A DNA stretch of 29,520 nucleotides from a virus, in IMG/VR virus record IMGVR_UViG_3300050120_000165, positions 1 to 29,520 of that record. The stretch is one strand, 5' to 3'. Below are positions 1 through 29,520 of the stretch, one piece after another (within the stretch, counting starts at the first letter, position 1; every line of letters begins with the position of its first letter). The position numbers were made by a program, and so were the translations under genes. Below the pieces are notes generated by a model, which saw only the letters and a program-made list of their open reading frames with translations, searched no databases and was not told the DNA's origin.

Positions 1-494
1 CCGACCATGATGTTCAATTGCGGGATCGGCGCGCCCTGATCGGCGCCAGGCGCGAGCGCCACGCTTATTCCGTAAATTGCGCTCAGTTGCTGCGCGATCG
101 TCAAGAGCGGTTGACTCACAAACTGCAAGCCGGTCCATTTCGCCGAACAGTCGACCAGGTCCTGGCACGCACTGCGCCCTGTGATACGAATCGTGTGCTC
201 GGACTTGCTATAGCTCGGCAGATACCTGTCGACGAAGCCCGTCAGAACAACATCGCTACCGAGCAGCACTTCGCAAAAATCGCCCGGGTTAGCGACGACG
301 CTGTTCACAGCCGGAAATGGCTCCGTGAACGACACATCGAAGTCCGATGGGCAGCGCTCAATGCCGCGTGACACGCGCACGCTGAGCCAGCCGGTAATAG
401 AACGGCTGTTGGACGTCGTGTAAGTCGGCAATCCAATCGGGGCATCCGGGTTGATCGTGCAGGTCGACAACCGAAGCGTGAGGTCATCATCCAT
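1..494 (-). CDS. Mu gpP-like baseplate hub protein, N-terminal part (cut by window edge)
   Basis: This frame opens with ATG (MDDDLTLRL) one base after the upstream TAG stop and stays open to the left edge, giving 164 residues. It holds a pattern typical of Mu gpP and T4 gp27-like hub proteins: an early segment of the type DFDVSFTEPFP, then GDFCEVLLG, VLTGFVDRYLP, and the motif RITGRSACQDLVDCSA. In the family this protein forms the central baseplate hub that links tail tube and spike. It directly follows the gpN-like gene, the same order as in Mu. The C-terminus lies outside the window. The assignment rests on motif recognition and gene order. Confidence 0.8.
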   Translation of the reverse strand, partial: MDDDLTLRLSTCTINPDAPIGLPTYTTSNSRSITGWLSVRVSRGIERCPSDFDVSFTEPFPAVNSVVANPGDFCEVLLGSDVVLTGFVDRYLPSYSKSEHTIRITGRSACQDLVDCSAKWTGLQFVSQPLLTIAQQLSAIYGISVALAPGADQGAPIPQLNIMV

Positions 495-495
495 G

Positions 496-1956
496 CTAGA
501 TAGATCCGCTGTTCGCTACTGCGCTACTTGGCGACAATGCTGAGAAGGACGTTGGCATAAATGCAGGGTGGATCGGCGAAACTTGCTGCACCAGCGCCGG
601 TTCCTGCGTCGGGTCACGATAGATCCGCTGCGCCAGCGCGAGGGACGGCAATGAGGCTTGAAACGTAAATGTCGAGATCGGTGCCAGGTTGGCAGCCCGC
701 GACGTCAGATCTGCAATCACCGACTGGCGCAGCGTGCGCAGCGCGAGATAGCTTTCGTCGTCACCAGCATCGCCGGCGATCGTGATCTCAGAATCGAACA
801 GCGCGGTCGCACTCGAAAGCACCGTTTCCGCGTCGTTCTGCGAAGACGGCTGATAGGTCGTAAGCGTGACTGCCAGCTGCGCGAGCGCATAGCGCCGAAA
901 CAACGCAGACAGCGCAACCTGCATAGTCAACATGGCTGCGCCAATCTGGCCCGGCGTCGTGACTGCTGCGGGCTGATACTGCGCCATCGTGCTGATCATG
1001 CTCACTGCATCGGCCGGGTCGGTCGCGGAGGCAGCCAGCGCCGAAATAAGCCCCTGCACCGCGGTGCCCAGATCGGTCGAGTCGCTCGGATTCGCCGCCG
1101 CTGCCTGCAATACCGCGCCGGCGGCCATAACCAGCGACCGATTTGCCGTCGCTTGCGACAACAAATCATCGGCGGTCACGCTCGGGAGCGCCTGCACATT
1201 CGCGCCGGCATAGCCGTTGTTTGCACCGCCAAACAGGCGCCCGAAGTTGCCGAACAGCGTCGACACGGCGCCGATGATGCTCTTGACGTCGTTCACAGCC
1301 GTAACTGCGAACTGATACCAGCCCACGGCCGTGGATACCGCTTGCTGCACGATAGCGGCGCCGGCCTGAATCGCCGTCGCCGTCGTTTTGACGAAATTCA
1401 AGAGGGCCGCGATGCCTGTCAGCGACGCATTATTGATGCTCGAAGCGGCAGTCGTGACGGTGGTCTTCGGATATGCTCGCGCGCCTGCCTTCATGAATGT
1501 GAAGGTGACGCCGATGTCGGTAACGCTGAGATCCTCTTCGAACTCAATGTTCACGCACAGCATGTCAGTGACGGTGCCGAACGTTGGGTGCACCAACGTC
1601 CGCGGAGGTGCATTTTTAGCGACGCATAGATTGAAGAGTCTGTTGCGTTGCTGAATGACCGGACCGCCCCCATAAACGAGGCTGTTTTCGACCAGAAACC
1701 CGCTGATGCTCAGCCTGGAAAGCTTCTTGCCGGTGTCCTCAAGCCATCCGTCCTCACGGAATGGGTATTCGTGAATCGCGTACTTACGGCCGGCAGAGGT
1801 GCGGGTCGATCGCACGGCGAACGGAATGCCACCATACGAAGCCGCCTGGATGTTCGACCCGTTGGTGCCGCCGAGCAACGCCCCGAGATTGCTGGCCGAC
1901 TGCGCAATGCCCCCGATACTTCCGGAGACATTGAGAATGTTCGACGTTGCGCTCAA
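496..1956 (-). CDS. Mu gpN-like DNA circularisation/tail protein
   Basis: The 486-residue protein carries the DNA_circ_N family N-terminus at about residues 45-110 (RSTRTSAGRKYAIHEYPFRE, then WLEDTGKKLSRLSISGF). The Ala-rich remainder is predicted mostly helical. In Mu, gpN is a tail/baseplate component that was named for an effect on DNA circularisation. The start is TTG (LSATSNILN), overlapping the tape-measure stop as TTGA, with GGAG seven bases upstream. Its place between tape measure and gpP matches the Mu tail operon. Confidence 0.85.
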   Translation of the reverse strand: MSATSNILNVSGSIGGIAQSASNLGALLGGTNGSNIQAASYGGIPFAVRSTRTSAGRKYAIHEYPFREDGWLEDTGKKLSRLSISGFLVENSLVYGGGPVIQQRNRLFNLCVAKNAPPRTLVHPTFGTVTDMLCVNIEFEEDLSVTDIGVTFTFMKAGARAYPKTTVTTAASSINNASLTGIAALLNFVKTTATAIQAGAAIVQQAVSTAVGWYQFAVTAVNDVKSIIGAVSTLFGNFGRLFGGANNGYAGANVQALPSVTADDLLSQATANRSLVMAAGAVLQAAAANPSDSTDLGTAVQGLISALAASATDPADAVSMISTMAQYQPAAVTTPGQIGAAMLTMQVALSALFRRYALAQLAVTLTTYQPSSQNDAETVLSSATALFDSEITIAGDAGDDESYLALRTLRQSVIADLTSRAANLAPISTFTFQASLPSLALAQRIYRDPTQEPALVQQVSPIHPAFMPTSFSALSPSSAVANSGSI

Positions 1957-3899
1957 GGCGTTGCTCCATCAGCTCCCCGAAGGGAATAGTTGACCTTCGT
2001 TGGCAGATACCCGCCGTCAGGCGATTTCGCCTCCACATGCGTCCCTGGAAGCGCGTTGTGGACAGTCACATTGACCTGTGGCGCCGGAGCCTGACCTGCT
2101 TGAGCGCGCGTCGCGCGATCTTCGCCGGCCGGCCCGACCGGGTCGACCGACGGGCCTTCAGGCGTCGCTGCAATCGCGCCAGCCAGGCCACCACGCCGGC
2201 GTGCCTCGCCTTCTACATCCGCAGGTCGCTCGTAATACTGCGAAACGATGCGACCCGCGGCGTCTGCCGAATGAACAAGCGGCAGCGCACGCCCCGCGAT
2301 CTGAGATTGACCGTCGCCGTGGCGCAACTCGTAGTCGACGAATTTCAGTTGCTCCGGAAGCGACGAGCCATGGATGTCGTGACCGGACCACTTCGCGAAA
2401 AGCTTCTGCCGATCTTCGTGCCACTGCCCAATGCCGTAGGCATGCCCGTTGTCGCCGACGGCTGTCGGATCAAACTTGCTTTCCGCAAACAGATTTGCTG
2501 CGATGCCTGCAGCCTGGTTCTTTCCCCATCCATTTCCCTGCAACTGCAACATCACGTCGTTCGTCGATGCCTGATTACCGCGCCCACCCACCATTCCCGA
2601 AATCCATCTCGAGAATCGGCCGCCCAAGTCGGAAGACTTGCCGCCGCCAGAGTCGGGAGTCACAACGCCACCGGCCGCCGCATCCGCAACGCGCTGGTCA
2701 CGCCCGTCATCCGTCTCGCCGGGAAGCTTATGAATCGAGGTGTCGAGCGCAGCTTGTCGCGCAGATTCCGCGAGAAATCCCGCGGCTGCCAAAGCCGCCA
2801 TGCCAGCCACAGCGGCAGGCAATACCACCGTCGACAGCCTCGTGAGGCCCGCGATGAGGCTCAGCACGCCTCCGATCGGGCCAGCGAACGTAATGGCTGC
2901 GATGGCAATCGCAATGCCCTTGATGCCGCCCATCGCATCGAACAACTTGCTCATCTTCGAAACGACTTCGTTCCAATCGATATTCTTTACCCAGTCGGCG
3001 AATTTCTGCACGGCACCCGTGATCGCGTTAGCGATCTCGACGCGATGCTCGTCAAGCCAACCTGCAAAGCCTTTCACGAGAGGTTCGAGAACCGGAATGA
3101 TCTTTGAACCGATGCTATTTCCCAGGCCCGTTACCGAGTCTTCGAGATCGTTGACGTTCTGGTGGAACGCGACCGCTCGCGCGATCTCTTCAGGCGTGGG
3201 AACAAGCCCTTTGCGCATGGCGCGCGCCTTGTCGGCCGCATACGTACCTTGCTGGATCATCGGCAGCAGCGCGCCCATCCCCAGCGCGTTGGCCGCGTCT
3301 CGCTGACCCTGCACGCTCGGCTGCTTCGCCAGCGCCGTCATGATCTTTTGTTGAGTCGACAGATAATCAATCGACCCGTCTTTGTTGTGCTGGATCTGCA
3401 CACCCATCTTTTGCAACATGACCATCGCATGCGGATCGGCGCCGAATGCTGCCGCACGAATCGAACTTTGCGAACCGGCCATGCTCGAGTCGAACTCTTC
3501 AGCCGACACACCGGCGCGCTTTGCCGCGACGTGCCACGCCGCGAGGTCCTGCGCGTTCATACCAAGGAGCTTCGAACTCTTGTTGAGCCCAAAGCCGAAA
3601 TTGCCAAACTTCGTCGCCAGCGCGGACAGGCCGGCGATTGACGCGGCACCCCCGATCGCCGTCAGACCGGGAATGATCTCCACAATCTTGTCCACGACTT
3701 TGCTGGCGGAATTCGCGACGCCATCCATTCCCTTGCGCAACTTCTCGAGACCGGCCTGACCGACGCCTCCCAGAGAGGCGGTTTTCTTCTGGGCCTTGTC
3801 GATGGGGCCAGTGATCTTGCCGAACGCGTCTTGAATCTTCTTGACGACCGCCGTGGCCTTGTCGTCGGCGCTGATGCGGATGACGAAATCGTTAGCCAC
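1953..3899 (-). CDS. tape measure protein with C-terminal lysozyme-like domain (Mu gp42-like)
   Basis: This is a 648-residue tail length-determining protein that starts at GTG with a GAGG ribosome site. The N-terminus is helical and Ala/Lys/Gly rich. Hydrophobic stretches lie at about residues 90-110 (IPGLTAIGGAASIAGLSALA) and 325-375 (GIAIAIAAITFAGPIGGVLS). Residues of about 450-575 resemble a phage tail lysozyme domain (AAGIAANLFAESKFDP, AYGIGQWHEDRQKLF, LPEQLKFVDYEL). The Glu in NLFAESKFDP is the candidate catalytic residue. Such domains open peptidoglycan during DNA injection. The reading frame overlaps the end of the frameshift product by eight bases. It is short for a tape measure, which suggests a short contractile tail. 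Confidence 0.85.
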   Translation of the reverse strand: MANDFVIRISADDKATAVVKKIQDAFGKITGPIDKAQKKTASLGGVGQAGLEKLRKGMDGVANSASKVVDKIVEIIPGLTAIGGAASIAGLSALATKFGNFGFGLNKSSKLLGMNAQDLAAWHVAAKRAGVSAEEFDSSMAGSQSSIRAAAFGADPHAMVMLQKMGVQIQHNKDGSIDYLSTQQKIMTALAKQPSVQGQRDAANALGMGALLPMIQQGTYAADKARAMRKGLVPTPEEIARAVAFHQNVNDLEDSVTGLGNSIGSKIIPVLEPLVKGFAGWLDEHRVEIANAITGAVQKFADWVKNIDWNEVVSKMSKLFDAMGGIKGIAIAIAAITFAGPIGGVLSLIAGLTRLSTVVLPAAVAGMAALAAAGFLAESARQAALDTSIHKLPGETDDGRDQRVADAAAGGVVTPDSGGGKSSDLGGRFSRWISGMVGGRGNQASTNDVMLQLQGNGWGKNQAAGIAANLFAESKFDPTAVGDNGHAYGIGQWHEDRQKLFAKWSGHDIHGSSLPEQLKFVDYELRHGDGQSQIAGRALPLVHSADAAGRIVSQYYERPADVEGEARRRGGLAGAIAATPEGPSVDPVGPAGEDRATRAQAGQAPAPQVNVTVHNALPGTHVEAKSPDGGYLPTKVNYSLRGADGATP

Positions 3900-4370
3900 G
3901 GTTACCGCCTCGCTTAATTATGTCCGCGTGATCCGCGTACTCACGAATCTCGCTCCAGGTGAGCGCCTTCGCTTCACTGGGCTGCCAGCCCCAATACTTT
4001 TCCATCACCTTGACGACGTGCCTCCAGTTGACAGGCAGCCCTCCTAGTTTCCCTCGGGGTCATCCTCGTCCGGCGGCGTAATAAAGGCGATCATGTATTC
4101 CTGCGCCTTGTAAAAGTCGCGAACGCCGATCTGGTCGAGCACTACCAGCGGAACGCCCGAAACTATGGAGATCAGATACTTCATCGCGTCGACTGCGTTC
4201 TCTTTCTGAGTCTTCTTGATGAACTGGCCGAGCTGCAAAAGGTTCGGTTCATGAAGCGATATCTCCAAAATCTCGGAATCCTCGGTGCCTTTGAGCTTGA
4301 TCGGCTTCGACAACGTGATCGTCAGCTCATCGGGGATTTCTTTTTTGGGTTTTTTGTTTTCTTCGCTCAT
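3892..4370 (-). CDS. tail assembly chaperone, -1 frameshift product (gp41-41' fusion)
   Basis: A -1 slip on GGGAAAC at 4053-4047, just before the TAG stop of the gp41-like gene, would add 51 residues. The extension starts LGGLPVNWRHVVKVMEKYWG, continues WQPSEAKALTWSEIREYADH and ends at TAA (3894-3892). The full product is about 159 residues. Long-tailed phages usually make a short and a frameshifted long chaperone (lambda G/GT) that load the tape measure before tube polymerisation. The extension ends by overlapping the tape-measure start. The slip itself is inferred from sequence, with no strong downstream hairpin seen. Confidence 0.72.
4044..4370 (-). CDS. tail assembly chaperone, short form (Mu gp41-like)
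   Basis: The 108-residue protein has a Lys-rich start (MSEENKKPKKE), then strands of the type ELTITLSKPIKLKGTEDSEI, and an acidic tail (PPDEDDPEGN). This matches the Mu gp41-like tail assembly protein family (Phage_TAC_7). It lies three bases after the tube gene and directly before the tape measure, as in Mu. The last three sense codons contain a -1 slippery heptamer, so this product should be the major, unshifted form. Confidence 0.82.
   Translation of the reverse strand: MSEENKKPKKEIPDELTITLSKPIKLKGTEDSEILEISLHEPNLLQLGQFIKKTQKENAVDAMKYLISIVSGVPLVVLDQIGVRDFYKAQEYMIAFITPPDEDDPEGN
4047..4053 (-). promoter_or_regulatory. programmed -1 frameshift slippery site GGGAAAC
   Basis: On the minus strand the codons GAG GGA AAC TAG contain G GGA AAC in the zero frame, which fits the X XXY YYZ slippery rule. 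Lambda G/GT uses the near-identical GGGAAAG. The stop codon follows immediately, and the -1 frame then stays open for 51 codons. Confidence 0.72.
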
Positions 4371-4373
4371 GAC

Positions 4374-4748
4374 TTAGCTCGCACTCACGATCTGCTCGGT
4401 TACCTGAGGACCTTCGAATTTAACCGTGAATTTCGCGTCCTCGGTGTCCACTTCCTGAACATCGACGGCCGCCATATTTCGGCCCGTAACGATCTTCCCG
4501 TTCGCAAGCGTGACGACGACCGTCGAGTTGCGCATCGCATTGAAATTGGCGAGCGACAGGCCACCGGAGTCACGGAGGGACATTTCCATAAATGGCGCGA
4601 CGGGGAGCTCCTTCACGCCGTGGTACCCGTCTTTCCCAAGCATCGACTCGCGCTTGACCACGGAAACTGAGTACTTCAGGCTCCCTTCCAACTGCTGTGT
4701 GACACCATCTATTACCGCTTGGGCAATACCGGCTATAAGACTGGCCAT
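4374..4748 (-). CDS. tail tube protein (Mu gpM-like)
   Basis: The start is placed at ATG (MASLIAGIAQAVIDGV), preceded by TGGAGG six bases upstream, giving 124 residues. An upstream in-frame ATG at 4796 would fall inside a terminator hairpin and lacks a ribosome site. The sequence fits the Phage_tail_tube family of Mu gpM: SLKYSVSVVKRESMLGKDGY, GVKELPVAPFMEMSLRD, and a C-terminus of the type EDAKFTVKFEGPQVTE. The protein forms the inner tube inside the contractile sheath. A homing endonuclease gene separates it from the sheath gene, whereas in Mu the two are adjacent. Confidence 0.85.
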   Translation of the reverse strand: MASLIAGIAQAVIDGVTQQLEGSLKYSVSVVKRESMLGKDGYHGVKELPVAPFMEMSLRDSGGLSLANFNAMRNSTVVVTLANGKIVTGRNMAAVDVQEVDTEDAKFTVKFEGPQVTEQIVSAS

Positions 4749-4762
4749 TTGGCCTCCAGAAA

Positions 4763-4786
4763 ATAGAAAAGCCACCCGAAGGTGGC
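4763..4786 (-). terminator. intrinsic terminator with CUUCGG loop upstream of the tube gene
   Basis: The minus strand reads GCCACC-TTCG-GGTGGC followed by TTTTCTATTTTC. The six-pair stem has the extra-stable C(UUCG)G tetraloop. It sits between the HNH endonuclease stop and the ribosome site of the tube gene, so it would reduce unmodified transcription from the HNH gene into the tail genes. Confidence 0.7.
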
Positions 4787-4806
4787 CAATTGGCATCGCA
4801 AAGTAA

Positions 4807-5409
4807 TCAGGCCGCCTCGAGCAGCTCGGGAATGAACTTGTTTGATTTGCTCAGATTTTCTTTTGCTGGGATCACGCGCATGTTGTGAGCAACATGCAGT
4901 CCGCAAACCAACTTTCCGCGAAGCGGAATAATGTGGTCAACGTGATGCCGAATCCCTGTCACTTTCGTCAGCCGGGCGCATTCCTTGTACATCCTGTAAA
5001 TCGCATATCTATCTGCCCATGCGGGCGTCGCCCTCAGGCGTTGCGCCCGCTGACGTGCGCGAAACTCGGCGACGGCTCCGGGATGTTGGGCACACCAGAT
5101 CCGATAACGCTCAAGATGCTTCTCATATTCGAAGGGATCGGCAAGCTTTCGCCGCTTCGCCTCACGCGCGATCTTTCGATCGTATTCAGGATTTGCAAGC
5201 CGCCGAGCCTTAACCTGAGCAGCGCCTCGTGCGACCTGCGCAGATCTGTTCCGCTCATAGAAAGCTTTATAAGTCGCCGCTGCGCATACCTTGCAATGAT
5301 GTCCGAAGCCATCTTTGGTGTTTTTGGCCGTACAAAAGAAAACATTTGTACGCGGCGATACAACCAAGCATTTCGTGCAAGTCTTTGTGTCAAAATCTTT
5401 AACAGTCAT
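4807..5409 (-). CDS. HNH homing-type endonuclease with N-terminal zinc motif
   Basis: The protein has 200 residues. An N-terminal Cys cluster (CTKC at 11-14, HCKVC at 38-42) suggests a zinc ribbon. A basic, Arg/Ala-rich helical middle probably contacts DNA. The C-terminus carries an HNH core: HHVDHIIPLRGKLVCGLH, then NMRVIPAKENLSKSNKF. The core resembles that of the endonuclease at 19464-20162. The gene lies between sheath and tube, two genes normally adjacent in Mu-like tails, and is flanked by hairpins. These traits point to a free-standing homing endonuclease rather than a packaging HNH protein. Confidence 0.82.
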   Translation of the reverse strand: MTVKDFDTKTCTKCLVVSPRTNVFFCTAKNTKDGFGHHCKVCAAATYKAFYERNRSAQVARGAAQVKARRLANPEYDRKIAREAKRRKLADPFEYEKHLERYRIWCAQHPGAVAEFRARQRAQRLRATPAWADRYAIYRMYKECARLTKVTGIRHHVDHIIPLRGKLVCGLHVAHNMRVIPAKENLSKSNKFIPELLEAA

Positions 5410-5439
5410 GTTCGCTCTCGCAAGCGGGCGTGATTAGGG

Positions 5440-5468
5440 AGCCCGGATGCGTTCAAGCGCCCCGGGCT
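5440..5468. repeat. inverted repeat between sheath stop and HNH start
   Basis: AGCCCGG (5440-5446) and CCGGGCT (5462-5468) form a perfect 7-bp inverted repeat with a 15-base loop. No T-run follows on the minus strand, so it is not a clear terminator. It may mark the upstream border of the inserted HNH gene or act as a processing hairpin. Confidence 0.4.
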
Positions 5469-5489
5469 TCTGTCATTTCATGGGTGTGG

Positions 5490-6983
5490 CTACATCAAAC
5501 GGAACTGCACGAGCGTCGCGACGGTGCGAAGCTGATTGACAGGGGTACCGGGCCAGAGGATGTCGACTCGGTTCGGGTTCACCGTATTTTTTTGCACTAC
5601 CAGCGCGGCAGCGAACGCATCGGAGTTTTGAACAAACCCTAACGCCTCACGCTCTTGATAAAGCGCAATGATGTCCGATCCGATGATAGCGGGCGTTACC
5701 AATCCGGAATTCGCTGGTGGCCGCGATCCGTTGTCAGCCAGCTTGCAGCGCTGATATTTCGAAGAAAGCATTGCAAGCAGCGTGCGAATCTCCAGCATCA
5801 ATTGGAACATCGTTTCGAGTTCCAGGTAACTGTCATCTGGCACACCCTGCGCGTTCAATTGGTAGGTCGTGATGATGTTCTCGGTCAAGACCGCGCCGCC
5901 TTGTTGCACGGTAAAGGTCGAGATGCCGTCATACAGCAGCGTCTCGCGCTGCGTGTTGAGGAATTGCGACTGAACCGGAGGCGCCAGCACGCCGGCGAGC
6001 GTCATGTCCTGCAACGGGACGCCCGGGTCAGCGCGCACGCTCACGGCCACTTGCGCTGTGAGGGCTGATGCCCAGATCCAGCTCGGCGTGGGGCTGTTGT
6101 AAAACCCCAAGATCGTCTCATGCTGGTTGTTCTGGGCTAGGCCGAGCGTCGTCTGGGATGCGAAGGTCCCGGCATATGCCGAGAAAGCGTGTCCGTACAA
6201 CTGCTGTTGCCAACTCCAGCGGCCGGTCGTGTCGTTCAGCAGTGTGGCGACAGCCAGCAGGGACGCGGCGTCCGTGTACGGCGACGCGATGAAGTCGAAC
6301 GTCATATTGCCGAGATTGCCCAGCGCTGTCGTGAGCGTCGGGTTCGTCGCGCCACTGGCCATCGCCACGATCGTGGCCGTCAGGCCTGCAGGAATAGCCT
6401 CGCCGCCCGCGGCGCCGTAGTAATTGAAACGGATGTCGATCTCATTGCCGCAAAGACCTTTGTTGTCAGCCGTCAGCGTGACAACGCCTGCGGCCGCGGC
6501 TGCCGTCACAGGCATCGCTGGGAGCAGGTTCAGTGCAGCGGCGACGGCGGTGGCAATCGAGGCGACTGTCTGCCCCACAGTTACAGGCACATTCACGACC
6601 ATGCCTGCGACATACAGCGCGATCGAGCCTGCAGCCGTCGGCACAGTCAAGAAGGTGATCGTGCCGGTCGCGGCCACGGCGCCGGCGGCGTCAGCCAGCG
6701 GTAGATACCAGACCTCGCCAAAGCTGTCATTCAATCGATATGCGGCGAGCATATTTGCCAGTTGCGAACTCGCGCCGCCCTGGGTGTTCGCGTCACCGAC
6801 GCCGCCCGAGATGATCGGCACATTCGGAACTGCAATGCCCGCTGCTGTGATCTGGCCGATGATCAGTGCGCGCTGGTTCGCCTGGGCCGTGTTCGCCTGC
6901 GAGTTATCGAGTTCGAAATACGAACCGGGCAGACGCAGCGTTGCCGGAATATTGCGGAACGGGATTGGGATCGGAGTGCTCAT
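5490..6983 (-). CDS. contractile tail sheath protein (Mu gpL-like)
   Basis: The 497-residue protein has the N-terminus of Mu gpL-family sheaths (FRNIPATLRLPGSYFELDNS, then QRALIIGQ). Later come TFDFIASPYTDAASL and a C-terminal part with LLYDGISTFTV and a final VATLVQFRL. Sheath subunits form the contractile outer cylinder of myovirus tails, so the phage should have a contractile tail. The start overlaps the DUF2635 stop as ATGA. The Ala/Val/Gly-rich middle (about residues 100-210) is the usual variable surface domain. Confidence 0.9.
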   Translation of the reverse strand: MSTPIPIPFRNIPATLRLPGSYFELDNSQANTAQANQRALIIGQITAAGIAVPNVPIISGGVGDANTQGGASSQLANMLAAYRLNDSFGEVWYLPLADAAGAVAATGTITFLTVPTAAGSIALYVAGMVVNVPVTVGQTVASIATAVAAALNLLPAMPVTAAAAAGVVTLTADNKGLCGNEIDIRFNYYGAAGGEAIPAGLTATIVAMASGATNPTLTTALGNLGNMTFDFIASPYTDAASLLAVATLLNDTTGRWSWQQQLYGHAFSAYAGTFASQTTLGLAQNNQHETILGFYNSPTPSWIWASALTAQVAVSVRADPGVPLQDMTLAGVLAPPVQSQFLNTQRETLLYDGISTFTVQQGGAVLTENIITTYQLNAQGVPDDSYLELETMFQLMLEIRTLLAMLSSKYQRCKLADNGSRPPANSGLVTPAIIGSDIIALYQEREALGFVQNSDAFAAALVVQKNTVNPNRVDILWPGTPVNQLRTVATLVQFRLM

Positions 6984-7159
6984 GCCTTATCACCTTCCTT
7001 CGCAGGAACCGTCTTACCGGTCACAAGCACGACGTCACCGTCATTGAGAATCTTGGTCCAGAGGATGCTGTCGTCAGGCACGTCAATGCCTTCTTCCGGC
7101 AGCAATAGCTTTGTCTCCGGGTTCCTCACGCTGAGGCCCGGTGCAGGTTTGACGCGCAT
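6980..7159 (-). CDS. DUF2635 family tail-region protein (Mu gp38-like)
   Basis: This is a 59-residue protein starting MRVKPAPGLSVRNPETKLLL, followed by EEGIDVP and a TILNDGDVVL-like turn. This pattern is typical of DUF2635, represented in Mu by gp38, whose gene precedes the sheath gene. The start is set at 7159 because TAGGAG stands seven bases upstream. A longer frame to 7249 would overlap the previous gene. The role is not established. Confidence 0.85.
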   Translation of the reverse strand: MRVKPAPGLSVRNPETKLLLPEEGIDVPDDSILWTKILNDGDVVLVTGKTVPAKEGDKA

Positions 7160-7169
7160 GAGGGCGCTC

Positions 7170-7730
7170 CTACTGAGATGGAAAATTGATTGAGAAACCG
7201 GGCTCGGTGGTGCCTGGTGGCATCTGCACCGCAGCGTCGATTCCTTCAAGCGGCGTCGACACGATCTGATAGAAGTCCTCGTACGACTGGACGAAGACCA
7301 TGTCGATCTCGACCACCATTTCGCCTATGGGCTGCTCTCCATTGGCGGTCGTGTGAGGCATACAGCGGAAGTGCGCAAACTGCTGGATCGGGGCACCCGC
7401 ACCCATGAGAGTCGGGTTGTTGATAATCGCGGCTTTGATCTGGTCGCGAAGCGTCTCAAGCTCCTCTGCTACATTCGCCGCGCCTTCATCCATCAGGTCG
7501 GCAGGCTCTTGAACTCGAGCTATCACCCGCAATGTCGTCGTGACGTTGAAAGCAGGCGCGCCGTTTGGCCCCCATGACTCGCCGTTCTCATCGAGCGGTG
7601 GAATCATCAACATCGGATACGAGTCGGGCTGAGTCGGCCAGGTGCGCGCGAAAAACACATTCACGCCGGCGGCGGTCGTCCCTGTCAGAGCTGCGACGGC
7701 AAGTTGCCGAATGACCGATGAAGAGCTCAT
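7170..7730 (-). CDS. putative tail terminator / tail completion protein
   Basis: The protein has 186 residues. It begins with a helical segment, then NVFFARTWPTQPDSYPMLMI, strands of the type FNVTTTLRVIARVQEP, a helix (NVAEELETLRDQIKAAIINN) and more strands with GEMVVEIDMVFVQSYED. This helix/sheet layout and the position between the head-tail joining gene and the sheath cluster fit a tail terminator protein that caps the tail for joining to the head. ATGA overlap with the preceding gene. Family membership is inferred from layout and context. Confidence 0.65.
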   Translation of the reverse strand: MSSSSVIRQLAVAALTGTTAAGVNVFFARTWPTQPDSYPMLMIPPLDENGESWGPNGAPAFNVTTTLRVIARVQEPADLMDEGAANVAEELETLRDQIKAAIINNPTLMGAGAPIQQFAHFRCMPHTTANGEQPIGEMVVEIDMVFVQSYEDFYQIVSTPLEGIDAAVQMPPGTTEPGFSINFPSQ

Positions 7731-8062
7731 GGCGAACTCACCTTCTGAAGCTCAAGGCGCAATTCACCGACGCCATCGGGCTGCACATCTTTGATGACGT
7801 AGGTGGTGTTGACGCTCGTGACGGCGAGCTTGTCGTTCTGCTTTGGCAACGCACCGGTGAACTGCGCGGTACGCACGGCGAACACGGGCTTCACCGTGGT
7901 CACGCCAACCTCATCGCCGAGGTCCACGTTGTGCCGATAGCCATCGAACCAGATGCCGATAATTGAAACGGGAGCGCCGACATAGGGCATGAACGTCGCC
8001 GGCTCGCCGAACGCAATCTCGTGGCATTGAGAAAGCACCGACGCATCCCAGTCGACGCTCAT
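7727..8062 (-). CDS. head-tail joining protein (lambda gpFII-like)
   Basis: The 111-residue protein starts MSVDWDASVLSQC. It contains SIIGIWFDG, a PVFAVRTAQF strand, NDKLAVTSVNTTYVIKDVQP and a closing DGVGELRLELQKV. This is the profile of the phage FII/head-tail attachment family, which prepares the filled head for tail binding. It overlaps both neighbours by ATGA. It is the last gene of the lambda-like head block; the Mu-like tail block begins next. Confidence 0.75.
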   Translation of the reverse strand: MSVDWDASVLSQCHEIAFGEPATFMPYVGAPVSIIGIWFDGYRHNVDLGDEVGVTTVKPVFAVRTAQFTGALPKQNDKLAVTSVNTTYVIKDVQPDGVGELRLELQKVSSP

Positions 8063-8364
8063 CGCGGTACGACGCCGCCGGGCTTGCGGCCGCCATTGAT
8101 ACGCAAGCCGCCTACGGCGACTCCGCCGCCAGATGCATCCGTCGATTCAGCGGGCACGATGAAGCCGCGCGCTTGTAGCCACGCCGCATCTTCTGGCGAT
8201 AACTCGACCGGTTGACCAGGCTTGATAGCCATGCCGTCGACATGCACGGTACGTCCGCGAGCGACGATGAAACCGCCGCTTTCGCCCGGATCTTCCGTGG
8301 TGTTGTTGGGAGCGGGATTCCTCGCGGGCGGCACGTTGGAATTCCGCTTTTCAGCGCCGCTCAT
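8059..8364 (-). CDS. small phage structural-operon protein, function unknown
   Basis: The 101-residue protein starts with ATG overlapping the capsid stop (TGATG). A Pro/Asn/Ser-rich N-terminus of about 30 residues is followed by a compact segment, RGRTVHVDGMAIKPGQPVEL, then SPEDAAWLQARGFIV. The C-terminus is Gly-rich. The middle resembles small proteins commonly found next to phage capsid genes. Its place between capsid E and FII is that of lambda FI, but I see no convincing FI similarity. Confidence 0.65.
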   Translation of the reverse strand: MSGAEKRNSNVPPARNPAPNNTTEDPGESGGFIVARGRTVHVDGMAIKPGQPVELSPEDAAWLQARGFIVPAESTDASGGGVAVGGLRINGGRKPGGVVPR

Positions 8365-9419
8365 CAGTCGAACACCGGCGGGCAGACAGTTGCGGAGAAC
8401 GACGCGTTCACCCGGCTCGGGATAACGAGCGGCGCGGACTGCATCATGATGAAGCGCTGTGCCGGGTCTTCCTGCACCCAGGTCTTCGGTGCGAATGGCA
8501 GCGCTTTGTAGTTGAACGCCGGGTCCTTGATCATGCCGAACGCCCGCGTGCCCATCAGGGTTGCGCCGCTCATGATGACCGTGCCATCCGTCAGCATCGG
8601 CACTTCGTGGTTGTTCTCGTCGACGAACCAGTCGTTGTAGACCCAGAGGTCATATTGACCCCAGTGCCCCATGTACACGGCGCCTTGCTCGACGCGCGCG
8701 CCCGGATCGACGATGTTGCCACTCGGATTCAACGACGGGAAGATGATTGCGCCCTTGAGCACCGGGTCCAACTTGAAGTTGATCCACGAGCTCGTCGTGA
8801 AGACGATGTCCGTGACCTTCGCGCCCGACATCTTGAGGATCTGACGTTGCCATGCGTCGACATTGGCTGTCGGGTTTGCGGTGCCCGCGGCGATATTCGC
8901 TGCGTTCCACACGGCGTTGCCGGTCAGTGCAACGGTCAGCGATGGATCCCGGCCGAAGTCGATCGTGACCATCTCGTAGCCGTCGCCTTCGACGGTGAGC
9001 TTGGCCGTTTCAAGTGCCTGGGCAGCCATCCATTCAAGGCGGCGCTTCACAATGTCAACCTGGTCAGCCATTTCGGCGTACAGGTTGGCCATCTCGCGCT
9101 CTTCGCCGGTGAACTCCCCGCCGATACGCTCACCGATCATCCGGCGAACGGGCTTGAGCAAGTCAGGCGCGCGCTTGTCCTTGATGTAGGCCGGCGTGAA
9201 CTCATTGGTCTGGTAACGGCGTTGCTCGACGAGCTTGCCTTCAACCAGCGGCGAGACGAACGGCGCCATCCGGCGCTTACCCACGTCGATATCGATCGAG
9301 ACCTTTTCGGTATCGGACGTCACCTGGTTGGGGAAAAACTTATCCAGCAGAAACTGCTGAGCCGTCTTCAGATTGGGAACAATCTGGATCAGGGTATTGG
9401 TGTCGTAAAGAAAGCTCAC
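8364..9419 (-). CDS. major capsid protein (lambda gpE family)
   Basis: The protein has 351 residues, close to lambda E (341). Landmarks are the N-terminal TNTLIQIVPNLKTAQQFLLD, FFPNQV, KVSIDIDVGKRRMAPFVSP and a middle with VTIDFGRDPSLTVAL. The C-terminal half has VFTTSSWINFKLDP, GHWGQYDLWVYNDWF and TVIMSGATLMGTRAFGMIKD. It forms the icosahedral shell. The start is GTG with GGAG nine bases upstream. It follows the decoration gene, as in lambda (D then E), with a terminator hairpin between them. Confidence 0.95.
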   Translation of the reverse strand: MSFLYDTNTLIQIVPNLKTAQQFLLDKFFPNQVTSDTEKVSIDIDVGKRRMAPFVSPLVEGKLVEQRRYQTNEFTPAYIKDKRAPDLLKPVRRMIGERIGGEFTGEEREMANLYAEMADQVDIVKRRLEWMAAQALETAKLTVEGDGYEMVTIDFGRDPSLTVALTGNAVWNAANIAAGTANPTANVDAWQRQILKMSGAKVTDIVFTTSSWINFKLDPVLKGAIIFPSLNPSGNIVDPGARVEQGAVYMGHWGQYDLWVYNDWFVDENNHEVPMLTDGTVIMSGATLMGTRAFGMIKDPAFNYKALPFAPKTWVQEDPAQRFIMMQSAPLVIPSRVNASFSATVCPPVFD

Positions 9420-9461
9420 GGTCGGGTTCTCCGATATCTACGTTTCTGGCGCGCCAATGCA

Positions 9462-9485
9462 AAAGGCCCGCCGAAGCGGGCCTTT
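9462..9485 (-). terminator. intrinsic terminator/attenuator between decoration and capsid genes
   Basis: A perfect 10-bp inverted repeat (AAAGGCCCGC/GCGGGCCTTT) closes on a UUCG loop on the minus strand and continues CCTTTTGC. It is nearly symmetric, so it could also stop plus-strand transcripts. In an antiterminated late operon it would be bypassed. It may also stabilise the 3' end of the decoration-protein message. Confidence 0.75.
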
Positions 9486-9506
9486 CAGATGGAACGTGGG
9501 GGAGGG

Positions 9507-10184
9507 TTAGCTCGGATCTGCCGCCGAGACAGTCGACTTCAGGAAAATGCCAAACGGCCGAAGAGCCGTTTGCAACGCCGGGAGGGTCCAGGACGCGTCA
9601 AAACTGACGACGTTCTGGTTGAACTCACCCAGCAAATACGCGCCGGCCAGCTGCGGGGCGACGCTTGCATCGGTCGAACCCGCGAGAATCGCGGAAGGTA
9701 CTTGGCTACCATCGCTCGCGGTCTTGACCGACAAGATGTAGTTGCCGGTCGCCTCGAGCACATTCAGCGTGAACGAATCGCCCGCAACGAACGCGGTGCC
9801 GCCGGCGGTGATCTTGAAACCGATCTCGGCGTTCGAGTACGCCGTGCCCACCGTTGCCGCCGGCAGCGCATTGCCTTCCGGGTCGGTGACCGTGAAATTC
9901 GTCGCGCTGGTGGCCACAAGCGTGAACACGCCGAACGTCTCGGTCGTGCCCAGCGAAAGCGTGCCGATCGTGCCGTTGCCGGTGTTGGTGCCGGCGGCGG
10001 AGTTGATGCTGTTGTTGGTCTGCTGCCCCAGGACCGCACCGCGGGCCAGCGTGCCGGCCATCAGTTGGATCGATTGGGAAACCAGTTTCAGATTGCCCGC
10101 GATCAGTTGATCCGGGATGAAGGTTTCGGCGTAAATCGAAGGTTGCTGGGGATTTTCGCCAACGCTATTGACGGTCAGGCTCAT
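9507..10184 (-). CDS. head decoration protein (lambda gpD family) with inserted beta domain
   Basis: The start is set at ATG 10184 (MSLTVNSVGENPQ) because GGAG lies six bases upstream; the frame continues up to a TTG without a good site. The protein has 225 residues, about twice lambda D (110). The ends fit the decoration family (TFIPDQLIAGNLKLVSQSI, TLARGAVLG and C-terminal GAYLLGEFNQNVVSFD). A repeat-rich beta segment (about residues 60-150: TFGVFTLVATSATNFTVTDP, then GFKITAGGTAFVAGDSF) is inserted between them. It stabilises the expanded capsid surface. Confidence 0.85.
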   Translation of the reverse strand: MSLTVNSVGENPQQPSIYAETFIPDQLIAGNLKLVSQSIQLMAGTLARGAVLGQQTNNSINSAAGTNTGNGTIGTLSLGTTETFGVFTLVATSATNFTVTDPEGNALPAATVGTAYSNAEIGFKITAGGTAFVAGDSFTLNVLEATGNYILSVKTASDGSQVPSAILAGSTDASVAPQLAGAYLLGEFNQNVVSFDASWTLPALQTALRPFGIFLKSTVSAADPS

Positions 10185-10232
10185 GGAGTTCTCCAATGAA
10201 AGAAGAGGGGGCGCTTACTGCATCGAGCCCGA

Positions 10233-10916
10233 TTAACCGCCGCGGGCGCGCTCGCCGGCGGCAATAACCTTGGCTGCGGCCGCCGCGGCCGGATCGGCGC
10301 TAGGCGATGCGCCGCCGCTTGCGCCCGGGTTCGGAAGGGGTTGCGACGCCATGCGCTCGAGCAATCCACTACGGCTCGACGACACCTTCGGCTGAACATC
10401 CAGCGCGCCGGCTGCCAGCGCACCAACTGCCTGCTTCGCTGTCATCGTGGTATCGAACGCAAATGCGCAGGCCTGATTGACGCGACCTGCTTTGACGCCG
10501 GCAGCCAGGATCCGCGCGCAACGAATCCGTTCACGCTGACGAGCACCTTGGGCGCGGCCTTCGCGCTTCTTGTCCTCGTCGTCGTCCTCCTCATCCATCT
10601 CCGTGTCGTCGGCGTCGTCATCGTTTTCTGCTTCGCGCTTTGCCTTTGCCGCGCGCTTGGCGGCACGTGCTTCCTCTTCCTTCTTTTCATCCTCAGCCTT
10701 GCGCGCCGCTTCTTCCTCCTTCTTTTTTTCCTCTTCCGCGCGCTTGGCTTCGTCCTCGTCCAACTTGTTCATGCGCTTGGCATAGTCGTCATCCGACTCG
10801 TCGGCACCTTGCTTGCGGTCGTCGTCGGTGGTTTCTTCGGCGCGCGGAGCGGAGCCGGCGAGCCCCAGAAAATGTGCCCACGGCGCAGCGGCCGCAAACC
10901 TCGAGAGCTTGCTCAT
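10233..10916 (-). CDS. capsid scaffolding / assembly protein
   Basis: The 227-residue protein has an extremely charged middle (residues about 28-125) of Glu/Lys/Ala/Asp runs, predicted coiled coil and disordered, ending in an acidic stretch (DADDTEMDEEDDDEDKK). The C-terminal part (RERIRCARILAAGVKAGRVN, CAFAFDTTMTAKQAVGAL) resembles the tail of phage proteases of the C/Nu3 type. In lambda the scaffold Nu3 is nested in gene C, but here it is a separate gene after the protease with its own GAGG site. Scaffold is the best fit from composition and position. Confidence 0.7.
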   Translation of the reverse strand: MSKLSRFAAAAPWAHFLGLAGSAPRAEETTDDDRKQGADESDDDYAKRMNKLDEDEAKRAEEEKKKEEEAARKAEDEKKEEEARAAKRAAKAKREAENDDDADDTEMDEEDDDEDKKREGRAQGARQRERIRCARILAAGVKAGRVNQACAFAFDTTMTAKQAVGALAAGALDVQPKVSSSRSGLLERMASQPLPNPGASGGASPSADPAAAAAAKVIAAGERARGG

Positions 10917-10939
10917 GTGCTACCTCAATATGGAATGGT

Positions 10940-11821
10940 TTAGGCCGTGATCGTTTTGATCAAAGCCCGAAACGCGGCATCAGGCGCCGCCACTTCATCC
11001 GCGAGTCCAAGGGCGACACCTGCAGCACCCATGAAGCACGCGGCCTTCGTACCTCTGACCGTGGCGGCCGAGATATTCCGATTGCGGGCAACCGTTTCAA
11101 CGAACAGTTCGCCCATCGCATTGATGTCGGCCTGAAAGCGCGCTTGCGCTTCATCCGAAAGTGGCAGCTCGGCGTGGCCGTCTGCCTTGTAGTCCCCGTA
11201 GGTGATGAAAGTGACCTTGATGCCTGCTGCGGTGAGCGCCTCCGACATATCCACGTGCGCCGCAATCACACCAATGCTGCCGACGCCACCAGTCCGCGGT
11301 ACATAGATCTTGTCCGCAGCGCTCGCAATGGCATATGCCGCCGAGTAGGCCGACTCATCCAGAATCGCCCAGATCGGTTTTCCGCCGCGCAGGCCGTAGA
11401 TCGTGTCTACCAAATCGAAACAGCCGGCGACCTCGCCGCCCGGCGAATCTATGTTGAGCGCAATCGCATCGACCTTCGGGTCGTCGATCGCAGCGAAAAG
11501 GTTTTGCCGGATGCCGTCGTACCCCGTAAGTCCAGAGTAGCCGCGTAGCGAACCCAGCTTCTGCACTAACGTCCCGCTAATTTCGATAAGGGCGACAGGG
11601 CCGACCATGTCATAGCCCGTTCTGGGATTGCCACCAGGTTCAGCGAATCCGTATTCGTCATCTTCCATAGCCGACGGGGCGAGGATGTTCCCATCCAAGC
11701 GGACGACCTGCGCGATGCCCAATCGATCAGCCAGAGCAGCGATCACGATCTCGGCCTTGCGGGGATGCAGCAGCAGCGGCGCATTTAGTACGCGCTGTGC
11801 TAGACGCGGCAACATGTTCAT
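10940..11821 (-). CDS. S49 family head maturation protease (lambda gpC/SppA-like)
   Basis: The start is ATG 11821 (MNMLPRLAQRVLNAP), overlapping the previous stop as ATGA, giving 293 residues. Motifs of the SppA/S49 fold are clear: VALIEISGTLVQKLGS, ALNIDSPGGEVAGCFDLVD and ESAYSAAYAIASAADKIYVP followed by GGVGSIGVI. The Ser in AYSAAYAIAS is the likely nucleophile. The enzyme should process portal, scaffold and itself during prohead maturation. In lambda it directly follows portal B, but here a GIY-YIG gene stands between them. Confidence 0.9.
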   Translation of the reverse strand: MNMLPRLAQRVLNAPLLLHPRKAEIVIAALADRLGIAQVVRLDGNILAPSAMEDDEYGFAEPGGNPRTGYDMVGPVALIEISGTLVQKLGSLRGYSGLTGYDGIRQNLFAAIDDPKVDAIALNIDSPGGEVAGCFDLVDTIYGLRGGKPIWAILDESAYSAAYAIASAADKIYVPRTGGVGSIGVIAAHVDMSEALTAAGIKVTFITYGDYKADGHAELPLSDEAQARFQADINAMGELFVETVARNRNISAATVRGTKAACFMGAAGVALGLADEVAAPDAAFRALIKTITA

Positions 11822-12672
11822 AGTGGGTTGGCCTTTCTCTTTGCCCATGCCGCGCGTATTGCAAGGTTTCGCCTCGTCAGCATCTCCGAATAACCTGGCG
11901 CCGCTTTGAGTGTTTCCGCCCTACGCTGTTGGACTTCTGGGTTTCGGATCCCTGCATTTATCGCCGCGCGCTGACGAGCCTTGAAGATCGGATCGCTCGT
12001 GACCGCGACGGTCGCCGCCCGCTGCCTTTCCCGAACGGCGGGGTCTCGGTATGCAGCACGAACGGCCTCGTTGCGCGCATTGATCTGCTCTTGCGTCGGA
12101 ACGTATGATCTGAATCGCTCACCAGCTTGTGCGCGCAGAACCGGATCCTCGAAGCGCTTCTTCATCAACACTGAATGCCGCTGTCTTCTATCGGCGTTGG
12201 CTGCAAGCGCTTTAAGGTGCGCAGACTGCCTTTCACGAGCTCCCGGCCGAGAAGTGGCTTCCCTGAGCTGGGCTATCAGCTTCTCTCGCGTCTTGGGATC
12301 CTGAGCAGCGATCTTTAGCCGCACCGACATGGCCTTCCTCTGCGCGGGAGTTCTAATCGCTCCCGCGGGGCCTTCGCCACCATCAGCATGGTTGGTGAGG
12401 TCAACTCCTTCAGCGCGAAACCGGCCGATCCAATATTTCTCGCGACACGACCAGTCTTCTCCGCACGCTTCGATCTTTCCGATAAGGGGACTGAGACCGA
12501 TCGCTCGCAAAGATCTGATCCAGTTATCGCGCCGGGTGTTGTGGCCTGGCAAATGTGCCTGATTGATATGCTGAGAAAGTCGGAGACTCAGTCGCGACAC
12601 CGTCTTTCCAACATATCGAACCATAAGCGTGCGTGGGTCTAGTAGTACGTATATGAACGTAACGCGACTCAT
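11818..12672 (-). CDS. GIY-YIG homing-type endonuclease with NUMOD-like repeats
   Basis: The protein has 284 residues. The N-terminal domain has the GIY-YIG signature (FIYVLL at 6-11, RYVGKT at 19-24, then RLSLRLSQHI). The rest is basic with recurring helical modules (TPAQRKAMSVRLKIAAQDP, RRQRHSVLMKKRFEDP, RERQRAATVAVTSDPIFKAR) like the DNA-binding NUMOD3 repeats of phage homing enzymes. Both ends form ATGA overlaps, with the portal stop upstream and the protease start downstream, so the gene is inserted exactly at a coupled junction. It probably cuts an uninterrupted portal/protease border in related phages (inference). Confidence 0.88.
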   Translation of the reverse strand: MSRVTFIYVLLDPRTLMVRYVGKTVSRLSLRLSQHINQAHLPGHNTRRDNWIRSLRAIGLSPLIGKIEACGEDWSCREKYWIGRFRAEGVDLTNHADGGEGPAGAIRTPAQRKAMSVRLKIAAQDPKTREKLIAQLREATSRPGARERQSAHLKALAANADRRQRHSVLMKKRFEDPVLRAQAGERFRSYVPTQEQINARNEAVRAAYRDPAVRERQRAATVAVTSDPIFKARQRAAINAGIRNPEVQQRRAETLKAAPGYSEMLTRRNLAIRAAWAKRKANPL

Positions 12673-14303
12673 TGGGCCTCCGGTTTCTTTGCTGCTTCAG
12701 TGGCGGATTGCCCGTTGTTCCATTGCGGAACGGGAAGGCCAAGTTGCTGAAATTTCGCGCGTTCCACTGCGCGTTGACCGACCTTCTCGCGCCAGTCAGA
12801 ACCGCCCAACTCAGCACATTCGTCCTCGAGTGTCGACAGGCCTGCGTCCATACCGAGGATCGCGCCGGCTTTTTCCTTCTCGGGGTCCACATAGCCGCGG
12901 CCCGGGCCCATCCATTTCGCGCGCGAGTAGGCAACGCGACATTCGATGAACGGCGGGGCGCCGGCGGGTAGCGGCAGGTCATCGACTTCCATCGACTCTT
13001 CCAGGAAGCCGCAATAGATCGGATGGCCGTACCCGGAAGCAAAGTTCGTCCGCTTCCTGTGAAACGTCTTCCATACCTCGAGCATCGCCGCGCGGTATGA
13101 GCTGTAGTTCACGTCCGACCAGTTTTGGCTGATCATCTGCGCCGACGTACCGGTACCGGCTGCGACGTTGCGAAGCATCGCGTTTTCGAAGTCTGCGAAA
13201 TTGCTCGTCGGACGGGAAGCCGAGACGGTGCCGATCTTCTCGCCTGGAAACAAATGAGAGATGCGGGCGTCGCCGATCCTCATCTTCCGGTCGGCGTGGA
13301 ACTCGGCGCGGTGGTCGCTGTACGTCTTCAGCCGATCGCTATCTTCGAGCGCCTCAGAGGCAAACTCATCGTCGAACGGGCTTTCGATGTACGCCGCGAA
13401 AATCGCGTTGATGATTGCCGCGTCGAGCTCGGTACCGTCGTACTTGATCAGCATCTTCAGACGCTGAAGCACTGGCGCCAACATGCCCGCACCGCCGCGA
13501 TGCTGCGCGGCGCGATCGTGATCGAAGTCATGGATGATGACTGGGCGACCCCAGTCGGTCTCGCGCGGGATTCGGTCCCAATGCAGGCTCTTCTCCGCAC
13601 TGAACCAATCGCCCTGGTGAGCACGACGGATCCAATAAGCGACCGCGGCCCCGTCTTCGTCGACCTCGACGCCACCGCGCATCGTCTGCTGGTCGAAGTT
13701 CAGTTGAGGATTTGACAACCGATCCGGGTCAATCACCTGAACAGCGGTTGCATAGCGAGCGCGGCCGATGCCGATACGGTGCGGCCTCCAATGGAGCATG
13801 CCAAGCGCATCGCCGTCGACGCACTTATGCCGAAACGCGAGGGCCATCAACTGCGGCATCGTCAGATTGCGCTGCGTGTCGCAATAACGGCCCGGGTCAT
13901 GCGCCCAGCTCCGATAGTTCGCTTCGACAGCCTGACCAAACTCATCGGCCCAGACGTGATCGAATTCCTTGATACCAGTCATCGACTGCAACGCCAGGTA
14001 GTCTGGCTTGGAAATCGGCCGAAAGTCCGCGCCGATTACGTTGTCAATGGTGCGAGTTACCGCGGCTGATGCCCACCCATCGTTGCGTACCACATCCCGC
14101 ACGCGGGATACGATGCGGTCGCGATAACTATTTAATTCGCCGTCCGGCGACCATAGATAAGGCTGCCAGTCGCCCATGTGCGAGCCGAATATATCGGCAG
14201 CGTCATAGGGCGTGCGCGAGCCGCCGACGAGGGCGGCCGCCTTCGGGCGTGCCGTCACGATCGGCTTGCCGCTCGAGTCGAGGATCTGTACGGGGTTTTC
14301 CAT
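12669..14303 (-). CDS. portal protein (lambda gpB family)
   Basis: The start is ATG 14303 (MENPVQILDSSGK), overlapping the gpW stop as TGATG, giving 544 residues, close to lambda B (533). Family landmarks are WASAAVTRTIDNVIGADFRP, a region with DPDRLSNPQ and MRGGVEVDEDGAAVAYWIRR, and the C-terminal signature TGTSAQMISQNWSDVNYSSY. The dodecameric portal sits at one capsid vertex, where DNA enters and the tail attaches. Confidence 0.95.
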   Translation of the reverse strand: MENPVQILDSSGKPIVTARPKAAALVGGSRTPYDAADIFGSHMGDWQPYLWSPDGELNSYRDRIVSRVRDVVRNDGWASAAVTRTIDNVIGADFRPISKPDYLALQSMTGIKEFDHVWADEFGQAVEANYRSWAHDPGRYCDTQRNLTMPQLMALAFRHKCVDGDALGMLHWRPHRIGIGRARYATAVQVIDPDRLSNPQLNFDQQTMRGGVEVDEDGAAVAYWIRRAHQGDWFSAEKSLHWDRIPRETDWGRPVIIHDFDHDRAAQHRGGAGMLAPVLQRLKMLIKYDGTELDAAIINAIFAAYIESPFDDEFASEALEDSDRLKTYSDHRAEFHADRKMRIGDARISHLFPGEKIGTVSASRPTSNFADFENAMLRNVAAGTGTSAQMISQNWSDVNYSSYRAAMLEVWKTFHRKRTNFASGYGHPIYCGFLEESMEVDDLPLPAGAPPFIECRVAYSRAKWMGPGRGYVDPEKEKAGAILGMDAGLSTLEDECAELGGSDWREKVGQRAVERAKFQQLGLPVPQWNNGQSATEAAKKPEAQ

Positions 14304-14596
14304 CAATATGAGAAGCCGATCGACCGGCGCGCACGGCGAGCATGCGTAAGCAGACCGCGTGCGACGAGCTCGGCTTTTAAAACGATTTTCATCCGGATCA
14401 GAGCGTCCAAATTTGCTCTGGTGTACGTAACTGAGCGACTTCCTTCGCCTTGCGCATAGCTGAATGCTTCGCCCTTACCCCCGGATGCGACCTGGACTTC
14501 GGCCAGGAGCACCTGCGAATACCATTGCTGGATGGTCGCGTCAGGGATCCCCTGATAGGTGACGCCGTTGGGGTTATGAGGGTTATGGAAAGCCAC
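14303..14596 (-). CDS. head-tail joining protein gpW-like
   Basis: The protein has 97 residues with a GTG start and an AGGAG site. The segment IQQWYSQVLLAEVQVASGGK, then EGSRSVTYTRANLDALI, is the gpW fold signature (helix, hairpin with YT, helix). Lambda W has 68 residues; this one has a longer N-terminus and a basic C-terminal tail. It stands between GpA and portal, as in lambda. The protein binds the portal after packaging. Confidence 0.88.
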   Translation of the reverse strand: MAFHNPHNPNGVTYQGIPDATIQQWYSQVLLAEVQVASGGKGEAFSYAQGEGSRSVTYTRANLDALIRMKIVLKAELVARGLLTHARRARRSIGFSY

Positions 14597-14605
14597 GTGA
14601 ATCTC

Positions 14606-16747
14606 CTATGGCAACCGGCTCGCGATTGACTTTTTAGTGCTCTGTGTCTTGACGGAGGGCCCTGATGCAACCGGGGCTGGCGCTGGCGCCGTAACGACGG
14701 GAGGTGCGCCCGCAACAGCCGGTTCGGCAGCCACTTCGGAAGGATCGGCCGCGCGAATCGAGGTGTTGGTATCCCATGGCGCCGCCCAGCCGGGAGGCTT
14801 CTCCCAGTTGATCCGCGACAGCCCGTGCAGATGTGCGAGAACGTGCGAGAGGACCATCAGATCGAGCGCCTCGTTGCGGCCGCTCTTGTTGATTTTGTCC
14901 CAACGACCGTTCGCCAACTTTTGCTCGGCCGTCAACTGCTCGAACCAGACGTGCGGTTGTTCCGTCGATCGCAGCGCATACGGAAAGTGCACATACAGCG
15001 GCCCAGCCTCGCCGACGCGAAGCTGTCCGATCAAATCGTCCTTGAACGAATTTGGATTGAACATTGCGACAGGCACGTTGCCGGCTGCAGCGGCTTTATT
15101 CGCCTTCCGGTTTGTATCCGGGTAGACGACGTTCAACCGCGGCGCAGTGAGTGCACTCGCACCCTTGCACGGGATGATCGACCAGACATCGCGCCCGCCA
15201 ATGGTGCCGAAGCGCTTGGCCGCACGAATCCGGCGCCAGCGCGTCCACGCTGCATATGCTTGCTGCGCTACACCTGGCTGACCGCCCGAGTCGTATCCTG
15301 CAGCGCGAATGGACATCCGGCGCCCAGAACCGTCCGCGAGGGGATAGGTGCGCTGAAAGACTTCGGCGAGCAGCTTGTCCCAATCATCTGGTGACGTGGC
15401 CGGGTCGGCCGGAAGGCGGCCGCGATCGACAATCCAACTTTCGCCGTGCTGCCCCCAGGCACGCACCAACCAGTCGAAATGCGCGATCTGGCAATCGGCC
15501 TGCGCCGTCATGAATCGCGCACCACGCGGCACAACCTGAAGCGCCAGCTCGCGATCAGCACGATCAGCCAGATCATTAGCGTCGACGGTACCGACAACGC
15601 GACTTGCCGCGTAGGGAAAGCCGTACTGCTTGACCGTGACCTGGCGTAGTGCCGTGTCGTCACCGTCAACCTCGAGCTCGCGCTCGGCTTTTGCTTTTGC
15701 CCGGGCGAGAGCCCCGATACCGCCGAGGATGAAAGGCGACATCACGCCAACTATCCAGAAGCCTGCACTCTTGCGCGCGACCAGCTCACCGGTCACGACA
15801 CCTTCCTGCGATATCTCCTGACCATCACCGATCCAGCCGCCGAAAGGCGATCGGTACGCGGCCGCGTTCATTGCGCGACGCGACCTGTCTTCGATGAGGC
15901 ACCCGTTCACCGGGCAGATCAAACGCGCGTTACGCTCGATTTCGTCGAGCGTTTGCTTGTCGTCGTAATGGAGGACCATGTAACGCTGCGCGGTCGGCGC
16001 CGGACTCGACCAGGCGCCGCAATGCGGGCACGGCCAATACCAGACACGGCGATCGCTGTCGCCATACATGGACATGATCCCGGACGACCAGTCGCGATCC
16101 GGTCTCAAGCCGCGCGCCAAGTCGGGGTGGCTCAAGGCCAACAGCATCGACTGCCGACCGAATGTTTGCCGGCGGACATCAAGCACGGCCTTCACGTCGC
16201 CGAGCGCCTGGTCGTATGCGTCAACCTCGTCGGCCACGATCCGTGGTGCTGACTTGTTAATGAGGTTGTTCGCCGACGCGGACAGGAACTCCACGTGCAT
16301 GCCGTCGAAGCGCTTGAAGTGCAGCGAGTCGTCGATCGGACGCGAGCCGAGCCGCATCGCCATATCGGGATGCGAGTCGATCATCGGGTTGATCCGACTC
16401 TTCACGTACGACTCGAGCCCCGGATCCGTCTGCATGTACCAGAGCAGATCGCCCGGGTCGTTCGCAACGGACTTCAAAAACCAGTTCTGCGCGATCTCCG
16501 TCTTGCCGGATTGACCGGGCCCGACCACGACCGTTGTGAGGTAGTCGAGCCTGCTCAACGTGTCCATCGGCGCGACGAGGTACGGCGCCTTGTCGTGGTG
16601 CCAGCGCCCGACATATCCGCCGCCCTGGTTCGACAGCTTCCGATGCAGTACAGCGTATTCGGCGACGGTCTGACGTTCGGGGGGAACGAGATTCGTGAGA
16701 GCCTCGCGCACCACCTGGTAGGGATCCGCATATTCAGTTTCAAACAT
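14606..16747 (-). CDS. terminase large subunit (lambda GpA family)
   Basis: The 713-residue packaging ATPase/nuclease starts four bases after the small subunit stop. Walker A is GPGQSGKT (residues 76-83) and Walker B is RIVADEVDAYD (acidic pair D173-E174). Two Cys pairs (CPHC, and CPVNGC further on) lie in the region typical of GpA. The C-terminal nuclease part includes GARFMTAQADCQIAHFDWLV and the conserved AAGYDSGG. A Pro/Ala-rich tail ends the protein. It translocates DNA into the prohead and cuts cos. Confidence 0.96.
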   Translation of the reverse strand: MFETEYADPYQVVREALTNLVPPERQTVAEYAVLHRKLSNQGGGYVGRWHHDKAPYLVAPMDTLSRLDYLTTVVVGPGQSGKTEIAQNWFLKSVANDPGDLLWYMQTDPGLESYVKSRINPMIDSHPDMAMRLGSRPIDDSLHFKRFDGMHVEFLSASANNLINKSAPRIVADEVDAYDQALGDVKAVLDVRRQTFGRQSMLLALSHPDLARGLRPDRDWSSGIMSMYGDSDRRVWYWPCPHCGAWSSPAPTAQRYMVLHYDDKQTLDEIERNARLICPVNGCLIEDRSRRAMNAAAYRSPFGGWIGDGQEISQEGVVTGELVARKSAGFWIVGVMSPFILGGIGALARAKAKAERELEVDGDDTALRQVTVKQYGFPYAASRVVGTVDANDLADRADRELALQVVPRGARFMTAQADCQIAHFDWLVRAWGQHGESWIVDRGRLPADPATSPDDWDKLLAEVFQRTYPLADGSGRRMSIRAAGYDSGGQPGVAQQAYAAWTRWRRIRAAKRFGTIGGRDVWSIIPCKGASALTAPRLNVVYPDTNRKANKAAAAGNVPVAMFNPNSFKDDLIGQLRVGEAGPLYVHFPYALRSTEQPHVWFEQLTAEQKLANGRWDKINKSGRNEALDLMVLSHVLAHLHGLSRINWEKPPGWAAPWDTNTSIRAADPSEVAAEPAVAGAPPVVTAPAPAPVASGPSVKTQSTKKSIASRLP

Positions 16748-16751
16748 CGCG

Positions 16752-17444
16752 TCAGCCCAGAAGCACTTTGAGCTCGTCGGCCATGGTCCGGCGCAGCTCG
16801 TCTGTTACCGCCCGGATGTCGGTGGCGTATTCCTCAGGAAGCCCCAGCTTCTCGACGATCTGATCCGAGAGTCTGTCCAGGCCCTTGCCAAGGTGCGCCA
16901 GCATCGTGCTGAGCACTTGGCGCATCAACTCGACCTGAACCAGTTCGCCGCGATTGCGGCGCAACTGGTCCTCAAGAATCTCCGCCTGAACTGCGTCGCG
17001 CCGCTGCCGAGCGGATTGCTCGCCTGCATGGGCAACCGGCTCCACGCCCGCCGGCGGCACGACGCTATATCTCGCACCTGGGTAAGGGTTGCCTTCGTTG
17101 GCACGTGCATCGATCCGCGCGCCGCCGGCTTGTTTCTCGGCGACAACCTTCGGCGAGGGTTTCTCTGCCGCGCGCGCCGCCGGCTGTCGACGCGTGCCGG
17201 TCAGATACGCCTGGACGTCGGCAACATCGAATTCCCATCCGCCGGCACGTGTCCCGCGCTTCACCACCGGAAACGCTGCGTCGCCGTCGAGGCGTCGATC
17301 AAGTCGCGGTCGCGTCCAGCCGATTGCCTCGCAGAGTCCGGCCTTCCCAACGACGGCGGGTGTAACGGGCGGTGGTGTAACGCGCGCCGCTTTCGGTTTG
17401 GCGCTGCGCGTCGCCTGCGTTACGCCTTGCTCGCCAGCAGCCAT
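16752..17444 (-). CDS. terminase small subunit (lambda Nu1-like)
   Basis: The protein has 230 residues. After a basic, Pro-rich leader comes a winged-helix/MerR-like domain (residues about 33-87: GKAGLCEAIGWTRPRLDRRL, then WEFDVADVQAYL) of the type that binds cosB in lambda Nu1. A linker leads to a helical C-terminus (RQRRDAVQAEILEDQLRRN, ELVQVELMRQVLSTMLAHL) used for oligomerisation and GpA contact. It is longer than Nu1 (181). It directly precedes GpA, and GTGTAACG repeats cluster at its 5' end. Confidence 0.85.
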   Translation of the reverse strand: MAAGEQGVTQATRSAKPKAARVTPPPVTPAVVGKAGLCEAIGWTRPRLDRRLDGDAAFPVVKRGTRAGGWEFDVADVQAYLTGTRRQPAARAAEKPSPKVVAEKQAGGARIDARANEGNPYPGARYSVVPPAGVEPVAHAGEQSARQRRDAVQAEILEDQLRRNRGELVQVELMRQVLSTMLAHLGKGLDRLSDQIVEKLGLPEEYATDIRAVTDELRRTMADELKVLLG

Positions 17445-17490
17445 AAGGATTTCCGTCGCGATCGCACGTTGCGACCGTGTAACGTGTAAC
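17360..17490. repeat. GTGTAACG direct repeats around the terminase small subunit start
   Basis: The octamer GTGTAACG occurs on the plus strand at 17360, 17375, 17477 and 17484 (the last two in tandem). A variant GTGTAATA lies at 17540, and an inverted CGTTAC at 17418. The two left copies lie inside the small-subunit gene, where they encode a VTP repeat, so only the right ones are free of coding constraint. They may be binding sites for the small subunit, by analogy to lambda R sites. Confidence 0.55.
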
Positions 17491-17688
17491 GCGTTTTTTT
17501 AAATCAAAAGAACGGGTAGACCGGGCGCGCGCACTGCCCGTGTAATAGGGACCTCCCAGGAGGGACCCAAAGCCCCCCCCGGGGGGGTGGGCGCGGCCGG
17601 CCAGGGCTCTCCCGAGGAGGCGTCGGGCAGGGCGTGCGCGGGGCCGCCACGCTGTCGTCACCATGGGTTCAGGGCAGGGGTGACCGCT
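17445..17688. other. non-coding interval, candidate cos region
   Basis: This 244-base interval directly upstream of the terminase genes has no gene. It holds an A/T run (TTTTTTTAAAT, 17494-17504) next to the GTGTAACG tandem pair, a CCTCCCAGGAGG palindrome (about 17552-17563), a 14-bp C7G7 palindrome (17574-17587) and, on the minus strand, GGCGGCCCCGCGC (about 17636-17648), slightly like the lambda cosN core. Lambda cos lies in the same place, upstream of Nu1. The exact nick site cannot be read from sequence. Confidence 0.5.
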
Positions 17689-18381
17689 TCACTTGGCCGT
17701 TGCCAGCGCCTTCTTAAGCGCAGCGTCGAAGTCCTGCGCGAGATACTGATTGACGATCACGCGAGCCTGCTTGCCGTAGTTCAATTGCTTCTGAACGGGC
17801 AGCGCATTGCCAAACCGAATCAACAACTTCAGCTTTCCGCGTGGGTTATCGTCAGTTCGTTTCAAGCGATTCAGTTTGCCTAAGCGCTTACCGCGCTCAT
17901 TGAGCAGCGTCACACGCTTCGTGTCTGTCGGTCGCTGCCAGATGCCGTTGATGGTGTCGCCGTTCTTCAACCGAACAGCACCGATGAACACATCCGGTCG
18001 ACCCTTCAGTTTGTCGATGATGCCCCGCGGCAATTGACCATACGCGTTCAGCGGAATGTTCTTCGGATTCAGCAAAGCGAGCCCGGGCAGGACGTGAACA
18101 CCGCCGGTCTCGTATGGCTTCAAGTACTTCGCTGCAATGTCTCGCACATAGACGATGGCTGTTGGGCTTGCTTTCGTCGCGCGCTTGATGGCAACAGAGT
18201 TCTGCGTAAACGGCGTCGGGCTTTTGAATGTCTTCCGGATGTTCTCGGTTTCCGCGACTTGGACGCGCTTCGCGGTTGCGTTGATTGCCTGCGCTTTGGC
18301 GAATGGAACCTGCTTAGCCGCGAGGTCACTCAATGAGCGCGTGAGTTTCTTGATGTCCGACTTAACCGAGATGCCGATCAT
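17689..18381 (-). CDS. putative virion morphogenesis protein upstream of terminase
   Basis: The 230-residue basic protein starts at ATG with GAGG six bases upstream. The N-terminal helix (MIGISVKSDIKKLTRSLSDL, then AKAQAINATAKRVQVAETE) and KTFKSPTPFTQNSV resemble phage minor tail/neck proteins. The following AAKYLKPYETGGVHVLPG, LLNPKNIPLNAYGQLPRG and FIGAVRLKNGDTINGIWQRP form a pattern I know from phage proteins without assigned function. The gene stands just right of the presumed cos, so in the linear genome it would be at the opposite end from terminase. Confidence 0.6.
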   Translation of the reverse strand: MIGISVKSDIKKLTRSLSDLAAKQVPFAKAQAINATAKRVQVAETENIRKTFKSPTPFTQNSVAIKRATKASPTAIVYVRDIAAKYLKPYETGGVHVLPGLALLNPKNIPLNAYGQLPRGIIDKLKGRPDVFIGAVRLKNGDTINGIWQRPTDTKRVTLLNERGKRLGKLNRLKRTDDNPRGKLKLLIRFGNALPVQKQLNYGKQARVIVNQYLAQDFDAALKKALATAK

Positions 18382-18403
18382 GGTCAGCCTCGATCAACGA
18401 GAA

Positions 18404-18437
18404 TAAAAAGGCTCGCAGCGGCAGAAGCCGAGCGAGC
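18404..18437 (-). terminator. intrinsic terminator downstream of the tRNA
   Basis: The minus strand forms GCTCGC-T-CGGC-TTCT-GCCG-CT-GCGAGC followed by CTTTTTATT. A 6-bp outer stem and a 4-bp inner stem with a U-run make a convincing rho-independent terminator. It lies between the tRNA and the ribosome site of the 17689-18381 gene, so genes beyond it need antitermination or their own promoter. Confidence 0.8.
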
Positions 18438-18471
18438 GAATCCAGCGACGGGTTCGCTGAAGGAGACACGG

Positions 18472-18548
18472 TGGTTGCGGAAGAGAGGATTCGAACCTCC
18501 AACCTCCGGGTTATGAGCCCGGCGCGCTGCCAATTGCGCCACCCCGCA
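18472..18548 (-). tRNA. tRNA with CAT anticodon (Met type), CCA encoded
   Basis: The minus strand folds as a cloverleaf: acceptor TGCGGGG with TTCCGCA, D arm GCGC/GCGC with loop AATTGGCA, anticodon arm CCGGG-CTCATAA-CCCGG, T arm GGAGG-TTCGAAT-CCTCT, discriminator A and encoded CCA. The anticodon is CAT. One extra C stands between T stem and acceptor stem. The three G:C pairs at the loop and the identical CTCATAA loop recall initiator tRNA, but C11:G24 in the D stem and a T1:A72 pair differ from it. Decoding of AUA after lysidine modification is a further possibility. Confidence 0.88.
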
Positions 18549-18601
18549 ACAGGGGAAATAGATGCTTGATGCCGCCCGGGAGTACTCTGCGGCGTCAACA
18601 G

Positions 18602-19129
18602 TTAAACGCCATTCACCGAGGCAAACTCACCATGAAACTGCTTGGCAGCAGCATCATATGCGCGAGCCGCATCCGCCTCGTCCTTGAATAGGCCTAGATG
18701 AACCCTTTTCCCGAAGTGACGGATCTCCGCGCGCCATTGCCGACAATCTGGCTGGAAACGGACGCCCTTAAAGCGAGATGATTTTCCGGATTTCGGCGTC
18801 TGATTGTGTTGGTTCTGGGCATCCGTCGCGAGCCGCAGATTTCCGATGCTCTCATCGGACGGGTCGCGCGAGCGATGGTCAACTAGAAGACCGGGCGGTA
18901 TTTCGCCGCGGTGGAATATCCATATGCATCTGTTGGATGCATGCTTAACGCCGCCAACCTGAATACGTCTATAACCGTCATCGTCAACGGTTCCGGCTAT
19001 ATTGCCGCCCCAGATCTTATTGAACCGGACGTCGTCGGGTCTGTATCGCCATCTCAAGGCACCGGCGGCGGAATCGTATTCGAACAGCCGGACGACGTCC
19101 TCTTGAGATAAATCGCGTGCGCGCGTCAT
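18602..19129 (-). CDS. HNH endonuclease with C-terminal AP2 domain
   Basis: The protein has 175 residues. An N-terminal strand region (GALRWRYRPDDVRFNK, AGTVDDDGYRRIQVGG) leads into an HNH core (FHRGEIPPGLLVDHRSRD, then IGNLRLATDAQNQHNQ, residues about 72-110). Residues about 119-172 are an AP2 DNA-binding domain (RFKGVRFQPDCRQWRAEI, GLFKDEADAARAYDAAAKQF). This HNH-AP2 architecture is typical of phage homing endonucleases. It lies just upstream of the tRNA, and the pair is bracketed by two terminators. Confidence 0.9.
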   Translation of the reverse strand: MTRARDLSQEDVVRLFEYDSAAGALRWRYRPDDVRFNKIWGGNIAGTVDDDGYRRIQVGGVKHASNRCIWIFHRGEIPPGLLVDHRSRDPSDESIGNLRLATDAQNQHNQTPKSGKSSRFKGVRFQPDCRQWRAEIRHFGKRVHLGLFKDEADAARAYDAAAKQFHGEFASVNGV

Positions 19130-19372
19130 GCAAAGCCTCGCTCAAGGCTGCTCGAGTGTGGTCGATACGGCACCGCGTAAGCGACGCGGGCTTCGGATGC
19201 CTCCTAGCCGTACCGGGAAAATGTAAAGAGTGCTGGTGCGAAACCCGGCAGGATGCAATCGAAATTAGGTGCGCCGTCCCGGTCCGTGTGCGTTGCCGGG
19301 TTCCTGCCCTGATCGGGAGGCGCTGGGGACCATTCGACGATTGGCGTGCTTGCGAAGCGCGCGTCGGAAAGC
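19130..19372. other. non-coding leader between late terminator and HNH-AP2 gene
   Basis: No convincing gene or ribosome site links to this stretch on either strand. On the minus strand CTTTACATTTTCCCGG and TTGCAT appear, but no -10 box stands at proper spacing. With the promoter and terminator at 19373-19467 the gap between genes totals 334 bases. It would be transcribed as leader if the terminator is bypassed. Confidence 0.5.
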
Positions 19373-19405
19373 AAAAAGCCCCGCGCGGGAACCCGGCGGG
19401 GCTTT
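19373..19405 (-). terminator. tR'-like intrinsic terminator close behind the late promoter
   Basis: The minus strand forms a 10-bp stem (AAAGCCCCGC/GCGGGGCTTT) with an 11-base loop and is followed by TTTTTGCTTT. It lies about 60 nt downstream of the predicted start site of the promoter at 19439-19467, so unmodified polymerase would make only a short RNA. Confidence 0.85.
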
Positions 19406-19438
19406 GGAGACACTTCTACACAGTCTCAGAATGACGCG

Positions 19439-19467
19439 AGTATTGTGATTTTTGGTTTTCTTGTCAA
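19439..19467 (-). promoter_or_regulatory. candidate late promoter (pR'-like)
   Basis: The minus strand has TTGACA (19467-19462), a 17-bp A-rich spacer and AATACT (19444-19439). The -35 is a perfect sigma70 match and the -10 matches four of six. The start would be near 19432. The -35 overlaps the stop codon of the HNH gene to the right. It is the best promoter I noticed in the window and stands just after the Q-position gene block. Confidence 0.7.
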
Positions 19468-20162
19468 CCTGAAAATGTGTTTGGATCGAATCGGTTCGAT
19501 TTTCGTCTGTTCTCTTCGGTCGTGATGATCCGCATGTTGCCTTCCCAGTGAAGGCCGCATACAAGTTTGTTGACGACCGGCACAATGTGATCGACCTCGT
19601 GAGGGATACCGGTTTCCTCCTCGAGCCGAGCCCGTTCCAGGTATATCGCGAGCATCTTCTCCCGGTTCGCCCAACGTGGAGTGCCAAGCCGGATTAGCAT
19701 TTGTCGGCGGCGCGGCGGATCCTCGCACGCAGCAATTTCCGCGGCCCACATGCCTACAAGTTCAGGATTCCGCCAACGATTGTTATCCGCGACGTTGCGG
19801 ATCCGCTGCTCCGTCCACGCGAGCTGGTCCCGGCTCAATTCAAAGTGCCGGCTAATTATGAAATCAGCCGGCGAGAGCAGGACTTCTTCCAGCCATGGGT
19901 CGACTGGATCCCCGGTGGTTGCCTCATACCATGCTCGGAACTCAGCGCTACGCAGTCTGTCGTGTATCTGCTCCAAAAGCTGAAAATTTTCAGCGGAACG
20001 CCGCACCACCGCCGCGTCCGGCGCAGTTAGTGACCATCGTGCCCGGCGCTCGCTGATTTCCTTCGTCAAGGCGGCATGCTTGGATTTTCGCCGGTCATGT
20101 CGTTTTTCAGGAAGATCTGGCTGCGCGAACTTGCTGGCTTTCACGTCGGGCCACGTGCTCAT
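19464..20162 (-). CDS. HNH endonuclease next to the late promoter
   Basis: The start is set at ATG 20162 (MSTWPDVKASKFAQPDLPEK), seven bases after the previous stop; the longer frame to 20324 would run inside that gene. The protein has 232 residues, with a basic N-terminus, a helical middle (DAAVVRRSAENFQLLEQI) and a C-terminal HNH core (HEVDHIVPVVNKLVCGLHWE, then NMRIITTEENRRKSNRF). The core closely parallels the endonuclease at 4807-5409 (KLVCGLH, NMR.I, EN..KSN.F). HNH proteins can assist packaging in cos phages, but that resemblance suggests a homing-type enzyme. Confidence 0.82.
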   Translation of the reverse strand: MSTWPDVKASKFAQPDLPEKRHDRRKSKHAALTKEISERRARWSLTAPDAAVVRRSAENFQLLEQIHDRLRSAEFRAWYEATTGDPVDPWLEEVLLSPADFIISRHFELSRDQLAWTEQRIRNVADNNRWRNPELVGMWAAEIAACEDPPRRRQMLIRLGTPRWANREKMLAIYLERARLEEETGIPHEVDHIVPVVNKLVCGLHWEGNMRIITTEENRRKSNRFDPNTFSG

Positions 20163-20169
20163 ATTGTCA

Positions 20170-20550
20170 CTACCCCTTTGTGGCTTCCGCAGCTGCGGGC
20201 TGGGGTTGATAGAGCACCTCACGCACCGCCGCCAAAAGCACGGCGCCGACGATCGATCGCACGTGGCGCTGCGATTCCGGCGGCTGCACTTCTGCGCCGT
20301 ATATCTCGGGAGCCGGTTGTTCAAGCGCGTCTACGCCGGCTTCAATGACCTCGTTGGAAAAAGAGTGAAGCACCGACCAATCCGTCTTCGCGCCGAACAA
20401 CAAGAATTCACCGGCTCGCCGCGCATCCGCGCATGTTCGCATCCGATCAACCCGCGCGACCAGGACGCCGTCATCAAGCAGATCGACTCGCCAATACTCG
20501 CCGTCCGTTGAATAGTGCCCGGTCACAGAAAATGAGAAGTTCTCAGCCAT
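20170..20550 (-). CDS. hypothetical protein
   Basis: This is a 126-residue soluble protein with an AAGGA ribosome site seven bases before ATG. It has an N-terminal beta part (ENFSFSVTGHYSTDGEYWRV, DLLDDGVLVARVDR), then helix-forming segments and a C-terminal helix rich in Ala/Val (RSIVGAVLLAAVREVLYQP). No family is recognised. Context: between the Q-position gene and an HNH endonuclease. Confidence 0.6.
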   Translation of the reverse strand: MAENFSFSVTGHYSTDGEYWRVDLLDDGVLVARVDRMRTCADARRAGEFLLFGAKTDWSVLHSFSNEVIEAGVDALEQPAPEIYGAEVQPPESQRHVRSIVGAVLLAAVREVLYQPQPAAAEATKG

Positions 20551-20568
20551 CGTGTTGCTTCCTTTTGG

Positions 20569-21297
20569 TTACGCGGGTTCGCCGACGAAGCCAAGGCTCG
20601 TGAGCGCTGTGTCAATCTTTTTGCGGGCCGAGGATTCGATGCCATCGATCGCCGGTGTTGGTTCTTTACTGCCCTTCGCGTGCTGAGCCTTCTGCCCTGA
20701 AATCCACAATTTGATGATCTTTCCGTGAGCGGTCGCCGTGTTCTTGTGCGCACCGCATTGTTCTGCGACGCGCTCCAGCACCACCTTCTCGCCGAAGATC
20801 TTCTCAATGATCTTGCGGCGCAGCAGATAGTGCGAAAAATGGCCAGACAGAACGGTCAGAGCCCCCTGTTCTAGCACGCGAATGGCTGCATCCCATTCCG
20901 GGTTGAGTGTGTATCCAGCGCAGCAGGCGCGTTTGCAGCTGCAAGGAATCGACCGCGGGGCGAAGCGAGCGATCAAGGTCGCCCGCTCGAACACAGTCAG
21001 TTTTTCCATCTCCCCGGCGATGAGACTCCAGCGTCGCCCTACCTCGTTGCCGGCGGCCGCCATGGTTTCTTCCAGCGATGAGGGCAGCGCGTCGCCATCT
21101 CCCATGCCGCCCATCACCCGCCTGATCATGCCGGCCTGCGCGGCACCGTCAACGCCCGATAAGCCCTTCCCGGTGCGCGCCGCCGGCGAGGCAAGCCGGT
21201 CAGCGAGCGGTCGCCCCTGTTGCTGCATCGAATAGTTGAATGCGAACACGAGCGCGGCTTGTGGCGTTCGAAACAGTATTGTTGTGGGCTCAGTCAT
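20569..21297 (-). CDS. Cys/HTH protein in the position of the Q late antiterminator
   Basis: The protein has 242 residues. A Cys cluster (CSCKRACC, residues 119-126) suggests metal binding. Residues about 172-198 (VVLERVAEQCGAHKNTATAH, then GKIIKLW) look like a helix-turn-helix. It is the last regulator-like gene before a promoter-terminator pair of the pR'-tR' type. Lambda Q (207 residues) also has zinc-binding Cys and binds DNA. No clear sequence match to the known antitermination families is seen, so the role is inferred from position and motifs. ATGA overlap with the preceding gene. Confidence 0.6.
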   Translation of the reverse strand: MTEPTTILFRTPQAALVFAFNYSMQQQGRPLADRLASPAARTGKGLSGVDGAAQAGMIRRVMGGMGDGDALPSSLEETMAAAGNEVGRRWSLIAGEMEKLTVFERATLIARFAPRSIPCSCKRACCAGYTLNPEWDAAIRVLEQGALTVLSGHFSHYLLRRKIIEKIFGEKVVLERVAEQCGAHKNTATAHGKIIKLWISGQKAQHAKGSKEPTPAIDGIESSARKKIDTALTSLGFVGEPA

Positions 21298-21497
21298 TTG
21301 CGCTTTCCTCTCGGGTTCGAGCGGACGTATTCTTCCAACTTCAAATAGAGCGGGTGATCGGCCAGATCAATCCGCACCACCTCGTCATCCATGATCAGAT
21401 CCTCGTTGATCGTGATCTTCACGGACCGCACAAAGCCCGGATTGGCCTTGGTGTCGAACGACACGTGGAACGTGTCTGGCTGTTTTTTATCGGTCAC
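21294..21497 (-). CDS. small hypothetical protein
   Basis: The start is taken as GTG 21497 (VTDKKQPDTFHVSFDTKANP), overlapping the previous stop as GTGA, with AAGGA upstream. A longer frame would run through the upstream gene. The 67-residue product has two strands (FVRSVKITINEDLIM), an acidic patch and a basic C-terminus (NPRGKRK). Function unknown. Confidence 0.6.
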   Translation of the reverse strand: MTDKKQPDTFHVSFDTKANPGFVRSVKITINEDLIMDDEVVRIDLADHPLYLKLEEYVRSNPRGKRK

Positions 21498-21703
21498 GTC
21501 TTTTCCTTGTATTTCCCGCATCGCGTTCCGTACTTCTTCCCTTTCTTGCAAACCATCTTTGTGCCGCTGAGCCCGTCCGACCTCTCTACCGCGTGCGCAC
21601 ATCCGATGCAAAGCTCGCCTCGTTTATGCTCGAATACCTCCTCTGGATTGCGGTATTGCCATGACTCCAGCACCCGGGTTTCGCGCCCGCGCTTGGGTTT
21701 CAT
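21494..21703 (-). CDS. small Cys-rich protein, possible zinc ribbon
   Basis: The 69-residue basic protein has Cys at CIGC (residues 32-35), C52 (MVCKKG) and C62 (RCGKYK). The four Cys could bind one zinc ion. The N-terminus (RGRETRVLESWQYRNPEEVF) is amphipathic. It overlaps the DUF2591 gene stop as ATGA. No family is named with confidence; a small nucleic-acid-binding role is possible. Confidence 0.6.
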   Translation of the reverse strand: MKPKRGRETRVLESWQYRNPEEVFEHKRGELCIGCAHAVERSDGLSGTKMVCKKGKKYGTRCGKYKEKT

Positions 21704-22065
21704 GGTGATACCGGCGGTACCTCTTCACCGAAAGCCTCCGCGACGCGAAGCCTGCAGATCGCAATCTCCGGTCGCGCATCGATATACATGCCGTGGAAAC
21801 CAGAGTTCAGCTGCGCCTCGGCGAGCCAGATCACTTCCTTCGAGCCCGGCTCGGCGGCGCGCGGGTACAACAGGTATCGCTGGCGCTTCAGGATCGGCCC
21901 GAGCAACGTCCAGTTCTGCGTGGGCACGTAGACCATGTGTCCCTGGTAGGGGATATCGACGCGGCAATAGTCCATGCCGTTCGCGTGAATGAGGGCCGAG
22001 TCCAAGCCCTCCGCGAGCGCGACGAAATGATCCAATTGCGCTCCGTGAAGGTTATCGACCAACAT
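21700..22065 (-). CDS. DUF2591-like phage protein (NinX type)
   Basis: The start is placed at ATG 22065 (MLVDNLHGAQLDHFVALAEG) because AGAGG stands seven bases upstream. This gives 121 residues and a 14-base overlap with the HNH gene. The N-terminus followed by GMDYCRVDIPYQGHMVYVPT, NWTLLGPILKR and a closing YIDARPEIAICRLRVAEAFG is characteristic of the DUF2591/NinX group from phage nin regions. The biochemical role is unknown. Confidence 0.75.
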   Translation of the reverse strand: MLVDNLHGAQLDHFVALAEGLDSALIHANGMDYCRVDIPYQGHMVYVPTQNWTLLGPILKRQRYLLYPRAAEPGSKEVIWLAEAQLNSGFHGMYIDARPEIAICRLRVAEAFGEEVPPVSP

Positions 22066-22645
22066 GGCGATACCTCTCAAACGGCTTGAGGCCGATTGCG
22101 GCCTCGGGAGGGACACCTCGTAAGATTCGGTGTCGAATGGTTCCTGCGCGAATTCCCGTCTCTTGAGCCCAAGCAGCCACGCATTGAGTCTTTCCGAACG
22201 CCTCGACGTTCATGTTTCGAGAAACGTTGCGGGATTGAGCAGTGCGCGACGCCCAGACACAATTGCCGGGTTCATAACCCTTTTTGCCGTTTTCGCGCTC
22301 CAGCGTCATCCCGGGCGGTGGCTCTCCCATCTCGGCCAAAAAGTTCTCAAATGACCGCCATCTGTCGCATACACGGATCCCGAGCTTTAGATAGTGAGGA
22401 TGATGGCCGCACCTGTGGATCATGCTTTCCCATCGGCTATAGACAAGACTGTCGTGCATGCCATGTATGCGATGGGCTTCTACCTGCAGATCTGCGCAGG
22501 TAGAAAATGCAGACTTGAGAACGGAATGGCCCCCGACTCGAATGCGATAAAAAAGCGTTTTGTAGGGCACGCCCACCAACAGAGCGAACGCTTTCAACGT
22601 GAGCGACTTTTCATCGCGGCGCTTTAAGCCTCTCATGTGCGCCAC
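22052..22645 (-). CDS. HNH-like homing-type endonuclease
   Basis: There are two possible starts: ATG 22645, or ATG 22636, which overlaps the previous stop as ATGA. The product has 197 or 194 residues. The N-terminus has a helix-turn-helix-like segment (LTLKAFALLVGVPYKTLFYR). The core is of the phage type SRWESMIHRC, GIRVCDRWRSFENFLAEMGE, MTLERENGKKGYEPGNCVWA. A second HTH-like repeat (KTQCVAAWAQETGIRAGTIR) closes the protein. It overlaps the next gene beyond its ribosome site, consistent with insertion into a coupled junction. Confidence 0.82.
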   Translation of the reverse strand: MAHMRGLKRRDEKSLTLKAFALLVGVPYKTLFYRIRVGGHSVLKSAFSTCADLQVEAHRIHGMHDSLVYSRWESMIHRCGHHPHYLKLGIRVCDRWRSFENFLAEMGEPPPGMTLERENGKKGYEPGNCVWASRTAQSRNVSRNMNVEAFGKTQCVAAWAQETGIRAGTIRHRILRGVPPEAAIGLKPFERYRHVGR

Positions 22646-22956
22646 CGGGATTCAATGCCGAGCCCGAGACGCAGCGCCTCCGGGATGTTGGTCAGGATGG
22701 GCGTTTCGTCGTCAACAGCCACGCCGCTGATCGGGCGCAGCCACGAGTCGAGCACGCCGCACTCGTGCACGGGATTTTCGTTGCTGAACCACGGCGTCGG
22801 GAACTTGCACCACCATATTGGCCGCTGATCCCATTCGGGGCCCGGGCCGCGTGGCGGAACAAAGCGGACCACCTCGACCACCTTGTTATCGAGCGTCTTA
22901 CGCGGCCAGTCAGACGGGACGACGACGAACGCGAGAATTCCGGGTTTACAATTCAC
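22633..22956 (-). CDS. hypothetical phage protein
   Basis: The protein has 107 residues, starting MNCKPGILAFVVVPSDWPRK. A beta-rich N-terminus (KVVEVVRFVPP), Trp-rich middle (RPIWWCKFPTPWF) and LRPISGVAVDDETP follow. The MNCKPG.LA.VV opening recalls small proteins common in phage nin-like regions, with no assigned role. It lies between two endonuclease genes with ATGA overlap. Confidence 0.65.
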   Translation of the reverse strand: MNCKPGILAFVVVPSDWPRKTLDNKVVEVVRFVPPRGPGPEWDQRPIWWCKFPTPWFSNENPVHECGVLDSWLRPISGVAVDDETPILTNIPEALRLGLGIESRWRT

Positions 22957-23588
22957 GATGCCTCCAATGGGTATTTCAATCGGCTACCCCAGCCCGGGCG
23001 CGGAGGGTAGTGCTTTCCTGAATGAACGCCGCCGTTGCATCCACGAATCACGACCGATGGATGAACGCCCAACGCGAGAGCCGCTGCGCGTGACGATTCA
23101 TATTCGATTCCATCAATAAGCCAGAACCTCGACACTCGCTTATTGATGGAATTGACTGCCGGGCTTACCCACGTGCAGTTCCCCGGTCCATAGTCTTTAT
23201 CGTTGTGTTCACGCTCAATCCATGCGCCGCTCGGACGAGGGCCCATGTATTCGAGGAAGTCTTCAAACCCTTTCCAAAGCACCCGAATTCCGCGGCCACC
23301 ATAGTTTGCGTAGTGTCGATTTTTCGGGTTGCCGCAACGATCTTTCATGTTGCGGAAGATCCGATATTCAGAAGTGCGCGATGCGCCGTGGGTTAAATTG
23401 GCGGTTCTGTTTTGTTCAGCTCGAAGACACCCACACGACTTCGCTCGGCCGTTTCTCAACGAACCTCGTTGCGGCGTCACGATATTTCCGCAGGCGCATT
23501 TACATTCCGCCTTTGGGTTCTTCCCGGCCGAGATCAGTCCAATGACAGTAAGCCTGCAGAAGACATCGCCAATACGGATCTCAGACAT
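22953..23588 (-). CDS. HNH-like homing-type endonuclease with N-terminal Cys motif
   Basis: The protein has 211 residues. It opens GDVFCRLTVIGLISAGKN, then a Cys cluster (ECKCACGN at 28-35, KSCGCL at 50-55). The core is SEYRIFRNMKDRCGNPKNRH, YANYGGRGIRV, WIEREHNDKDYGPGNCTWVS, a pattern of many free-standing phage endonucleases. A C-terminal HTH-like stretch (YESSRAAALALGVHPSVVIR) may direct DNA binding. The start overlaps the Ref-like gene by eight bases and the stop forms ATGA with the next gene. Confidence 0.85.
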   Translation of the reverse strand: MSEIRIGDVFCRLTVIGLISAGKNPKAECKCACGNIVTPQRGSLRNGRAKSCGCLRAEQNRTANLTHGASRTSEYRIFRNMKDRCGNPKNRHYANYGGRGIRVLWKGFEDFLEYMGPRPSGAWIEREHNDKDYGPGNCTWVSPAVNSINKRVSRFWLIDGIEYESSRAAALALGVHPSVVIRGCNGGVHSGKHYPPRPGWGSRLKYPLEAS

Positions 23589-23997
23589 GCGTCACCTCTG
23601 ATTTCACCTGGTCGAGCAGATCCGCTTCTGTTCCATATTTGCGCTCCCACTCTTTCCTGCCGGCATGAAATGCCACGCCATAACCGCCGATACGATGGTG
23701 TCTGGGGCACAGTGGAATAGTTTCGAGGTTTCCCGCACGTTGACCTCCGCCGGCCAGGAAGCGAACGTGATGAACCTCAGCAGGGCTTTCACCTAACTGA
23801 AGGTTCCGACACACGATGCAATACAAGCCAGCGACGACGCCCATATGTTCACGTTCAGCTTTGGTCGCGGGCTTCCGCGCCTTCTTCTTAATGGCGGAAC
23901 GACGCAGGGATGTAGCTCGGTCAGCCGTGTTATCGAAAGGTGAGGACTTACGGGAGAATCCCGAGCGTTTCATCGGTGTTTTGCGCGTAAGCGTCAT
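23581..23997 (-). CDS. HNH nuclease of the Ref (RecA-dependent nuclease) type
   Basis: The start is ATG 23997 (MTLTRKTPMKRSGFSRKSSP), overlapping the previous stop as ATGA; 138 residues. A basic disordered N-terminus precedes the nuclease domain: YCIVCRN, AEVHHVRF, LETIPLCPRHHRIGGYGVAF, then HAGRKEWERKYGTE. This matches the phage P1 Ref family, which cuts DNA at RecA-made displacement loops. Its place in a nin-like block suggests a recombination role rather than homing. Confidence 0.78.
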   Translation of the reverse strand: MTLTRKTPMKRSGFSRKSSPFDNTADRATSLRRSAIKKKARKPATKAEREHMGVVAGLYCIVCRNLQLGESPAEVHHVRFLAGGGQRAGNLETIPLCPRHHRIGGYGVAFHAGRKEWERKYGTEADLLDQVKSEVTHV

Positions 23998-24125
23998 TTC
24001 GCCGCCCACCAGAAGACGACGGCTACCACGACATATCCGATGCTCACGCGTATGGCGAAGTCAGCTCTCAAATGCGGGGCTGCGACAATCATCGCGAGCA
24101 GGATGAAAAGTTGAGGCGACTTCAT
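23994..24125 (-). CDS. 43-residue membrane protein
   Basis: ATG 24125 overlaps the previous stop as ATGA, and the TGA at 23996-23994 overlaps the next start as ATGA, so it fills the operon exactly. The protein MKSPQLFILLAMIVAAPHLR is hydrophobic from residue 5 to 17. A second hydrophobic segment follows at about 24-42 (VSIGYVVVAVVFWW), ending AAK. Two short membrane helices are likely. No family is recognised; the size and form are like phage small membrane proteins or an atypical holin-like peptide. Confidence 0.72.
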   Translation of the reverse strand: MKSPQLFILLAMIVAAPHLRADFAIRVSIGYVVVAVVFWWAAK

Positions 24126-24457
24126 CCGACCTCCTGTTCAATGACAAGGCGGTCGACGCCTTTGGGGAATGGTGGGATCTCGACGCGGCGGTTCAGCGCA
24201 GTCGACACGCTCAGTTGCACCTCGCCAGACATCAGGCGAGACCACTTCTCCGGAGGTGTGACCCAAGGCGGTAAGCGTACGAACGCGATGTATGAGATTT
24301 GGCTCGACTCCGCCCACCGGCGCCGCGAGTACCATTGGCGGCGCGGTGGTGACACGATGCGCACGAGCTCGATCACGTCGCACTCTATAAGGCAGGGAGT
24401 CCGCAGCCATTGAGGGATGCCGAAGACCACGAACTCTTTCGGTACGGAGAAAGTCAT
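24122..24457 (-). CDS. hypothetical protein
   Basis: The start is chosen at ATG 24457 (MTFSVPKEFVVFGIPQWLRT) for the ATGA overlap with the previous stop; an ATG two codons earlier is possible. The 111-residue protein is basic with many Arg and Trp (PPRRQWYSRRRWAESSQ) and strands at IELVRIVS and ISYIAFVRLP. It is not recognised. It lies between a winged-helix gene and the small membrane protein. Confidence 0.6.
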   Translation of the reverse strand: MTFSVPKEFVVFGIPQWLRTPCLIECDVIELVRIVSPPRRQWYSRRRWAESSQISYIAFVRLPPWVTPPEKWSRLMSGEVQLSVSTALNRRVEIPPFPKGVDRLVIEQEVG

Positions 24458-25089
24458 GCGCATAGCGAAGCATCCGTTTGCCCACGGGCGCGTCTCGAAG
24501 GCCGGCGCTCTGCCGGACCGAATAGCGCAGCTGCAGCTGGGTCGCGCTTCACCAGCGTTCCAGTGCGTAAGCTTTGCATCAACCTCTTACGGGCGAGAAT
24601 GGCCTCATGCGCGGCCGGATCCTCTTTACGCATTCGCTCGATGCGCTTGCGTTCGAGAACCTTATGGGGGATCGGCCTTGGTCGTGGGGCATCCTCACCG
24701 GCCCCAAGCGCCCACATGCGCGACGGCTTGCCATGCGGTGAAAAACGCTCCCATCGCGTTATGTGAATCTTGCCGGCCGCATATAGCGCATTTACTCGAA
24801 AGCGCGCTGGCCGCTCACAGATCCCCAGCTTCACGGCGAGCTCGGCTATATCCATCGGGCGCAGTTCGAGCAGCTTTAAGATCAACACTTCGTTCGGGCC
24901 GCCGCGATTTGCCGGCCCCGCCGATTTCGCGGGCAGGCCCATCGCGTGTGCTTTTCCGAGGATCGAATCAATCGAGCGGCCGTTGAACAAATGAAGGTTC
25001 TTTTTCAGACCTTCGGGGCGTGACCAGACATCGACCAGGTCGATTTTTTCCTGCTCGCTCCACGAGGTCCATGCCTGACGCTCTGCCAC
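24454..25089 (-). CDS. winged-helix DNA-binding protein with SANT/Myb-like N-terminus
   Basis: The protein has 211 residues with a GTG start and a GGAGG site. Residues about 5-52 (WTSWSEQEKIDLVDVWSRPE, SIDSILGKAHAMGL) resemble a Myb/SANT-like helical module. Residues about 65-128 look like a winged helix (NEVLILKLLELRPMDIAELA, then RPARFRVNALYAAGKIHITR). The C-terminal 80 residues are strongly basic. A regulatory or DNA-metabolism role in the early operon is likely, but the target is unknown. Confidence 0.68.
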   Translation of the reverse strand: MAERQAWTSWSEQEKIDLVDVWSRPEGLKKNLHLFNGRSIDSILGKAHAMGLPAKSAGPANRGGPNEVLILKLLELRPMDIAELAVKLGICERPARFRVNALYAAGKIHITRWERFSPHGKPSRMWALGAGEDAPRPRPIPHKVLERKRIERMRKEDPAAHEAILARKRLMQSLRTGTLVKRDPAAAALFGPAERRPSRRARGQTDASLCA

Positions 25090-25101
25090 GCTTGCCTCCG
25101 T

Positions 25102-25425
25102 TCAGTACGTTGTCGGTTGTGCGACGGCGCGCGTGAGCGCCATGAAGCCCTGCTGCAGATGATCGTCCACGAGACATACCCACCGGAACGGGCCGTCATC
25201 GTGTCCACCGTAGATCGCGCCTGCCACAAACTCGACTGGCTCGGAAACCTCACCAGGCGCGAGCGTCAGCGCTGGCAACGCTCCGATGGTCGGGACTACG
25301 GTTTCGCGGACTGCGAGCACAAGCGAGCGGGTTTCCTCGGCATGCGCCTTGATACGGTTCATGAGATCGATCTCGGCTTGCGACAAGTCGCGGTAGCCCT
25401 TGATCTGTTTGTGCTGGTTGTCCAT
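25102..25425 (-). CDS. Tad1/Acb2-type cyclic nucleotide sponge (anti-CBASS / anti-Thoeris)
   Basis: The start is ATG 25425 (MDNQHKQIKGYRDLSQAEID), with GGAGA upstream; a longer frame to 25620 overlaps the DUF1064 gene. The 107-residue product opens with the Acb2 signature, including Y11 and K26, residues I recall as ligand-binding in Acb2. It ends with the matching helix (DDHLQQGFMALTRAVAQPTT). A stretch of about 40 residues with strands (EPVEFVAGAIYGGHDDGPFR) splits the two helices, as in Tad1, making it longer than typical Acb2 as I recall it. These proteins sequester CBASS or Thoeris signal molecules and so protect the phage from abortive defence. Ligand choice cannot be read here. Confidence 0.82.
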   Translation of the reverse strand: MDNQHKQIKGYRDLSQAEIDLMNRIKAHAEETRSLVLAVRETVVPTIGALPALTLAPGEVSEPVEFVAGAIYGGHDDGPFRWVCLVDDHLQQGFMALTRAVAQPTTY

Positions 25426-25453
25426 GTCTCTTTTCTCCGAGTGAAATAAGGGT

Positions 25454-26023
25454 TCACCAACTGCGGCTGGTGAGGTCTTCAAAGCTCCAGCCGTGGCGGC
25501 CGGCACGCTTGATTGCGATGAAACGATAGGGATGCTGTGAAGCCGCGACCTTGATCTTGGTGCGCGCTTTGTCGGTCCAATGACCCTTGACCTCGTGGTA
25601 CTCAGTGCTTCCGTCAGCAACGATCACCGTGAAGTCGGGGGTATAGAACGTGTTGTCGGCGAGCCGCAGCTTGTGGGCTTCGAACCGATAGAAGAGAACC
25701 TCGCCGATGTGGCGCCGCGCGAATAGGAGCTGCTCGTACGCTGCTTCCGTTTTGTTCATGCGGCCGGTACCGAGCCTTCCGAGCGCCTGGTTGCGCTGGA
25801 GGGGCGTCAGATCCTTCGAAATTTCGATATTTCGAAAACTCGAAATGCACGTCTTTACATCACGCGGTATGACGACCATTCGTGAAATTGCCGCGTCGAG
25901 CGGCACGTGCTCGTCCGATGCTAAACGCGCCGCCGCATCGGCGATCTGCGAATGGATGCGCGCGGTACCGACGCGGCCACCAGCGATCGCGCTTTCTGGA
26001 AAGCGGACGGTGCCCTTGCTCAT
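25454..26023 (-). CDS. DUF1064 PD-(D/E)XK nuclease-like protein
   Basis: The protein has 189 residues. The C-terminal half is the DUF1064 pattern: GRMNKTEAAYEQLL, GEVLFYRFEAHKLRLAD, FYTPDFTVI, TEYHEVKGHWTDKARTKIKV. It carries the nuclease-fold triad E93, D130 and E144-V-K146. The N-terminal 85 residues (SDEHVPLDAAISRMVVIPRD, LTPLQRNQALGRLG) are extra. Members occur in phage recombination/nin regions and probably cut branched DNA or assist replication. ATGA overlap with the previous gene. Confidence 0.8.
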   Translation of the reverse strand: MSKGTVRFPESAIAGGRVGTARIHSQIADAAARLASDEHVPLDAAISRMVVIPRDVKTCISSFRNIEISKDLTPLQRNQALGRLGTGRMNKTEAAYEQLLFARRHIGEVLFYRFEAHKLRLADNTFYTPDFTVIVADGSTEYHEVKGHWTDKARTKIKVAASQHPYRFIAIKRAGRHGWSFEDLTSRSW

Positions 26024-26343
26024 GGGTTGTCTTGCGCTCCGAGCGCTTCGTCAATCAACTCACGGAAACGGAGATCGAACTGATGTGCAAGAACGGTTTG
26101 CCTGTAAGACAGATACTCTCGGTCAGGCAGCAGCATTTCAAATGGCAGGTAATACGCCTTGGCGATCTGCGAGAGCATCTCCCGTTGGAATTCGGCGAAG
26201 GGGCCATCGCCCTCCCACGACTGCAACCGAATCTCAGTGTCGAGCCAGAAAAACTGATCGACGGGCTGCAGCTGTGAAAGGATCAGTGCGGGCACGAGCA
26301 CGATCGGCGCGCAGATCGCGGCGAGGAGTAGGATCTCGCTCAT
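26020..26343 (-). CDS. hypothetical protein with N-terminal membrane anchor
   Basis: The 107-residue protein has a hydrophobic helix at residues about 4-24 (ILLLAAICAPIVLVPALIL) that should anchor it in the inner membrane. The soluble remainder contains DQFFWLDTEIRLQSWEGDGP and LSQIAKAYYLPFEML, then YLSYRQTVLAHQFDLRFREL. Part of this faintly recalls portal C-terminal motifs. No assignment is made. ATGA overlaps on both sides. Confidence 0.6.
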   Translation of the reverse strand: MSEILLLAAICAPIVLVPALILSQLQPVDQFFWLDTEIRLQSWEGDGPFAEFQREMLSQIAKAYYLPFEMLLPDREYLSYRQTVLAHQFDLRFRELIDEALGAQDNP

Positions 26344-26552
26344 TTGAAGTCCGCCAGATATTCAATCGGCCACACGCGCGCGCGGCGAACCACCTGTACG
26401 GCTTTCAACACTTCATGCTCTGACAGCAGGTCCGTAAGCGACCGCGACTTACCGGGGGTGCTGGCCATCGTCCAGCTGAGCACGGGGAGCTCGAAGCGAT
26501 CCTTGCCGGAGCCGATGGAAATCGTGCAATCAATCGTGTTGAATGAGTTCAC
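26340..26552 (-). CDS. small hypothetical protein
   Basis: The start is GTG 26552, overlapping the previous stop as GTGA; 70 residues. A beta-like N-terminus (TIDCTISIGSGKDRFELPVL) is followed by a helix (SLTDLLSEHEVLKAVQVVRR) and a short tail. Not recognised. The tight overlaps support that it is translated. Confidence 0.6.
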   Translation of the reverse strand: MNSFNTIDCTISIGSGKDRFELPVLSWTMASTPGKSRSLTDLLSEHEVLKAVQVVRRARVWPIEYLADFK

Positions 26553-26758
26553 GAGCGAACCTCGCCACGCGCCGCCATCAAGCTAGTCAGATCCGCATCG
26601 AGTCGTTCGAGGTGCTGCAGCTCGTCCCTGTACGCGTTCACGACTTTGTTATGCGCCGCGATCTGATTGGCGAGATCGAGCTGACGTTGCTCCGATTGGC
26701 GCAGCAGCCGGCGGACGTTTTCAAGGGTTTCATCCCACGCGACGAGATTGACTGCCAT
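26549..26758 (-). CDS. small coiled-coil protein
   Basis: This is a 69-residue protein with a strong GAGGAG ribosome site six bases before ATG. Nearly the whole length is predicted helix with heptad-like spacing (ETLENVRRLLRQSEQRQLDL, NKVVNAYRDELQHLERLDAD). No family is recognised; it may oligomerise or bind another phage protein. Confidence 0.62.
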   Translation of the reverse strand: MAVNLVAWDETLENVRRLLRQSEQRQLDLANQIAAHNKVVNAYRDELQHLERLDADLTSLMAARGEVRS

Positions 26759-26768
26759 GCTGTTCTCC

Positions 26769-27254
26769 TCAGAACGGTGGTTCGCCGACAGTGCCGCCGA
26801 GGTATTGCGTGCGGATCATGCTGTCGACATGAAATGCGTCCAGGGCCTCGAGCACGACAAACACCTTGCCTGGATGGGCAATGGCGAGGCGCTCGGCTTC
26901 GGCTCGGGCCGATTCGATCGACGTATGGGCGTAGGACGGCGGCTTTTGTCCGGTCGGCGACCAGACGAGCCAAAAGGCTGATTCGGTTTGTTTTGGCATG
27001 GGGGGAGGAAAAGGGCGTGGGCGGGGATAACCGAGCGCTTCCCACGCGCTTGCGTAGGACGCGTTCGCGAATTGGGCGGCAAGCTGTTCGTAGGGACCGA
27101 TCGCGCCAATGGGCCAGCTCAAGTCACGGGCAGAAAACGCGGCTAATTCGCGCTTCCGTTGCTCACGGATGGCTGCAATGTCGGCGGCCACCCAACCTTC
27201 GGGTTCGAAGTACGTGGCCATGGACTGCAAACCGTTGTCGGGAGGCGTGCTCAT
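26769..27254 (-). CDS. hypothetical phage protein
   Basis: The protein has 161 residues, ATGA-coupled to the replication gene. The N-terminal helical part (WVAADIAAIREQRKRELAAF) leads to a Pro-rich linker (YPRPRPFPPPMP). The C-terminal 70 residues form a strand-helix unit (TESAFWLVWSPTGQKPPSYA, ESARAEAERLAIAHPGKVFV) that I recognise as a recurrent small phage domain without known function. Confidence 0.65.
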   Translation of the reverse strand: MSTPPDNGLQSMATYFEPEGWVAADIAAIREQRKRELAAFSARDLSWPIGAIGPYEQLAAQFANASYASAWEALGYPRPRPFPPPMPKQTESAFWLVWSPTGQKPPSYAHTSIESARAEAERLAIAHPGKVFVVLEALDAFHVDSMIRTQYLGGTVGEPPF

Positions 27255-28360
27255 GATGCGTAGTCGTCCACGGGCATCAGCGCGTCGCCGAACGTCTTGC
27301 GAGCAAGTTGATAGAGATCAACCTGGTTGAAGCGCTGCGCGTCCGAGAGCACGAACTCGATAGCCCGCGGTTCGCGCGATGCCTTGACGACCAGCACGCG
27401 GTAGTAGCGCCAGTCTTCGTCGGGTTTGCGCGGGCGTTGCGACAACTCGGCGCCGCGGGCATCGACACCCTCAGGGCTGCGATACCACTCGCCGGGTTCT
27501 GTTGCGGCGCATGTGGCGGGTGACGGTGCCAGCGCCTCGTCGATGAACGTCGTGACGAAACCGACATAGGTCGGGCGGTCGTCGCTGTCGCGCTTGCGGG
27601 CAGCAACGGCGGCCGCGTGGGCCACGCGCAGCTGATCGACCGTCACGCCCTTGCCGACCCATGCCAGGACGTAGACGCGATCGCGAGTTCGATCGATCGT
27701 CAGTTCCTTGCCTCGCTTTCGCTCCAGGTCGATCAGCAGGTCCCGGAGCTCGCCCTCGGTGTTCGGGGTTTCGTTTTTCAAATCGGCAGCAGCGGCAGCA
27801 GACTTATCCACAGCGTCGCTCGCGCGCGTTGCTGCTGTAGTCTCTGCTGTAATCTCTGTACCGTTAACGACATGGTCAAACCCTTCCCCGCGGGCGTGGT
27901 TTTCCCCATCTGGCGGCGTGGGAATTTCCAATTTCGCGACATGGACTTTTCCCATCTCCCGAGATGGACTTTTCCCATTTCGGGAGATGGACTTTTCCAA
28001 GGTGCTATCGGGTGATTTCTTAACCTTGCGATCAGGCGGTGGAGACGAGAGAAGGCGTTCGAGCTCATCCTCGTCAACGCGGAAATACGTCCTGTGCTCA
28101 ATGCGTTTCTGCGTCTCGATCAGAACGCCGGCGGCGCGCAGTTTCGTGCGGGCAGCGCGCTGTTCCTCGTAGGACAGGCCAGTTTCCGTTTCTAGCTCAT
28201 CGACCGTCTTATGGACGCCCAGCTCGCTTGTGGCCTTGTCCTGCCAGTAGAAGATCTGACAGAAGAACACTGCAGCATTCACGCCGCCCAGGTAGCGCGC
28301 CAAGAATGGGTAGTAGGCGATCGGACGCCCGAGCTCGCGCAGAACGTCGGCGACCCTCAT
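27251..28360 (-). CDS. replication initiator (lambda O-like) with internal origin
   Basis: The protein has 369 residues. A winged-helix N-terminus (residues about 10-105: YYPFLARYLGGVNAAVFFCQ, HKTVDELETETGLSYEEQRA, KLRAAGVLIETQ, YFRVDEDELERLL) is typical of phage replication initiators. A low-complexity linker (about 110-195) is encoded by the DNA repeats at 27896-28009. A helical C-terminal domain (DLLIDLERKRGKELTIDRTR, VDQLRVAHAAAVAAR) may contact a helicase loader or helicase. No separate helicase or loader gene is seen in the window. Confidence 0.78.
   Translation of the reverse strand: MRVADVLRELGRPIAYYPFLARYLGGVNAAVFFCQIFYWQDKATSELGVHKTVDELETETGLSYEEQRAARTKLRAAGVLIETQKRIEHRTYFRVDEDELERLLSSPPPDRKVKKSPDSTLEKSISRNGKSPSREMGKVHVAKLEIPTPPDGENHARGEGFDHVVNGTEITAETTAATRASDAVDKSAAAAADLKNETPNTEGELRDLLIDLERKRGKELTIDRTRDRVYVLAWVGKGVTVDQLRVAHAAAVAARKRDSDDRPTYVGFVTTFIDEALAPSPATCAATEPGEWYRSPEGVDARGAELSQRPRKPDEDWRYYRVLVVKASREPRAIEFVLSDAQRFNQVDLYQLARKTFGDALMPVDDYAS
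27804..27812 (+). promoter_or_regulatory. perfect DnaA box TTATCCACA
   Basis: The nonamer is identical to the strongest E. coli DnaA box (R1 type). It lies inside the replication gene, 84 bases from the iteron array. One such 9-mer could arise by chance in a window of this size, so its weight comes from the location. Confidence 0.6.
27896..28009 (+). repeat. iteron array, candidate replication origin
   Basis: Five units repeat with a 22-23 base period from 27896, 27918, 27941, 27964 and 27987. The strongest (27941 and 27964) match at 20 of 23 bases and start ATGGACTTTTCCCAT; the fifth shares the first 12. Unit junctions form palindromes such as CCATCTCCCGAGATGG (27952-27967) and CCATTTCGGGAGATGG (27975-27990). 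The 23-base period is not a multiple of three, so the repeats are kept as DNA, not as a peptide. Lambda ori has iterons at the same place, inside gene O. Confidence 0.75.
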
Positions 28361-28935
28361 ACGCCACCTTCGCGGATAGCCTTAGGAATACGCCTCTCAG
28401 CGTGCAGGCGCTGATCCCAATAGCGGAAATAGAACGACGTCATCCACTTGTCGATGACGGCCTGTGGGACCTTCTCGCGGCCGAGGACGTGCGGCGCACG
28501 CGCAACCTGAATCCGGAAACCGTCAGAGAGCACACGCTCACGATCGTCGTGCAGAAACGTCAGATTGGATTCGACGTGCCACACGCCGGCCTCCGGCGGA
28601 ACGAAGTCGGGAATGCCCAGCGACACCGGTACGACGTAGATGAACCGCGTCACCCATGCCGGAAACCCCCGCGTGGACCATTTCGGCTTGGCCAGGTCGG
28701 CTTTCCAGTCAGCGCGCGAAACCTTCACCTCAAGCTCAGTGCCGTACCCGGCCTTGGTGATCGACATGAAGTCCGCTCGGTATGAGCCGCGGTGGCTGCC
28801 GTAGCCGCTCCAGATCTCCGCCTCGGGAATCAGCATGTTCGCGCGGTGATCGACGTGGCGGCGCACAGCCGCTTCGACGAGGCCGGCGTTCATGGGAACG
28901 GTCGCTTGTTTCTTTTCTGCCATGCGCTTACTCAT
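28357..28935 (-). CDS. MmcB-like PD-(D/E)XK DNA repair/nuclease-fold protein
   Basis: The start is set at ATG 28935 (MSKRMAEKKQATVPMNAGLV), overlapping the preceding stop by eight bases; ATG 28923 is also possible. The 192-residue protein has SYRADFMSIT and ELEVKVSRADWKADLAKPKW, giving the D55, E69-V-K71 arrangement of PD-(D/E)XK enzymes. It continues with FIYVVPVSLG and a C-terminal RIQVARAPHVLGREK. This is the pattern of the MmcB family of DNA repair proteins. Activity on phage or host DNA is unknown. Confidence 0.72.
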   Translation of the reverse strand: MSKRMAEKKQATVPMNAGLVEAAVRRHVDHRANMLIPEAEIWSGYGSHRGSYRADFMSITKAGYGTELEVKVSRADWKADLAKPKWSTRGFPAWVTRFIYVVPVSLGIPDFVPPEAGVWHVESNLTFLHDDRERVLSDGFRIQVARAPHVLGREKVPQAVIDKWMTSFYFRYWDQRLHAERRIPKAIREGGV

Positions 28936-29212
28936 TTGGCTCTGCCGTCGCAAGCAGTCTGTCCAGGCGGTACATGTGCGCGCCGCCCTCAAGAGCGCCT
29001 GGAACCAGAGAGATGTGGCGCTTGGCGATCAGCGTCTTGAGCTGGGCGCGCACGCAGCTGTCGGACAAACCGCACATGAACGCCAGGCGCGCAACCGTGA
29101 CCGAGCACTTGCCCGTGCTCTGAATGCTCATATGGGCGAGCGCGAGCAATACGATCTTCTGGTTGCCCTTCAGCTCGATATCCCACGCTCGATTCGAAAG
29201 ATGGTGTGACAT
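28928..29212 (-). CDS. winged-helix DNA-binding protein
   Basis: The protein has 94 residues. Helices LKGNQKIVLLALAHMSI, KCSVTVARLAFMCGLSDSCV and RAQLKTLIAKRHISLV, followed by a short wing, form a typical winged helix (HTH_36-like) found in phage replication proteins and regulators. It lies just ahead of the replication block and overlaps the next gene. It may be a repressor of its operon or an initiator accessory; the sequence alone does not decide. Confidence 0.75.
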   Translation of the reverse strand: MSHHLSNRAWDIELKGNQKIVLLALAHMSIQSTGKCSVTVARLAFMCGLSDSCVRAQLKTLIAKRHISLVPGALEGGAHMYRLDRLLATAEPNE

Positions 29213-29230
29213 GTGTCCCGCCCGGGCGTA

Positions 29231-29419
29231 TCAGTGAAGCAAATTCTGTGATTCCCACAACCGGGCAACGCCCAGGATCGTGAGCGCTTCGTGCAATCGC
29301 GGATCGGCATGCATCATGTTGATGAACAGGGCCTTTACCGCTTCCTCGTTGTCTCCTGCCAGGGCGCGTGCACGATCCAGCGCCTCTTTCGCAATCGTCT
29401 TAGCGTCGCTTTCTTTCAC
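29231..29419 (-). CDS. small helical hypothetical protein
   Basis: GTG 29419 overlaps the upstream stop as GTGA with GGAG nine bases before it; 62 residues. The protein is nearly all helix (VKESDAKTIAKEALDRARAL, NEEAVKALFINMM, LHEALTILGVARLWE). No family recognised. Confidence 0.6.
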   Translation of the reverse strand: MKESDAKTIAKEALDRARALAGDNEEAVKALFINMMHADPRLHEALTILGVARLWESQNLLH

Positions 29420-29520
29420 CGGCTGTTCTCCACCGCGAAAAATTCTTCGACCAGGCGCATGCCCATGTCGCGCGCAATCCACTGCGCGATCGCGGCGTTG
29501 CCGATCTGGGCCTGCACATC
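29416..29520 (-). CDS. C-terminus of a gene cut by the right edge, possibly C5 DNA methyltransferase
   Basis: The frame is open from the edge to TGA and encodes 34 residues beginning DVQAQIGNAAIAQWIARDMG and ending in EEFFAVENSR. The QIGNA followed by a helix is like motif X near the C-terminus of cytosine-5 DNA methyltransferases. With only 34 residues the identity stays uncertain. Confidence 0.45.
   Translation of the reverse strand, partial: DVQAQIGNAAIAQWIARDMGMRLVEEFFAVENSR

Follow-up and report, generated by a model that had tools for sequence, protein, structure and literature searches.

Acb2 is an established family of phage-encoded sponges that take up cyclic-nucleotide signals of bacterial immunity. 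The Acb2 of Pseudomonas phage PaP2 forms a hexamer with 3'3'-cGAMP in the structure 8H2J (PMC11722364); two protomers contribute N- and C-terminal elements to the cGAMP pocket (PMC10419184). In the Acb2 of phage T4 (Vs.4), the alanine mutant of Tyr8 (Y8A) was described as binding-deficient, and the substitution T68M, found in the Panoptes-resistant phage Bas35, is reported to lower the affinity (PMC12657230). Triggering of Panoptes is a known cost of Acb2 (PMC12657218, PMC12657230). Tad1 (PDB 8smd) has in common with Acb2 the sponge principle and the Pfam hairpin family, but it is composed of an N-terminal antiparallel β-sheet followed by two long C-terminal helices, and among the three classic sponges gcADPR binding has been described for Tad1 and Tad2 but not for Acb2 (PMC12043709). 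Here, an unannotated further member of the Acb2 family is described in a phage genome.

The window, i.e., the whole stretch of DNA that was analysed, is an IMG/VR virus record of 29,520 bases. Genes of a tailed phage, including GpA terminase, lambda-type portal, E-type capsid, S49 protease and contractile tail sheath, are encoded on its minus strand, and a replication-type block with an O-like initiator and a resolvase-like nuclease occupies its high coordinates (Table 1). The acb2 gene is an intact open reading frame that starts with ATG 28 bp after the end of the resolvase-like gene; a GGAG ribosome-binding-like site (...TCACTCGGAGAAAAGAGAC-ATG) precedes it. The early placement given to it in a preliminary description of this DNA agrees with its position inside the replication/early-type block, between the resolvase-like and other replication-type genes, and early expression would be expected from this position. 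The downstream neighbour has no Pfam or PHROG match; a 31%-identical relative of it is present in the LB400 prophage, in the same block at a different place. A gene for a Ref-like RecA-dependent nuclease lies a few genes from acb2, and a tRNA-Met (CAT) gene separates the structural and early blocks. Five homing-endonuclease-like genes are also present in the window, among which those at 22052, 22953 and 4807 have no Pfam match and the first two of these are mutually similar (38.6%). No near DNA relative of positions 20000-29520 was found among sequenced phages by megablast.

Table 1. Location of acb2, its segments and other features mentioned in the text (window coordinates).
Feature	Position	Strand	Basis
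acb2-like gene, 107 aa, cyclic-nucleotide sponge (predicted)	25102..25425	-	PF24729, PDB 8h2j/8ixz, AlphaFold model
N-terminal segment, residues 1-43: helix 4-7, conserved MDNQHKQIKGYRDL with Y11, helix 16-43 with N23 and K26	25297..25425	-	model, alignment
Inter-helix loop, residues 44-78, length-variable	25192..25296	-	low pLDDT, clade alignment, length spectrum
C-terminal segment, residues 79-107 and stop: helix 79-102 with R81, W82, D88, Q91 and R99; tail A102-x-P104	25102..25191	-	model, alignment
Intergenic gap with GGAG ribosome-binding-like site	25426..25453	-	read from sequence
Holliday-junction-resolvase/endonuclease-like protein, 189 aa, upstream neighbour	25454..26023	-	phrog_190, E = 2.9e-22
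Protein of 211 aa without family, downstream neighbour	24454..25089	-	Pfam, PHROG
O-like replication initiation protein, upstream of acb2 in the same gene block	27251..28360	-	phrog_9773, E = 8e-39
Ref-like RecA-dependent nuclease	23581..24009	-	PF16786, E = 6.9e-11
tRNA-Met (CAT)	18472..18548	-	
Homing-endonuclease-like gene	18602..19129	-	HNH_3 and AP2 (Pfam)
Homing-endonuclease-like gene	11818..12672	-	weak GIY-YIG (Pfam)
Homing-endonuclease-like gene	22052..22645	-	
Homing-endonuclease-like gene	22953..23588	-	
Homing-endonuclease-like gene	4807..5409	-	

The 107-residue protein clearly belongs to the Acb2 family. It matches the whole model (positions 1-58) of Pfam PF24729, Acb2_Tad1_hairpin, with 45.9 bits (E = 6.7e-12), against a curated cut-off of 27 bits, and both conserved segments of the hairpin are present (residues 1-43 and about 78-107). 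The profile search proposed in the preliminary description thus bears out its assignment to the Acb2/Tad1-hairpin family and its claim of both helices. Single-sequence search of the PDB with phmmer returned Acb2 chains only (8h2j, E = 1e-14; 8ixz, E = 5e-14), and a profile of 46 relatives matched 8h2j (3e-31), 8ixz and also T4 Vs.4 (7uq2, 9e-8); no match was obtained in NCBIfam. With PaP2 Acb2 (p26; PDB 8h2j, 8h2x, 8ixz) it shares the start MDNQHKxIKGYRDLSQxEID, residues Y11, N23 and K26, the C-terminal RA[VI]AQP, the helix plan and R81, which corresponds to R67 in PaP2; the PaP2 protein differs in being 93 aa long, in having an unrelated inter-helix segment and in carrying K73-T74-D75 where D87-D88-H89 is found here. 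T4 Acb2 (7uq2) is only about 20% identical and lacks the MDNQH start, but the fold and the I-x-G-Y motif are common to both proteins. Homologs of Aeromonas phage 25 and of the viral contigs L011-L024 are about 43-54% identical and share the motif D-H-L-Q-Q-G-F-M-A-L-T-R-A-V-A, whereas they are shorter (68-99 aa), with shorter loops.

Conservation within the family was assessed in an alignment of 132 sequences consisting of the window protein, PaP2, a T4 fragment and relatives. Tyr11 is kept in 131 of them, and Asn23 and Lys26 are invariant (132/132), so that the two residues singled out in the preliminary description, Y11 and K26, are both present; K26 is a putative ligand contact. Y11, N23 and K26 align with Y8, N20 and K23 of T4 Acb2, respectively, and the N- and C-terminal segments published as the cGAMP pocket are the conserved parts of this protein. 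At the level of single residues, the published evidence on ligand binding used here concerns T4 Y8 and T68 (PMC12657230).

The AlphaFold model of the monomer (pLDDT 80) contains a short helix (residues 4-7), a long helix (16-43), a loop and a second long helix (79-102). In Foldseek, six significant matches were obtained with this model, all of them to the Acb2 structures 8h2j and 8h2x (best E = 4e-5); T4 Vs.4 ranked next, and the remaining three matches had probabilities below 0.1. The TM scores against 8h2j were 0.60/0.69 with 36-38% identity in the structural alignment, and the antiparallel packing of the helices is read from this match, the rmsd of which is high (6.9) owing to the low-confidence loop or the packing angle. 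The two long helices are separated by 35 residues of low model confidence, in which the preliminary description had seen a β-like segment splitting the hairpin. A structured β insert is rejected at the level of prediction, since residues 44-78 form no strand of three or more residues in either of two AlphaFold runs, the second of which was based solely on long-loop relatives, whose loops can be aligned. Total protein length ranges from 73 to 117 aa across the 132 sequences, mostly because of this region, and the "split" hairpin is an ordinary length-variable inter-helix loop of the Acb2 family. Two protomers form the dinucleotide pocket with their N- and C-terminal elements and, as the helices are antiparallel, the loop is expected at the opposite end from this pocket. 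Given such wide variation within the family, it therefore provides no ground for a Tad1-type label.

It had been suggested on account of this segment that the protein could be a Tad1-type member with a different ligand range. A sponge of this type would take up mainly gcADPR and thereby counter Thoeris, and Pfam does join the hairpins of Acb2 and Tad1 in one family. The N-terminal β domain of Tad1, however, is absent: the conserved Acb2 start MDNQHKQIKGYRDL is found at residue 1, and no sheet appears in either AlphaFold model. No Tad1 structure occurred among the PDB sequence matches (to E = 1) or the Foldseek matches (to E = 10), so that the structural comparison with Tad1 and Acb2, made with the monomer, was positive for Acb2 only. 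Tad1-type identity was rejected for want of a β domain and of a Tad1 match by sequence, profile or fold, and its probability is considered close to negligible. Of the two systems proposed as targets, CBASS and Thoeris, the latter is unlikely because, of the three sponges, Tad1 and Tad2 have been reported to bind gcADPR and Acb2 has not (PMC12043709), and anti-CBASS activity is the most likely function in view of the Acb2 family membership.

Most probably, therefore, the acb2 product is an Acb2-family sponge that would sequester the cyclic di- and trinucleotides of CBASS during phage growth; we place the probability of this reading at about 0.88. By analogy with the family, the protein is expected to form a hexamer. 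Cyclic dinucleotides of CBASS would be clamped between two protomers arranged head to head, by their conserved N- and C-terminal elements, and cyclic trinucleotides would bind at the trimer interfaces. The signals would be sequestered without degradation, and by holding down the host alarm the sponge would prevent CBASS effectors from causing cell death ahead of the production of phage progeny. Of 20 genomes with an Acb2 relative, only 3 had a SMODS CD-NTase, a count that, lacking a matched background, says little about co-occurrence with CBASS.

The protein is also under strong purifying selection. Compared with nearby relatives of 64-81% identity, the window gene shows dN values of 0.11-0.27 and dS values of at least 1.3; synonymous sites are thus near saturation with little protein change, and the protein has been maintained by selection. 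This bears on the idea that the protein, while keeping the Acb2 fold, has lost its anti-immune role and buffers the cyclic dinucleotide signalling of the host (for example c-di-AMP or c-di-GMP) or plays a structural role. Such a change might be illustrated by a relative of the same clade (L010:6001-6327, 53% identical), in which nine residues (KxIxGYRDL, including Y11) are missing in frame, the frame is still open and the rest is conserved; this allele could be inactive (binding-dead), or could evade Panoptes or another sensor. The window copy, on the other hand, keeps all conserved residues in addition to being selected, and loss of the immune role is very improbable for it.

A feature in which the window protein differs from most of the Acb2 family is Asp88, which aligns with T68 of T4 Acb2 and T74 of PaP2 Acb2. 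Close to the beginning of the last helix, the conserved Thr is thus replaced here, although this position is variable in Acb2 and not defining: it is occupied by Thr in 100 of the 132 sequences, by Asp in 22 and rarely by other residues. In the tree, 21 of the 22 Asp sequences fall into two well- or fairly supported clades and one is a stray. Affinity or range of ligands may accordingly differ from those of relatives, and D88, which the preliminary description did not mention, is a better clue to an altered ligand range than the split hairpin. It is conceivable, though on balance unlikely, that the clade-specific motif V/A-D-D-H-L-Q-Q-G, with D88 for Thr, and the clade-conserved loop GxAIYxGHxxGPxRW alter the preference among cyclic di- and trinucleotides or avoid provoking Panoptes. 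The clustering of Asp in two clades, the reported effect of T68M at this position of T4 Acb2 together with its occurrence in a Panoptes-resistant phage (PMC12657230), and the conservation of loop residues 67-82 inside the nearest clade are indirect evidence for such a shift, but Asp may have no effect or be offset by other changes, and none of Y11, N23, K26 and R99 is altered. In a more speculative form, to which we attach a distinctly low probability, the clade would be a functionally distinct Acb2 variant, in which Asp for the pocket-region Thr and the clade-conserved loop redirect the sponge to other cyclic nucleotides, or allow CBASS to be silenced while Panoptes and other decoy-based sensors stay untriggered.

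The similarity of acb2 genes and that of their neighbourhoods do not follow the same pattern. A prophage of Paraburkholderia xenovorans LB400 (L108, also represented by viral record L068) has the neighbouring genes in the order of the window, and identity is 76-87% for the terminase and 67% for the initiator, yet the Acb2 occupying this slot shows only 45% identity to that of the window and belongs to another clade. Conversely, the nearest Acb2 relatives of the window (about 80%) are carried by phages whose terminases, where found, are about 30% identical. Since the same slot holds different lineages in related phages and near copies sit in phages with divergent terminases, acb2 is swapped between phages as a unit, in line with what would be expected for a counter-defence gene. 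The deep forks of the Acb2 tree are weak, the protein being short, and the conflict between gene similarity and neighbourhood is independent of them. L001, with 100% protein identity to the window across the scanned early genes bar one partial gene, represents the same phage population and is not counted as independent evidence. In the LB400 Acb2 (L068:6001-6312 / L108:8001-8312), SFRCGVMYAVRAVA replaces HLQQGFMALTRAVA and Tyr stands at the position of R81. A 137-aa open reading frame (L078:6001-6411) opens with the first 20 residues of Acb2, followed by an unrelated CxxC-containing protein, and is probably a fusion or recombination product.

With this gene, a predicted anti-CBASS sponge is added to the record of a phage whose early-type block closely matches that of a Paraburkholderia prophage. 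The distribution of different Acb2 lineages in one slot of related phages, and of near-identical copies in distant phages, characterizes acb2 as an exchangeable cassette, and the change from Thr to Asp at a site that affects affinity in T4 Acb2 offers a simple test of the determinants of ligand range in this sponge family.
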